Of a stretch of 54,386 bases of DNA, positions 1 to 54,386 are shown piece by piece (position 1 is the stretch's first letter; each line of letters begins with the position of its first letter). The notes beneath the pieces were generated by a model, which had not been told where the DNA came from, did not search any database, and was given only the letters and a program-made list of their open reading frames with translations. The position numbers were made by a program, and so were the translations under genes. The DNA comes from an uncultured Mediterraneibacter sp. (GTDB taxonomy: Bacteria; Bacillota; Clostridia; Lachnospirales; Lachnospiraceae): assembly GCA_944376695.1 (NCBI GenBank), contig CALWDM010000009.1:1-54386 (forward strand), in the 5' to 3' direction.

Positions 1-76
1 TCGGAAAGCCGTGTGAGGGAGAACCTCATGCACGGTTTGATGAGGGGCGGGTGAATTTTTCACCCGCCTACTCTAC
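1..76 (+). mobile_element. 3' end of a group II intron (domains V and VI)
   Basis: Positions 5-38 fold as a group II domain V. AAGCCGTG pairs with CACGGTTT and contains the AGC catalytic triad with its G-U wobble, and a distal stem TGAGG/CCTCA is capped by a GAGA-type loop. Positions 39-76 fold as domain VI (GGCGGGTGAA against TTCACCCGCC), with a bulged A at about position 70. That A lies 7 nt from a typical intron end (CTACTCTAC, ending about 76), so it is the probable branch point. The intron body and any reverse-transcriptase gene lie outside the window. The exact 3' splice site is inferred from the branch-point distance. The sequence that follows is half of a dispersed repeat, so the intron appears to sit inside that element. 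Confidence 0.8.
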
Positions 77-77
77 C

Positions 78-190
78 AGATTACGGAACCGGAACCCGAG
101 CCATATCCCCGCCCGCCGCGAAAACGTTTCGATCACACCGACGGTTTTCGGACGTTTCACCAATCCGCCGGCTCCCCCGCAAAAACAGAT
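78..190. repeat. Right half of long inverted-repeat element, copy 1
   Basis: On the minus strand this stretch reads ATCTGTTTTTGCGGGGGA (173-190), then CGTCCGAAAACCG (142-154), then GCGGGGATATGG (101-112). The same order of blocks occurs in the elements at 9948-10103 and 21717-22071. Only one arm is present because the group II intron ends at about 76. The left arm is either upstream of the intron or lost. No coding potential is seen. Confidence 0.7.
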
Positions 191-204
191 TTCACTCTTT
201 GGCG

Positions 205-233
205 TTGATTTTTCTTCTCCTTCTGCTTAAAAT
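205..233 (+). promoter_or_regulatory. Candidate sigma-A promoter for the patatin gene
   Basis: TTGATT (205-210) and TAAAAT (228-233) are separated by 17 bp. They sit 35 bp upstream of the patatin start codon and just outside the repeat arm. It would drive the patatin and ppk genes. Confidence 0.5.
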
Positions 234-268
234 ATAGTCAGGATGTTTTAAGAAAAGAGGTCATCGCT

Positions 269-1132
269 ATGGATATAAAAAAAGCAACGCTTGTTTTGGA
301 GGGAGGAGCTACGAGAGGCGTCTTTACCTCCGGAGCCCTGGATTATCTTATGGAGAAGGACGTGTACCTGTCCCATGTGATCGGTGTGTCTGCCGGCGCG
401 TGCAACGCGGTGGACTATGTGTCCAGGCAGCCCGGAAGGACAAGGGACTGTATGATACCGCAGGACAGGAGCGGGAATTATTATTACGGACTGAGAGATT
501 TTGTGAAAGAGCGCAGTGTGATGAATATGGATCTGATCTTTGACCAATATCCGAATGAGATCATTCCTTTTGATTTTGACACCTATTTTACTTCGGATAT
601 AAGGTGCGAGCTGGTGACAACGAACTGCCTGACAGGGAAAGCTGAGTATATGGATGACAGACAGGATAAAAACCGGCTTATGAAGATCTGCCGGGCTTCC
701 TGCAGTATGCCTCTCCTTACGCCGATCGTGAATGTGGACGACACGCCCTATCTGGACGGGGGGCTGGCGGATTCCGTGCCTGTCAGGAGAGCGAAGGAGA
801 TTGGGAATGACAGGATCGTGGTCATCCTGACGAAAAACGAAGGATACCGGAAGAAAGTCGTATCCCCTGCCATGCAGAGAGTATACAGGAGGGCGTACAG
901 GTCCTATCCGAACCTGGTCCGGACGATATTCAGGAGAAGCTTTGAATACAACCGGACAATGAACCATATCGACCAGATGGAAAAGCGGGGCGAGATCTTT
1001 GTCCTGAGGCCGCAGGTCAAGCCGGTGTCAAGGCTGGAAAAAAACAAAGAAACGCTCTGTGCTTTTTATGAGCACGGGTACCATTATATGGAGAGGAGAT
1101 TTGACGACCTGATGGCATATCTGGAGAAATAA
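269..1132 (+). CDS. Patatin-like phospholipase family protein
   Basis: A 287-residue predicted lipid acyl hydrolase. The oxyanion-hole glycines GGATRG are at residues 12-17. The nucleophile elbow GVSAG is at 39-43 (Ser41), and the second member of the Ser-Asp dyad lies in the DGG at 163-165 (Asp163). No signal peptide is visible, so it should be cytoplasmic or peripheral. The length fits the bacterial RssA/YjjU-type patatins. The ATG is preceded by AAGAGGT. The gene runs into ppk with a 36-bp gap and may be cotranscribed with it. The substrate (phospholipid or acyl-ester) cannot be read from the sequence. Confidence 0.9.
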   Translation: MDIKKATLVLEGGATRGVFTSGALDYLMEKDVYLSHVIGVSAGACNAVDYVSRQPGRTRDCMIPQDRSGNYYYGLRDFVKERSVMNMDLIFDQYPNEIIPFDFDTYFTSDIRCELVTTNCLTGKAEYMDDRQDKNRLMKICRASCSMPLLTPIVNVDDTPYLDGGLADSVPVRRAKEIGNDRIVVILTKNEGYRKKVVSPAMQRVYRRAYRSYPNLVRTIFRRSFEYNRTMNHIDQMEKRGEIFVLRPQVKPVSRLEKNKETLCAFYEHGYHYMERRFDDLMAYLEK

Positions 1133-1168
1133 GTTCAGAGAGCGGAAGAAAGGAGAGGAGACAGCAGT

Positions 1169-3295
1169 ATGGCAAAGCCTGAGATACTCGATTACACGCA
1201 GAACAGGGAACTGTCGTGGCTCAGATTTAACCAGAGGGTGCTGGAGGAGGCAAGGGACGAGAGCGTTCCCCTTATGGAACGGATGAAGTTTGTCGCCATA
1301 TTTACGAGTAATCTGGACGAGTTTTTTATGATCCGGGCGGGCAGCCTGTATGATATGGCTGCTGTGGATAATAAAAAGCTGGACATACGGTCCGGCATGA
1401 CCCCGGAGCAGCAGCTTGACGCGATCTACCGGGCAGTGGCCCCGCTGTATAAAGAGCGGGATAAGACTTATGCGGAGATCAAGAAACAGCTCCGGCCCTA
1501 CGGCGTGTGCGGACTGGATATAAAGGAGTTGGAGCAGCAGGAAAAAAAGTATGTGAAAAAATATTTTAAGGAACAGATTCTTCCGGTGCTTTCTCCCCAG
1601 ATCGTGGACGCGAACCATCCGTTTCCGCATCTTTTGAACAAGGAAATCTATGTGGCGGCGAATCTGAAAATGAACGGGCATGACATGACAGGGATTGTGC
1701 CTGTCCCGCAGTACATATCGGATATCCTGTATCTCCCGGGGCATGACATCCGTTATATCCGCATGGAAAAGGTGATCATGGAGTACCTGGAGCTTGTGTT
1801 TGACAGGTATGAGGTTTCGGATAAAAATTATATCTGTGTGACAAGGAACGCGGACGTATCCCCTGACGACGAGGCGTTTGAGGACCATGAGGATTTCCGG
1901 TTCATCATGAAAGAGACCCTTCACAAGAGGCGCAGGATGGCGGTGGTCCGCCTGGAGACCGCGGCCCCTCTGGGGAAAGAGATGGAAAAATATTTCTGCA
2001 GCCGGTTTAAGATCACGCCGAAATGTATTTTCCGGACAAAGATACCTATGAAGCTGGGATTCATCTTTTCCATTGCGGAGAAGCTCCCGGAGCCTATGAA
2101 GAGAGCGCTGACGTATGAGCCGTTTACGCCCCAGCCATCGGCGGCTCTTACGGAAGGGAGCGTGATGGAGCAGGTAAAGAAAAAGGACGTCCTGCTGGCC
2201 TATCCGTATGAAAGCATGGATCCATTTCTTCAGCTTATAAGAGAAGCCGCGTCAGACCCGGAGGTGATGACCATTAAGATCACCATCTACCGGCTGGCAA
2301 AGAAGGCCCGCCTGGTGGAATATCTCTGCGCCGCGGCGGAGAACGGCAAGGAGGTCATAGCGCTCATCGAGCTGAGGGCGCGCTTTGACGAGCAGAACAA
2401 TATCGAGTGGTCAGAGCGGATGGAGGAGGCGGGATGCCGTGTGATCTATGGGATCGAGGGATATAAGGTGCATTCCAAGATCTGCCTGATTACATACAGG
2501 AGCAAAAATGAGATCCGCTATATCACCCAGATCGGGACGGGAAATTACAACGAAAAAACAGCGAAGATGTACACGGATTACTCCCTTATGACGTCGGACC
2601 AGGAGATCGGGGAAGACGCTGCGGAGTTTTTCAAAAATATGTCCATCGGAAATCTGGACGGAGCGTACCGCCATCTGATCGTGTCTCCCACAAGCCTGAA
2701 GCAGAAAGTGCTCGCCCTGATGGACGGAGAGATCGCAAAAGGAGAGCAGGGACGCATTGTCATGAAAATGAATTCTGTGACAGATATGGACTTTATCCGC
2801 AAGACAGAGGAAGCCTGCCGGGCCGGGGTGCGCGTAGAGCTTCTCGTGCGCGGCATATGCTGTATCCTGCCGGGGATACCGGGCAGGACGGAAAACCTGC
2901 GGGTGACGAGTATCGTGGGACGGTATCTGGAGCATCCGAGAGTGTTTGTATTCGGATCGGGGGCGGAGGCAAAGGTCTATATCGGCTCCGCGGATATGAT
3001 GACGCGCAATACGGAAAAGCGGGTGGAAGTGGCATGCCCGGTTTTTGACGGGGAGCTCAGGAGACGGCTCATGCATGATCTGAAGGTCATGCTTTCAGAC
3101 AATGTGAAGGCAAGGCAGATGGACAGCGACGGCACATACAGAAAGAAAAACCGGGAAGGGGCCCCGGTGAACGCCCAGGAGACATTTATGAGAGAAGCCC
3201 TCAGCGCGCGCAGGCCTTCTGCGGCCGCGGGGAAAAAGGAAAAGCGTTCCCTTCTGTCGAGAGTGTTCGGCGGATTCGGGAAAAAGAAAAAATAA
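1169..3295 (+). CDS. ppk1: Polyphosphate kinase 1
   Basis: A 708-residue enzyme that reversibly transfers the gamma-phosphate of ATP to inorganic polyphosphate. The family N-terminus (RELSWLRFNQRVLEEA) is clear. The autophosphorylated histidine is His435 in KVHSK, and the second conserved histidine is His589 in LEHPRVFVFG, matching E. coli His435/His592. GTGNYN and YTDYSLMT follow the first one. The length is normal (about 690-720). The last 25 residues form a Lys-rich tail that is not part of the family core. The start codon follows AAGGAGAGGAG. No ppx exopolyphosphatase is adjacent. Confidence 0.97.
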   Translation: MAKPEILDYTQNRELSWLRFNQRVLEEARDESVPLMERMKFVAIFTSNLDEFFMIRAGSLYDMAAVDNKKLDIRSGMTPEQQLDAIYRAVAPLYKERDKTYAEIKKQLRPYGVCGLDIKELEQQEKKYVKKYFKEQILPVLSPQIVDANHPFPHLLNKEIYVAANLKMNGHDMTGIVPVPQYISDILYLPGHDIRYIRMEKVIMEYLELVFDRYEVSDKNYICVTRNADVSPDDEAFEDHEDFRFIMKETLHKRRRMAVVRLETAAPLGKEMEKYFCSRFKITPKCIFRTKIPMKLGFIFSIAEKLPEPMKRALTYEPFTPQPSAALTEGSVMEQVKKKDVLLAYPYESMDPFLQLIREAASDPEVMTIKITIYRLAKKARLVEYLCAAAENGKEVIALIELRARFDEQNNIEWSERMEEAGCRVIYGIEGYKVHSKICLITYRSKNEIRYITQIGTGNYNEKTAKMYTDYSLMTSDQEIGEDAAEFFKNMSIGNLDGAYRHLIVSPTSLKQKVLALMDGEIAKGEQGRIVMKMNSVTDMDFIRKTEEACRAGVRVELLVRGICCILPGIPGRTENLRVTSIVGRYLEHPRVFVFGSGAEAKVYIGSADMMTRNTEKRVEVACPVFDGELRRRLMHDLKVMLSDNVKARQMDSDGTYRKKNREGAPVNAQETFMREALSARRPSAAAGKKEKRSLLSRVFGGFGKKKK

Positions 3296-3317
3296 GAAAA
3301 TTCAGGAGGAAAATAAA

Positions 3318-4370
3318 ATGCAGAAACAGGAAGGGACAGGATTCGGAGCGACGTCAGACGGAAAGGAAGCCCGCCTTTACACTCTGGAGAACAAAAACGG
3401 GATGAAAGCATGCGTGTCAGATTACGGCGCGGTCCTGGTGGATCTCTTCGTCCCTGACAAAGAGGGGAAGATGCGCGACGTGGTACTCGGATACGGGGAT
3501 GCGGCAGGGTATGAAAAAGGCGATGCTGCCATTGGAGCTGTGGTGGGAAGGAGCGCCAACCGCATCGGCGGGGCAGGGTTTGACCTGAACGGCGCGCACT
3601 ATGACCTGGCGAAAAACGACAATGGAAAAAACAGTCTCCACAGCGGCCCGGATTACTATCACAAACGTTTCTGGGAAGTGATAGAATATGACTCCAGCCA
3701 TCTCTCTCTGCTGCTCCACAGCCCGGACGGGGATCAGGGGTATCCGGGAGCCCTGGATATGCATGTGACGTACACTCTGGATGACGACAATACGCTTACC
3801 ATCCACTATGAGGCAGTGCCGGACCAGGATACAGTCATTAATATGACAAACCACAGCTATTTTAACCTCAACGGCCATGACAGCGGCACTGTGCTGGGCC
3901 ATAAGGTGACATTGGACGCAGATTATTTTACCCCGGCTGACGCGGAGTCCATCCCCACAGGGGAGATCCGCAGCGTGGAGGGCACTCCCATGGACTTCCG
4001 CGAAGGAAAAGCGCTGGGCGACGACATTGACGCGGATTATGAGCCTCTCCGGTTCGGCAGCGGATATGACCACAACTGGGTGTTGAAAAATGAGGGCAGA
4101 TTTGATAAAGTAGCAGAAGCAGTGTCAGACAGGAGCGGGATCGTGATGGAAGTATATACAGACCTTCCGGGAGTCCAGATCTATACGGCGAATTTCCTGG
4201 ATAATGAGCTGGGAAAAGAGGGGGCGTCCTATGTGAGGAGAAGCGCGGTGTGCTTTGAGACGCAGTATTATCCGGATTCTGTACACCATGAAAACTTCCC
4301 GCAGCCGGTCTGCAGAAAAGGTGAGAAATACGACACCCGCACAGCATACCGTTTCCTGACAGGTGAATAA
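3318..4370 (+). CDS. galM: Aldose 1-epimerase (galactose mutarotase)
   Basis: A 350-residue cytoplasmic enzyme that interconverts alpha and beta anomers of galactose or glucose at the entry to the Leloir pathway. Family hallmarks are GRSANRI near residue 75, the catalytic acid His179 in TNHSYFNL, and the catalytic base Glu314 in CFETQYYPD near the C-terminus. The length is typical. A strong ribosome site (AGGAGGA) sits 8 bp before the ATG. It lies 22 bp after ppk1 in the same direction. No other galactose gene is nearby, so a housekeeping role is likely. Confidence 0.95.
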   Translation: MQKQEGTGFGATSDGKEARLYTLENKNGMKACVSDYGAVLVDLFVPDKEGKMRDVVLGYGDAAGYEKGDAAIGAVVGRSANRIGGAGFDLNGAHYDLAKNDNGKNSLHSGPDYYHKRFWEVIEYDSSHLSLLLHSPDGDQGYPGALDMHVTYTLDDDNTLTIHYEAVPDQDTVINMTNHSYFNLNGHDSGTVLGHKVTLDADYFTPADAESIPTGEIRSVEGTPMDFREGKALGDDIDADYEPLRFGSGYDHNWVLKNEGRFDKVAEAVSDRSGIVMEVYTDLPGVQIYTANFLDNELGKEGASYVRRSAVCFETQYYPDSVHHENFPQPVCRKGEKYDTRTAYRFLTGE

Positions 4371-4473
4371 AGCGGACAGACGGGAAAGCGGCAGATCCAC
4401 TCTTTTTACATGATAGCAGGGAGCGGGATTCAGCGTTTCCTGTCCGGGAAAAGGACAGATCAGACTACAGCAT

Positions 4474-6567
4474 ATGGCAAAAGCAGTATATATCGCGGAG
4501 AAGCCCAGTGTGGCTCAGGAATTCGCAAAAGCATTAAAACTGAACACAAAACGAAAAGACGGCTACCTGGAATCAGATGAAGCGGTCATCACATGGTGCG
4601 TAGGTCACCTGGTCACCATGAGCTACCCGGAGGAATATGACCCGGCGCTGAAAAAGTGGACTCTCCAGACGCTCCCGTTTATTCCGGAGGAGTTTAAGTA
4701 CGAGGTGATCCCGGGAGTGGCGAAACAGTTTCAGACTGTAAGTTCGCTTCTGAACAGAAAGGACGTGGATACGATCTATGTGTGCACGGACTCGGGAAGG
4801 GAAGGGGAGTATATCTACCGCCTGGTGGAGCAGGAGGCCCATGTGACCGGGAAGAAGCGGCGCAGGGTCTGGATCGATTCCCAGACCGAGGAGGAGATCC
4901 TGAGAGGCATCCGGGAGGCGAAAGACCTGTCGGAGTATGACAATCTGAGCGCCTCGGCCTATTTAAGGGCAAAAGAAGATTATCTGATGGGGATCAATTT
5001 TTCCCGTCTCCTGACGCTGAAATACGGGAACAGTATTTCCGGTTATCTGAACAAAAAATATGCTGTCATCTCCGTGGGACGGGTCATGACCTGCGTGCTG
5101 GGCATGGTCGTGCGCAGGGAGAGGGAGATCCGGGAGTTTGTGAAAACTCCATTTTACCGGGTGGTCAGCACTGTGGACGCCTCGGGACACGCCTTTGAAG
5201 GGGAGTGGCGGGCAGTCAGGGGCTCCCGGTATTTTGAGTCCTTTGATTTGTATAAAGAAAATGGATTCAAGGAAAAGAAAAAGGCAGAGGAACTGATCGC
5301 TTATCTTTCGGAAGAACAGCCTGTGCAGTGCGTCATAGAGTCTGTGGAAAAGAAGAAGGAGAAAAAGAATCCGCCGCTTCTGTATAATCTGGCGGAGCTT
5401 CAGAATGACTGTTCCAAGCGCTTCAAGATCAGCCCGGATGAGACGCTGCGCATCATCCAGGAGCTCTATGAGAAGAAGCTGGTGACTTATCCCAGGACAG
5501 ACGCCAGAGTCCTGTCCTCCGCAGTGGCAAAGGAGATCAGCAGGAATCTGAACGGCCTGTCCAGATATCCGTTGGCCGCGCCGTATCTGGAGGACATCCT
5601 GGGCTTCGGGACCTATAAAGGCCTGGCAAAGACCCGGTATGTCAATGACAGGCAGATCACGGACCACTATGCCATCATCCCCACAGGGCAGGGGCTTGGG
5701 GCGCTCAGCTCTCTGCCGTCTGTGTCCCATAAAGTATATGACCTGATCGTGAGGAGATTTCTGGGTATTTTTTATCCGCCGGCAGTGTATCAGAAGGTGG
5801 CGGTCGTCTCAAAGATCCGGGGCGAGAGCTTTTTCTCCAGCTTTAAGGTGCTGGCGGAAGAGGGTTACCTGAAAGTGGCGGGCGTCCCTCAGGGCAGGAA
5901 GCAGGCGCAGGGAAGCCCGCAGGATCCCCGGACGCCGGAGTCCGGGGAGGAAGGTACGCAGGAGACTGGCGCAGAAAAGGACAGCGGGGAAAGCGCGGAC
6001 CAGAGCCTGGATACAGCGCTGTTTGAAGTGATAAAGACGCTGAAAAAGGGGACGGTTCTTCCGGTAAAGTCACTGGAGATAAAAGAGGGGGAGACTTCTC
6101 CGCCGAAGAGGTATAATTCTGGCTCCATTATCCTTGCAATGGAAAATGCAGGACAGCTCATTGAGGACGAGGAGCTGAGGGCGCAGATCAGGGGAAGCGG
6201 CATCGGCACCAGCGCTACAAGAGCAGAGATCCTGAAAAAGCTGATCCATATCCAGTATCTTGCCCTGAATAAGAAGACGCAGATCATTACACCGACCCTC
6301 CAGGGGGAGATGGTGTACGATGTGGTGGATCATTCCATCCGCCCGCTTTTGAACCCGGAGCTCACGGCAAGCTGGGAAAAGGGGCTTACCTATGTGGCGG
6401 AGGGGAGTATCACGCCGGATGAATACATGAAGAAGCTGGATGATTTTATTACCAGAAGGACTGTCGGCGTAAAAGAAATGAATAACCAGTATCAGCTAAG
6501 AGCCTGCTATGACAGAGCGGCAGGTTTTTATAAAAAGGCCGGAAGCGGCAGAAAGGGAGAGAAATAA
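4474..6567 (+). CDS. topB: DNA topoisomerase III (type IA)
   Basis: A 697-residue type IA topoisomerase that decatenates and relaxes DNA through a transient tyrosine-DNA link. The Toprim domain starts MAKAVYIAEKPSVAQ and contains DSGREGEYI. The catalytic tyrosine is Tyr339 in TYPRTDAR. The toroidal core continues to about residue 670. There are no C-terminal zinc ribbons, as usual for TopB. An E/G/Q-rich insert of about 45 residues sits near 470-515 (GVPQGRKQAQGSPQDP and onward) and looks disordered. A small hairpin (CTGTCC/GGACAG, 4440-4458) precedes the start, and no good Shine-Dalgarno sequence is seen. Confidence 0.95.
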   Translation: MAKAVYIAEKPSVAQEFAKALKLNTKRKDGYLESDEAVITWCVGHLVTMSYPEEYDPALKKWTLQTLPFIPEEFKYEVIPGVAKQFQTVSSLLNRKDVDTIYVCTDSGREGEYIYRLVEQEAHVTGKKRRRVWIDSQTEEEILRGIREAKDLSEYDNLSASAYLRAKEDYLMGINFSRLLTLKYGNSISGYLNKKYAVISVGRVMTCVLGMVVRREREIREFVKTPFYRVVSTVDASGHAFEGEWRAVRGSRYFESFDLYKENGFKEKKKAEELIAYLSEEQPVQCVIESVEKKKEKKNPPLLYNLAELQNDCSKRFKISPDETLRIIQELYEKKLVTYPRTDARVLSSAVAKEISRNLNGLSRYPLAAPYLEDILGFGTYKGLAKTRYVNDRQITDHYAIIPTGQGLGALSSLPSVSHKVYDLIVRRFLGIFYPPAVYQKVAVVSKIRGESFFSSFKVLAEEGYLKVAGVPQGRKQAQGSPQDPRTPESGEEGTQETGAEKDSGESADQSLDTALFEVIKTLKKGTVLPVKSLEIKEGETSPPKRYNSGSIILAMENAGQLIEDEELRAQIRGSGIGTSATRAEILKKLIHIQYLALNKKTQIITPTLQGEMVYDVVDHSIRPLLNPELTASWEKGLTYVAEGSITPDEYMKKLDDFITRRTVGVKEMNNQYQLRACYDRAAGFYKKAGSGRKGEK

Positions 6568-7239
6568 ATGGAAGCATTGAAAGTAAAAGAGCTCTATACG
6601 CTGGAGCAGACGATCGCGAAGGATATTTTTGAAGGCGTGACTTACCCGTGGGAAGTCCTGCCGAAGATCAGCAGCTTTATCGTAGAGCTGGGGAACACAC
6701 TGAGCAGCGATGAGTACGAGAAGCGCGGGGAGAATGTGTGGATCGCAAAATCTGCAAAGGTGGCTCCCACTGCATATATCAACGGCCCTGCGATCATCGG
6801 AAAGGATGCGGAGGTCCGCCACTGCGCGTTTATCCGCGGCAATGCCATCGTCGGGGAGGGCGCTGTGGTCGGCAATTCTACGGAGCTTAAGAATGTGATC
6901 CTCTTCAATAAAGTACAGGTGCCGCACTACAATTACGTGGGAGATTCCATCCTCGGATATAAATCCCACATGGGCGCGGGCTCTATTACGTCAAATGTGA
7001 AATCTGACAAAAAACTGGTCGCTGTCAGGACGCCGGAAGGGAAGATCGAGACGGGCATGAAGAAGTTCGGCGCTATGCTGGGAGACGAAGTAGAGGTCGG
7101 ATGCGGAAGCGTCCTCAATCCGGGAACTGTCGTGGGAAGCCGCAGCAATATTTATCCCCTCTCCTCTGTCCGCGGGTTTGTCCCGGGGAACAGCATCTAC
7201 AAGAAGCAGGGCGAAGTTGCAGAGAAGAGGGCGGACTGA
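6568..7239 (+). CDS. Left-handed beta-helix acyltransferase-like protein (GlmU C-terminal type)
   Basis: A 223-residue protein made largely of hexapeptide repeats (for example AIIGKDAEV, AIVGEGAVV, NSTELKNVIL), the left-handed beta-helix fold of the GlmU acetyltransferase half. The GxGxxTxY-type nucleotidyltransferase domain of full GlmU is absent. Genomes often label such proteins 'UDP-N-acetylglucosamine pyrophosphorylase', which this architecture does not support. GAGSITSNVKSDKK resembles the acetyl-CoA/acceptor loop of GlmU (GAGTITCNYDG). The ATG follows the topB stop codon with no gap, and the stop overlaps the next start (TGATG). The acceptor substrate is unknown. Confidence 0.75.
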   Translation: MEALKVKELYTLEQTIAKDIFEGVTYPWEVLPKISSFIVELGNTLSSDEYEKRGENVWIAKSAKVAPTAYINGPAIIGKDAEVRHCAFIRGNAIVGEGAVVGNSTELKNVILFNKVQVPHYNYVGDSILGYKSHMGAGSITSNVKSDKKLVAVRTPEGKIETGMKKFGAMLGDEVEVGCGSVLNPGTVVGSRSNIYPLSSVRGFVPGNSIYKKQGEVAEKRAD

Positions 7240-8129
7240 TGAGAAAGATCGGGTTTATCGGAGTTGGGATCATGGGAAGGTCTATGGTTCGCAATCTCAT
7301 GAAGGCGGGATATGAAGCGCACATTTATGCGCGCACAAAGGCAAAAGCGGAGGATGTGATCAGCGAGGGCGCAGTGTTCCATGATTCGATCGCGGACTGC
7401 GTGAAGGACAGGGATGCTGTCATCACCATCGTAGGGTTCCCCCAGGATGTGGAAGAAGTGTATTTTGACAGCGGAAACATCCTGGACAGCGCGGCGCCCG
7501 GGACCTATCTGATCGATATGACGACCACAAGCCCCATGCTGGCAGAGAAAATCTTTGAGGAGGGCACGAAGAGAGGCTTCCATGTGCTGGACGCGCCTGT
7601 GACCGGCGGGGATACAGGGGCAAAGGAAGGCACTCTTTCTATCCTCGTGGGCGGGGAGCGCCAGGACTATGAAGCGTGCCTCCCTCTTTTTGAGGCGATG
7701 GGGACAAATATCAATTATGAGGGTAAGGCAGGCAGCGGGCAGCACTGTAAGCTGGCAAACCAGATCATGATCGCCGGAACCCTCTCCGGAGTATGCGAAG
7801 CCCTCACTTATGCGAAAGAGAAGGGGCTTGATCCGGATACATTTATGAAGTCTGTTGCCACAGGGGCGGCGGGCAGCAGGCAGCTTGATCTCTACGGGGC
7901 AAAGATCATCGCAGGGGATTACGCGCCGGGATTTTTTATGAAGCATTTCATAAAGGATATGAAGCTGGCCCTCATCGAGGCGAACAAAAGCGGCGTCGAC
8001 CTGGGGGTTCTGAGCCAGGTGCTGGCAAACTGTGAGGAGCTTGAGGCGGAAGGCTGTGGTGAACTGGGTACACAGGCGCTCATGAAATTTTATGATGAAG
8101 AGCACCGTTACAGCGGTGAAGAAGAGTAA
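7239..8129 (+). CDS. NAD(P)-dependent beta-hydroxyacid dehydrogenase (3-hydroxyisobutyrate / tartronate semialdehyde reductase family)
   Basis: A 296-residue oxidoreductase. The Rossmann motif GFIGVGIMG is at 5-13. The substrate signature DAPVTGGDTGAKEGTL lies near residues 119-134, and the catalytic lysine is Lys171 in GQHCKLANQ. Family members reduce or oxidise 3-hydroxyacids such as 3-hydroxyisobutyrate, tartronate semialdehyde or gamma-hydroxybutyrate. The sequence does not decide which. The chosen ATG (7239) overlaps the upstream stop by one base; a longer upstream frame exists but lacks the family start. The length (about 290-300) fits this start. Confidence 0.88.
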   Translation: MRKIGFIGVGIMGRSMVRNLMKAGYEAHIYARTKAKAEDVISEGAVFHDSIADCVKDRDAVITIVGFPQDVEEVYFDSGNILDSAAPGTYLIDMTTTSPMLAEKIFEEGTKRGFHVLDAPVTGGDTGAKEGTLSILVGGERQDYEACLPLFEAMGTNINYEGKAGSGQHCKLANQIMIAGTLSGVCEALTYAKEKGLDPDTFMKSVATGAAGSRQLDLYGAKIIAGDYAPGFFMKHFIKDMKLALIEANKSGVDLGVLSQVLANCEELEAEGCGELGTQALMKFYDEEHRYSGEEE

Positions 8130-8177
8130 AGAAGAATAAAGAAGAATAAAGAAGAATAAAGAAGAATAAAGAAGAAT
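8121..8177. repeat. 10-nt tandem repeat (GAAGAATAAA)n after the dehydrogenase gene
   Basis: About 5.7 units of GAAGAATAAA. The first unit overlaps the stop codon of the dehydrogenase gene (GAAGAGTAAA), four units are perfect, and the last is partial. Because the unit is 10 nt and contains TAA, successive units place stop codons in all three frames. Such an array is prone to slippage. Confidence 0.9.
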
Positions 8178-8256
8178 CAATGAGATGTTCCCGCCGTGCG
8201 CCATTTCCTGTATGCCGGCGGTGATGAGCAGGTATCCCGGGAAATGGGAAAATAAG

Positions 8257-8286
8257 TTGACACGGGCGATGAGCCCGTGTTATTCT
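8257..8286 (+). promoter_or_regulatory. Promoter with palindromic operator in the spacer (symporter gene)
   Basis: TTGACA (8257-8262) and TATTCT (8281-8286) are 18 bp apart. A perfect inverted repeat, ACACGGGC-gatga-GCCCGTGT (8260-8280), fills the spacer, a layout that suits a repressor site. Two copies of CTTTAAAGCG lie downstream (8306-8315 and 8321-8330) within the roughly 130-nt leader before the symporter gene. The regulator is not identified. Confidence 0.55.
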
Positions 8287-8417
8287 ATGGATAATTGCTT
8301 TACTGCTTTAAAGCGCTGCACTTTAAAGCGAATCAGTGAACCGGGAAGCCTGACTGCACAGGTATCAGGGCAGTGGGGCGCGAGTAAAAAGGAAAACGGA
8401 AAGATGAGGGAAAAGAG

Positions 8418-9947
8418 ATGGGGATCAAACTTGTATTACTCGTAGTTTTCTTTGCCATAATGGTCGGGGTGGGCGTCTATTCCAGGCGGCACACTGCCAG
8501 TGTGGAGGGGTTTGTGCTCGGGGGAAGAACTGTGGGCCCCTGGCTTACTGCTTTTGCATATGGGACCTCCTACTTTTCAGCGGTCGTATTTGTCGGTTAT
8601 GCAGGGCAGTTTGGCTGGAAATACGGGATCGCAGGTACATGGATCGGAATCGGGAACGCTGTGCTGGGAAGCCTGCTTGCCTGGGTCGTACTGGGGCGCA
8701 GGACTAAGGTCATGACGCAGCACCTCGGATCCAGGACGATGCCGGATTTCTTCGGACAGAGATATGACAGCAAGGCGCTGAAGATCACAGCATCTGCGAT
8801 CGTATTCGTATTCCTGATCCCGTATACAGCGTCTGTATATAACGGACTTTCCAGGCTGTTCGAGATGGCGTTCCATATCCCTTATGCATGGTGTGTGATC
8901 GTGATGGCGGCATTTACGGCGCTGTATGTGATACTGGGCGGCTACATGGCGACAGCGATCAATGATTTTATCCAGGGGATCATCATGCTGATCGGGATCG
9001 TGGCGGTAGTGGCCGCGGTGCTGAGCGGTCAGGGCGGATTTATGAACGCGATCTCAGAGATGTCCCAGATCCCAAGCGATGCGGCTGTGACACAGGGACA
9101 GCCGGGCGCGTTTACCTCTTTCTTCGGACCGGATCCCATAAACCTTCTCGGAGTTGTGATCCTCACTTCCCTGGGAACATGGGGGCTGCCTCAGATGATC
9201 GGAAAGTTCTATGCCATTAAGGATGAGAAATCCATTCACACAGGTACCGTGATCTCTACGCTTTTTGCTGTTGTTGTATCAGGGGGATGCTATTTCCTCG
9301 GCGGGTTCGGGCGGCTTTTCGACGGCCCGGAGATCTACGACAAGGCGACAGGGGCAGTTGTGTACGACAGCATCATCCCGCATATGCTCTCAGATCTGCC
9401 GGACATCCTGATCGGGATCGTGGCTGTACTTGTCCTCTCGGCGTCCATGTCCACACTGTCGTCGCTGGTGCTGACATCGAGCTCCACACTGACGCTGGAT
9501 CTTCTGAAGGATAATGTGATGAAAGACATGACGGAAAAGAAGCAGATCATCACCATGCAGGCGCTGATTGTATTCTTCATCGTGATATCTGTTTTCATCG
9601 CTCTTGATCCGCCTACGTTTATCGCGCAGCTCATGGGGATCTCCTGGGGAGCGCTGGCAGGAGCCTTTCTGGCGCCGTTCCTCTATGGACTGTACTGGAA
9701 GGGCGTGACCCGGGCGGGCGTGTGGGCCGGATTTATCGCGGGAGTCGGCCTTACCGTATCCAATATGTTCCTCGGCTATATCGAATCCCCCATCAATGCC
9801 GGAGCAGCCGCAATGGCAGCAGGGCTCGCCGCAGTTCCTGCGGTCAGCCTGGTCACGCCGAAACTGAAGAAAGAAAAAGTGAAAGAAGTATTCGAGTGCT
9901 ATGAAGAGAAAGTGACCATCACGAAGAAACATTCCCTGCAGGAGTAA
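8418..9947 (+). CDS. Sodium:solute symporter (SSS family)
   Basis: A 509-residue integral membrane protein with about 13 hydrophobic segments. It has the SSS look of PutP/PanF-type Na+-coupled transporters: an N-terminal helix, then EGFVLGGRTVGPWLTAFAYG, then YVILGGYMATAINDFIQG near residue 170, which matches the family signature around helix 5. A C-terminal charged tail (KLKKEKVKEVFECYEEK) is cytoplasmic. The substrate (proline, pantothenate, sugar or acid) cannot be called. The gene has its own operator-containing leader. Its stop codon TAA directly abuts an inverted-repeat element. Confidence 0.9.
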   Translation: MGIKLVLLVVFFAIMVGVGVYSRRHTASVEGFVLGGRTVGPWLTAFAYGTSYFSAVVFVGYAGQFGWKYGIAGTWIGIGNAVLGSLLAWVVLGRRTKVMTQHLGSRTMPDFFGQRYDSKALKITASAIVFVFLIPYTASVYNGLSRLFEMAFHIPYAWCVIVMAAFTALYVILGGYMATAINDFIQGIIMLIGIVAVVAAVLSGQGGFMNAISEMSQIPSDAAVTQGQPGAFTSFFGPDPINLLGVVILTSLGTWGLPQMIGKFYAIKDEKSIHTGTVISTLFAVVVSGGCYFLGGFGRLFDGPEIYDKATGAVVYDSIIPHMLSDLPDILIGIVAVLVLSASMSTLSSLVLTSSSTLTLDLLKDNVMKDMTEKKQIITMQALIVFFIVISVFIALDPPTFIAQLMGISWGALAGAFLAPFLYGLYWKGVTRAGVWAGFIAGVGLTVSNMFLGYIESPINAGAAAMAAGLAAVPAVSLVTPKLKKEKVKEVFECYEEKVTITKKHSLQE

Positions 9948-10103
9948 ATCTGTATTTGTGTGTGAGGACGGGAGGCGGAAAACCGTCCGAAAACCGCGGA
10001 GCCGATGCCAGTCATATCTCCGTGCTGAATCTGTCTTGAGTAAATCCGCTCCGCGGTTTTCGGACGTTTCATCGATCATACGTCGACACGCACAAATCCA
10101 GAT
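9948..10103. repeat. Long inverted-repeat element, copy 2 (between convergent stop codons)
   Basis: A 156-bp element. Outer repeats are ATCTGTATTTGTG at the left and CAAATCCAGAT at the right. The inner arm CGTCCGAAAACCGCGGAGC (9984-10002) is repeated perfectly inverted at 10048-10066. The middle contains GTCATATCTCCGTGCTGAA, related to the GCCATATCCCCGCGCTGAA block of copy 3. The left end starts at the base after the symporter TAA (9945-9947). The right end stops at the base before the minus-strand stop (TTA, 10104-10106). It could act as a bidirectional terminator or be a miniature mobile element. There is no open frame. Confidence 0.8.
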
Positions 10104-10589
10104 TTACATCTTCTCAAATTCTATGTGTTTCTGTCTCAGGAATTTCTCCACCATTTCTTCCCACGCGTGCTCCAGTGTTTTATCTATAGTGAATGTTTTG
10201 AAGGAGGTTCCGGTTATGCAGGTCAGGCGGCCGCCGTCGAAGTGGATGTTCAGATAGAGTCCCTGCACACTGTCCGGTTCCAGACCGGGCGCGCTCTGTG
10301 AGATAAGACGCCGGATATTATTGCGGGACAGGCTGAATATAAATCGAAAGCTTAACGGGGCGCGTTTCCCTTTGATTACAGAGAAGCAGAACTCGCGCAC
10401 GTTTTTCCAGGGCGAGTACTCCGGCAGTTCTGCCCCTGTATCAAAGAACTCTTTCTGGATAAAGCCGTCGATTTTGAATGTATTAAATGTGACGATCTCC
10501 CCCTCAATAAAAGAAAAGTGGTCAAATGTATCTGAGAGAAGCAGATGGGACATGAATTCTTTTGTGTTTGTCAGGGAAAATGCGATCAT
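10104..10589 (-). CDS. DUF5721 family protein
   Basis: A 161-residue soluble protein that matches my recollection of DUF5721, a family seen in Lachnospiraceae and relatives (start MIAFSLTNTKEFMSHLLLSDTFDHF, then VTFNTFKIDGFIQKEFF). The function is unknown. No catalytic motif, signal peptide or membrane segment is visible. The start is preceded by AAAGGAG. It is transcribed divergently from the SGNH cluster from its own promoter, and it converges on the symporter gene with only the inverted-repeat element between them. Confidence 0.75.
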   Translation of the reverse strand: MIAFSLTNTKEFMSHLLLSDTFDHFSFIEGEIVTFNTFKIDGFIQKEFFDTGAELPEYSPWKNVREFCFSVIKGKRAPLSFRFIFSLSRNNIRRLISQSAPGLEPDSVQGLYLNIHFDGGRLTCITGTSFKTFTIDKTLEHAWEEMVEKFLRQKHIEFEKM

Positions 10590-10642
10590 AGCAGGCTCCT
10601 TTGTTAAATATTCCTTTAAATGTACGTTAACAGTGCTGTTTC

Positions 10643-10671
10643 ATTGTACCACAAAAGAGAAGTGCCGTCAT
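10643..10671 (-). promoter_or_regulatory. Promoter for the DUF5721 gene
   Basis: On the minus strand ATGACG (10671-10666) and TACAAT (10648-10643) are 17 bp apart. Its -35 box touches the -35 box of the divergent plus-strand promoter at 10671, so the two promoters share one binding region. Confidence 0.5.
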
Positions 10672-10699
10672 TGACTTTTGAGTGTAAAAAAAGTATTAT
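10671..10699 (+). promoter_or_regulatory. Promoter for the O-acetylation cluster
   Basis: TTGACT (10671-10676) and TATTAT (10694-10699) are 17 bp apart, followed by an AT-rich leader of about 70 nt to the SGNH gene. It would serve the four-gene set up to 14695. Confidence 0.6.
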
Positions 10700-10775
10700 T
10701 AATAGATAAAGTGGCGAATTATTGCCATAGGATATTTGATTATAACATTGGATTCATATAGAGCAAGAGAGATTT

Positions 10776-11531
10776 ATGGACAGGATAAAACGGAGAACAA
10801 AAAGGCGGATTGTCCTCGGCGCAGGCATTGCGGCGGCTGTGGCTGCGCTTATCTTTCTCATCCAGGGAGTGCGGGGACTGCTGTACAGAGAAACGGATAC
10901 GTCGGCCGGGGTAGAATACATTCAGAAGGAGGAGGCCGGGGACATCACGGCGATCGAGGAGAAGATCAGCCTCCTTGAGAAACAGGACGGAGACGGGGAA
11001 GACGGGCGAAGTATTAAGGAGAGATTTGCAGGGGCTGTGGTTCTGGGCGATTCCGTGGCTCAGGGGTTTGCGGAATATGATATTTTGAATGCCTCCAGCG
11101 TGGCCGCGAAAATCGGAGTGCATCTGGACGGGCTGGACGAACAGATCTCAAAGGTAAAAGAATTAAGTCCGGGCATCCTGTTTCTGTATCTGGGTATGAA
11201 CGACGTGACCGCGACGAATGGGGATACAGACCGCTTCGTTTCGGAATATAAGGCTGTTCTTGCCCGACTCAGAGAGGAAGTGCCTGACGCGCATATTTTT
11301 GTAAATTCAATTTTCCCGGTCCAGGAGAAAGCGCTGAAAGAAGAGCCGCTCCTGGAGAAAATCCCGGAGTATAACGACGCCCTGAGGGAGTTGTGCGACA
11401 GCCAGACTGTTGCGTTTATCGATAATACAGAGCTGGTATCAGAGTGGTATTATGAGCAGGATGGGATCCATTTTAAGGCGGATTTTTATCCGGTCTGGGC
11501 AGAGCGTATGGCGGAGGTGGCATCATTATGA
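10776..11531 (+). CDS. SGNH/GDSL hydrolase with N-terminal membrane anchor
   Basis: A 251-residue protein with a basic N-terminus and one hydrophobic segment (about residues 14-31), so it is probably anchored with the catalytic domain outside. The SGNH blocks are VVLGDSVAQGF (Ser93), YLGMNDVT (the GxND block) and DGIHF (Asp229/His232). Such enzymes remove or transfer O-acyl groups. It overlaps the next gene by 4 bp (ATGA), and the cluster then holds MBOAT and DHHW genes, which argues for a role in O-acetylation of a surface polymer. The ribosome site is weak (GAGAG). Confidence 0.85.
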   Translation: MDRIKRRTKRRIVLGAGIAAAVAALIFLIQGVRGLLYRETDTSAGVEYIQKEEAGDITAIEEKISLLEKQDGDGEDGRSIKERFAGAVVLGDSVAQGFAEYDILNASSVAAKIGVHLDGLDEQISKVKELSPGILFLYLGMNDVTATNGDTDRFVSEYKAVLARLREEVPDAHIFVNSIFPVQEKALKEEPLLEKIPEYNDALRELCDSQTVAFIDNTELVSEWYYEQDGIHFKADFYPVWAERMAEVASL

Positions 11532-12013
11532 GAACAGATGGATTCGGCATTGCCCGTGTTATGAAGTATGTTGTCCTTGTACTGATCGCGGCGTTTGTGG
11601 CAGTGCTTATGATCTATGCCAGCGGGAGCAGCCGTCCGTTTGAAGAAGTAGAAGATGCGGTGAGCAGGTCTCTTGACAAAAGCAACCTCACCCTTCAGGA
11701 TGGAGCGGCTTTTAAACGGAAATTCGGATTGAGCGAGGCAGACTATGCGGGCGTTATGTATTATGCTTCAGAGTTCAGCATCTCCGCGGAGGAGGTGCTG
11801 GTCGTTCTTGTGAAAGAGGAAAGCCAGGTTCAGGAGGTCACGGAGGCCATCGACAGGCAGGTGGAGGCGAGGAAGAATGACTTTGACGGATATGCTCCGG
11901 AAGAGGTAAAGCTTTTGGAGGATGCGAAGCAGAGCGTGAGGGGGAGGTACATCTTTTTTGCCGCAGCGCCAAAGGCAGAGGAGTATCTGGAGGCCTTCAG
12001 CGACAGCCTGTAA
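11528..12013 (+). CDS. DUF4358 family membrane-anchored protein
   Basis: A 161-residue protein with one N-terminal transmembrane segment (about residues 12-31, VMKYVVLVLIAAFVAVLMIY) and an extracytoplasmic alpha/beta domain. The pattern (KSNLTLQDGAAFKRKFGLSEADYAGVMYY) is that of DUF4358, typically found beside MBOAT and DHHW genes in Lachnospiraceae. The function is unknown. Translational coupling with the SGNH gene (ATGA overlap) suggests the two products act together. Confidence 0.75.
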   Translation: MRTDGFGIARVMKYVVLVLIAAFVAVLMIYASGSSRPFEEVEDAVSRSLDKSNLTLQDGAAFKRKFGLSEADYAGVMYYASEFSISAEEVLVVLVKEESQVQEVTEAIDRQVEARKNDFDGYAPEEVKLLEDAKQSVRGRYIFFAAAPKAEEYLEAFSDSL

Positions 12014-12121
12014 GCTGTCATGAGGCGGCCGGCTTGTTTTCGGGGCGGCCGGCATATTTTTGGGACAGCCGGAAAGCCGGAGAGATGTGAAGCCCATAAG
12101 GCTGAGAGAAGGAGCTGTTAC

Positions 12122-13531
12122 ATGTTATTCAGCAGTATTACATTTTTGTTTTTATTTCTGCCTGTTGTGATGGCAGTTTACTATATCGTTCCGGGCAGGG
12201 CGAAAAATGTCGTCCTGCTGATCGCGAGCCTGTTTTTCTATGCCTGGGGGGAGCCGGTCTATGTGGCGCTCATGATCCTGTCCATCCTGTTTAATTATTT
12301 CTGCGGGCGGGATATCCGGGACAGCGGTGAAGATGAGAGGAAGGCAAAGCTCAGCCTGGCGTTTGCGGTGACGGTCAATGTGCTGATACTTGGTTTTTTC
12401 AAGTATTACGGCTTTATCCTTGATACGGTGAATTTGTTTCTGCCGGCGGATATCCCTTACCGGGAGCTCCCTCTGCCGGTGGGGATCTCGTTTTATACAT
12501 TTCAGGCGATCTCTTATCTTGTGGATGTTTACCGGAAGAAGGCGGAGCCCCAGAAAAATATCCTTTATTTCGCGTTATATATCAGTATGTTCCCGCAGCT
12601 TATCGCGGGTCCGATCGTGCGCTATGTGGATATCGAGGCACAGCTGCGGAACAGAAGGATCTCGGTCAGGAGACTGGGACAGGGGGCGGTGTTCTTTATC
12701 ATTGGCCTTGCCAAGAAGGTGATCGTTGCCAATACGGCGGGCCAGGTGTTTGACCAGATTTCAGGAGTGCCTGCCAGCAGTCTGTCTATGCTTACGGCGT
12801 GGGTGGGAGTTTTTTCGTATGCCTTCCAGATCTATTTTGATTTCAGCGGATACTCGGATATGGCTGTCGGCCTGGGGAAGATGTTCGGGTTTGAGTTTAA
12901 AAAGAATTTTGATTATCCCTATCTATCTGAGAGCATCACGGAATTCTGGAGGAGATGGCATATTTCTCTGAGCACATGGTTCCGGGAATATGTGTACATC
13001 CCTCTGGGGGGAAACCGGTGTTCTGTATCCAGGAACATTTTTAATCTGATGGTCGTGTGGACGCTGACAGGCATGTGGCACGGAGCAGCCTGGAATTTTA
13101 TCGCATGGGGCGTGTATTATGGCGTGATCCTTGTGCTGGAAAAATATGTGTGGGGGGATTCCCTGGAACATCTGTCAGGTGTGGTAAGACATATTTATAC
13201 GATCCTCCTGGTGATGGCTGGCTGGGTGTTCTTCTTCAGCCCGAGCCTGGGATACGCATTGAGATATCTGGCTTCAATGGCCGGAGCGGGAGCGGGGATC
13301 GTGGATTCGAAAGGCGCATTCCTCCTCTATACGCACTGGCTTTTGTATCTTCTTGCAGTGCTCGGGTCTTCGTCATTCGGACTGCGCCTTCTGAATGCGC
13401 CGCCCCGGATGTTTCGGAGCGGAAAGGCAGGAGCAGTGACAGCAGCGGTGATTTACATGGGGATTTTTGTGGTATCAGTGGCATTTCTTGTGACAGATAC
13501 ATTTAATCCATTTTTATATTTCAGATTTTAG
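12122..13531 (+). CDS. MBOAT family O-acyltransferase (AlgI/PatA-like)
   Basis: A 469-residue multispanning membrane protein that moves acyl groups, probably acetyl, across the membrane to a polymer or carrier. The start LFSSITFLFLFLPVV and the block FWRRWHISLSTWFREYVYIPLGG are hallmarks of the AlgI branch. The catalytic histidine is His320 in GMWHGAAWN. I chose ATG 12122 because it has AAGGAG in front and gives the family N-terminus; an upstream in-frame start adds 34 unrelated residues. The 108 bp before it are GC-rich with repeated GGCGGCCGGC. Confidence 0.95.
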   Translation: MLFSSITFLFLFLPVVMAVYYIVPGRAKNVVLLIASLFFYAWGEPVYVALMILSILFNYFCGRDIRDSGEDERKAKLSLAFAVTVNVLILGFFKYYGFILDTVNLFLPADIPYRELPLPVGISFYTFQAISYLVDVYRKKAEPQKNILYFALYISMFPQLIAGPIVRYVDIEAQLRNRRISVRRLGQGAVFFIIGLAKKVIVANTAGQVFDQISGVPASSLSMLTAWVGVFSYAFQIYFDFSGYSDMAVGLGKMFGFEFKKNFDYPYLSESITEFWRRWHISLSTWFREYVYIPLGGNRCSVSRNIFNLMVVWTLTGMWHGAAWNFIAWGVYYGVILVLEKYVWGDSLEHLSGVVRHIYTILLVMAGWVFFFSPSLGYALRYLASMAGAGAGIVDSKGAFLLYTHWLLYLLAVLGSSSFGLRLLNAPPRMFRSGKAGAVTAAVIYMGIFVVSVAFLVTDTFNPFLYFRF

Positions 13532-13540
13532 GTGGGAGCG

Positions 13541-14695
13541 ATGGATAACAGAAAAAGAAGAGGACGCGCGGAGAGCCTGACCGGTAAAATCTTTCTATTG
13601 AGCCTGTTTCTCATACTGTTTATAAATGTTATTGTTCCGGACAGAAAACAGTCCGAGCAGGAAAACAGAATGCTGGAAACGGCGCCGAAGCTTAGTCTCA
13701 CAAGTGTTCTGAACGGAGATTTTATGGAACAATGGGAAAATTATATGAGCGACCAGTTTGCAGGAAGGAATCTCTGGAGGAGTCTCAAGGTCAGCCTGGA
13801 CCGGCTTGGCGGGAGCAGGATGGAGAACGGTGTGTTTATCGGGAAAGACGGGCAGCTCTTTGAGGATATCGCGGTGCCGGACAGTGAACTGTTTACGGAG
13901 AATCTCAATGCTGTGAAAGGATTTGTAAATAAGTATTCAGATATTCCGACTACAGTCATGCTGATTCCGGACGCAGCGTGTATTCTGAGTGAGAGCCTGC
14001 CGGCATTCGCCACAGTGGAGGACCAGAGGCAGATGTTCAGTATGGTGGAGCGCGGGCTCGGCGATTCGGTGAGCTGGGTGGATGCGTATTCCGTGCTGAA
14101 TAAACACAAAACGGAGAAGCTATACTATAAGACGGATCATCACTGGACGACTCAGGCGGCTTTCTATGTGTTTCAGGAGGCGGCCGCGGGGCTGGGGATC
14201 GAAGGAGATGTGTCAGATGATTATGTCTCCTACACGGTGACAGACAGCTTTAACGGTGTGCTTGCGTCAAAGAGCGGGGCAGGACTTGATGAAAAAGAAC
14301 AGATCGATATTTATGTACCCACAGAAGGGGATGACGATGTGATCGTAAACTATGTGGACAAGGCAGAGAAACGTACCTCTCTTTATGATTCCTCAAAGCT
14401 GAAGACAAGAGACAAGTACGGCGTATTTTTCGGCGGGAATACTTCGGTCATGGATATCAGGACCATGTCTACAAGCCAGAAAAGGCTGCTCGTAGTCAAA
14501 GACTCGTTCGCGGACTGCTTTATCCCCTTCCTTACGCCGTATTACAGAGAGATCGTAGTTGTGGATCCCAGATATTACAGCGGCACTCTGGAGGATATTA
14601 TGAAGACGTACAGGATCACGGACGCCCTGATTCTTTACAGCGGAAATACCTTTATGACGGATAATAATATAAGCGGAGTATTTACAGGTGAGTAA
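13541..14695 (+). CDS. DHHW family protein (AlgX/AlgJ-like partner of MBOAT)
   Basis: A 384-residue protein with an N-terminal signal anchor (about residues 14-33) and an extracytoplasmic SGNH-like domain. The name-giving motif is at Asp199-His200-His201-Trp202 in YKTDHHWT, and KDSFADCF near residue 320 is a second family block. By analogy with AlgJ/AlgX it would receive the acyl group from MBOAT and pass it to a polymer. ATG 13541 has AGGTGGG in front; an in-frame GTG lies 9 bp upstream. Its 3' end overlaps rluF by 8 bp. Confidence 0.85.
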   Translation: MDNRKRRGRAESLTGKIFLLSLFLILFINVIVPDRKQSEQENRMLETAPKLSLTSVLNGDFMEQWENYMSDQFAGRNLWRSLKVSLDRLGGSRMENGVFIGKDGQLFEDIAVPDSELFTENLNAVKGFVNKYSDIPTTVMLIPDAACILSESLPAFATVEDQRQMFSMVERGLGDSVSWVDAYSVLNKHKTEKLYYKTDHHWTTQAAFYVFQEAAAGLGIEGDVSDDYVSYTVTDSFNGVLASKSGAGLDEKEQIDIYVPTEGDDDVIVNYVDKAEKRTSLYDSSKLKTRDKYGVFFGGNTSVMDIRTMSTSQKRLLVVKDSFADCFIPFLTPYYREIVVVDPRYYSGTLEDIMKTYRITDALILYSGNTFMTDNNISGVFTGE

Positions 14696-15455
14696 TCGGA
14701 TAAAAGAGGAATTTATACAGAAGAAGGAGCCGGTGAGGCTGAATAAGTATCTGAGCGAGGCGGGCGTTTGCTCCAGAAGGGAGGCGGACCGACTCATTGC
14801 GGCCGGGAAAGTGACTGTGGACGGGAGGACGGCGCAGACGGGCATGCGCGTTGCGCCGGGGCAGACGGTGAAAGTGGGCGCGAAGACAGTTTCGCGTCAG
14901 GAGGAGATGATCGTGCTCGCGGTCAATAAGCCGAAAGGAATCGTCTGTACAGAGGAGAAGCGGGAGAGAAACAGTATCGTCCGCTTTCTCGATTATCCCG
15001 TGCGGGTCACTTATGCGGGGCGTCTGGATAAAGATTCCCGGGGACTTCTGCTCATGACGAACAACGGGGATATCATCAACCGGATGATGCGCGCCGCGAA
15101 CCGTCACGAAAAAGAATATAAAGTGACCGTGGACCGGGAGATCACAGAGGATTTCGTGCGGCAGATGTCAGAAGGCGTCCCCATACTGGATACGGTGACG
15201 CGCCCGTGCAGGGTGGAGAAGATCGGGAAATATACGTTTACCATCGTGCTGACCCAGGGGCTGAACCGCCAGATCCGGCGCATGTGCGAGGCGCTTGGGT
15301 ATGAGGTCCGGGATCTGGTGCGTGTGCGCATCATGAATATCCGGCTGGGGAGCCTGGGAGACGGACAGTACAGGAAGCTGACAGATGCGGAGCTGAACGC
15401 GCTTTATGAAGAATTAAAAGATTCGCCCTCAGAGCCCGGGTCCGGGCAGCGGTGA
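14688..15455 (+). CDS. rluF: 23S rRNA / tRNA pseudouridine synthase RluF
   Basis: A 255-residue enzyme with an N-terminal S4 RNA-binding domain (about residues 16-62) and an RsuA/RluB-type catalytic domain. The catalytic aspartate is Asp114 in GRLDKDSRGLLLMTNNGD. EKEYKVTVD, GVPILDTVT and QGLNRQIRRMCEALGYEV follow, and they agree closely with my recollection of E. coli RluF. It isomerises uridine in 23S rRNA and, in E. coli, in tRNA-Tyr. The likely start is GTG 14688, inside the end of the DHHW gene, with GGAG nine bases before it. Confidence 0.9.
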   Translation: MSNRIKEEFIQKKEPVRLNKYLSEAGVCSRREADRLIAAGKVTVDGRTAQTGMRVAPGQTVKVGAKTVSRQEEMIVLAVNKPKGIVCTEEKRERNSIVRFLDYPVRVTYAGRLDKDSRGLLLMTNNGDIINRMMRAANRHEKEYKVTVDREITEDFVRQMSEGVPILDTVTRPCRVEKIGKYTFTIVLTQGLNRQIRRMCEALGYEVRDLVRVRIMNIRLGSLGDGQYRKLTDAELNALYEELKDSPSEPGSGQR

Positions 15456-15462
15456 TGGAAAA

Positions 15463-15556
15463 CATCAGTGGCGGAAAAATATTGGCAGCGGAAAAACAGC
15501 AGTGGCAGAAAAATATCGGCGGCGGAAAACAGCAGCGGCGGAAAAACAGTGGTTAT
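15463..15556. repeat. Degenerate purine-rich direct repeats before ligA
   Basis: Between the rluF stop and the ligA start there are about five imperfect copies of a 15-20 nt unit around GGCGGAAAAACAGCAGTGG. An open frame crosses it into ligA, giving a start about 37 codons earlier. The repeated Gln/Lys/Ser-rich translation and the better ribosome site at 15579 argue that this is untranslated leader. Confidence 0.65.
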
Positions 15557-15578
15557 GGAAAAGACAGGGAGAATAGAT

Positions 15579-17585
15579 ATGACAGAGAGACAGGGGAATC
15601 GAAAACAGACAGATCGGATGGAGCGGATGCGCGAGCTGGTGGAGCTTCTGAACCGGGCGCGCCGCGCGTACGAGCAGGAAGACACGGAGATCATGAGCAA
15701 TTATGAGTATGACCAGCTCTATGACGAACTACTGGGTCTGGAAAAAGAACTCAACACAACGCTTGCGTCAAGCCCTACGGTGAATGTGGGATATGAGGTG
15801 CTGAGCAAACTTCCGAAAGAGAGATTTGAAACTCCTATGCTCTCTCTTGACAAGACGAAAGAAGTGAGCAGGCTGAAAGAATTCCTGGGGGATCAGAAAG
15901 CGGTCATCTCCTGGAAGCTGGACGGGCTGACCATTGTCCTGACATACAGGAACGGCACGCTCACAAAGGCAGTGACCCGCGGGAACGGCGAGGTGGGAGA
16001 AGTCGTTACAAACAATGCGAGAGTTTTCCGGAACCTGCCCCTTCATATCCCCTGTCAGGGCGAACTTGTCCTGAGGGGGGAAGCGGTCATCTCTTATAAA
16101 GACTTTGAGAAGATCAATGAGGAGATCGGGGACGCGGATGCAAAGTACAAAAATCCCAGGAACCTGTGCAGCGGTTCTGTGCGTCAGCTTGATAACGAGA
16201 TTACGGCAAAGCGGAGCGTGAGGTTCTATGCCTTTACCCTTGTGAGCGCGGACGGGGCAGATTTCCGGAATTCCCGGCAGTACCAGCTGCAGTGGCTGGA
16301 GGAGCAGGGATTTGACGTAGTGGAGAATCATCTGGTCACAGCCGAGACGATCGATGAGGAAGTAGAGTGGTTCGCGCGCCATATCGAGACAAATGAGCTG
16401 CCCTCTGACGGGCTGGTGCTGGTGTATGACGACATTGCCTACGGCCAGTCACTCGGGGCTACGGCGAAGTTCCCCAGGGACTCCTTTGCCTTTAAGTGGG
16501 CGGATGAGATCCGGGAGACAACGCTCAAAGAGATCGAATGGAGCCCGTCCAGGACCGGGCTGATCAATCCGGTGGCTGTCTTTGAGCCTGTGGAACTGGA
16601 GGGGACGACGGTGAGCCGTGCCAGCGTCCACAATATCAGTATCATGGAGGACCTGGAGCTGGGCGTGGGAGACCGGATCACTGTATATAAGGCGAATATG
16701 ATCATCCCGCAGATCGCGGAAAACCTGACAAGGAGCGGGGTGAAAGATATCCCCAAGACCTGCCCTGTATGCGGCGGGGCGACCAGGATCGACATGGAAA
16801 ACGAGACAAAGACACTGTACTGCACGAATCCCGGATGCCAGGCAAAGCATGTCAAATCATTTACTCTCTTTGTGAGCAGGGACGCCATGAATATCGAGGG
16901 GCTCTCAGAGGCGACGCTGGAGAAATTTATCGCGAACGGGTATGTAAAAGACCTGACGGATCTTTTCCATCTGGACAGATATGCAGAGGAGATCAAGAAT
17001 ATGGACGGATTCGGGGAAAAGTCCTATGAGAATCTCCAAAACAGCGTGGCCAACGCGCGCACGACAACGCTCCCGCGGCTCGTATACAGCCTCGGCATCC
17101 CGAATATCGGGATCGCGAATGCAAAGGTGATCTGCCGGGCGCTTGGGAACGACCCTAAGCGGGTCATGAACGCGGCAGCGGAGGAACTGGATGAGATCCC
17201 CGGCGTGGGGGATGTGATCGCAAAGGCTTATGTGGACTATTTCGCAGATGAGGAGCACAGGGATGTCTTCCGGCGTCTCCTGGAGGAAGTCCATATCCCT
17301 AAGGAAGAAGAGACGGCGGACAGTCAGAAGTTTGCCGGGGTAAACTTTGTGATCACAGGGGGCGTGGAGCATTTTGCAAACCGCGCCGAGGTGAAAGAAG
17401 AGATCGAAAAAAGAGGGGGAAAAGTGACGGGAAGCGTAACATCAAAGACGAATTATCTTATTAACAATGATGTCAACTCTACCTCTTCTAAAAACAGAAA
17501 GGCGAGAGAACTCGGGATTCCGATCATCTCAGAGGAGGAGTTCTTAAAAATGCTGGAAGGTCAGCCGGCAGAAGCGGAAGCCTGA
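15579..17585 (+). CDS. ligA: NAD+-dependent DNA ligase
   Basis: A 668-residue ligase that seals nicks using NAD+. In order: the Ia domain; the adenylation domain with lysine Lys113 in SWKLDGL; the OB fold; a four-cysteine zinc finger (CPVCGG...CTNPGC); the helix-hairpin-helix region; and a C-terminal BRCT domain from about residue 585 (GVNFVITGGVEHF). Some core residues differ from the usual form, such as RGNGEVGE where RGDGxxGE is common, so it may be a divergent or second LigA. ATG 15579 has CAGGGAGA before it and gives the normal length. Confidence 0.95.
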   Translation: MTERQGNRKQTDRMERMRELVELLNRARRAYEQEDTEIMSNYEYDQLYDELLGLEKELNTTLASSPTVNVGYEVLSKLPKERFETPMLSLDKTKEVSRLKEFLGDQKAVISWKLDGLTIVLTYRNGTLTKAVTRGNGEVGEVVTNNARVFRNLPLHIPCQGELVLRGEAVISYKDFEKINEEIGDADAKYKNPRNLCSGSVRQLDNEITAKRSVRFYAFTLVSADGADFRNSRQYQLQWLEEQGFDVVENHLVTAETIDEEVEWFARHIETNELPSDGLVLVYDDIAYGQSLGATAKFPRDSFAFKWADEIRETTLKEIEWSPSRTGLINPVAVFEPVELEGTTVSRASVHNISIMEDLELGVGDRITVYKANMIIPQIAENLTRSGVKDIPKTCPVCGGATRIDMENETKTLYCTNPGCQAKHVKSFTLFVSRDAMNIEGLSEATLEKFIANGYVKDLTDLFHLDRYAEEIKNMDGFGEKSYENLQNSVANARTTTLPRLVYSLGIPNIGIANAKVICRALGNDPKRVMNAAAEELDEIPGVGDVIAKAYVDYFADEEHRDVFRRLLEEVHIPKEEETADSQKFAGVNFVITGGVEHFANRAEVKEEIEKRGGKVTGSVTSKTNYLINNDVNSTSSKNRKARELGIPIISEEEFLKMLEGQPAEAEA

Positions 17586-17648
17586 GCATTGCGGACAGGA
17601 CAGCACCGCGGCCTGAAGACGTTTCAGACAGAGAAAGGCAGGGAATGG

Positions 17649-19208
17649 GTGAATTTAAAGACAATCAGGATCAAAGAAAGTTTAAAGGAAAAATTACAGG
17701 AGAAACTCAATGAGACATTAAAGGCGGTGCTTCCGATCATTGCGATCGTGCTGGCGCTGTGCTTTACGATCGCGCCTGTGGAACCGGGCATCCTGCTCGC
17801 GTTCCTTTTAGGGGCAGTGCTGCTGACGGCGGGGATGATGTTCTTCACTCTTGGAGTGGATATGTCTATGACCCCCATCGGAGAGAACGTAGGGACATGT
17901 ATGACACAGACGAAAAAACTGGGGGTTATGGTCCTCCTCAGTTTTATCCTCGGATTTATCGTTACGATATCCGAGCCGGATCTCCAGGTGCTGGCGGAGC
18001 AGGTCCCGGCAGTGCCGAATATGGTCCTTGTCCTCTCGGTGGCATTTGGCGTGGGGCTGTTTCTTGTGGCGGCGCTCCTCAGGATGCTTTTTAACGTCAC
18101 TCTGGCGCACATGCTGATCGTGCTGTATGTGACGGTATTCGGACTTGCGCTTTTGGCGCCGGGGGATTTTATCGCAGTGGCGTTTGACGCGGGCGGAGTG
18201 ACGACCGGGCCGATGACTGTGCCGTTTATTATGTCGCTGGGTATCGGTATCTCCGCGATCCGAAGCGATGAGAGGGCGGAGGACGACAGCTTCGGGCTCG
18301 TGGCGCTTTCCTCAGTGGGCCCTATCCTGTCTGTGCTCGTGCTCAGCCTGATCTACCGCCCGGAAAGCGCGCAGTATGTGCAGGGTCAGATCCCTCAGGT
18401 CACAGATTCTGTGGAACTCTGGAAACTGTTCGCGCATGAATTTCCGGAATACATGAAGGAGATGGCAGTGTCTCTTCTGCCGATTATTGTATTCTTCATC
18501 CTCTTCCAGATGATCTTCCGAAGGATGCAGAGAAGAGCGCTGGTCAGGACTGCGGTGGGAATGGCGTACACTTATGCAGGGCTTGTCCTTTTCCTTACCG
18601 GGGTGAACGCGGGGTTTATGCCGGCGGGGAGCTATCTCGGGCAGGTGCTGGCGGACAATCCGTACCGCTGGGTGATCGTTCCTGTAGGCATGGTCATCGG
18701 GTATTTCATTGTCCGCGCGGAGCCGGCGGTGTTTGTGCTGACCCATCAGGTGGAGGACATCACCTCCGGGGCCATCAGCGCGGGATCTATGAGCCTGAGT
18801 CTTTCCATCGGAGTCGCGGTTTCCCTCGGGCTGGCAATGATCCGGGTGCTGACCGGGATTTCTATCTTCTGGTTCGTGATACCGGGGTACGCGGCGGCGC
18901 TGATCCTTTCGTTTTTCGTGCCGAAGATATTTACCGCCATCGCGTTTGACTCGGGCGGCGTGGCGTCCGGTCCGATGACGGCGACCTTCCTGCTCCCCTT
19001 TGCCATAGGAGCGTGTGTGAGCACCGGCGGAGATATCGTTACAGACGCCTTCGGCGTGGTGGCAATGGTCGCTATGACACCGCTGATCACGATACAGCTC
19101 CTGGGACTTGTCTATCAGTTCCGTTCAAAACAGGCGGAGAATGCCGGTGCAGGGACAAAAGAGGCAGTATTTGCCCCGGTTTCGGATGATGAGATTATAG
19201 AACTTTAA
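17649..19208 (+). CDS. DUF1538 family membrane protein (two DUF1538 repeats)
   Basis: A 519-residue polytopic membrane protein with about 12-14 hydrophobic helices. It is an internal duplication: the re-entrant-looking motif FDAGGVTTGPMTVPF starts at residue 179 and recurs as FDSGGVASGPMTATF at 433. This is typical of tandem DUF1538 proteins, thought to be transporters; the substrate is not established. The start is probably GTG 17649 with GGCAGGG upstream; an in-frame TTG lies 60 bp earlier. It is followed after 10 bp by a gene for a double PII-like protein, recalling AmtB-GlnK pairs. Confidence 0.85.
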   Translation: MNLKTIRIKESLKEKLQEKLNETLKAVLPIIAIVLALCFTIAPVEPGILLAFLLGAVLLTAGMMFFTLGVDMSMTPIGENVGTCMTQTKKLGVMVLLSFILGFIVTISEPDLQVLAEQVPAVPNMVLVLSVAFGVGLFLVAALLRMLFNVTLAHMLIVLYVTVFGLALLAPGDFIAVAFDAGGVTTGPMTVPFIMSLGIGISAIRSDERAEDDSFGLVALSSVGPILSVLVLSLIYRPESAQYVQGQIPQVTDSVELWKLFAHEFPEYMKEMAVSLLPIIVFFILFQMIFRRMQRRALVRTAVGMAYTYAGLVLFLTGVNAGFMPAGSYLGQVLADNPYRWVIVPVGMVIGYFIVRAEPAVFVLTHQVEDITSGAISAGSMSLSLSIGVAVSLGLAMIRVLTGISIFWFVIPGYAAALILSFFVPKIFTAIAFDSGGVASGPMTATFLLPFAIGACVSTGGDIVTDAFGVVAMVAMTPLITIQLLGLVYQFRSKQAENAGAGTKEAVFAPVSDDEIIEL

Positions 19209-19218
19209 GAGGTATGGT

Positions 19219-19899
19219 ATGAGTGAGATATATTTGCTGACGACAGTTACAAAACGGGCTTTGGGACGCAGGTTCCTGTCGTGCTATGAACATAACGGGC
19301 TTTCCGCGGTGCTGTGCACTCTCGCAAAGGGGACCGCGACCAGCGAGATCTTGGACTGCCTGGGACTGGAAATGACGGAGAAGGCGGTTATGATGGCAGT
19401 TATCACGGAGGAGACGTGGAAAGACGTAAAGCGGGACATGGAGGACAGCCTGCGGATCGACGTCCCCGGCACAGGGATCGCGTTCCTTGTCCCTGTGTCC
19501 AGCATCGGCGGCGGGAAGGTGTTCCGGTTTCTTCTGGACGGACAGACGTATGAGAGAGAAGAGGAGAATGTGATGAAGAGCACGAAGTATGAATTGATCG
19601 TTGTGATTGCGAACCACGGATACAGCGAAGAAGTAATGGAGGCTGCCAGGGCGCAGGGAGCCGGCGGGGGGACTGTGATCCATGCCAAGGGGACAGGGCT
19701 TGAAAAGGCGGAGAAATTCCTGGGCGTCTCCATCGCGGATGAGAAGGAGATGATCTTCATTGTGGCAAAGACGGAGATGAAGAATGCCATTATGCGCTCG
19801 ATCATGGAAAACGCGGGACTGGAGAGCCGGGCGAGATCGGTTGTGTTCTCTCTGCCGGTGACGGATACGGCGGGACTGCGTCTCCAGGATATCCAGTAG
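19219..19899 (+). CDS. Tandem PII-like (GlnB-fold) signalling protein
   Basis: A 226-residue soluble protein with two PII-like halves, roughly residues 1-112 and 120-210. The second half (YELIVVIANHGYSEEVMEAARAQGAGGGTV, then GVSIADEKEMIFIVAK) resembles the PII core: the beta1-alpha1 strand, a Gly-rich turn, and the helix-2 region. The Tyr51-type uridylylation loop is not obvious. It lies 10 bp after the DUF1538 gene in the same operon. Inference: it binds an effector such as a nucleotide and gates the DUF1538 transporter. Confidence 0.75.
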   Translation: MSEIYLLTTVTKRALGRRFLSCYEHNGLSAVLCTLAKGTATSEILDCLGLEMTEKAVMMAVITEETWKDVKRDMEDSLRIDVPGTGIAFLVPVSSIGGGKVFRFLLDGQTYEREEENVMKSTKYELIVVIANHGYSEEVMEAARAQGAGGGTVIHAKGTGLEKAEKFLGVSIADEKEMIFIVAKTEMKNAIMRSIMENAGLESRARSVVFSLPVTDTAGLRLQDIQ

Positions 19900-20041
19900 G
19901 AGCGGCCGGGCGTCTGCCAATGTGGAAAAACGGCGGCAGCTGCAGTGAGCGCGCCAGTGCAGGGATCCGAATGGCGCGGCCGGGCTGGCATCAGTCTGTA
20001 CCAGTCTGTGCAATTAGAAAATACGTTTAGAAAAACTTCAT

Positions 20042-20070
20042 TTGTATAAGAAATGCAGGTGTACTATAAT
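20042..20070 (+). promoter_or_regulatory. Promoter for the clpX paralogue
   Basis: TTGTAT (20042-20047) and TATAAT (20065-20070) have a 17-bp spacer, 108 bp before the chosen ClpX start. The preceding stretch 19900-20040 is GC-rich and shows no gene and no clear terminator. Confidence 0.65.
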
Positions 20071-20177
20071 AAAAAGCATCCGGAGAATTAGAATTAGGAA
20101 TGCCGCGGGAAATGCTGTGTAAAATGCTTCCGGGCGCAGATTTCCGGAAATGCTTGGGAGATAGAAGGGAACGATTT

Positions 20178-21716
20178 ATGTCAGATCAGGATTTCATCTT
20201 AGTGGATGAGGAAGATAAAGAAAAAAGTACAGAAAACAACACAGAGAAAAATACGGGAAACAATACGGGCGGGGAGGACGGTCAGCCGGACAGAGACGCA
20301 GTCGCCGAGAATCCTTCTGCGGGAACAGTGAAAGACGTGATCGCTGCCGCTGAGGAACAGTCGGAGGACAGCGAGGATGAGTATGAGAAGATCTGCTTTA
20401 TCTGCCACCGCCCGGAAAGCGTGACAGGGAAGATGATCGAGCTTCCGAATCATATCACAGTGTGCCCGGACTGTATGCAGAAGAGCTTTGACGCCATGAC
20501 CAGCGGGGCTGTGGACCTGAACCGCCTGATGAACACGCCGGGCATTCAGTTTCTCAATCTCTCTGATCTTGAAAATATGCAGCCGAGACAGCAGAAGATC
20601 AAGAAAAAGAAAGAAAAGCCAAAGGAGTTCCACCAGCTTGATATCAGGAAGATCCCCGCGCCCCACAAGATCAAGGCGCGGCTGGATGAGTATGTAGTGG
20701 GGCAGGAATATGCCAAGAAGGCGATGTCCGTGGCAGTGTATAACCACTATAAGCGTGTGGCGGCAGGCGCGGCGGATGATATTGAGATCGAAAAATCGAA
20801 TATGCTCATGATCGGGCCTACAGGAAGCGGAAAGACCTATCTGGTCAAGACGCTGGCGCGGCTTCTCGACGTGCCGCTGGCGATCACGGACGCTACGTCC
20901 CTGACAGAGGCGGGGTACATAGGCGATGACATCGAGAGTGTTGTCTCCAAACTGCTGGCAGCCGCAGATAATGACGTGGAGAAGGCGGAGCAGGGGATCA
21001 TCTTTATCGATGAGATCGATAAGATCGCGAAGAAACAGAACTCGAACCAGAGGGATGTGAGTGGGGAATCTGTCCAGCAGGGAATGCTGAAGCTCCTGGA
21101 AGGAAGCGACGTGGAAGTCCCGGTCGGGGCGAACAGTAAGAACGCCATGGTTCCCCTTACCACGGTAAATACGAAGAACATCCTCTTTATCTGCGCGGGA
21201 GCGTTCCCTGACCTGGAAGGGATCATCAGGGAAAGACTCCAGAAGAAGACCTCCATGGGCTTTAACGCGGAGCTGAAAGACAAATATGAAAATGATAAGG
21301 ATATCCTTTCCAAAGTAACGGTGGAGGATCTGAGGAAATTTGGCATGATCCCGGAATTCCTCGGAAGGCTCCCGATCATCTTTACCCTGAAAGGGCTGGA
21401 TAAAGATATGCTTGTTAAGATACTCAAAGAGCCTAAGAACGCCATACTGAAGCAGTACCAGAAACTGCTGGCGCTGGACGAGGTGAGGCTGGACTTCAAT
21501 AATGACGCGCTGGAGGCGATCGCGGAGAAGGCGATGAAAAAAGATACGGGGGCCCGTGCCCTGCGCGCGATCATCGAGGAGTTTATGCTGGATATCATGT
21601 ATGAAATCCCAAAGGACGACAGTATCGGCGAGGTGGTCATCACCAGGGAGTACATCGAGGGGACCGGAGGGCCGGTCATACGGCTCCGGGGGCAGGAAAT
21701 GCCTCTTCTGGGGTAG
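20178..21716 (+). CDS. clpX: ClpX-like AAA+ unfoldase (divergent paralogue)
   Basis: A 512-residue ATPase, long for ClpX (about 420). It begins with about 70 acidic, Asn/Glu-rich residues. A four-cysteine zinc-binding domain follows (Cys73, Cys76, Cys96, Cys99) with a sequence unlike standard ClpX. Walker A GPTGSGKT starts at 213 and Walker B FIDEID has Asp278-Glu279. The pore-1 loop is AGYIG (245-249). The pore-2 RKH loop is not recognisable, and the ClpP-contact IGF loop reads MGF (360-362). It is probably an adaptor-specific second ClpX. ATG 20178 has GAAGGGA before it. The stop codon touches the inverted-repeat element. Confidence 0.88.
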   Translation: MSDQDFILVDEEDKEKSTENNTEKNTGNNTGGEDGQPDRDAVAENPSAGTVKDVIAAAEEQSEDSEDEYEKICFICHRPESVTGKMIELPNHITVCPDCMQKSFDAMTSGAVDLNRLMNTPGIQFLNLSDLENMQPRQQKIKKKKEKPKEFHQLDIRKIPAPHKIKARLDEYVVGQEYAKKAMSVAVYNHYKRVAAGAADDIEIEKSNMLMIGPTGSGKTYLVKTLARLLDVPLAITDATSLTEAGYIGDDIESVVSKLLAAADNDVEKAEQGIIFIDEIDKIAKKQNSNQRDVSGESVQQGMLKLLEGSDVEVPVGANSKNAMVPLTTVNTKNILFICAGAFPDLEGIIRERLQKKTSMGFNAELKDKYENDKDILSKVTVEDLRKFGMIPEFLGRLPIIFTLKGLDKDMLVKILKEPKNAILKQYQKLLALDEVRLDFNNDALEAIAEKAMKKDTGARALRAIIEEFMLDIMYEIPKDDSIGEVVITREYIEGTGGPVIRLRGQEMPLLG

Positions 21717-22071
21717 ATCTGTATTTGCGGGGGAGCCGCCCTGTCGGATAAACGTCCGAAAACAGTGAAGCACAGGTGTCGAGGACGTATTCAGCGCGGG
21801 GATATGGCTGGCATCGGCTCCGCTCCATGAGGCAGGAAGAACTGGAAAATCTGCAAGTACGCTAAAAGCAAAACAGGGCATCGGACAACTCGACTTCGTC
21901 TCAGACAATTCCGATGCTCTGTTTAACGCGTACTTGCAGATTTTAAGTTCTTCCAGGCCTCATTCCGAAGTCGCCTCAACCAGCCATATCCCCGCGCTGA
22001 AGGGGGTTCGAAAAGGCGCTTCGCTGTTTTCTGGTTTTGCTCAGGACGGAAGGTCCCCCACAAATACAGAT
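21717..22071. repeat. Long inverted-repeat element, copy 3 (complete, about 355 bp)
   Basis: A nearly complete hairpin. ATCTGTATTTGcGGGGGA (21717-21734) pairs with 22054-22071. CAGCGCGGGGATATGGCTGG (21792-21811) pairs perfectly with 21980-21999. GGAAGAACT (21835-21843) pairs with 21946-21954. AAAATCTGCAAGTACGC (21846-21862) pairs with 21928-21944, and GCATCGGA (21878-21885) with 21910-21917. The apex is a small TTCG-containing loop. The left end starts at the base after the clpX TAG (21714-21716), and the right end lies one base before the stop of the convergent gene (22073-22075). It shows no open frame of note. It could be a bidirectional terminator, a structured RNA, or a miniature transposable element. 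Confidence 0.85.
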
Positions 22072-22072
22072 T

Positions 22073-22363
22073 TCACTGTCTATGGCGTTTCAATATGGAA
22101 CTGGTCATCTGCACCGTCCTGTCGATCTGTTCCTGCTCTTCTTTGCTTTTCCCCTGTTTTAAGATTTCCAGGATCAGGGCGACCTCATCAGGGGAAAACT
22201 GGATGCCCTGTTTGTTTGCGCTGGTGATGAGCGCCAGCATGACCGGGGCCAGTTCTTTTCCTGCTTTACCCGAGGTTTTCGATGCTGCCATCCGGATCAG
22301 TTCCAGTTTGGCAGGGTCTATATTCTTCATTGCCGGATTGTTCATCCATTCTTCTGCAGTCAT
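22073..22363 (-). CDS. Small conserved-looking helical protein, function unknown
   Basis: A 96-residue soluble, helix-rich protein (MTAEEWMNNPAMKNIDPAKLELIRM and onward) with no cysteine, signal or membrane segment. I chose ATG 22363, which has AAAGGAG eight bases before it; an ATG nine bases earlier overlaps that site. Its 5' end overlaps the end of the upstream gene by about 98 bp in another frame. It converges on clpX, with the inverted-repeat element between the two stops. I do not recognise the family. Confidence 0.65.
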   Translation of the reverse strand: MTAEEWMNNPAMKNIDPAKLELIRMAASKTSGKAGKELAPVMLALITSANKQGIQFSPDEVALILEILKQGKSKEEQEQIDRTVQMTSSILKRHRQ

Positions 22364-22844
22364 CTGTATCATCTCCTTTCTGCGGATTGCTTTCAGCCTG
22401 CGAAAACATATCAGTGTACATGCGGAACATCTCCTGCTGTTCAGGGGAAAGCATTCCCGACAGGAGATCCATTGGGTTAAAAGCCGGCGCTCCGGGCTCC
22501 GAGGAAGTGCTCTGCATCATTTCCATGACAGACATCATTTCCCTTAAGCTGATCACCATATCCAGTGCGGCCGCCTCACGCGGCTTCAGGTAGGGGCGGA
22601 AACTATTGAGCAGATCGATGGGAGAGGGATTTTCCTCTTCCGTGAGCATTTGCGCCCTGACAGCGCCTTTCCCGCTGCCGAATATATGGAGGGCTTCCCT
22701 GAGTTCCATAATTTTTACGCAGGCTGCGAGCGTTTTCCTCCTGGATGCAGGAGCATAGGGGATCATCAGCTTCATGATCTGCAGTTCCGGAGAAGTAATG
22801 AGATCGTCAAAAGGGGTCATTGGTCCGGGAAGATTTTTATCCAT
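22266..22844 (-). CDS. Hypothetical protein, helix-rich, unknown function
   Basis: A 192-residue protein from ATG 22844, which has GCAGGAG before it; an in-frame start 22 codons upstream gives a hydrophobic, unlikely extension. Notable stretches are LQIMKLMIPYAPASRRKTLAACVKIMELREAL and Met-rich helices (SLREMMSVMEMMQ). The last 40 residues read through the start of the next gene in a different frame and look non-native (CRRMDEQSGNEEY). The true end may differ if there is a frameshift. It forms a pair with the downstream small gene. I do not recognise the family. Confidence 0.6.
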   Translation of the reverse strand: MDKNLPGPMTPFDDLITSPELQIMKLMIPYAPASRRKTLAACVKIMELREALHIFGSGKGAVRAQMLTEEENPSPIDLLNSFRPYLKPREAAALDMVISLREMMSVMEMMQSTSSEPGAPAFNPMDLLSGMLSPEQQEMFRMYTDMFSQAESNPQKGDDTDDCRRMDEQSGNEEYRPCQTGTDPDGSIENLG

Positions 22845-22891
22845 ACAGGCTCCTGCACATAGCGTTGTAAATATATATGTTGCTGTGTATA

Positions 22892-22919
22892 TAATTATGC
22901 ATTGCGGCAAAGATGTAAA
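22892..22919 (-). promoter_or_regulatory. Possible promoter for the two-gene unit 22844-22073
   Basis: On the minus strand TTTACA (22919-22914) and TAATTA (22897-22892) are separated by 16 bp, about 48 bp before the start codon. The surrounding sequence is AT-rich. Confidence 0.4.
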
Positions 22920-23029
22920 ATGAACGGCCGTGCACGGAGTGAAAAACAGAGGCAGGTTTCTGCCAGGGCACGGTTCGGAAACAGGTTCATAAAATAATTA
23001 AGAAGCAAAGAGAAAGGGATGGAAAGACA

Positions 23030-23191
23030 TTGTCAAGAAAATTGATCATTGACGGGAACGCGGTTTATGAGATCGACGAAGAGTGTATGCTGAAAAAACG
23101 CCTGAGAGAACCGGAGGATGGCGGAACAGGGAAAAAAGAACAAAGAGATACCGGAATGAAAAATCAGTCTGAAAACAAAGATGTCAGATGA
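23030..23191 (+). CDS. Small conserved-looking protein, 53 residues, TTG start
   Basis: A short open frame that starts with TTG 23030 after AGGGATGGAAAGACA. It translates as (M)SRKLIIDGNAVYEIDEECM and then a Lys/Glu-rich tail, ending at TGA 23189-23191. The N-terminal half looks like a compact conserved motif, while the tail looks disordered. A strong terminator hairpin follows after 5 bp, which supports it being a real transcription unit. The function is unknown. Confidence 0.6.
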   Translation: MSRKLIIDGNAVYEIDEECMLKKRLREPEDGGTGKKEQRDTGMKNQSENKDVR

Positions 23192-23195
23192 CAGA

Positions 23196-23231
23196 AAAAG
23201 CGGGGTGTGCCGAAGGGCGCATCCCGCTTTT
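23196..23231 (+). terminator. Rho-independent terminator after the 53-residue gene
   Basis: A stem GCGGGGTGTGCC/GGCGCATCCCGC with a GAAG loop, preceded by an A-run and followed by TTTT. Confidence 0.8.
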
Positions 23232-23264
23232 GCACAAAGTGAAATGGTGAGATAAAATGTACAA

Positions 23265-23298
23265 GGGGTCAGACCCCTCTTAAGAGGGGTCTGACCCC
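23265..23298. repeat. 34-bp perfect palindrome of the GGGGTCAGACCCC type, copy 1
   Basis: Two GGGGTCAGACCCC/GGGGTCTGACCCC halves are joined by TCTTAAGA. The whole 34 bp is its own reverse complement. Each half is itself nearly palindromic. It is related to copies at 38961-38994 and 50727-50739. No gene overlaps it. Confidence 0.85.
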
Positions 23299-23333
23299 GG
23301 TTGGTCAAGCTGTCAGAATTCTTTCAAAATTGA

Positions 23334-23543
23334 TCAGCATCCGCATCCGTTGTTGCCGAATCCACCGCAGCAGCAGAGCAGAAGGATGATCCACAGGCAG
23401 TTGTCGTTGCCGCACCCGCCGCTGAAGCCGTTGCCGCCGCATCCGCCGCAGCAGCAGAGCAGAAGAATGATCCACAGGCAGGAAGACATTCCGTTTCCAT
23501 TGTCGCATCCGCATCCACAGTTTGTAGCAGTTAAATCACTCAT
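23334..23543 (-). CDS. High-cysteine small protein (chorion-like, 'HCB' type)
   Basis: A 69-residue protein of Cys, Gly and hydrophobic residues. It holds two copies of a unit of about 27 residues built on CLWIILLLCCCGG...GNG. There are 18 cysteines. Similar proteins are annotated as 'chorion class high-cysteine protein' in Firmicutes, and their role is unknown. A membrane-associated or disulfide/metal-rich structure is plausible. The start (CAT at 23541-23543) has GGAGG before it. It is transcribed away from the subtilisin gene. The DNA repeat of about 80 bp is prone to copy-number change. Confidence 0.8.
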   Translation of the reverse strand: MSDLTATNCGCGCDNGNGMSSCLWIILLLCCCGGCGGNGFSGGCGNDNCLWIILLLCCCGGFGNNGCGC

Positions 23544-23702
23544 GTTAAATCCTCCAATTAGGTTATTGTTTACAGTTTTATAGTATGCAGACTGTAAAAA
23601 GTGGTTACAGCAGTTATGACAGTATTGCAGCAGATATGAGAAATGCCGCAGGCATAGACAAAATCGGAAGAGGAGAATATTCTGATTAAAAAGGGATTTA
23701 TT

Positions 23703-24620
23703 ATGAGATGGGTAAAACAGACGGTAGGTTATTGGTGCGATGATATAAAATCGGGGAAATGTTTGGGGAAGGGGGTCACGATCGCGGTACTTGACACGGG
23801 AATATCTGCGCATCCAGATCTGGAGGGACGTACGGCCGGATTCAGGGATTTCGTCGGAAATTCGATGAAAAGAGGTGACGACAGCGGACACGGGACCCAT
23901 GTGGCGGGGATTCTTGCAGGAAGCGGCAGAGTGTCGGATGGACTGTATGCGGGAATGGCTCCGGAAGCATCGCTTCTTGTAGGCAAGGTGCTTGACCGTG
24001 AGGGAAATGGAAATGTAGAAGATGTCATCGCGGGTATCAGATGGATTCTGAAACAAAAAGACAGGTATGGAGTCCGCATTGTGAATATTTCAGTGGGTAC
24101 ACAGCCGGAACTTGGGGAATATCAGAAGCGCCAGTTTTTGGATGCGGTGGAGGAACTGTGGGACAGTGGGCTTGTGGTGACAGTGTCTGCGGGGAACTAC
24201 GGGCCGGGTGCGGGAACTGTGGCGGTACCCGGCACAAGCCGTAAGGTGATTACAGTGGGAGTCCCGGATACGGAACTTCCGTCTGTGCAGAGACGAAGAA
24301 AAAATGTAAATTATTCCGGAAGGGGACCGACCGGGGAGTGTGTAGTAAAACCGGATGTATTTGCGCCAGGGACAGGGATCATAAGCTGCAACGGCAGATA
24401 CGGGCGGCCCGGTGAACACCCGTATACGATGAAAACAGGCACGTCAATGGCTACCCCGGTAGTTTCGGGGGCAGTGGCTTGCCTTCTGTCCAAATACCCG
24501 GACATGACAAATGTAGAAGTTAAGCTGCGGTTAAGGGCGGCATGCGTAAGGCTGCCGGGAACCGAATCAGGATGGGGGATGCTGAATGTAGCGAGACTTT
24601 TAAATGACAACCTGGAATAA
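23703..24620 (+). CDS. S8 family serine peptidase (subtilisin-like, no signal peptide)
   Basis: A 305-residue protease with the catalytic triad Asp31 (VLDTG), His63 (SGHGTHVAG) and Ser248 (GTSMATP), plus the oxyanion Asn region SAGNYGPG. There is no signal peptide or propeptide, so it resembles intracellular subtilisins (ISP-like). Its short N-terminus would not form the ISP inhibitory extension. AAAAAGGGA precedes the ATG. It faces the divergent high-cysteine protein gene across 159 bp, and a terminator follows. Confidence 0.93.
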   Translation: MRWVKQTVGYWCDDIKSGKCLGKGVTIAVLDTGISAHPDLEGRTAGFRDFVGNSMKRGDDSGHGTHVAGILAGSGRVSDGLYAGMAPEASLLVGKVLDREGNGNVEDVIAGIRWILKQKDRYGVRIVNISVGTQPELGEYQKRQFLDAVEELWDSGLVVTVSAGNYGPGAGTVAVPGTSRKVITVGVPDTELPSVQRRRKNVNYSGRGPTGECVVKPDVFAPGTGIISCNGRYGRPGEHPYTMKTGTSMATPVVSGAVACLLSKYPDMTNVEVKLRLRAACVRLPGTESGWGMLNVARLLNDNLE

Positions 24621-24662
24621 AGAATGGTACAAAATCATCAGTGTGTAAGCGGTCAGAAAATC

Positions 24663-24715
24663 AAAACCGCCTGTCCTTACTGCCGAAGTTATCGGCCTGT
24701 GAAACAGGCGGTTTT
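24663..24715. terminator. Bidirectional terminator between subtilisin and Crp/Fnr genes
   Basis: AAAACCGCCTGT (24663-24674) pairs with ACAGGCGGTTTT (24704-24715). An inner GCCGA/TCGGC stem forms the arm. A/T runs on both sides suit the two convergent genes. Confidence 0.75.
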
Positions 24716-24789
24716 ACAGGAGAATCAAATAATCATCTGAACAAATATCTCTCCTTCCGATCGAAGCAAGGCCTCCGGGTCGCTTTTTT

Positions 24790-25437
24790 CTATCCTTTGA
24801 GCAAAATGTGATTTCGATTATATTCGATCACATCCTCCTTCTGCATTTTGGAAAGCTCGTTGCACATAGCGCTGCGGTCCACATTCAGATAGTCCGCCAG
24901 CTGCTGGCGGTTATAAGGAATCAGGAAGGAACTGCTCCCGGAGTGTCTGGCGCACTCCGAAAAAAAGGACATCAGCCGCCCCCGAATTGATTTGGAGCTG
25001 GTATGCCGGATCCTCTGGGAAAGCTGTAGGCTCTTGTGGGCGCAGACAGTCAGCAGATTTCGAATAAGCCTTGTATGAAACGGACAGGCATTGGTACAGG
25101 TGGTCAGGACGCGTCCTACATTCAGAAAGAGTACGGAGGTATCCTCCGCAGCGGACACCGTAACCAGCGCCGGCTGCCCCGGAATGCAGGCATATACCTC
25201 GGCGAATACGGAACCAGGCGCAGCATTCCCAAAAATGCTCGTATTGCCCCAAATATCGTTGCAGGAGATTACCGCCATGCCGGACAGTACGATTCCGATA
25301 TTTTCCGTAATGCTTCCTTCGGAAAGGATCGTTTCTCCTTTTTGAAAATTGCGCTCCGCGGCATTCAGGCAGCCCAAAAGAGAGGTAATCTCCGGTTCTT
25401 GCATTCCGCGAAACAGTTGTGTGTTGGTCAAATCCAT
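24790..25437 (-). CDS. Crp/Fnr family transcriptional regulator, divergent from hcp
   Basis: A 215-residue protein with an N-terminal cyclic-nucleotide-like beta-barrel (about 12-125), a long dimer helix, and a winged HTH near 176-196 (NRQQLADYLNVDRSAMCNELS). It has scattered cysteines but no Fnr-type N-terminal cluster. It is divergently transcribed from hcp with a 123-bp gap holding a perfect palindrome. By analogy with HcpR-type regulators it probably activates hcp in response to nitrosative stress; this is inference. The start lies at the end of the gap behind AAAGGAGAAAAA. Confidence 0.85.
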   Translation of the reverse strand: MDLTNTQLFRGMQEPEITSLLGCLNAAERNFQKGETILSEGSITENIGIVLSGMAVISCNDIWGNTSIFGNAAPGSVFAEVYACIPGQPALVTVSAAEDTSVLFLNVGRVLTTCTNACPFHTRLIRNLLTVCAHKSLQLSQRIRHTSSKSIRGRLMSFFSECARHSGSSSFLIPYNRQQLADYLNVDRSAMCNELSKMQKEDVIEYNRNHILLKG

Positions 25438-25451
25438 ATTTTTTCTCCTTT

Positions 25452-25493
25452 GTTGTTATAACAACAGATATTCATTTTAAATTATATTATACT
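25452..25493 (+). promoter_or_regulatory. Probable Crp/Fnr operator and hcp promoter
   Basis: The perfect palindrome GTTGTTATAACAAC is at 25452-25465. A TATACT -10 box is at 25488-25493, with no good -35 at the expected place (CAGATA). If transcription starts near 25500, the palindrome is centred at about -41.5, the classic class-II activator position. A second smaller repeat, GAAAtctgTTTC, lies at 25527-25538. Confidence 0.6.
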
Positions 25494-25560
25494 GTCCCGG
25501 GAAACACAAGCCCTTATATGTACAATGAAATCTGTTTCGATTCTATTAAGGAGGTAAGAT

Positions 25561-27201
25561 ATGGAACAAAAAATGTTTTGCTATCAGTGTCAGGAAACTG
25601 CCGGAGGCAGGGGATGCACCATGTCCGGCGTATGCGGGAAGAAGCCCGATGTGGCGGCCATGCAGGATCTGCTCGTCTATGTCACAAAAGGAATTTCGGC
25701 TGTTACAACTGTTTTGCGTCAGGAGGGCAAACAGGTATCTGCGGAGATTAACCATCTGATTACCCAGAACCTGTTTATCACAATCACCAATGCGAATTTT
25801 GACAGGGACAGCATTGAGGAGGGAATCCGCGCCACGCTCACAGAAAAGGAAGCTCTGCTGGCGCGGGTGTCAGATCCTTCCCTCCTGCCTGAAGCCGCCA
25901 GATGGGACGGCTCCGGAAGCTGGGAAGAAAAGGCCGGAACTGTCGGTGTTCTTTCTGCAGAAAACGAGGATATCCGTTCTCTGCGGGAACTGATCACCTA
26001 TGGCTTAAAGGGGATGTCCGCTTACTTGAAGCACGCGAATGTCCTGCTGAAGAACGACGGCGGGGCAGACGCCTTCCTTCAGCGGGCGCTGGCGGCTACG
26101 CTGGATGACAGCCTCAGCGTGGAGGAGCTGATTGCTCTGACGATGGAAACCGGAAAGCACGGCGTCTCCGTCATGGCTCTGCTGGACAGGGCAAACACAG
26201 AAGCCTACGGGAATCCGGAAATCACCAGGGTGAATATCGGCGTCGGGAAAAATCCCGGCATTCTGGTTTCCGGCCACGACCTTCGGGATCTGGAAATGCT
26301 GCTGGAGCAGACGCAGGGAACCGGCGTGGATGTGTATACCCATTCCGAGATGCTCCCCGCCCATTATTACCCGGCGTTCAAAAAGTATCCCAACTTTACC
26401 GGCAACTACGGCAATGCGTGGTGGAAGCAGAAGGAGGAATTTGAATCCTTCAACGGCCCCGTTCTGATGACGACCAACTGCATCGTGCCGCCCGGGGACA
26501 GCTACAGAGACAGGCTCTATACCACCGGCGCTGCCGGATATCCGGGATGCACCCATATTCCAGGAGAAATTGGAGAGCAGAAGGATTTTTCTGCCATAAT
26601 TGAGCACGCAAAAAGATGTCCCGCGCCCACTGAGATCGAAACGGGAGAACTGACCGGCGGATTTGCGCACGCGCAGGTTCTGTCTCTGGCGGATCAGATC
26701 GTTGAAGCGGTAAAAAGCGGCGCGATCAAAAAGTTCGTTGTGATGGCGGGCTGTGACGGTCGGGCCAGGAGCCGGGAATACTATACCGAATTTGCCAGGG
26801 CGCTGCCAAAGGACGCTGTGATCCTGACAGCCGGATGCGCGAAATTCAAATACAACAAGCTGGATCTGGGCGACATCAACGGGATTCCCCGGGTTCTGGA
26901 TGCCGGGCAGTGCAACGACTCGTATTCTCTGGCCGTCATTGCCCTGAAGCTTAAGGAAGTTTTCGGCCTGGATGATCTCAACGATCTTCCCATCATCTAC
27001 AACATTGCATGGTATGAGCAGAAAGCGGTCATCGTCCTGCTGGCGCTTTTGTATCTTGGCGTAAAAAATATCCATCTCGGCCCCACTCTCCCGGCGTTTT
27101 TAAGTCCCAATGTGGCAAAGCTCCTGACCGAGAACTTCGGCATTGCCGGAATTGGCGCCGTGGAAGAGGATATGAAACTGTTTTTTGACGCGGAGCATTG
27201 A
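25561..27201 (+). CDS. hcp: Hydroxylamine reductase / hybrid-cluster protein
   Basis: A 546-residue iron-sulfur protein that reduces hydroxylamine and, in enterics, nitric oxide. The N-terminal cluster cysteines are Cys7, Cys10, Cys19 and Cys25 ([14 protein letters not shown]...GVC). Hybrid-cluster ligands are in the conserved blocks [38 protein letters not shown] and [10 protein letters not shown]. Cysteine spacing and length are those of class I/II HCPs. AGGAGG sits 6 bp before the ATG. No hcr reductase gene is next to it. Expression is probably controlled by the divergent Crp/Fnr protein. Confidence 0.97.
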
Positions 27202-27323
27202 ACAGGCGCCGCCGGCCTGATTGCCGGATAACTCCGGCTGACTGCCAAGTGCATGTTTCTGTAAATTTTGCGTGAACACACACATTTTTGTCTGGCATCT
27301 GCCAAAGTGTAAAGAAAAAATAC

Positions 27324-27352
27324 TTGACAGCGCCGTTTCGCTCATGTATGAT
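27324..27352 (+). promoter_or_regulatory. Promoter for ylxM-ffh
   Basis: A consensus -35, TTGACA (27324-27329), and TATGAT (27347-27352) have a 17-bp spacer, 16 bp before the ylxM start codon. The preceding 120 bp after hcp contain short GC-rich inverted stretches but no convincing terminator. Confidence 0.8.
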
Positions 27353-27368
27353 AGCAAAGGTGACAGCA

Positions 27369-27719
27369 ATGGATAAGATTTTAGAGCGGGCGTTATTATA
27401 CGATTTTTACGGAGAGCTTCTGACTGCGCACCAGAAGGAGATATACGAACAGTTTGTCCTGGACGATCTTTCTCTGAGCGAGATCGCGGAAAGTGAAGGA
27501 ATCAGCAGACAGGGCGTACATGATCTTGTCAGGCGGTGCCAGAAAGCTCTGGAAGGCTATGAGGCAAAGCTGCATCTGGTGGAAAAGTTTCTGGCGGTAA
27601 AGGAGAAGGTCGCCCGGATTGACAGAGTGCTGGAAGAATGGCAGCGGGAAAAAGACGATCCGGAGGAGATCATAGAACGGCTCCGGGATATTTCTTCAGA
27701 AATTATCGAGGATTTGTAG
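27369..27719 (+). CDS. ylxM: YlxM/p13 family SRP-associated HTH protein
   Basis: A 116-residue protein with a sigma-factor-like helix-turn-helix (LSLSEIAESEGISRQGVHDLVRR, about residues 34-56). It is encoded immediately before ffh, the position conserved in Firmicutes. The family is linked to signal recognition particle function by context rather than by a known mechanism. ATG 27369 has AAAGGTGA before it; a longer upstream frame crosses the promoter and is rejected. Confidence 0.9.
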   Translation: MDKILERALLYDFYGELLTAHQKEIYEQFVLDDLSLSEIAESEGISRQGVHDLVRRCQKALEGYEAKLHLVEKFLAVKEKVARIDRVLEEWQREKDDPEEIIERLRDISSEIIEDL

Positions 27720-27757
27720 GATATAAATGAAATGCTACGGCACAGAGGAGTTATAGA

Positions 27758-29119
27758 ATGGCGTTTGACAGCTTAACAGAAAAACTTCAGAATGTTTTCC
27801 GGTCCCTGCGCAGCAAGGGCCGCCTTACGGAGGAGGACGTAAAGGCGGCTCTCAGAGAGGTCAGGATGGCGCTCCTTGAGGCGGATGTAAACTTTAAAGT
27901 TGCAAAAAGCTTTATAAAAGAAGTGCAGGAACGGGCTGTGGGGCAGGATGTAATGAATGGCCTGAATCCAGGGCAGATGGTGATCAAGATCGTGAATGAG
28001 GAACTCGTCAGGCTGATGGGTTCTGAGACGACAGAGATCAGACTGCAGCCGGGAAGCGCGATGACAGTCATTATGATGGCCGGTCTTCAGGGAGCGGGCA
28101 AGACGACCACCACGGCGAAGCTGGCGGGCAAATTCAAACTCAAAGGGAAGAAGCCGCTGCTCGCGGCATGTGACGTATACCGTCCGGCCGCGATCAGACA
28201 GCTCCAGATCAACGGAGAGAAGCAGGGCGTGGAAGTGTTCTCCATGGGAGATAAGAACCGCCCTGCGGACATCGCGAAGGCGGCGGTGCAGCATGCGGCT
28301 AAGAACGGCAATAATATCGTGATCCTGGATACAGCGGGACGCCTGCATATCGATGAGGCTATGATGTCGGAGCTGCAGGAGATCAAGGAGGCCGTAGAGG
28401 TTCACCAGACGATCCTTGTGGTCGATGCCATGACCGGCCAGGACGCAGTGAATGTGGCGGAAACCTTCAATGACAGGATCGGCATTGACGGCGTCATCGT
28501 CACGAAGCTGGACGGAGATACGAGAGGCGGCGCTGCGCTTTCTATCAAGGCAGTGACGGGCAGGCCGATCCTCTACGTCGGTATGGGCGAGAAGCTCTCT
28601 GATCTGGAACAGTTCTATCCTGACAGAATGGCGTCCCGGATTCTCGGGATGGGAGACGTGCTGTCCCTGATCGAGAAGGCAGGGGCTGAGATCGACCAGG
28701 AAAAGGCCATGCAGATGGCTGATAAGATGAAAAAAGCCCAGTTCGATTTCGACGACTATCTGACGAGCATGGAACAGATGCGTAAAATGGGCGGACTCTC
28801 CAGCATCATGAGCATGATGCCCGGAATGGGCGCGCTCGGCGGCAAAGGGAAAATACCGGATCTCGACTCGGAAGAAAACGAAAAGAAAATGGCAAGGATG
28901 GAGGCCATGATCCGCTCCATGACTCCTGAGGAGAGACGAAACCCGGATGTACTCAACCCCTCCAGGAAACACCGGATCGCCAGGGGTGCAGGCGTGGATA
29001 TCTCCGAGGTGAACCGGATGGTAAAACAGTTCAATGAGACCAGGAAGATGATGAAGAAGCTTCCTGGAATGATGGGCGGCAGAGGTGGCAAGAAGGGCAG
29101 ATTCAGACTTCCCTTTTGA
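27758..29119 (+). CDS. ffh: Signal recognition particle GTPase Ffh
   Basis: A 453-residue protein that binds signal sequences and 4.5S/6S-type SRP RNA and docks with FtsY. The N domain is followed by the G domain with GLQGAGKT (109-116), DTAGR and [10 protein letters not shown]. The C-terminal M domain is methionine-rich ([22 protein letters not shown]). The length and order are typical. AGGAGT precedes the ATG. It heads the run of ribosome genes rpsP to rplS. Confidence 0.98.
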
Positions 29120-29214
29120 CACATAGATCCTGCCGGAAGCGTTCGGCCGCACACGCGGCGGGGCTGGCGGCAGAAACAGCAATAGAAAACAGAAAGAAAA
29201 CAGAGGTGACAAAA

Positions 29215-29460
29215 ATGGCAGTAAAGATCAGATTGAGAAGAATGGGACAGAAGAAGGCTCCTTTTTACAGGATCGTGGTAGCTGATTCAAGATCCCCGAG
29301 AGACGGAAGATTCATCGAAGAGATCGGAACATACGATCCGAACTGTGATCCGAGCGCGATCAGAGTAGACGAAGAAGCGGCTAAGAAATGGCTGAATAAC
29401 GGCGCACAGCCGACTGAAGTTGTGGGTAAGATCTTCAAGGCGGCAGGTATCGGGAAATAA
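29215..29460 (+). CDS. rpsP: 30S ribosomal protein S16
   Basis: An 81-residue ribosomal protein, start [26 protein letters not shown], with the expected C-terminal helix. ATG 29215 lies 8 bp after GAGGTGA. A frame extends upstream across the ffh end but has no family match there. It is followed by khpA with a 23-bp gap. Confidence 0.98.
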
Positions 29461-29483
29461 GATGTCTTTGCGGAGGTGCGCAA

Positions 29484-29711
29484 ATGAAAGAATTGGTTGA
29501 AATTATCGCAAAAGCGCTTGTAGACCATCCGGAGGAGGTCTCTGTCAATGAGAAGCAGGATGGAAAGACTACGGTGCTGGAGCTCCATGTGGCAGAAGGC
29601 GACATGGGAAAGGTGATCGGCAAGCAGGGGCGCATCGCAAAGGCGATCCGCTCTGTTGTAAAGGCAGCGGCAGCGAAGGAAGATAAAAGAGTCGTTGTCG
29701 ATATCGTATAG
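29484..29711 (+). CDS. khpA: KH-domain RNA-binding protein KhpA (YlqC)
   Basis: A 75-residue single KH domain with the GxxG loop at GKQG (VIGKQGRIAKAIR). In other Firmicutes it pairs with KhpB/Jag and binds small RNAs. The rpsP-khpA-rimM order is conserved. GGAGGTG precedes the ATG. Confidence 0.93.
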   Translation: MKELVEIIAKALVDHPEEVSVNEKQDGKTTVLELHVAEGDMGKVIGKQGRIAKAIRSVVKAAAAKEDKRVVVDIV

Positions 29712-29770
29712 TGTGAGGACTTCTGTGTATCCGGAGTGAAGCCGGGCGCGAAGTGCCGGCATATATGTGA

Positions 29771-29820
29771 AAAAGGGGGACAGTCTTTCATGGCATGAAG
29801 CGGCTGCCCCTTTCTTTTTC
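29771..29820 (+). terminator. Terminator-like hairpin between khpA and rimM
   Basis: AAAGGGGGACAG pairs with CTGCCCCTTT around a loop of about 20 nt, followed by CTTTTTC. It lies within an otherwise continuous operon, so it may be a partial terminator or attenuator before rimM-trmD. Confidence 0.55.
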
Positions 29821-29868
29821 CTGAAAGGAAGCGTCTGCCGCGGAGCAGAGGAGAAAGGAACCAGATAG

Positions 29869-30372
29869 ATGGAACAGTTTCTTCAGGTGGGAGTGATCTC
29901 GTCAACCCACGGAATCAGAGGCGAGGTAAAGGTCTTCCCGACAACGGATGACCCAATGCGTTTCAAAAGATTGAAAAAAGTGTTTTTAGAAACAGAAAGA
30001 GAGCGGTTTGAGCTCGAAGTCCAGTCAGTAAAATTCTTCAGGCAGTTCGCGATCGTGAAGTTCAAAGGCATTGATAATATAAATGATGTCGAAAAATATA
30101 AGGGGAAAGGGCTTTTTGTGCCCAGGGAAGACGCGGTGCCTCTGGAGGAGGACGAATACTATATTGCGGATCTGATCGGCATGGAAGTCTTTACTGAGGA
30201 CGGGCGCTTCGGCGTAGTCAGAGATGTGATGGAGACAGGGGCTAACGAAGTATATATCGTAGAGTCGGACGGGCACGGAGAGGTTCTGATCCCCGCGATA
30301 CGCCAGTGTGTCCTTGACGTAAATGTAGAAGAGAAAAAAATGAAGATCCGCCTGCTGGACGGGCTGATCTGA
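29869..30372 (+). CDS. rimM: 16S rRNA processing protein RimM
   Basis: A 167-residue ribosome maturation factor for the 30S head, which binds S19. The N-terminal RimM beta-barrel ([21 protein letters not shown]) is followed by a PRC-barrel ([21 protein letters not shown]). Its length is normal. AGAAAGGAACC precedes the start. Confidence 0.96.
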
Positions 30373-30403
30373 TGATCCTGTATTTGAAAAGGAGATCAGA
30401 GCT

Positions 30404-31243
30404 ATGAATTTCCACATACTTACATTGTTTCCGGATATGGTCATGGACGGGCTGAATACGAGCATCATCGGGAGAGCTGTGAATGCGGGCCTGCTCTCTG
30501 TTGAGGCGGTCAATATCAGGGATTATGCTTTTAACAGGCATCAGAGCGTAGACGACTATCCATACGGCGGAGGAGCGGGGATGCTCATGCAGGCGGAGCC
30601 GGTCTATCTGGCGTATAAGGCTGTGGCAGATAAGATCGCGTCCGCGCAGTGTGTATCTCCGCAGTCTGTATCCGGGGAGTCCGAAGCTGCGGGCTGCGCG
30701 GCAGGGGAAGGACTGCCGGAGAAGCGCGCGTCAGAAAAAGGGCTCCGCGTTGTATATCTCTCCCCCCAGGGAGACGTGTTTGACCAGAAGATGGCAGAAG
30801 AACTGGCCCAGGAGGAAGACCTGATCCTGCTCTGCGGGCATTATGAGGGAATCGATGAGCGGGTATTAGAGGAGATCGTCACGGATTATGTTTCCATCGG
30901 GGATTATGTGCTCACAGGCGGCGAACTGCCGGCGATGGTCATGGTGGATGCCATTTCCCGGCTTGTGCCCGGCGTGCTCCACAATGATGTGTCCGCGGAG
31001 TTTGAATCTTTTCAGGATAATCTCCTGGAATACCCGCAGTATTCCAGGCCCGAGGAATGGCGCGGCAAGAAAGTCCCGCCTGTGCTTTTGTCGGGACATC
31101 ATGCGAATATTGAAAAATGGCGCAGAGAGCAGTCTATTCTGAGGACATATGAAAGGCGGCCGGATCTGTTTGAGAAATGCGAGCTGACAGAGAAGGAGCG
31201 TAAATGGCTGAAGGAAACCGTCAGTAAAGAAGAAGCTGTGTGA
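30404..31243 (+). CDS. trmD: tRNA (guanine37-N1)-methyltransferase TrmD
   Basis: A 279-residue SPOUT methyltransferase that makes m1G37 with SAM and prevents +1 frameshifting. The family start [12 protein letters not shown] and the knot motif [13 protein letters not shown] are present, with [12 protein letters not shown]. It is about 35 residues longer than usual because of a Ser/Gly/Ala-rich insert near residues 80-115 ([20 protein letters not shown]). AAGGAG precedes the ATG. Confidence 0.97.
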
Positions 31244-31312
31244 TACAGAGAACAAAGAGAATCCAAGAGGAGAAACCGGCGGAAAAACCGGGAGGAAAAT
31301 CCAAATCGCCTC

Positions 31313-31341
31313 TTGAAAATCATAAAGAAGTATGGTAAACT
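31313..31341 (+). promoter_or_regulatory. Promoter for rplS
   Basis: TTGAAA (31313-31318) and TAAACT (31336-31341) are separated by 17 bp. This gives rplS its own transcript in addition to read-through from trmD. Confidence 0.6.
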
Positions 31342-31423
31342 ACAACAGTTGTGAAAAGAAGAGCGATGGTCCTCTGGCACAAAGATGTGTTAAGAACGTC
31401 AAATATGAAGGAGGTCACACAAA
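31342..31423 (+). ncRNA. Candidate ribosomal protein L19 leader
   Basis: The stretch of about 80 nt between the promoter and rplS includes CACAAAGATGTG and GTTAAGAACG-type blocks. This is the position of the L19 autoregulatory leader known in Firmicutes. The fold was not computed, so the call rests on position and general resemblance. Confidence 0.35.
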
Positions 31424-31771
31424 ATGAACGAGATCATCAAGAAGATCGAAGCTGAGCAGTTAAAGGAGAACGCGCCGGAATTTCATGTGGGCGATACCGT
31501 AAGGGTACATGCCAAGATCAAAGAGGGTAACCGCGAGAGAATCCAGGTTTTTGAAGGAACAGTCCTGAAAAGACAGGGAGGCGGCGCGAGAGAGACTTTC
31601 ACAGTGAGAAAGACGTCCAATGGAATCGGTGTTGAGAAGACATGGCCGCTCCACTCTCCGCACGTTGAGAAGGTAGAGGTTGTCCGCAGAGGTAAAGTGA
31701 GAAGGGCAAAACTGAATTACTTAAGAAAACGCGTGGGAAAAGCTGCGAAGGTAAAAGAATTAGTAAAATAG
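31424..31771 (+). CDS. rplS: 50S ribosomal protein L19
   Basis: A 115-residue ribosomal protein at the 30S-50S interface. The conserved core [16 protein letters not shown] and [16 protein letters not shown] is followed by [28 protein letters not shown]. The strong ribosome site AAGGAGG is 8 bp before the ATG. A terminator follows the stop codon. Confidence 0.98.
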
Positions 31772-31782
31772 TTGATTATGAG

Positions 31783-31817
31783 AGGGACAATTACAGAACT
31801 GTATATTGTCCCTTTTT
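31783..31817 (+). terminator. Rho-independent terminator after rplS
   Basis: AGGGACAAT pairs with ATTGTCCC, followed by TTTTT at 31813-31817. Confidence 0.85.
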
Positions 31818-31845
31818 GAATATACAGGGCCGATCTGGAGGGAGT

Positions 31846-32514
31846 ATGCAGGGTTTGGATTTCCGGAAAAAGAGGGGAAAGAAAGCAAAGAAGCCGGGCG
31901 CGTGGAGAAAGAGAGCGGCGCGCGGGGGGCTCAGGTTTGAGACTGTAAAAAAGAGAGAGCTGCATTTTGACCAGGAGAAGGCTCCTGACAGCAGGCTTGA
32001 GGCAAAGGGCGTCATCCTGTGGTTCACAGAGATCCTGATCGTGTGCATGGCGGCAGTACTGCTCGTGGCAGCATTCGGACAGAGAGTGAGCATTGCAGGG
32101 GATTCTATGGCGCCAGTGCTGAAGAATGGAGACATTATCCTTATCAACCGGGCGGTTTATCATTTCAGAGAACCTGCAAGAGGGGACATTATCGCTTTTT
32201 CCCAGGCTGGAGACAGGCATGACTCTGTGAAAAGGATTGTCGGCCTGCCAGGGGAAACTGTGCAGATCAAAGACGGGAAGCTCCTGATCAACGGGGAAGA
32301 GACGACTGCGGATATCTATGCGTCCGGGATCGAGTATGCCGGCCTTGCAGAGGAACCGGTAGAGCTGGGAGCTGACGAATATTTTGTGATGGGGGACAGT
32401 GGCACGGCAGGCGGCGACAGCAGAGAGCCGGGCACGGGCAATGTGAAGAAAGAAGAGATCCGCGGTAAGGCGTGGTATATCGCCTCCCCGCCGGAGGACA
32501 GGGGAACGATCTGA
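31846..32514 (+). CDS. lepB: Signal peptidase I (first of two, divergent C-terminal box)
   Basis: A 222-residue membrane peptidase. A basic N-terminal arm of about 60 residues precedes the transmembrane segment (about 62-80). The catalytic serine is Ser87 in GDSMAPVL, and the lysine is Lys129 in SVKRIVGLPGE. The C-terminal box, usually GDNRxxSxDSR, reads GDSGTAGGDSREPG, so it is degenerate. It may have a special substrate range or lower activity. ATG 31846 has GGAGGGA before it. A second, canonical lepB follows rbgA. Confidence 0.85.
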   Translation: MQGLDFRKKRGKKAKKPGAWRKRAARGGLRFETVKKRELHFDQEKAPDSRLEAKGVILWFTEILIVCMAAVLLVAAFGQRVSIAGDSMAPVLKNGDIILINRAVYHFREPARGDIIAFSQAGDRHDSVKRIVGLPGETVQIKDGKLLINGEETTADIYASGIEYAGLAEEPVELGADEYFVMGDSGTAGGDSREPGTGNVKKEEIRGKAWYIASPPEDRGTI

Positions 32515-32585
32515 GACTGATCTGACTCGGAGCCCCTTAACGAAAAACCGAGCCGTCAGACGGGACGGCGGAACGGAGTGGATAT

Positions 32586-33449
32586 ATGCATTTTCAATGG
32601 TATCCGGGGCATATGACAAAGGCCCGCAGGATGATGCAGGAAAATATAAAGCTGATCGATCTGATCATTGAGCTGACAGACGCCAGGATCCCGCTGAGCA
32701 GCAGGAATCCGGACATCGATGAGCTTGGAAAAAATAAGGCGCGGCTGATCCTTCTGAATAAGGCGGACCTGGCGGAGGAGACGGCCAGCAATGAATGGGT
32801 CGATTATTTCCGCGGAAAAGGCTATACTGCGGTGAAAGTGAATTCGAAAAAGGGCGGCGGCATGAAGTCGATCCAGTCCGTCATCCAGGAGGCATGCCGG
32901 GAAAAGACGGAGAGAGACCGCAGGAGAGGGATCTTAAACAGACCGGTGCGCGCGATGGTAGTGGGGATCCCGAATGTGGGAAAATCCACTTTTATCAATT
33001 CTCTTGCAGGAAAAGCGTGCGCCAGGACAGGGAACAGGCCTGGCGTCACAAAGGGGAAACAGTGGATCCGGCTGAACAAAAATGTGGAGCTTCTGGATAC
33101 GCCGGGTATCCTCTGGCCGAAGTTTGAGGATCAGGAAGTGGGGATGAAACTGGCGTTTATCGGTTCTATCAGAGACGAGATCCTCCAGACAGAGGAGCTG
33201 GCCTGGGAGCTGATAAAATTTTTAAACACAGGATATCCGGGCACACTGGAAGAAAAATACGGCATTCCGGCAGCAGAGAACGCCTGTGAGTGTCTGCGGA
33301 ATATCGCAGAGGCCAGACACTGTCTCGTGCGCGGAAAAGAGCTGGATACTGAAAAAGCCGCATCGATCCTGCTGGAGGATTTCCGGGGCGGAAAGCTGGG
33401 GCGCATAACCCTGGAAAAGCCGGAAGCTGAACAGGAAGGAAGATATTAA
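32586..33449 (+). CDS. rbgA: Ribosome biogenesis GTPase RbgA (YlqF)
   Basis: A 287-residue circularly permuted GTPase needed for late 50S assembly. The motif order is G4 (NKAD) near residue 59, then G1 (GIPNVGKS from 127), G3 (DTPG), and a C-terminal helical domain. The start MHFQWYPGHMTKARRMM is diagnostic. Its stop overlaps the next start (TAATG). Confidence 0.96.
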   Translation: MHFQWYPGHMTKARRMMQENIKLIDLIIELTDARIPLSSRNPDIDELGKNKARLILLNKADLAEETASNEWVDYFRGKGYTAVKVNSKKGGGMKSIQSVIQEACREKTERDRRRGILNRPVRAMVVGIPNVGKSTFINSLAGKACARTGNRPGVTKGKQWIRLNKNVELLDTPGILWPKFEDQEVGMKLAFIGSIRDEILQTEELAWELIKFLNTGYPGTLEEKYGIPAAENACECLRNIAEARHCLVRGKELDTEKAASILLEDFRGGKLGRITLEKPEAEQEGRY

Positions 33450-33985
33450 TGAGAGGTATAATCAGGAATATTTTTGGCGTCATGTTTTTTGTTGTGGTCG
33501 TTTTGGCCGCATCCTATTTTGTAGTTACATTTGTCGGGCAGAGAACTCAGGTGAGCGGAGAGTCTATGGAAACTACGCTTTCTGACGGGGATCATCTCAT
33601 TGTGGATAAAATATCGTACCGATTCCGCGACCCAAAGCGATATGATATTGTAGTGTTTTCGTACCGATATGAGAAAAATACATATTATATCAAAAGGATC
33701 ATCGGGCTGCCGGGGGAGACTGTGCAGATCTCGGAGGGATACGTATATATAAACGGCGCTCTGCTCGATGAGCATTATGGAAATGAAGTGATGAATAACC
33801 CGGGGCTGGCCGCAGAACCGGTCACACTGGGACCGGATGAATATTTTGTACTCGGGGATAACCGCAATAACAGTCAGGACAGCCGTTCCGCAAACGTGGG
33901 AGTGCTGCGCAGAGACGAGCTGGTGGGGCGTGCCTGGATTCGGATCTGGCCCTTTGATAAATTCGGAGTGATCAGACATGAATAG
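33449..33985 (+). CDS. lepB: Signal peptidase I (second, canonical)
   Basis: A 178-residue membrane-anchored peptidase that cleaves Sec signal peptides on the outer face. It has one transmembrane segment (about 8-28), Ser39 (GESMETT), Lys82 (YIKRIIGLPGE), and the intact box GDNRNNSQDSR. Length and order match single-TM Firmicute SipS/SipT types. It overlaps both neighbours (1 bp with rbgA, 8 bp with rnhB), so translation is coupled. Confidence 0.96.
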   Translation: MRGIIRNIFGVMFFVVVVLAASYFVVTFVGQRTQVSGESMETTLSDGDHLIVDKISYRFRDPKRYDIVVFSYRYEKNTYYIKRIIGLPGETVQISEGYVYINGALLDEHYGNEVMNNPGLAAEPVTLGPDEYFVLGDNRNNSQDSRSANVGVLRRDELVGRAWIRIWPFDKFGVIRHE

Positions 33986-34742
33986 GAAAAGTATTTCACA
34001 GATAAAAGCAGAGTTCAGGAAGGCAGACGCCGCGCAGCGGGAGAGACTGTACGAAACATACTGCTCTGATGAGCGCAGAGGAGTACAGAATCTGATCAGC
34101 GCATACAGAAAAAAGGAAGAAGCTCTGCAAAAGGAGCGCATGCGTCTGGAGGCGATGCGCAGCTTTGAGCGGAAGTACAGTGTGTACGGTCTGATCTGCG
34201 GGATCGATGAGGCGGGACGGGGACCGCTGGCTGGTCCCGTGGTCGCTGGGGCAGTTATCCTGCCGGAGGACTGCGAGATCCTTTATCTGAATGATTCTAA
34301 AAAGCTGTCCCCTGCAAAGAGGGAGCTGCTTTATGATGAGATCATGGAAAAGGCAGAAGCTGTGGGAGTGGGCATGGCGTCTCCCGCGAGGATCGATGAG
34401 ATCAATATCCTCCAGGCGACTTATGAGGCGATGCGGGAGGCTATCGGCAATCTCGGAGCGTCTCCTCAGCTTCTTCTGAATGACGCGGTAACCATACCGG
34501 GCGTCAGTATCCCGCAGGCGCCGATCATCAGGGGAGATGCCAAAAGCGTGTCTGTCGCCGCTGCCAGCATTATCGCCAAAGTAACGCGGGACAGACTGAT
34601 GGTACGGTACGATGAGCTCCTGCCGGGATACGGGTTCGCGCAGCACAAAGGATACGGATCAAAGGAGCATATCGAGGCGATCCGGCGTTTGGGTCCCACG
34701 CCAGTCCACAGACAGACTTTTATAAAAAAATTTCTGGCATGA
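33978..34742 (+). CDS. rnhB: Ribonuclease HII
   Basis: A 254-residue nuclease that cuts RNA in RNA-DNA hybrids. The catalytic block GIDEAGRGPLAGPVVAGAV has Asp77 and Glu78. LNDSKKLSPAKRE and AASIIAKVTRDRLM follow. A basic, coiled N-terminal extension of about 70 residues precedes the catalytic core, as in B. subtilis RnhB. It begins inside the end of lepB. Confidence 0.96.
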   Translation: MNRKSISQIKAEFRKADAAQRERLYETYCSDERRGVQNLISAYRKKEEALQKERMRLEAMRSFERKYSVYGLICGIDEAGRGPLAGPVVAGAVILPEDCEILYLNDSKKLSPAKRELLYDEIMEKAEAVGVGMASPARIDEINILQATYEAMREAIGNLGASPQLLLNDAVTIPGVSIPQAPIIRGDAKSVSVAAASIIAKVTRDRLMVRYDELLPGYGFAQHKGYGSKEHIEAIRRLGPTPVHRQTFIKKFLA

Positions 34743-34811
34743 ACATGCAGCGGCAGGGCGGCGCCTGCCGGGAACAGGCTGAGATACGGGAACAGGCGGA
34801 GAGATGAGGAT

Positions 34812-35198
34812 ATGGGGGAGAGAAGAGGAAGCAGATTTCAGGAGCAGCAGAGAAAGAGTACCAGGCAGACCGGGACGGATTATGAGCGGGCGGCCGGATA
34901 TTATCTGGAACAGCTTGGGTATGAGATTCTGGAATATAATTACAGGTGCAGGACAGGAGAGATCGACCTGATCGCGAAAGATGGGGAATACCTGGTATTC
35001 TGCGAGGTCAAGTACCGCTCTGACGGAAGGAAAGGCAGCCCGCTGGAGGCAGTGAGCCCGGGCAAGCAGCGGACGATCTTCCGGTGTGCCATGTTTTATC
35101 TGGCGGAGCATCACAGAGAGAACATACCGTGCCGGTTCGATGTAATCGGGATAGAAGGGACGGAAGTGGTACATATTAAAAATGCATTTGCGGGGTGA
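34812..35198 (+). CDS. yraN: UPF0102 family endonuclease-like protein YraN
   Basis: A 128-residue protein with a PD-(D/E)xK-like fold (GEIDLIAKDGEYLVFCEVKYR), commonly next to rnhB. The biochemical role is not established. GAGG precedes the ATG. The 69-bp gap after rnhB carries a short direct repeat of CGGGAACAGGC. Confidence 0.92.
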   Translation: MGERRGSRFQEQQRKSTRQTGTDYERAAGYYLEQLGYEILEYNYRCRTGEIDLIAKDGEYLVFCEVKYRSDGRKGSPLEAVSPGKQRTIFRCAMFYLAEHHRENIPCRFDVIGIEGTEVVHIKNAFAG

Positions 35199-35202
35199 AG
35201 AT

Positions 35203-36075
35203 ATGGGACTGGGGCTGAAATATAAAGATGAGAGGCACGTTTTTGACGAGGTGTGCGGTGAGACGCCATACCTGAAATATCCGATGTTTGAGAACACGGG
35301 AATCGTAAGACATGGCTTTTCCACCCGGCTGGGCGGCGTCAGTGAGGGATGCTATGCGTCCCTGAACTTAAGCTTTGACCGCGGGGACAGGGAAGCGGCT
35401 GTCAGGGAGAATTTCCGGCGGATCGGGGAAGCTATCGGCGTACGCTGTGAGGACATGGTGCTCTCACAGCAGACTCATACTGCGAATGTGAGGGTGGTTA
35501 CAGAGTCTGACAGAGGAAAAGGCATTGTAAGAGAAAGGGATTACACGGATGTGGACGGCCTGATCACGGATGTGCCGGGGATCTGCCTTGTGACTTCGTA
35601 TGCGGACTGTGTGCCGTTATATTTTGTGGATCCGGTGAAAAAGGTGATTGGCCTGAGCCATTCCGGCTGGCGGGGAACGGTGGGAAAGATCGGGAAGAAG
35701 ACCGTTGAGCTTATGGCAGAAAGGTTCGGCTCTGATCCCGGGGATCTCCTCGCGGCAGTGGGGCCGTCTGTGTGTATGGACTGCTATGAGGTGAGCGGGG
35801 AGGTGATCGGCAGGGTGAAGGAGGCTTTTGCGGAACAGTTCTGGGATCAGCTCTTTTACAGAAAGACTGACGGGAAGTATCAGCTTGATCTCTGGAAGGC
35901 GAATAAGCTGATTTTCAGGGAAGCAGGGATTCCCGAGGAACATATCGCGGTGACAAATGTATGTACTCACTGCAACAGTGATATCCTGTATTCTCACCGC
36001 GCGGCGGGGGATAAGCGGGGGAACCTGTGTGCATTCCTGGCGTTGAAACAGATGACGGGAGGAGGATCAGAATGA
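35203..36075 (+). CDS. pgeF: Multicopper-oxidase-like laccase domain protein PgeF (YfiH/YlmD)
   Basis: A 290-residue protein of the Cu-oxidase_4 family. Members act as purine nucleoside phosphorylase or peptidoglycan editing factor; which role applies is not decided here. Motifs are GFSTRLGGVSEG, QQTHTANV, TSYADCVPLYF, GLSHSGWRGTVG (the metal/catalytic block) and VGPSVCMDCYEV. ATG 35203 has GGGGTGA before it; an earlier in-frame ATG at 35182 overlaps yraN. It overlaps mscS by 4 bp (ATGA). Confidence 0.93.
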   Translation: MGLGLKYKDERHVFDEVCGETPYLKYPMFENTGIVRHGFSTRLGGVSEGCYASLNLSFDRGDREAAVRENFRRIGEAIGVRCEDMVLSQQTHTANVRVVTESDRGKGIVRERDYTDVDGLITDVPGICLVTSYADCVPLYFVDPVKKVIGLSHSGWRGTVGKIGKKTVELMAERFGSDPGDLLAAVGPSVCMDCYEVSGEVIGRVKEAFAEQFWDQLFYRKTDGKYQLDLWKANKLIFREAGIPEEHIAVTNVCTHCNSDILYSHRAAGDKRGNLCAFLALKQMTGGGSE

Positions 36076-37070
36076 TATCAGGGTACTTTCTATCCGCACT
36101 GGGGAAGCTGCCGTCGGTTCCCGGTGCGGGCGGGCTGTTTCAGACGGCTGCGCAGGGGACGGTTGATGTGACCGACAATTCTCTGCCGTCAGATGTCCGG
36201 GAATCTGTGCAGGAGGTGACGTCTGAGGCGTCCCGGGAGGTCAACCAGTTCGTGCAGTTTTTTGAGGATCATATCCCGGAACTTGTGTCGTTTGGCGTCC
36301 GGGTGCTGCTGGCGCTCGTTTTTTTCTTTATAGGCAGCAAGATCATCAAATGGATCCGGAAAATCGTGAGGAAATCCTTTGAACGGTCGAACGCAGACGC
36401 CGGGGTAAGGCAGTTTGTCGACTCCATGCTGAAATTCGGCCTGTATGCTCTTCTTCTGTTTACCATAGGGACAAAATTCGGGATCGAGTCTTCGTCTGTG
36501 GCAGCGCTGATCGCGTCCGCCGGCGTCGCGATCGGCCTGGCTGTACAGGGAAGCCTGTCCAATTTCGCAGGCGGGGTGCTGATTCTTCTGCTGAAGCCTT
36601 TCGCAGTGGGGGATTATATCGTTGTCACCCAGGAAGGAATCGAAGGGACAGTAAAAGAAATCCAGATATTTTATACAAAGCTTGCGACTGTGGACAATCA
36701 GACTGTGGTCGTGCCAAACAGCATCCTGACGAATAACAGCCTGACAAATGTGACGGCCCGGCCGGAGCGGAAGCTGGACCTGAAGGTGGGGATATCTTAC
36801 GACGCGGACCTCAGAAAAGCAAAAAGCCTGATCGAGGATATGCTCCTGCATGATGAGAGTGTCATACAGGATGAAGAGATCCGTGTATTTGTCGATTCGC
36901 TTGGCGACAGCGCGGTGACGATCGGCCTGAGGGCATGGGTAAAGACAGAAGAATACTGGGCGACAAGATGGAGGCTGATGGAAGAGATCAAGCTGACTTT
37001 TGACGCGGAAGGCATCGATATCCCGTATAATCAGCTCACAGTGCATGTGCGGGAAGAAGGAAAGCGATAG
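36072..37070 (+). CDS. mscS: Small-conductance mechanosensitive channel MscS family
   Basis: A 332-residue membrane protein. The N-terminal 60 residues are periplasmic-side or amphipathic, then come the transmembrane helices. The pore-lining helix is ASAGVAIGLAVQGSLSNFAGG, and the beta domain is PFAVGDYIVVTQEGIEGTVKEI. NQTVVVPNSIL and a C-terminal vestibule follow. It opens under membrane tension to release solutes. ATG 36072 has GGAGGA before it and couples to pgeF. Confidence 0.95.
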   Translation: MISGYFLSALGKLPSVPGAGGLFQTAAQGTVDVTDNSLPSDVRESVQEVTSEASREVNQFVQFFEDHIPELVSFGVRVLLALVFFFIGSKIIKWIRKIVRKSFERSNADAGVRQFVDSMLKFGLYALLLFTIGTKFGIESSSVAALIASAGVAIGLAVQGSLSNFAGGVLILLLKPFAVGDYIVVTQEGIEGTVKEIQIFYTKLATVDNQTVVVPNSILTNNSLTNVTARPERKLDLKVGISYDADLRKAKSLIEDMLLHDESVIQDEEIRVFVDSLGDSAVTIGLRAWVKTEEYWATRWRLMEEIKLTFDAEGIDIPYNQLTVHVREEGKR

Positions 37071-37125
37071 TATCCGATATGACCGGTGTCCAGAAAAGAA
37101 CGGCAAAATGAAAAAATGACAAAGT

Positions 37126-37165
37126 TAAAAAGCGCATCTCCATGAAAATGGACTGCGCTTTAAAA
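37126..37165 (-). terminator. Terminator of the tRNA-Thr transcript
   Basis: On the minus strand AAAGCGCA...CCATTTTCATGG...TGCGCTTT is followed by TTTTTAA. It also lies downstream of mscS in the other direction. Confidence 0.75.
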
Positions 37166-37171
37166 ATGGAA

Positions 37172-37244
37172 AGCCGGAAATCAGACTTGAACTGACGACC
37201 CCTTCATTACGAGTGAAGTGCTCTACCGACTGAGCTATTCCGGC
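37172..37244 (-). tRNA. tRNA-Thr (CGT anticodon)
   Basis: A 73-nt cloverleaf on the minus strand. The acceptor GCCGGAA/TTCCGGC has a U discriminator. The D arm is AGCTCAGTCGGTAGAGC. The anticodon stem-loop CTTCA-CTCGTAA-TGAAG has CGT in the loop, which reads ACG. The T arm is TCAGTTCAAGTCTGA. CCA is not encoded. Confidence 0.96.
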
Positions 37245-37274
37245 TTAAAACCGTCATTTCTGACGACCTTGCTT

Positions 37275-37303
37275 ATTATATCCTGTTTTCCGGGAAATTT
37301 CAA
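37275..37303 (-). promoter_or_regulatory. Promoter of the tRNA-Thr gene
   Basis: On the minus strand TTGAAA (37303-37298) and a perfect TATAAT (37280-37275) have a 17-bp spacer, 31 bp before the tRNA 5' end. Confidence 0.85.
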
Positions 37304-37335
37304 CTATTTTTTTATTTTCTTATATGCCTGTTATG

Positions 37336-37344
37336 TGCTATACT
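37336..37344 (+). promoter_or_regulatory. Extended -10 promoter for the thioesterase gene
   Basis: TGC-TATACT (TGn plus TATACT at 37339-37344) is an extended -10. No clear -35 is seen at 17 bp, which extended -10 promoters tolerate. Confidence 0.5.
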
Positions 37345-37405
37345 ATTTTCGGTGTATCAATGCCGGCACAGACCGGTACTGTATTAATGTCAGGAGGCAG
37401 ATAGC

Positions 37406-37801
37406 ATGAAACCATCAGAAGAAACGGTCCGGATTTTTATGAAAGACCGTTTTGCCACAGAGAATGGAGCGGTGATCGAAGAAGTGGACGACCACTATGC
37501 GAAGTGCAGCCTGAAGATTGAAGACCGGCACAGGAACGCAATGGGGGCAGTCATGGGAGGCGTCTATTTTACGCTGGCGGATTTCGCCCTGGCTGTGGCG
37601 GGCAACTGGCAGGAAATGGGGAGTGTTTCTCTTAATTCGGAAATTGCTTATCTCACCGCTGCAAAAGGTGAAAAGCTGACAGCAGAGGCAGTCTGTATTA
37701 AAAATGGCAGGACGACGGGATATTATAAGATCGATGTCAGAGATGAGTACGGGAATCTTGCGGCAGCTGTGACAGCTACCACATTCCGTGTTTCTAAATA
37801 G
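37406..37801 (+). CDS. PaaI-type hotdog-fold thioesterase
   Basis: A 131-residue protein with the hotdog core. RHRNAMGAVMGGVYFTLADFALAVA carries the GG/F-D pattern of PaaI thioesterases, with the catalytic Asp/Asn region in it. SLNSEIAYLTAAKGEKLTAEA follows. It hydrolyses acyl-CoA or aryl-CoA esters; the substrate is not determined. AGGAGG precedes the ATG. It lies 20 bp before the DUF362 gene. Confidence 0.88.
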   Translation: MKPSEETVRIFMKDRFATENGAVIEEVDDHYAKCSLKIEDRHRNAMGAVMGGVYFTLADFALAVAGNWQEMGSVSLNSEIAYLTAAKGEKLTAEAVCIKNGRTTGYYKIDVRDEYGNLAAAVTATTFRVSK

Positions 37802-37821
37802 GATTGGAGGAAGAATGATTT

Positions 37822-38943
37822 ATGAAATCGAAAGTTTATTTTACAGATATGAGGGCTCTTCCGGGCACGAATCTGCCGGATAAGCTGAAAAAACTTATCA
37901 GAAAAGCAGGCATTGGAGAGATTGATTTTAATAAAAAGATCACGGCCATAAAGCTCCATTTCGGCGAGCCGGGCAACCTGTCCTTCCTTCGCCCGAACTA
38001 TGCGAAGGCTGTGGCTGATGTAGTAAAAGAGCTGGGCGGGCGCCCTTTCCTGACGGATTGCAATACACTTTACGTCGGCAGACGGAAAGACACGCTGGAG
38101 CATCTGAGCTCTGCTTATGAAAACGGATTCAGTTTTCTTTCCACGGGATGCCATATCATCATTGGGGATGGCCTGAAGGGCACGGACGATGTAAGCGTGC
38201 CGGTAAAAGGCGGGGAACTGATAAAAGAGGCGAAGATCGGGCGGGCAGTCATAGATGCGGATGCGTTTATCAGCCTGAGCCATTTTAAGGGACATGAGCT
38301 GACCGGGTTCGGAGGATGCTTTAAAAATATCGGAATGGGCTGCGCGAGCCGCGCGGGAAAGATGGAACAGCACAACAGCGGAAAACCGTCTGTGGACCAG
38401 TCGGCGTGCGTGGGGTGCCGCGCCTGTTCAAAAAACTGTGCTCACGGCGCGATCTCATTCCCGGAGAAAAAGGCTTATATTGACCATGCCAAATGCGTCG
38501 GCTGCGGACGCTGCATTGGGGCGTGTAATTTTGACTCGATTTATAATGAAAACCCCTCTGCTGTGAAAGACCTGGATATGAAGATGGCAGAGTACACGAA
38601 AGCAGTCGTGGACGGCCGCCCTGCTTTCCACATAAATTTGGTCATCGACGTGTCGCCTTACTGTGACTGCCATCCGGAGAATGATGTGCCTATCCTGCCG
38701 GATATCGGGATGTTCGCGAGCTTTGATCCGGTGGCGCTGGACCAGGCCTGCGCGGACGCGTGCAATGCACAGCAGCCAGTACGGGGAAGCATCCTGGATG
38801 AACATATGCATGAGGAAGGGTTCTGCAATCACCATGACCATTTCACAAATACAACGCCGGAGAGCGAGTGGGAAACATGTCTCGCACACGCAGAAAAGAT
38901 CGGGCTCGGGAGCAGAGAGTACGAATTAGTGGAAGTGAAATGA
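37822..38943 (+). CDS. DUF362 domain protein with two [4Fe-4S] clusters
   Basis: A 373-residue protein with an N-terminal DUF362 domain (HFGEPGNLSFLRPNYAKAV, then FKGHELTGFGGCFKNIGMG). A bacterial ferredoxin segment follows, with CVGCRACSKNC from Cys196 and CVGCGRCIGAC from Cys225. The family is a redox protein of uncertain role. The DUF362 part resembles the LarA-like fold only loosely to my eye. It is probably cotranscribed with the thioesterase gene. Ser/Thr and His-rich C-terminal residues (GFCNHHDHF) may add metal binding. Confidence 0.88.
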   Translation: MKSKVYFTDMRALPGTNLPDKLKKLIRKAGIGEIDFNKKITAIKLHFGEPGNLSFLRPNYAKAVADVVKELGGRPFLTDCNTLYVGRRKDTLEHLSSAYENGFSFLSTGCHIIIGDGLKGTDDVSVPVKGGELIKEAKIGRAVIDADAFISLSHFKGHELTGFGGCFKNIGMGCASRAGKMEQHNSGKPSVDQSACVGCRACSKNCAHGAISFPEKKAYIDHAKCVGCGRCIGACNFDSIYNENPSAVKDLDMKMAEYTKAVVDGRPAFHINLVIDVSPYCDCHPENDVPILPDIGMFASFDPVALDQACADACNAQQPVRGSILDEHMHEEGFCNHHDHFTNTTPESEWETCLAHAEKIGLGSREYELVEVK

Positions 38944-38960
38944 GAGAATAAAAAATGCAA

Positions 38961-38994
38961 GGGGTCAGACCCCTTTTAAGAGGGGTCTGACCCC
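38961..38994. repeat. 34-bp palindrome of the GGGGTCAGACCCC type, copy 2
   Basis: The same element as at 23265 with a TTTTAAGA centre; one base breaks perfect symmetry. It lies 17 bp after the DUF362 stop and 38 bp before the SNF transporter start. There it could act as a hairpin in the transcript and possibly as a terminator-like structure, but it lacks a T-run. Confidence 0.85.
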
Positions 38995-39032
38995 ATTGGG
39001 GAGAATATTCAGAAAAAAGAGAGGAAAGTGCG

Positions 39033-40403
39033 ATGAAGAGAGAAAAATTTGGCACCCGGCTGGGATTTATTCTGATTTCAGCGGGGTGTGCCATTGGTCT
39101 GGGAAATGTGTGGCGTTTCCCGTACATTACCGGGCAGTATGGCGGGGCGGCTTTTGTGCTGATTTATCTGGCCTGTCTGGTCATGCTGGGGCTCCCGATC
39201 ATGGTCATGGAGTTTTCTGTGGGACGGGGCGCGGGCTGCAGTATTGCCAGAGCTTTTGACAAGCTGGAACCACTGGGTACAAAATGGCACTGGTACAAAT
39301 GGTTTGGGATAGCGGGAAATTATCTTCTGATGATGTTTTACACAACGATCGGAGGATGGCTTTTGATCTATCTTGGCAAGATGGCAGCAGGCAGTTTTGA
39401 GGGAATGGACGCATCCCAGATCGAGGGGGAATTTGGCAGTCTGATGGGGCAGCCGGTCCTCATGACTGTATTCATGGTGATCGTTGTGGTCCTGTGTTTT
39501 GGAATTGTTAATCTGGGACTCCAGAAAGGGGTAGAGGGGATCACCAAAGTAATGATGGTGCTCCTGCTTGTCCTGCTGATCGTACTTGCAGTCCGTTCGA
39601 TTCTGCTCCCGGGAGCAGGCGCAGGTCTGGAGTTTTATCTTCTGCCGGATTTCGGGAAGATGAAAGAGGCAGGAATCCTGGAAGTCATATCCGCTGCCAT
39701 GAACCAGTCTTTCTTCACTTTAAGTCTGGGAATCGGAGCTATGGCGATCTTTGGGAGCTATATTGATAAGAAGAGGAGACTGGCAGGGGAAGCTGTCGCA
39801 ATCACTGTCCTCGATACGAGTGTTGCGTTGATTTCGGGCCTGATCATTTTTCCGGCAAGCTTTGCTTTTGGGGTAAACCCGGACAGCGGTCCGAATCTGA
39901 TCTTTATCACTCTGCCGAATATTTTTAATTCCATGGCAGGCGGAAGACTCTGGGGCGCGATCTTTTTCCTCTGTATGTTCTTTGCCTCAGCGTCAACAAT
40001 CATCGCTGTGTTTGAGAACATCATTGCATTTGGCATGGATCTGACAGGATGCTCGAGGCGAAAGGCAGTGGCGATCAACCTTGTGGCGATCATCCTTCTG
40101 TCCATGCCATGCGTGCTCGGTTACAATGTCCTGAGCGGGTTCGCACCGTTCGGAGAAGGAACAGCAATCCTCGACCTGGAGGACTTTATCGTAAGCAACA
40201 ACCTTCTGCCGCTCGGAAGCCTTGTATATGTGCTCTTCTGTACAACCCGCTACGGCTGGGGCTGGAAAAACTTCCTCGCCGAAGCCAACTCCGGAGAAGG
40301 CCCGAAATTTCCAAAATGGGTAAGATTATACGTAACATTCATAGTCCCGCTCATCGTCATATTCCTCTTCATACAAGGATACTGGAGCAAATTTGCAGGC
40401 TAG
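39033..40403 (+). CDS. Neurotransmitter:sodium symporter family (SNF) transporter
   Basis: A 456-residue 12-helix transporter with the LeuT fold. The first helix, FILISAGCAIGLGNVWRFPYITGQYGGAAF, carries the unwound GLGN site that binds Na+ and substrate. GYWSKF at the end is typical of bacterial homologues. The substrate, most often an amino acid such as tryptophan or tyrosine in bacteria, is not shown by the sequence. AGGAAAG precedes the ATG. Confidence 0.93.
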   Translation: MKREKFGTRLGFILISAGCAIGLGNVWRFPYITGQYGGAAFVLIYLACLVMLGLPIMVMEFSVGRGAGCSIARAFDKLEPLGTKWHWYKWFGIAGNYLLMMFYTTIGGWLLIYLGKMAAGSFEGMDASQIEGEFGSLMGQPVLMTVFMVIVVVLCFGIVNLGLQKGVEGITKVMMVLLLVLLIVLAVRSILLPGAGAGLEFYLLPDFGKMKEAGILEVISAAMNQSFFTLSLGIGAMAIFGSYIDKKRRLAGEAVAITVLDTSVALISGLIIFPASFAFGVNPDSGPNLIFITLPNIFNSMAGGRLWGAIFFLCMFFASASTIIAVFENIIAFGMDLTGCSRRKAVAINLVAIILLSMPCVLGYNVLSGFAPFGEGTAILDLEDFIVSNNLLPLGSLVYVLFCTTRYGWGWKNFLAEANSGEGPKFPKWVRLYVTFIVPLIVIFLFIQGYWSKFAG

Positions 40404-40416
40404 GCTCAAGCCATGC

Positions 40417-40481
40417 GCAAGAAGAAAAGAAGAGGACCTCATCGTGCTCGCACGAATGAGGTCCTCTTCTTTTCTTCTTGC
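40417..40481 (+). terminator. Very long perfect hairpin after the SNF gene
   Basis: A perfect 26-bp stem (40417-40442 with 40456-40481) extends by four more pairs (CGTG/CACG, with one bulged A) to a CTCG loop. The arm starts GCAAGAAGAAAAGAAGAGG. Its T-rich side (TTCTTTTCTTCTT) is purine/pyrimidine-biased. A single-strand terminator is likely, but its length is unusual. It reads equally on the opposite strand. Confidence 0.7.
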
Positions 40482-40488
40482 ATAGGGC

Positions 40489-40610
40489 GCAGCCCGTGAG
40501 CGAGATGAAGCGGAGCGGAATCGAGCTGCATGGCGTGAGCCGGACGGCGGGAAGAGCAGCCCGTGAGCGAGATGAAGCGGAGCGGAATCGAGCTGCATGG
40601 CATGAGCCGG
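40489..40610. repeat. Direct repeat, two 55-bp copies 67 bp apart
   Basis: The unit GCAGCCCGTGAGCGAGATG... (55 bp) at 40489-40543 recurs at 40556-40610 with one mismatch. It sits right after the long hairpin and before the MerR operon promoter. No open frame is convincing. Confidence 0.85.
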
Positions 40611-40676
40611 CCGGGAGAGGAGCGCAGCCTGATGGCTGAACTGATTGTGATTTTTCCTGGAAAACCCGAAAAACAC

Positions 40677-40707
40677 TTGACTGTATACCAGTTATATACC
40701 TTAAGAT
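40677..40707 (+). promoter_or_regulatory. MerR-type promoter with 19-bp spacer
   Basis: TTGACT (40677-40682) and TAAGAT (40702-40707) are separated by 19 bp. The spacer holds GTATACCAGTTATATAC, with an inverted GTATA/TATAC pair. MerR-family regulators work on such over-long spacers, and the first gene downstream encodes a MerR domain. The start codon is 110 bp further on. Confidence 0.7.
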
Positions 40708-40816
40708 ATCCCCATATTCAGGCAGGGTGTTGCCCCGCCTGGAAGCAAGAAGAAATACCATAGTTTCTTTCTTTAATGCGCATGCCAGGTAATACAAATG
40801 TAAGGGAGGTGCAGGC

Positions 40817-42841
40817 TTGAATACAAAGCAAGTAGAAGAGCTGACAGGGATGTCCCGGCAGAACATCCGTTATTATGAACGGATGGGGCTTCTCGAGCCG
40901 GCGAGGGAAGACGGGAATGCCTACCGGGATTATTCAGAAGAAGATGTCAGGAGACTGAAACTGATCAAGATGCTCAGGATGCTCGACATGTCTCTGAAAG
41001 ATATAGATGATATAATAAACGGAAATGTTTCTTTGAAGTCTTCTGTAAAACACCAGAGAGAAAATCTGCAGACCCATCAGAAACAGCTCCAGGCGGCGAT
41101 CGATGTCTGCGCCAGTATAGGCAGGGAAAAAGGCGAGGACCTGGATGTAGACACCTATCTGAGGCGCATGGAGGACATGGAGCGCAGCGGCGGTGTCTTC
41201 GCCCGGTTTGTGGATGACTATAAGCAGATAGTCCAGGACGAAGAAGAACGCAAATTTTCTTTTTATGCAGACTTCCCGGTAAACACTCCGGCGATGCTTG
41301 AAAAGGCGCTCCGTGAATATGCCTCAGAGCGGGAGCTCCGGTTCCATATGGAAAAAAGAGGGAAATATCCGGAATTCAGGCTTGGGGACCACACATACAC
41401 CGCTGTCAGGCTGCTGGAAAAGAAAAAAGGAAACAAAGAGGATCCAGCGGTACGCGTTATCTGTGAGCGGAAGGAGAAGGCCACGGGCGGCAGGGACATG
41501 AAGATCCCGGCTAAGAGGCGAAGGATGCTCCGGGGGATCCATATCCTGGCGACCAATATACGCAGGCACAGAAACAGGACGCTGCTGAACCTTGTACTCA
41601 GTGCGCTGGCGGTCACAGTGCTGTCATTTTATCTGGGAAATATCCGAAGCACAGAGCAGATACTGGAAAACGCACCGGAATCTTATGAGATCACAGGGGA
41701 AATCTGGAACGTGTGCGGCGAGTCAGACCATGGATTATTTATCTCCCATCAGGTGCTGGAAGATCTGTACAGATCAGAACGGATCGGCGATATCGCGGAA
41801 AGTGCCGAGCTGATGGGGAATCTGTCTGATGGGATGGATCTGTCCGGCGGGATGGATCTATCCGGTGGGACGGATCTGCCCGATGGCGAAACACAGGCTG
41901 GCAGCTCATCGGCTGAGGGCGGTGGAGTGCCGGATACGGTATCCCTGCTGGGGATCAACAGGACAGAGTGCGTCCGGGGATTGTCGGAGGAAGATATTAC
42001 GTGGGAGAGCGGACAAGACAAAACCGGAGAAGAGTGGGAAGGATTCCTGAAAAGCAGTTCTGACTGTATCCTGAGTGAGGCGTTTGCGGAAAAAACAGGG
42101 CTGTCTGCGGGCGATACGGCAGAGTTCAGCCTGGCGCGTTACTCACAGGGGCTGGCAGGAGTGACCCTGGAGAGACAGGAGCTTGCGCCGGAAGAATTCC
42201 ACATTGCGGGCATTTATAAGGAAGATCCCGACAGGGAAGAGGAAAATCCGGATATCCTGCTCCCTCTGGACGCGGTGAAGGCAATCTATGAGAAAAATGA
42301 CATTGTCTATTTTGCGTCCGCGCTTTCTTTCCGGGTGACAAAGCCCATGGAGCTCAATGAAGTCAAAGAGGAGCTGAAGGATGCGGGACTGAAAGAGATC
42401 ATATACGGGTCGCCCAGGTCCTACGCCGGGATCGGACTGAAGCTGACGGATACAGAATTTATCCATTCCACGGAGAGTGCGGACCGCAGCCTGGCGCTGC
42501 TGGAGAGTTTCCTGCCATTTATGTTCGTCATCATAGCGGCAGCGGGGTATATCATCCCAAGTCTTTTGTTCCAGAACAGGCGGGAGGAATATGCGGTCAT
42601 GCGCGCTCTGGGCACGGGGAGATGCTTCTGCAGCCTGCTGTTCTATATTGAGCACATCATACCCGCGGCAGCGGGGGCACTGGCCGGAGCGGCAGCTGGG
42701 ATAGTACTGGGAGCTGTGGATCCTGTGAGCGGGGCAGTTGTCTGGGGACTCTACCTGGTATTTTATATGCTTGGTGCCGGGGCGGCGATGTGGCGGTTTG
42801 GAAGATTCAGTATTGCGGCTGTGTTGTCACACAGAGATTGA
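40817..42841 (+). CDS. MerR DNA-binding domain fused to FtsX/MacB-type ABC permease
   Basis: A 674-residue fusion in one uninterrupted frame. Residues 1-75 are a MerR winged helix-turn-helix (TKQVEELTGMSRQNIRYYERMGLLEP). Residues 76-245 are a helical linker domain with FARFVDDYKQIVQDEEERKFSF, known from some Firmicute MerR proteins. TM1 lies near 256-277. A large extracytoplasmic domain (280-560) contains an 18-nt tandem repeat, and three helices (about 565-587, 605-634, 640-660) form an FtsX-like end. The N-terminus of FtsX permeases is cytoplasmic, so the DNA-binding part is placed correctly. The start is TTG 40817 after GGGAGGTGCAGG. Next in the operon are an ABC ATPase and a second permease. 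Confidence 0.85.
   Translation: MNTKQVEELTGMSRQNIRYYERMGLLEPAREDGNAYRDYSEEDVRRLKLIKMLRMLDMSLKDIDDIINGNVSLKSSVKHQRENLQTHQKQLQAAIDVCASIGREKGEDLDVDTYLRRMEDMERSGGVFARFVDDYKQIVQDEEERKFSFYADFPVNTPAMLEKALREYASERELRFHMEKRGKYPEFRLGDHTYTAVRLLEKKKGNKEDPAVRVICERKEKATGGRDMKIPAKRRRMLRGIHILATNIRRHRNRTLLNLVLSALAVTVLSFYLGNIRSTEQILENAPESYEITGEIWNVCGESDHGLFISHQVLEDLYRSERIGDIAESAELMGNLSDGMDLSGGMDLSGGTDLPDGETQAGSSSAEGGGVPDTVSLLGINRTECVRGLSEEDITWESGQDKTGEEWEGFLKSSSDCILSEAFAEKTGLSAGDTAEFSLARYSQGLAGVTLERQELAPEEFHIAGIYKEDPDREEENPDILLPLDAVKAIYEKNDIVYFASALSFRVTKPMELNEVKEELKDAGLKEIIYGSPRSYAGIGLKLTDTEFIHSTESADRSLALLESFLPFMFVIIAAAGYIIPSLLFQNRREEYAVMRALGTGRCFCSLLFYIEHIIPAAAGALAGAAAGIVLGAVDPVSGAVVWGLYLVFYMLGAGAAMWRFGRFSIAAVLSHRD
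41825..41887 (+). repeat. 18-nt coding tandem repeat in the fusion permease
   Basis: Three and a half copies of an 18-nt unit encode SDGMDL, SGGMDL, SGGTDL and PDG (residues 337-357). This lies in the extracytoplasmic domain, where length variation would be tolerated. The frame is kept. Confidence 0.85.
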
Positions 42842-42850
42842 GAGGTAGAT

Positions 42851-43522
42851 ATGGAACGGATCAAAGTAGAATCAGTGAGTTATTCTTATCAGAATAAATA
42901 TCAGACCGTGGAAGCAGTCAGGGATGTCACCTGTTCATTTGAGACAGGCAGGCTGTATGTGATCACAGGGGAGTCGGGAAGCGGCAAGAGCACGTTCCTG
43001 TCCCTGCTGGCAGGGCTGGACTGCCCGGGCAGCGGGAGGATCCTTGTGGACGGTGATGATATAAGCCATACAGACAGGGATGCATACCGAAGGGAAAAAG
43101 TGGCTGTGATCTACCAGGCTTTTCATCTCTTCCCCCTGCTCACTGCCCTGGAAAATGTCATGTATCCTCTGGAGATACGGGGAATGCCGGGAAAAGAAGC
43201 GAGGCGGCAGGCAGAGGCCTGTCTGGAGGAGGCCGGGGTCAGCAGGAAGTTATTCGGCCAGTATCCGAAGATGATGAGCGGAGGAGAGCAGCAGAGGACC
43301 GCAGTGGCGCGCGCGATCGCATCCGGCGGGAAGATCCTGCTGGCGGACGAGCCTACCGGCAGCCTGGATTCGGAAAATGAGGAAAAGATCGTGGATCTCC
43401 TCTTGTCTCTGGCGTATGAGCGGGATTATACAGTCATCATGGTCACGCACAACAGGGAGATCGCGGAGAGGGCGGATGTGCGTCTGGTCATGAAGGACGG
43501 AAGGATGACAATGGAACAGTGA
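42851..43522 (+). CDS. ABC transporter ATP-binding protein (LolD/MacB/BceA type)
   Basis: A 223-residue ATPase. Walker A is GESGSGKST (40-48), the Q-loop region is IYQAFHLFPLLTALENV, the signature is MSGGEQQRTAVARA, and Walker B is LLADEPTGSLDSE, followed by the H-loop. This subtype partners with FtsX-like permeases that use mechanotransmission rather than ordinary import. It lies 9 bp after the MerR-permease gene and shares a ribosome region with the following permease. Confidence 0.95.
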   Translation: MERIKVESVSYSYQNKYQTVEAVRDVTCSFETGRLYVITGESGSGKSTFLSLLAGLDCPGSGRILVDGDDISHTDRDAYRREKVAVIYQAFHLFPLLTALENVMYPLEIRGMPGKEARRQAEACLEEAGVSRKLFGQYPKMMSGGEQQRTAVARAIASGGKILLADEPTGSLDSENEEKIVDLLLSLAYERDYTVIMVTHNREIAERADVRLVMKDGRMTMEQ

Positions 43523-43532
43523 GGTGTTGAGG

Positions 43533-45362
43533 ATGACATTCTATTACAGTATAAAACAGATGCACCGGAGCCCTCTGAAAAGCCTGCTGTTCGCTGTCCT
43601 CATCGCCGTGTGCGCCTTCTGCCTTTCGCTGGGAGGAGCTCTGTGGTACATGGGGAGCAGCGGCTTTCAGGATTTCGACGGGTTGTATACCACCATCGGG
43701 ACAGTTGAGCAGAAATATGAAGGCACAGAGGTGCGCTCGAGCTGGGATCCGGAAACACAGGCATACGAGTATTACAGCGGGGGATATTACGGAGAATGGA
43801 TCCCGGAAGATGTCCTGGATTTTAAAGGGGCGGACTATATTTTGAAGCCCAGGCAGCGCCCTTATTTCGGAGCATATATCGAAGACCTGTATCACGGGAT
43901 CGGGAGCGCGGACATGGGAGTCGTGGAAGCCACGCCGCTCAAGACGGGAGCAATGTACCCTTCTCTGCCCATGCGCGTGACACGCGTGCTGGAGGGGACG
44001 ATGCAGGAAGGGGAAATCTTCTATCTCTGCGACCATCAGAGCGAGGAACCGGCTGTCCTGGAGTCGGGAAAAACGTATGTGATGCAGCTTTCCATGTTCG
44101 GGACAGCGCATGGGCCCAATGTCCCGGCGGGAGAACAGACCATGGAGTACCTTCTCTCTTCAGGGATCGCATCCACTCAGTACACGATCGACATGGAGCC
44201 TGTGTATGACCCCGTCACGGAAGAGGACCGCTGGTATGATGAGGTGACGGATGGATTTTATGAGACTGAGAGAGGGAAGCGCTGGCTTGCGCTCAGCAGT
44301 TACCAGGATTACAGTATGCGCACGATCCCGGTCCAGCCCACGGATGGGACGAAGCTGCTCATGCATTTCTATAACGGGGAAGCGCAGATCACAGAGGGGC
44401 GCGACATCACAGAAGAGGAATATGAGGACGGCGCAAAGGTCTGCCTGATGCCTGAAATACTGGCGATGAGACTGGGAAAGAAGGTCGGGGATACACTGAC
44501 CCTGCCGCTTTATTATGCCGATTATTCCCGGGCGGTAGGGGACGCCTTCATGCTGGGTGTGCGCAGCCACGTCTCTGTGAATCTTCTGAATGCGGAAGGA
44601 GAGATATACCAGATATTCAATGAGCAGGAGTACGAGATCGTCGGGCTCTATACGGCGGAAGATAAGGGATCGGGCAGTTATTCCGCAGGGGAGTATGAGG
44701 TGGTCATCCCGTGGAACGCGGTTCCGGAAAACTGCTGGGAAGATAATATCGCAGGGGCAGGGGTCATGAAGGGAGCGGATACGTCCTTTCAGATACCGAA
44801 TGGGACAGTGGAAGAATTTCGGGAAAAGTGGGATGCGCTCGGCATCGATGACCTGGAGATCCGCTTTTATGATATGGGCTACACCCAGCTCAAGGACAGC
44901 CTGGAGAACCGTCAGCTCATGTCAGCAATCTTTCTCCTAAGCGGGGGTGTGATGGTAGTTCTGATCTTATGCTTTTTCTCGAGCCTGTTTATCACCGGGC
45001 AGAAAGAGCGTATCGCTGTGGAAAGGCTGATGGGACGGACAAAACGCCAGTGCGCGTTATCTATTCTGTCCGGAATGCTTGTCTTAAGCGCGGCAGGATG
45101 TATTGTGGGGAGCGCGGCGGGCTGGCTTGCCTCGGGAAAAGCCGCGCAGGAAGCCGGGGATACCCTGGAGTTTGCCCGGACGTACAGCGACAATGCGATC
45201 GCAAACACAGAGCCGGAAGACACAGGAGAGCCTCCGGGAGCAGTACTGCCCTGTGTCACGGGAGGCATGCTACTGGCGGCGTCGGTGGTGATCTCAGCAG
45301 GGTATATGGGAAGAGTGCTCAGGAAGGAACCGCTGAGAATGCTGGGGGAGATAGAGGAATAA
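43533..45362 (+). CDS. FtsX-like ABC permease
   Basis: A 609-residue permease. The first helix is at about 15-38 (SLLFAVLIAVCAFCLSLGGALWYMG). A large extracytoplasmic domain of about 420 residues is rich in aromatic and acidic residues, and three C-terminal helices with an EEIEE end complete the FtsX/MacB topology. ATG 43533 has GAGGTG before it; GTG 43524 is a possible earlier start. It probably pairs with the MerR-FtsX protein as a heterodimer. The transported or sensed molecule is unknown. Confidence 0.9.
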   Translation: MTFYYSIKQMHRSPLKSLLFAVLIAVCAFCLSLGGALWYMGSSGFQDFDGLYTTIGTVEQKYEGTEVRSSWDPETQAYEYYSGGYYGEWIPEDVLDFKGADYILKPRQRPYFGAYIEDLYHGIGSADMGVVEATPLKTGAMYPSLPMRVTRVLEGTMQEGEIFYLCDHQSEEPAVLESGKTYVMQLSMFGTAHGPNVPAGEQTMEYLLSSGIASTQYTIDMEPVYDPVTEEDRWYDEVTDGFYETERGKRWLALSSYQDYSMRTIPVQPTDGTKLLMHFYNGEAQITEGRDITEEEYEDGAKVCLMPEILAMRLGKKVGDTLTLPLYYADYSRAVGDAFMLGVRSHVSVNLLNAEGEIYQIFNEQEYEIVGLYTAEDKGSGSYSAGEYEVVIPWNAVPENCWEDNIAGAGVMKGADTSFQIPNGTVEEFREKWDALGIDDLEIRFYDMGYTQLKDSLENRQLMSAIFLLSGGVMVVLILCFFSSLFITGQKERIAVERLMGRTKRQCALSILSGMLVLSAAGCIVGSAAGWLASGKAAQEAGDTLEFARTYSDNAIANTEPEDTGEPPGAVLPCVTGGMLLAASVVISAGYMGRVLRKEPLRMLGEIEE

Positions 45363-45385
45363 TCACATCAACGTGCAGCCAGGAG

Positions 45386-45425
45386 GCCGGTTCTTTCGCA
45401 GTGAAATGAAAGAACCGGCATTTTG
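45386..45425. terminator. Terminator between FtsX and SsuC-like genes
   Basis: GCCGGTTCTTTC (45386-45397) pairs with GAAAGAACCGGC (45408-45419), followed by ATTTT. The genes converge here, so it can serve both. Confidence 0.75.
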
Positions 45426-45431
45426 GCATGT

Positions 45432-46229
45432 TCAGAAACGCTTTTCGTACAGCTTCTCGACTGCTCCGATTACGGCATACAGCGCCATTGCCATAATGCA
45501 CAGCAGTACGATCGACATGATCAGCCAATCCATCTTGAACACCTGGCTGGAATAGATGATCAGATACCCAAGCCCATTCCGTGCCGCCAGGAACTCCCCG
45601 ATCACCACCCCAACCAGGCAAAGCCCGATATTCACTTTCATATTGCTGATCACAGCAGGCACGGAGCTCGGCAGCACGACTTTAAAAAGCGCGTGTCTCC
45701 TCGTCCCATGCAGGGTATAGATCAGCTTGATCTTTTCACGGTCAACAGTGGTGAAGCTGGTGTACAGGTTCATGATACTGCCGAATATCGCCACGGACAT
45801 GCCTGCCACAATGATGGTCGTGGGGGTGGCGCCCAGCCATACGATAAGAAGAGGCGCGAGAGCGGATTTCGGCAGGCTGTTCAGAACCACCAGATAGGGT
45901 TCGAGTATCTCAGAAAGTTTCCGGCTATACCAGAGAAGGACGGCGATGAGGATACTGAACAGTGTGACGAGCAGGAAGCTGACAATGGTTTCATACAGTG
46001 TGACACCGATATGCAGGAAGATCGAGCGGTCTGAGACCATTTCCCAGAAGCACAGAGCTATCCTGGAAGGGCTGCTGAAGATAAAGGAATCGATGATCCC
46101 TGTATCTGCACAGATTTCCCACAGAACAAGGAAGAGCACCAGGATCAATACCCGCGCGAAACGCACGATCAGGCGGTGGCGGCGCAGGCGGGTAAGAAAC
46201 AGTTTCTGGCCATGTGAAATGTTATTCAT
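45432..46229 (-). CDS. ABC importer permease, SsuC/TauC/ThiX type
   Basis: A 265-residue permease with six to seven helices. The EAA-like loop is ARNGLGYLIIYSSQVFKMDWL, and the N-terminal pattern LWEICADTGIIDSFIFSSPSRI is typical of nitrate/sulfonate/taurine and thiamine-precursor importers. It follows its ATPase, with an 8-bp overlap. No substrate-binding protein is in the window on either side, so the substrate is unresolved. Confidence 0.88.
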   Translation of the reverse strand: MNNISHGQKLFLTRLRRHRLIVRFARVLILVLFLVLWEICADTGIIDSFIFSSPSRIALCFWEMVSDRSIFLHIGVTLYETIVSFLLVTLFSILIAVLLWYSRKLSEILEPYLVVLNSLPKSALAPLLIVWLGATPTTIIVAGMSVAIFGSIMNLYTSFTTVDREKIKLIYTLHGTRRHALFKVVLPSSVPAVISNMKVNIGLCLVGVVIGEFLAARNGLGYLIIYSSQVFKMDWLIMSIVLLCIMAMALYAVIGAVEKLYEKRF

Positions 46230-46989
46230 CGCGATTCAGCTCCTTCCATATTTCGTTAAAATAAGTCTTAAATTCCGGCGCGTTTCTCCGGTTCAGCGGC
46301 GTGTCCTTCTCCAGGGAGAATTCGACAGGGACAATGCGCACGATCGATGCCGGCCGTTTTGACAGGACGATGACCCGGTCTGAGAGGCTGACGGCTTCGG
46401 AGAGATCGTGGGTGACAAGGAGCGCTGTCTTCCCGGAACGGCGGATGATCTGCCCGATATCATCGCTTACTGTGAGACGGGTCTGATAATCCAGAGCGGA
46501 AAACGGCTCATCAAGAAGCAGAAGTTCCGGGTCAAGCAGGAGAGTGCGGCTCAGAGCCGCCCTCTGGCGCATGCCGCCGGACAGTTCGGAAGGTCTGGAC
46601 CGGGCGAAACGCTCCAGTCCGTACTGTTCCAGAAGATGCCCGGCGCGCGCACGGATCTCAGGGGTCACTTTCCCGCGGATCTCAGCGCCCAGGACAACAT
46701 TGCGGAATACAGTGCGCCATTCAAACAGGTGGTCGTGCTGGAGCATGTAGCCAATCTTAGAAGAGTTCTCTGTCAGGGGCATCCCGCCGAGATACATGCT
46801 GCCGGATTCGGGTTTCATCAGACCTGCGATGAGCGAGAGAAGAGTAGATTTGCCGCAGCCGGAGGGACCTACTACTGCCGTAAATTCTCCGGGAATAAGG
46901 GTAAATGAAATATCGGACAGAGCCCTGGTTTCCCCGTCCGGCGTATGATAGGAATAACTGACATTGGTCAGTTTCAGGATTGGTTCCAT
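46222..46989 (-). CDS. ABC importer ATPase, SsuB/TauB/ThiZ type
   Basis: A 255-residue ATPase with GPSGCGKST, LQHDHLFEWRTVFRNV, LSGGMRQRAALSRT and LLLDEPFSALD. It is the partner of the permease gene. I prefer the internal Met (ATG at 46989) because GGAAGTG lies upstream; another start is five codons earlier. No riboswitch is evident in the 170 bp before it. Confidence 0.92.
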   Translation of the reverse strand: MEPILKLTNVSYSYHTPDGETRALSDISFTLIPGEFTAVVGPSGCGKSTLLSLIAGLMKPESGSMYLGGMPLTENSSKIGYMLQHDHLFEWRTVFRNVVLGAEIRGKVTPEIRARAGHLLEQYGLERFARSRPSELSGGMRQRAALSRTLLLDPELLLLDEPFSALDYQTRLTVSDDIGQIIRRSGKTALLVTHDLSEAVSLSDRVIVLSKRPASIVRIVPVEFSLEKDTPLNRRNAPEFKTYFNEIWKELNRDE

Positions 46990-47104
46990 AGGATTCACTT
47001 CCATCCGTGCTGTATATTATTTAATGTATGAAAAAAAGCAGACAGCGTGAAAACAGCACTCTGTTTTGTGAGAGAACGCCTTTGTAAAAATACGTTCTCC
47101 GGCG

Positions 47105-47133
47105 TTGTGTGAGAACAAAAAGAGCGGTATAAT
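47105..47133 (+). promoter_or_regulatory. Promoter for queH
   Basis: TTGTGT (47105-47110) and TATAAT (47128-47133) are separated by 17 bp. Inverted GAGAACG/CGTTCTC pieces lie just upstream at about 47071-47099. The leader is only about 35 nt, too short for most riboswitches. Confidence 0.6.
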
Positions 47134-47174
47134 AAAGGCTGGATAAAAATGCTGAAGTGCAGGAGAGAAGAAAA

Positions 47175-47822
47175 ATGAACGTGCAGAAAGTAAACTATCA
47201 GAAAGAGCTTGAACGTCTCTTAAAAGAACTGGAAACGGCGGATCGGGTTCCGACGCTTCTTATCCACAGCTGCTGCGCCCCGTGCAGCAGCTATGTGCTG
47301 GAATATCTGTCCCAGTATTTTAAGATCACTGTTTTTTATTATAATCCGAACATTTATCCGGAAAGCGAGTATGAAAAACGGATCCTGGAACAGCAGAAAC
47401 TGATCCGGGATATGAAATTTAAATACCCGGTCTCTTTTCTTGAAGGCAGATATGAGAAGGAAAAATTTTACAACGTTTCACAGGGGATGGAAGAACTGAA
47501 AGAAGGAGGAGCGCGGTGTATGGAGTGCTACAGGCTCCGGCTTTCCGAGGCGGCGCGGCAGGCTGCGTCAGGAGGGTTCGGCTATTTTACGACAACTTTG
47601 AGCATCAGCCCCATGAAGAATGCGCAGAAATTGAATGAAATCGGGGTGCAGCTTGGAAAAGAATACGGAGTAGAATATCTTGCATCGGATTTTAAGAAAA
47701 AGAACGGGTATAAGAGATCCATTGAATTGTCAAAAGAATATGGGCTGTACAGGCAGGATTACTGCGGATGTGAGTTCTCTATGAGACAGAGAGAAGCTGT
47801 AAGCGAACAGAGAAAAGCATAA
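47175..47822 (+). CDS. queH: Epoxyqueuosine reductase QueH
   Basis: A 215-residue enzyme for the last step of queuosine synthesis in bacteria that lack QueG. Paired cysteines HSCCAPC (Cys33-Cys34), ARCMECYRLR and DYCGCEFS are the conserved Cys/Asp groups of the DUF208/QueH family that bind a [4Fe-4S] cluster and a second iron. TTTLSISPMKNAQKLNEIG is also typical. ATG 47175 has AGGAGAG before it. Confidence 0.95.
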   Translation: MNVQKVNYQKELERLLKELETADRVPTLLIHSCCAPCSSYVLEYLSQYFKITVFYYNPNIYPESEYEKRILEQQKLIRDMKFKYPVSFLEGRYEKEKFYNVSQGMEELKEGGARCMECYRLRLSEAARQAASGGFGYFTTTLSISPMKNAQKLNEIGVQLGKEYGVEYLASDFKKKNGYKRSIELSKEYGLYRQDYCGCEFSMRQREAVSEQRKA

Positions 47823-47850
47823 GAGATTAGCCAATTTGAGGCTAATCTCT
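47822..47850 (+). terminator. Hairpin after queH
   Basis: AGAGATTAGCC pairs with GGCTAATCTCT around AATTTGA. The stem overlaps the queH stop codon. There is no T-run, so termination efficiency is uncertain. Confidence 0.55.
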
Positions 47851-47905
47851 ATAGTCTGATCCCACACTTACCCGGGTGCGGTATGTTTCGTGTCCTTTTG
47901 GAAGA

Positions 47906-48530
47906 TCACTGTTTTGAAGCAATAATAAAATTTTTTGCAAGCTGCTCGATTCTCTGGTAGTCTTCTTGTGCAATGCAGGCCGGATCAGCGAGAGAACCGC
48001 CTATCCCCAGGGTACTTGCTCCAGCCCGTAAAAAAGAACTCAGGTTTTCAAGAGTAACTCCGCCAACGGCCATCATGTCCAGGGACTCCAGTGGTGACAG
48101 TATATTTTTTATATAGCTGCTGCCAAGAGACGCCGCAGGAAATATTTTTACTATATCAGCTCCCTCCTTCCAGGCATTTACAGCTTCTGTGGGGGTAGCT
48201 ATGCCTGGAACGACGCATTTTGAGTATCTGTGGCACATTTCTATTACATCATAAGACAAAACGGGTGAAAGAATAAAGTCGGCGCCGGCATAAATTGCGC
48301 TATAAGCAGACGCCTGATCCAGAACGGTGCCCGCGCCGATTAGAAGATCGTTTTCGTAATGATTTTTCAGCTCTTCTATCATTTCCAGGGAATGCGGGGT
48401 GTTTAGAGTGATTTCCACACAGCGTATTCCCCCGTTGTACAGTGCGTTCACTGTGGGAAGCAGGTTTTTTTTGATTAATACCCCTGATGATAGAGACGAT
48501 CCGGCAGCGGATTATTAAGAGCTGGAGCCT
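47906..48530 (-). pseudogene. KDPG/KDPGal aldolase family (dgoA/eda-like), frameshifted and truncated
   Basis: The intact part (47906-48451, 181 codons) carries GGIRCVEITLNTP, the Schiff-base lysine block DIVKIFPAASLGSS, and GGVTLENLSSFL. The missing N-terminus RIVSIIRGINQKK is found just upstream in another frame. The frames switch at an A8 run (48465-48472, T8 on the plus strand), so one base has been gained or lost. Beyond 48530 the reading frame meets the head of a broken dgoD. It is probably inactive unless slippage at A8 restores the frame. In the De Ley-Doudoroff pathway it would split 2-dehydro-3-deoxy-6-phosphogalactonate. Confidence 0.8.
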
Positions 48531-49073
48531 TACAGGCCTATGTTTGTTGAAGAGCCGGTTTTGGCAGAAAATATTGACGCGCTGAAAGAAATAGTCCGGT
48601 ATTCCAATATCCCTGTTGCAACAGGGGAGAGAATGTATTCCAGATGGGATTTTAAAAAGGTGTTTGAGGCGGGATATGTGGATATGATCCAGCTTGATCT
48701 TTCCCATGCCGGAGGCATAACAGAATGTAAAAAAATTGCATCTATGGCGGAAGCGTATGATGTAGCGCTGGCGCCTCATTGTCCTTTGGGACCGATTGCT
48801 CTGGCAGCGTGCCTTCAGTTGGACGCGACATGCGCGAATGCGGTTATCCAGGAACAGAGTCTCGGCATCCACTATAACAAAGGCAGCGATGTGCTGGATT
48901 ACCTGGAAGACAGGGAGGTTTTTGAGTATCATGGCGGAGTGGTAACTATTCCTGAGGGTGAAGGACTTGGGATAGAGATAGATGAAGAGAAGGTAAAGGC
49001 GATGTCGTTAAAATATACGGATTGGAAAAATCCGGTATGGAGAAACTATGACGGGACAGTAGCCGAATGGTAA
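48519..49073 (+). pseudogene. dgoD: D-galactonate dehydratase C-terminal half (DgoD remnant)
   Basis: From [14 protein letters not shown] (48519) to DGTVAEW, this matches the C-terminal TIM-barrel half of DgoD as I recall it ([52 protein letters not shown]). About 200 N-terminal residues are missing, and a TAA sits in frame at 48516. Metal- and base-forming residues such as VEEP, GER and PHC remain. An internal ATG at 48540 could give a short protein, but it would lack the lid domain. It is head-to-head with the aldolase fragment. A terminator follows. Confidence 0.85.
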
Positions 49074-49109
49074 GCGTTTTTGACAGAAAGATTGCAAATG
49101 AGGGAACCA

Positions 49110-49140
49110 CAGACAGGAAAGGAGTATCTTTTCCTGTCTG
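49110..49140 (+). terminator. Terminator after the dgoD remnant
   Basis: CAGACAGGAAA pairs with TTTCCTGTCTG around a short loop, followed by AATTTATTT. Confidence 0.7.
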
Positions 49141-49183
49141 AATTTATTTACAGGAAGGAAAAGAAAGAGCCGGCTGTTTTTAC

Positions 49184-49238
49184 TTAACAATATCGAGTGT
49201 CGATATTATTCTGAAGGTAGAAGTATCGATACTCGATA
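49184..49238 (+). promoter_or_regulatory. Promoter with two PadR-type palindromic operators
   Basis: TTAACA (49184-49189) and TATTCT (49207-49212) are 17 bp apart. Operator 1, AATATCGAgtgTCGATATT (49189-49207), fills the spacer. Operator 2, TATCGAtacTCGATA (49224-49238), follows with centres 33 bp apart, about three helical turns. It precedes the broken DUF2812-PadR genes, so autorepression by a PadR protein is the likely original function. Confidence 0.6.
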
Positions 49239-49263
49239 ATTGCTGGGAAAGGGGGCGGACTCT

Positions 49264-49898
49264 ATGACGAAGATGGAAGATCAGACGCGTTTCAGGCGTG
49301 TGTTCAGATATTACCGCTATGTTGAAGCGGATGCATTCGCACAGTATCTGCACGAAATGTCGTTAAAGGGATGGCATCTGAAGGGATGGAAACTCTGGCT
49401 GGAGTTTGAAAAAGGAGAAAGCCGGGATTAGAATACGCGGTGGAAGTGTTTCCACAGGGCAGCGAAATGGATGTAAAGCCGGGGAAAGATGCCGAGGAGT
49501 ATGCAGAATACTGCCGGACAGCGGGATGGGAGTTTGAGGACTCCCGGAGAAGATTCTGCATCTTCCGAAAGACCGCAGAGGACGCTCTTTCCATCGTGAC
49601 AGAGGAGGAACGGTTCAAAAATATCCGAAAGGCGGAGTGGAAGCGCTGTCTCATGACTGTGCTGACAGGTGTGTCCATTTTGGGAATGACCGCTGTACAG
49701 CTTTCCAGAGTTGATGTTGTTTTAATGCTGTTTTCTAATATGCTCCTGCTCCCGGGGCTTACCCTGGCAGTTTTGTTCGCATGTGAAATATTACAGTGTA
49801 TCGTTCTGGCTGTGTGGTGTATAAAAGCAGGGAGAAGAGTCAGGGCAGGAGAACGCCCATCCTATGAAAAGAGCTGGGAAAAGTATGTCTGGTACGCT
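49264..49898 (+). pseudogene. DUF2812 domain protein, frameshifted
   Basis: The start MTKMEDQTRFRRVFRYYRYVEADAFAQYLHEMSLKGWHLKGW is a typical DUF2812 N-terminus. The frame ends at TAG near 49429. The downstream piece AVEVFPQGSEMDVKPGKDAEEYAEYC continues in another frame, so one base is lost or gained near 49430. Two hydrophobic segments (about 49670-49830) are the membrane part. The end runs directly into PadR sequence, so the gene lacks its own normal 3' end. It is usually the partner of PadR. Confidence 0.75.
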
Positions 49899-50114
49899 AT
49901 GGCGGTGCTCATCCTGATCGCCCTGACAGAAGAGTGCTGCGGGGTAGACATCATGGAAAAAGTACAGCGTATTTCAAAAGGCAGGGTAAAGGTAGGACCA
50001 GGGACACTGTATGCGGTGCTGTCGAAATTTGAGGACAATGGGATCATCCGCCGCACCGCGGAGGAGGGGCGGCGGAAGTCGTATATCATTACGGAGAGCG
50101 GCAGGCAGAGATAG
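49899..50114 (+). pseudogene. PadR family regulator remnant fused to DUF2812
   Basis: The segment ECCGVDIMEKVQRISKGRVKVGPGTLYAVLSKFEDNGIIRR...KSYIITESG is the PadR winged helix. It is in the same open frame as the end of DUF2812. It stops at TAG 50112-50114 within the domain's end, and the remainder (the dimerisation helix) is lost at a junction with an XRE fragment. PadR normally precedes DUF2812 in the operon, so this order suggests a deletion between tandem copies. Confidence 0.75.
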
Positions 50115-50225
50115 AGCTGATCGTGTTGCGGGAAACTCCGACAAGATCAGCCAATTTTTGCTGTGACAAGCCCTTTTCAGCCCGGGCTTTTTTAAATGGT
50201 TCTTTAATACTAATTCCTGGTCCAT
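50110..50225 (-). pseudogene. XRE-family HTH regulator fragment
   Basis: On the minus strand the start MDQELVLKNHLKK (ATG 50225) continues as ARAEKGLSQQKLADLVGVS and RNTISSI after one base is added in the A6 run at 50188-50193. This is an XRE helix-turn-helix. It is cut at 50109-50110, where PadR sequence begins on the other strand, so the two genes are joined tail to tail. DUF6442 genes are often near such regulators, and one lies just upstream. Confidence 0.75.
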
Positions 50226-50301
50226 CTATAAAAGCCTTCTTTCTTTAGGAAATCAGGCAGGAGAAAACTCCTGCGGCAAAAAACAGGCAGAGAAGAAGCT
50301 G

Positions 50302-50577
50302 CTAGATTTTTCGTGAGAAATAGAATTTCGCTCCGAATTCACAGCTCAGACCGAGAAAATTAAGCAGCCATACAAAATCCTTGAAAAGAAACGGTCTTCC
50401 ATTGACAAAAATCTCGCCGCCGACAACGCCTGCGTCCGTAAGAAGAGCTGTGACGAACAGGACGACAATAACGATCCAGTAACTGAACAGCTCGGCGTTT
50501 GTTCTGTTCTGAACCTCTCGTTCATCGCCTTTTCGGTTATTATTTCTGCTTCTGAGCAAGATATCTTCTTTATCCAT
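50302..50577 (-). CDS. DUF6442 family small membrane protein
   Basis: A 91-residue protein from ATG 50577, with AAAGGATGG before it; an earlier in-frame Met adds ten residues. The start MDKEDILLRSRNNNRKGDEREVQ followed by two hydrophobic segments (YWIVIVVLFVTALLTDAGVV and FVWLLNFLGLSC) matches my recollection of DUF6442. The function is unknown. The adjacent XRE fragment is the likely former partner. Confidence 0.65.
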   Translation of the reverse strand: MDKEDILLRSRNNNRKGDEREVQNRTNAELFSYWIVIVVLFVTALLTDAGVVGGEIFVNGRPFLFKDFVWLLNFLGLSCEFGAKFYFSRKI

Positions 50578-50726
50578 GACAGTCCATCCTTTAAATGAAT
50601 ATGCCAAGTTTACTTGTCAATAAGATGATGGTAAGAGACGGGTAAGATGCAATTGGGAATAGATAAGAGGGATGTGGTATAATTTTTGATATATCCCTTT
50701 TTAAAAAGTGCAAAATTATATGGAAA

Positions 50727-50739
50727 GGGGTCAGACCCC
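50727..50739. repeat. Half copy of the GGGGTCAGACCCC palindrome
   Basis: GGGGTCAGACCCC alone, with no second half, 21 bp before the -35 of the GntR operon. Confidence 0.75.
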
Positions 50740-50759
50740 ATAAATAAACAGTATATCAG

Positions 50760-50788
50760 TTGACAACAGTTATATACTGTTATATACT
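50760..50788 (+). promoter_or_regulatory. Promoter and operator of the GntR-ABC operon
   Basis: TTGACA (50760-50765) and TATACT (50783-50788) have a 17-bp spacer. AACAGT-tatat-ACTGTT (50765-50781) lies between them, and the spacer/-10 contains two TTATATACTG copies in direct repeat. A matching AACAGTATAT lies upstream (50748-50757). A YtrA-type GntR protein encoded next would fit as autorepressor. Confidence 0.65.
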
Positions 50789-50810
50789 GTTTATCAAGAG
50801 GAGGACGCGT

Positions 50811-51182
50811 ATGAAGATTATAATCAACAGTTCATCGATGGTACCGATCTATGAACAGATCATGGATCAGATCAAGGCGCAGATTACTGCGGGAGATCTG
50901 AGAGAAAACGATATACTCCCCTCTGTCCGGACTCTTGCGAAAGACCTGAAGATCAGCGCCCTGACGGTCAAGAAGGCGTACGACAATCTTGAACTGGAAG
51001 GGTACACAGTGACAGTCCACGGGAAAGGCACTTATGTAGCTGCCGCAGACGCTGAGCGTATGCTTGAAGAGCAGCGGCGGGAAGTGGAGAGCGACCTGGA
51101 AAAAGCGGTTGAGAAAGGCCGCAGATGCGGGCTGAAGGACGAGGAGATCAGGGAGTTGTTTGATTTGATAATGGAGGATTAG
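50811..51182 (+). CDS. GntR family regulator, YtrA subfamily
   Basis: A 123-residue regulator. The winged helix is at 10-75 (MVPIYEQIMDQIKAQITAGDLRENDILPSVRTLAKDLKIS). There is only a short helical C-terminal tail and no effector domain, as in YtrA. ATG 50811 has AGAGGAGG before it. Linked genes are an ABC ATPase and permease, the usual YtrA context. It is likely to repress its own operon through the upstream repeats. Confidence 0.92.
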   Translation: MKIIINSSSMVPIYEQIMDQIKAQITAGDLRENDILPSVRTLAKDLKISALTVKKAYDNLELEGYTVTVHGKGTYVAAADAERMLEEQRREVESDLEKAVEKGRRCGLKDEEIRELFDLIMED

Positions 51183-51185
51183 AAG

Positions 51186-52037
51186 ATGCTTGAGATCAAT
51201 GGTTTGGTAAAACATTACGGTGATTTTACACTGAACTGTACGATGAAGGTGGAGCCTGGACGCATCACAGGGCTTGTAGGAGAAAACGGTGCGGGAAAGA
51301 GCACAACGTTCAAGGCTGTGCTCGGACTGATCACATATGACGCGGGAGATGTCACCCTGCTGGGAAAAGCGCCGTCAGAGCTGACAGAGGAAGAGAAGCA
51401 GAAAATCGGCGTGACACTGGCGGAATCCGGGTTCAGCGGATATCTGAAGGTGAAGGATGTCGTCCCTGTGCTGGCAGCCCTTTACCCTGCCTTTGACAGA
51501 GAGAAATTCCTTGGCCTGTGCCGGAAGTTCGGGATCCCGATGGATAAATATATCAGGGAATTTTCCACAGGAATGAAAGCCAAGCTGAAGGTGCTCGCCG
51601 CGGTCACTCACAGGGCGGAGTTTCTTCTCATGGACGAACCTACTACCGGGCTTGACGTGATGGCAAGAGAAGGCATCCTGGACCTTTTCCGCGAATATAT
51701 GGAAGAGGACGAGAACAGGAGTATCCTGATCAGTTCCCATATCTCTTCGGACCTGGAAGGACTGTGTGATGATATCTACATGATCCACAACGGAGAGATC
51801 GTATTCCACGAGGAGACGGATGTGCTGCTCAATGAATACGGACTGATCAAAGCAGATGAAGAGCAGTACAGAAATCTGGACAAAGAATACATTCTGAGAG
51901 TCCGCAGGGAGAGTTTCGGATACTCCTGTCTGACGGATCAGAAGCAATACTATCTGGAAAACTATCCGGATGTTGTTGTGGAAAAGGGAAGCCTGGACGA
52001 AGTAATAACGATGATCATAGGAGGGGAAAAGTTATGA
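51186..52037 (+). CDS. ABC transporter ATP-binding protein (YtrB-like)
   Basis: A 283-residue ATPase with GENGAGKST (32-40), FSTGMKAKLKVLAAV as the signature region, and LLMDEPTTGLD. A C-terminal extension of about 70 residues follows the core. The ribosome site GGAGG overlaps the gntR stop. It overlaps the permease by 4 bp (ATGA). Confidence 0.93.
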   Translation: MLEINGLVKHYGDFTLNCTMKVEPGRITGLVGENGAGKSTTFKAVLGLITYDAGDVTLLGKAPSELTEEEKQKIGVTLAESGFSGYLKVKDVVPVLAALYPAFDREKFLGLCRKFGIPMDKYIREFSTGMKAKLKVLAAVTHRAEFLLMDEPTTGLDVMAREGILDLFREYMEEDENRSILISSHISSDLEGLCDDIYMIHNGEIVFHEETDVLLNEYGLIKADEEQYRNLDKEYILRVRRESFGYSCLTDQKQYYLENYPDVVVEKGSLDEVITMIIGGEKL

Positions 52038-52702
52038 AAGGAATGCTGATAAAAGATTTCAGGATTTTGAAATACCAGGGAAAGACATTGTTTCTTATGC
52101 TTCTCGTTGTAGCAGTACTTATGAACTTGATAACAGATGTCGGGCCTACTTTCATCGTTGGATACGTTACCATCATCTTTTCCCTGTTTACAGTCAGTAC
52201 GGTGAGCTATGATGAATTTGACAACTGTTATCTTTTCCTTATGACACTGCCTGTCACAAGAGAAAAATATGTGAAGGAAAAGTATCTCTTTGCTCTGCTG
52301 TCGATCGTCTTTGCGTGGTGCGCAGGCATTGTGCTTGGGCTCATCCTGATGATCGTACAGCCGTCCGGGGAGGCGGATGCGGCCGATTGGTTCGGCACCT
52401 GCCTGGGTTATATTTTTACAGCATGGATCTTTGTGAGTGTTATGCTCCCGCTCAGGCTGAAATTTGATTCGGAAAAAGCAAGATACGCGAATCTGATCAT
52501 GATCGCGGCCGTGGCCATCGCGGCATTTCTGATATCAAATGCCATAGAGTATGTGCCTGCGAAGATCGTCGAGCCGGGAAAGGAATGGTTCTCCGGTCTG
52601 GGCGCAGCGGGCATCCTGGGACTGTTTGCGGGCGTTACGGCACTGGAAGTCGTGATTTCTTATCTGTGCAGCCGGCATATCATGGCGAAGAAAGAATTTT
52701 GA
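52034..52702 (+). CDS. ABC-2 type permease
   Basis: A 222-residue membrane protein with six hydrophobic helices. The start MKGMLIKDFRILKYQGKTLFLML and the loop LMTLPVTREKYVKEKYLF are characteristic of ABC-2 permeases paired with YtrB-like ATPases (also seen near peptide-stress exporters). The cargo is unknown. It starts within the ATPase stop codon. Confidence 0.88.
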   Translation: MKGMLIKDFRILKYQGKTLFLMLLVVAVLMNLITDVGPTFIVGYVTIIFSLFTVSTVSYDEFDNCYLFLMTLPVTREKYVKEKYLFALLSIVFAWCAGIVLGLILMIVQPSGEADAADWFGTCLGYIFTAWIFVSVMLPLRLKFDSEKARYANLIMIAAVAIAAFLISNAIEYVPAKIVEPGKEWFSGLGAAGILGLFAGVTALEVVISYLCSRHIMAKKEF

Positions 52703-52769
52703 GTTGAGCAGCATGAAAAGAGAGAATTTGCAGGAAAATAGTACAAAAGGTATGGATGGAGGAGATGCT

Positions 52770-53309
52770 GTGGGATATTTTTATTTTGCCCGCCATGGAC
52801 AGACGGTTTGGAATGTGGAAAATAAAATCTGCGGGGCGACAGACATTGAGCTGACAGAAAAAGGGCACAGGCAGGCTGAGGATCTCGGACAAAAAATACG
52901 GGAAGAGGGGATCCATATTGATGAGATCATCTGTTCTCCGCTGATGCGCGCGGCAGATACTGCAAGGCATATCTCTGAGATTGCCGGAATTCCAACGCGT
53001 GTGGAACCGCGTTTGAAGGAACAGAATTTTGGGAAATATGAAGGGACGCCGCGGGACGGCGCGGATTTCCGGCGCGCGAAGGAATGCTTCGCGGACAGCT
53101 ATGGGGGCGGAGAATCTATGCTCCGGTTCTGCCACAGGATTTACGGGCTGCTTGACGATATCAGGGAAGAAGCTGATCAGAAGGCGTATCTTCTTGTGGC
53201 GCACAATGGCGTCGCAAGAGCGGTGCAGTCGTATTTCGCGGATATGACGAATGAGGAATTTGCCAGGTTCGGGATCGGAAACTGTGAGCTTAGAAAATTT
53301 ATTTTTTAA
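52770..53309 (+). CDS. Histidine phosphatase family protein (phosphoglycerate mutase-like)
   Basis: A 179-residue enzyme of the RHG fold. The catalytic His9 is in ARHGQTVWN, the acid region is around CSPLMRAADTARHI, and the second histidine is in LLVAHNGVAR. I prefer GTG 52770 because GGAGGAG lies 8 bp before it and it gives the family start. ATG 52752, ATG 52713 and TTG 52704 are in frame but add non-family residues. The substrate could be a sugar phosphate or cofactor phosphate. A strong terminator follows. Confidence 0.88.
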   Translation: MGYFYFARHGQTVWNVENKICGATDIELTEKGHRQAEDLGQKIREEGIHIDEIICSPLMRAADTARHISEIAGIPTRVEPRLKEQNFGKYEGTPRDGADFRRAKECFADSYGGGESMLRFCHRIYGLLDDIREEADQKAYLLVAHNGVARAVQSYFADMTNEEFARFGIGNCELRKFIF

Positions 53310-53381
53310 ATGCAGAGCAGGGAGCGTGATCATGCGGGTTGAGAGAATATGGGCAGGCAGAAGGAACATCCGCACTGAAGC

Positions 53382-53426
53382 GGCTGGTAAAAGCGGTAGG
53401 GATAACCGGATTTACCAGCCTTTTTT
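53382..53426 (+). terminator. Terminator after the phosphatase gene
   Basis: GGCTGGTAAA pairs with TTTACCAGCC, followed by six T residues at 53421-53426. Confidence 0.85.
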
Positions 53427-53592
53427 GCTATTTGAGAAAACCGTATTCTTTTGAATAACAGAGCATCAATCCTCCAACAACTGATAAAAGCGTCAATGCC
53501 GGATAAATCACAGCATATGATTTTTTTTGCCGCAGGTGAGGAATGTCCCATTTAAGGGATGTCCCATTTATCAGGAAAGTGCAGCTGCAATT

Positions 53593-53865
53593 TTATTTTA
53601 TCAAATCTTCATACTCCACGTGTTTTTCAAACCACATCTGGGCATACGAACATGTCGGTACAGCTTTCAGCTCTCTCTTTTTCAGTTCTTCGACAAGTTC
53701 CTGCATCAGTTTTCCGGCGATTCCCTGACCTCTGAGAGAGGAGTCTACGAAAGTATGGTTTATATCCACTGTAGTTTCATCTACATAGGGGAACGTAATC
53801 TCGGCCAGAAGTTCTCCGGTCTCGGAATATAATGCGATCTGATTTTCATTATGTTTAAAATCCAT
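53593..53865 (-). CDS. GNAT family N-acetyltransferase (small, YjdJ/COG2388 type)
   Basis: A 90-residue protein. The acetyl-CoA pyrophosphate loop is SSLRGQGIAGKLM, preceded by the beta4 strand INHTFVD and followed by the long helix. It is a minimal GNAT fold. The acceptor substrate is unknown. GAAAGGG stands before the ATG on the minus strand. The stretch 53427-53592 holds a short repeat (two TGTCCCATTTA) and no gene. Confidence 0.82.
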   Translation of the reverse strand: MDFKHNENQIALYSETGELLAEITFPYVDETTVDINHTFVDSSLRGQGIAGKLMQELVEELKKRELKAVPTCSYAQMWFEKHVEYEDLIK

Positions 53866-54150
53866 TGTATCAACCCTTTCTTTGCTATAATTGATTGCTT
53901 TATAATGATACTATTTATTTTACAGGAGCAGAGAAAATATGCAATACTAATTTTATCAGAAAAAGCAGAGATTCAAATCCTGTATCCAGTAAATCTCATA
54001 GCGCGCAAATTTTACAACTGTATGGTATGTTTCAAATGCATATATAAGGAAAACAGATATTGCTGAAAGGATGAAAAATCTTACAGAAAAAGACTTGAGG
54101 CTGCAAGAATTGTATGAATTGTCTGAAATAAATAAAAAACAAGAAAAACG
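53866..54150. other. Intergenic stretch, no gene recognised
   Basis: AT-rich sequence with short open frames that show no known motif and no suitable ribosome site; one weak candidate follows GAAAGGATG near 54065-54073. It separates the GNAT gene from the tandem promoters. Confidence 0.5.
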
Positions 54151-54179
54151 TTGACAATTTCATTTTGTGGTGATAAGAT
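54151..54179 (+). promoter_or_regulatory. Upstream promoter P1 of a probable rRNA operon
   Basis: TTGACA (54151-54156) and TAAGAT (54174-54179) have a 17-bp spacer. P2 lies 166 bp downstream. Tandem strong promoters are usual for rRNA operons. A gene or RNA could also start here. Confidence 0.6.
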
Positions 54180-54316
54180 AGCACCTGTCGCTGATGACAG
54201 AAAACTTCTTGAAGCCAGCTAACCGGAGACGCGGAGGCGGAACGACCGGGAGAGGGCAGACAGCCATTGAGAGTGGCGGAAGGCAAACAAGGTCGAAAGC
54301 GATCGAAAAAAAGTTC

Positions 54317-54345
54317 TTGACAAACGAAAACGGCTTTGATAGAAT
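54317..54345 (+). promoter_or_regulatory. Downstream promoter P2, leader of a probable rRNA operon
   Basis: TTGACA (54317-54322) and TAGAAT (54340-54345) have a 17-bp spacer. The transcript would begin about 54352 and soon includes GGACAGGAACCTTGAT at the window end, which resembles conserved rRNA leader/processing sequence in related bacteria. The 16S gene would lie just beyond the window. Confidence 0.6.
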
Positions 54346-54386
54346 GACGAAGCTGTCGTTTGAAAGAGAAGGACAGGAACCTTGAT

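Follow-up and report, generated by a model that had tools for sequence, protein, structure and literature searches.

A putative self-regulating ABC permease carrying its own MerR DNA-binding domain in Mediterraneibacter and other genera of its family

A single gene of an uncultured Mediterraneibacter sp. (Lachnospiraceae) joins a MerR-type winged helix to an FtsX-type ABC permease, and we consider it likely, with a probability of roughly two in three, that its product is a membrane-embedded, self-regulating one-component MerR regulator within a type VII (LolCDE/MacB-like) ABC complex. The gene lies in the window, that is, the whole stretch of 54,386 nucleotides that was analyzed (contig CALWDM010000009.1, assembly GCA_944376695.1). 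Such an ABC complex would probably raise or lower the expression of its own genes, with no separate regulator involved. The narrower proposal of the preliminary description, that the permease acts as a membrane-bound transcription factor on its own promoter, is well supported at the sequence level, because all 23 fusion loci conserve both the winged helix and a promoter with a 19-bp spacer, and this promoter form is absent from five of five relatives without the MerR part. Both the domains and the promoter logic are known; it is the joining of a transcription factor to an ABC permease that we did not find described. No description of a MerR-FtsX fusion appeared in the titles or abstract beginnings among the matches listed (full-text literature, with most subscription papers outside its reach). 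The main text of a review on MerR regulators contains neither the word 'membrane' nor 'permease' (PMC9909328), and MerR and DNA-binding are absent from the main text of a review on alternative functions of ABC transporters (PMC7828314).

Architecture of the fusion protein and its operon

The frame is open throughout (Table 1) and, as initially described, encodes a MerR part, a linker domain and a four-helix FtsX-type permease in one chain, as judged from Pfam and an AlphaFold2 model. Three families had been named for a domain search, two of which were recovered: MerR_1 clearly over its cut-off (residues 1-68, E = 2.1e-19; also matched in 25 of 25 members of alignment A2), and FtsX just above it (residues 568-634, E = 8.8e-6, 26.2 bits vs 25.5). 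The third, MacB_PCD, gave no match in the fusion protein at E ≤ 0.1. MerR-DNA-bind stayed under its cut-off (residues 44-96; 22.9 vs 25.4), the alpha/beta domain of the window protein was reached by no Pfam family, and NCBIfam models matched the MerR part or the permease part separately, none of them both.

Table 1. Features of the fusion operon in the window
Feature	Coordinates	Strand	Details and basis
MerR-type promoter/operator	40677..40707	+	-35 TTGACT, 19-bp spacer GTATACCAGTTATATACCT, -10 TAAGAT
Ribosome-binding site GGGAGG	40804..40809	+	Read from sequence, ahead of TTG start
MerR-FtsX fusion permease	40817..42841	+	674 aa, single open frame, TTG start
MerR winged helix, residues 1-70	40817..41026	+	Pfam MerR_1 1-68, fold match, conservation
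Predicted dimerisation helix region, residues 71-110 (helix 73-103)	41027..41146	+	AlphaFold2
Cytoplasmic region, residues 111-230, with alpha/beta domain 146-218	41147..41506	+	AlphaFold2; common to MerR proteins of about 300 aa with a short membrane tail
Transmembrane helix 1 (TM1), about residues 256-276	41582..41644	+	AlphaFold2, K+R counts
Extracellular domain, residues 277-555	41645..42481	+	AlphaFold2, Foldseek
Transmembrane helices 2-4, residues 556-660	42482..42796	+	Pfam FtsX 568-634, AlphaFold2
ABC ATPase (LolD/FtsE-like), 223 aa	42851..43522	+	Pfam, NCBIfam, catalytic motifs
Second FtsX permease, 612 aa, large extracellular domain	43524..45362	+	Pfam

The AlphaFold2 model, built from 21 fusions (mean pLDDT 74.5, pTM 0.47), contains four long helices of membrane type that follow the FtsX order, one at residues 252-284 and three (546-586, 602-630 and 636-661) after the large extracellular domain, with a further helix (232-250) immediately ahead of TM1. 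With its low pTM, the model does not predict where the MerR part lies with respect to the membrane. The predicted helix 73-103 aligns with the long dimerisation helix that follows the winged helix in MtaN, CadR and CueR. Foldseek returned LolC/LolE and MacB chains as top matches (E down to 3.6e-14) and CueR and CadR for the N-terminus; over the whole chain, the TM-scores stay low, at 0.2-0.3 by query length, and the rmsd is mostly 12-17, because the domains are placed differently. Structure comparisons of the N-terminal part cover almost only residues 1-118 and hardly touch the alpha/beta domain, for which an overlap with the BmrR ligand domain was dropped at an rmsd above 20. Averaged over 21 fusions, the K+R count is 8.5 in the 25 residues before TM1 vs 2.4 in the 25 residues after it, so that the N-terminus should be cytoplasmic by the positive-inside pattern, in line with the earlier expectation. 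Translation of the window fusion might also begin internally, at Met237 just before TM1, where an SD-like stretch is present; SD-backed internal starts occur in this region, at differing places, in 9 of the 21 fusions, the window included. An internal start yielding a free permease is conceivable in the window.

The next two genes, separated from the fusion and from each other by 9 and 1 bases, respectively, encode the matching ATPase and second permease that had been reported from the letters. The Walker A, signature, Walker B and H-loop letters of the ATPase are all intact, and its best-scoring NCBIfam models are LolD and FtsE, both below their cut-offs. MacB_PCD lies just under the Pfam cut-off in the second permease (25.9 vs 27), each of the two permeases has about four hydrophobic helices, and none of the three operon genes encodes a MacA-like adaptor.

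Ahead of the fusion in the window lies a gene for an SNF-family transporter (Pfam). Between this gene and the operon, positions 40410-40488 form a 33-nt inverted repeat (91% complementary, 13-nt loop), perhaps a two-way terminator, and positions 40489-40614, upstream of the promoter, hold two 59-nt direct repeats that are 97% alike and start 67 bases apart. A consensus scan of the region gave two promoter-like sites (3.9 expected) and nine terminator-like sites (4.0 expected), none of them at the operon ends relied on here.

Promoter, distribution and conservation

The preliminary description had placed a promoter upstream of the fusion, and the site is present, with a 19-bp spacer and conservation across genera. 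Inside the spacer, a 17-base dyad (40683-40699) carries GTATA and TATAC at its ends; passages of three papers give a 19-bp spacer holding a palindrome as the mark of MerR-controlled promoters (PMC11049809, PMC1526738, PMC8113463). We found TTGACT-N19-TANNNT upstream of all 23 fusions (16 upstream regions located by an N-terminus pattern, the other 7 by coordinates), its first base lying 53-140 bases before the start codon, and the nine letters TTGACTGTA were identical in 23 of 23 loci; the form was fixed after the first copies had been seen. Shuffled upstream regions contained it in 11 of 4600 cases. The 31 promoter columns hold 48 bits, 18 of which are set by the form searched for, and the flanks hold 0-1.7 bits per column. 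Dyad scores in the fusion loci range from 3 to 6 of 8 positions (shuffled mean 2.3, sd 1.3), with a weak dyad of 3 in G280 and G453. A looser search (TTG and 16-20 bp spacers) recovered the 19-bp box in all 23 loci, together with a second, weaker 20-bp match in the window genome, G043 and G030, and a standard sigma-70 scan, limited to spacers of 16-18 bp, did not list the window promoter.

Within the window, a search allowing up to three mismatches still returned this single site, and the exact box occurs once in the genome. With one mismatch allowed, the genome holds 10 sites vs 9 for a backward-read control, so that the exact box alone is informative; the other nine one-mismatch sites score 0-3 of 8 for the dyad, vs 6 for the window site. 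Across the family, the exact box was found in 84 of 200 genomes, often at sites without a seen tie to a MerR gene (seven regions inspected). Similar boxes stand ahead of other MerR genes of the family (G066, G081 and G087, by positions; G245; G199), which indicates that the box belongs to a wider MerR subgroup.

A search for the same architecture in other genomes, suggested at the outset, identified the fusion in 23 genomes spanning 8 genera, comprising 15 of the 58 searched genomes of the genus and 8 genomes of other genera, with identity down to 31%. The whole-protein search (195 genomes, including the window genome) returned the window genome itself, 14 of the 57 other genomes of the genus and one of another genus (G093). 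The second-permease search (397 family genomes, E ≤ 1e-40), which would miss fusions having other partners, yielded 13 genomes with a close relative, of which nine are fused (the window genome, G093, G484, G346, G236, G295, G438, G280 and G453) and four are not (G085, G209, G302 and G405). The gene order of fusion, ATPase and permease is retained in all eight loci from other genera, and their surroundings differ. Among the named matches are Lachnoclostridium sp. An76 (97%), Candidatus Mediterraneibacter tabaqchaliae (96-97%) and a Hespellia sp. MAG (32%). The 23 fusions are not independent, since the copies of the window genome, G043 and G030 are near-identical, and that of G030 is split over two contigs. 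In G020 (L048:1489-2805), the fusion ends at 438 aa, after the MerR part, TM1 and part of the extracellular domain; the promoter box is kept, and no relative of the operon ATPase or second permease was found directly after it.

Beyond the family, a fusion-protein search of 398 phylum genomes, restricted to the best two candidates per genome and therefore liable to misses, returned no further fusion. A search of 291 class genomes with the second permease gave one relative, which lacks the fusion. None of the 31 pattern matches in viral contigs was a relative, and plasmids gave none at E ≤ 1e-8. A sequencing or assembly error that merged two genes, or homologues always split into MerR and permease, would have refuted the preliminary reading of the window frame; with the same fusion in 23 genomes, neither was observed, and an error has a negligible chance of being the cause, given its recurrence in 8 genera and purifying selection in all measurable parts.

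Among the long segments of the fusion, conservation is highest in the winged helix, with a mean identity of 75% among nine representatives of 8 genera, compared with 38-49% in the other segments of at least 20 residues and 59% in the 14-residue C-tail; within the cytoplasmic portion, conservation is lowest in residues 111-235 (39%). Wherever dN/dS could be computed, it stayed below 0.3 for all parts and pairs, which in sequence terms is purifying selection on all measurable parts of the fusion. Of the 7 pairs for which the winged helix gave a value, 6 had their minimum there (the exception being the window vs L005). Alignment A1 comprised 21 of the 23 fusions, leaving out the truncated copy of G020 and the split copy of G030, and the trees include 8 of the 15 same-genus copies. 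In the second-permease tree (21 rows), the 16 fused rows fall on one side of a branch (99/98, starred), with one change. The three-gene tree (20 rows), from which G552 was left out as phmmer found no FtsX partner there, likewise puts the fused rows on one side of a branch (89/89, not starred), and the first-permease tree shows one change (55/70). These unrooted trees fit a single origin of the fusion.

The loci of the MerR-less relatives lacked TTGACT-N19-TANNNT in 5 of 5 cases; in G552 and G209, the upstream region tested precedes the second permease or the ATPase and may not be the operon start. The MerR-less transporter genes of G085 lie behind genes for an OmpR-type response regulator and a histidine kinase. 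No two-component gene was detected by Pfam among two or three neighbours each in G405 (genes of the aldolase and deaminase families and one gene with no Pfam match), G209 (a helix-turn-helix gene, a gene for a P-loop ATPase and again one with no match) and G552, and the G302 locus sits on a short contig with 345 bases upstream. At the G552 locus (L067), a relative of the second permease was present and none of the first was found by phmmer. Upstream on the same strand are a radical SAM gene, another ATPase and two other four-helix proteins, a neighbourhood that hints at peptide-like substrates for that branch.

Proposed mechanism and alternative explanations

In the mechanism that we propose, the N-terminal winged helix would bind the promoter of its own operon, at the dyad within the 19-bp spacer, and keep that promoter poor in the idle state. 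A signal that alters the MerR dimer would then twist the DNA such that polymerase can use the -35 and -10 boxes, and more of the whole three-gene complex would be made. Dimer binding, repression, activation by distortion and autoregulation are taken over here from the MerR family, whose regulators are dimers that activate by DNA distortion according to passages of a review (PMC9909328). Less firmly, we infer that the signal may be the state of the transporter itself, either substrate at the extracellular domain or the ATP cycle, passed on through TM1 and the helix just before it.

LolCDE holds one LolC and one LolE, as also seen in the names of the matched chains. With one of the two permeases carrying a MerR domain in a LolC-LolE-like pairing, a MerR dimer would require either two complexes to come together or the fused permease to pair with itself. 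One form of the mechanism, which we advance tentatively as possible, is that the working membrane ABC complex docks on its own promoter via the MerR domain, that its transport or ATP cycle is read as promoter twist, and that two complexes pair on the DNA. Full-length CadC binds its promoter uncut according to passages of PMC5936718, which provides a precedent for the principle of a membrane-bound regulator.

It is somewhat unlikely, yet deserves weight, that the alpha/beta domain within residues 111-230 is a sensor in its own right, for a bound ligand or for the membrane, with the permease being an effector fused by chance whose transport state goes unread. Residues 1-199 of the fusion share 37-42% identity with proteins of about 300 aa that likewise combine a MerR part with the alpha/beta domain; these sisters differ in that they lack a permease part and close with one or two hydrophobic segments, and the sister loci L039, L040, L041 and L118 contain no relative of the operon ATPase or permeases. 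Because MerR proteins that have no transporter also contain the alpha/beta domain, the signal may be something other than transport. Moreover, 4 of the 12 sisters checked (G084, G183, G009 and G561) have TTGA(C/T)N-N19-TANNNT near the start, the other eight having no box at 16-20 bp, and a thirteenth (G245) has TTGACTGTA-N16-TANNNT 30 bases ahead. On the other side, the low conservation of residues 111-235 across genera is unlike that of a fixed ligand pocket, and the joining to the permease has been retained in 8 genera. Compared in sequence, the fusion looks like a membrane MerR protein whose tail was swapped for a permease.

Release of the MerR part from the membrane by proteolysis near residues 222-229, followed by action as a soluble factor, appears improbable: this stretch is predicted to be flexible (pLDDT under 50), but it is not conserved in the alignment, and CadC works uncut in the passages cited above. 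We regard it as highly improbable that the fused MerR part is a relic, or a regulator of other genes, while a different MerR protein uses the promoter. The genome does encode further MerR-like proteins (two weak hits) and similar boxes precede other MerR genes in the family, but the winged helix has the strongest conservation, and the box goes with the fusion, is absent from the MerR-less relatives and has one exact copy in the genome.

Comparison with known systems and other MerR membrane proteins

With members of the MerR family such as CueR, CadR and MtaN, the fusion shares the winged helix, the predicted dimerisation helix and the 19-bp spacer promoter with its dyad, and it differs in that the MerR part forms the N-terminus of an ABC permease. 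With type VII ABC systems (LolCDE/MacB), it has in common the four-helix FtsX permease, the large domain between TM1 and TM2 and the LolD-like ATPase, and with LolCDE also the set of two permeases and one ATPase; these systems lack its DNA-binding domain, and the fusion operon lacks the MacA-like adaptor. A cytoplasmic N-terminal winged helix, a membrane part and an extracytoplasmic domain in one chain recall CadC and ToxR (CadC layout in passages of PMC5936718). Those regulators, however, combine an OmpR-type winged helix with a single helix and a sensor, whereas the fusion has a MerR-type winged helix and four helices of an ABC permease, and membership of the ToxR/CadC family was rejected on these grounds. 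Passages of the same source put the membrane-integrated share of one-component systems at only 3% and note that sensory functions have been acquired by some membrane transport proteins (PMC5936718).

The preliminary description had further suggested that the fusion replaces the two-component system of Bce modules. One suggestive case, the MerR-less G085 locus with its kinase and response regulator, speaks for this idea, but the likeness to Bce itself fails: BceB has ten helices according to passages of PMC5985334, vs a pair of four-helix permeases here, and the helix number together with the gene set rules out a Bce-type permease. An FtsX-fold transporter with a part in its own regulation is what BceAB-BceRS and the fusion operon share. 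In Bce modules, a sensing transporter is read out by a separate histidine kinase and response regulator, whereas here the transporter subunit and the transcription factor form one chain. The probable binding site can be named to the base and is conserved across genera, and direct control of transcription by the working state of a transporter thereby becomes testable with few proteins and one promoter.

We also observed MerR domains joined to several kinds of membrane module, namely FtsX, RDD and CAAX-protease-like ones. Fusions of MerR to RDD-family membrane domains (322-536 aa; Pfam MerR_1 and RDD) were seen in three genomes (L042:3894-5426, L043:3032-4642 and L055:2761-3729). At L054:3288-4673, the fusion partner of MerR is a protein of about eight hydrophobic helices that gives a CAAX-protease-like (Rce1-like) match over the cut-off. 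The whole-protein search returned many more MerR-matching frames of about 480-560 aa. Finally, six TTGACTGTA-N16-TANNNT boxes lie within about 5.6 kb in G107 (L114:3218-8838), where they surround two MerR genes (products of 292 and 308 aa, judged BmrR-like by eye only) and a gene for a protein with at least 12 hydrophobic segments.
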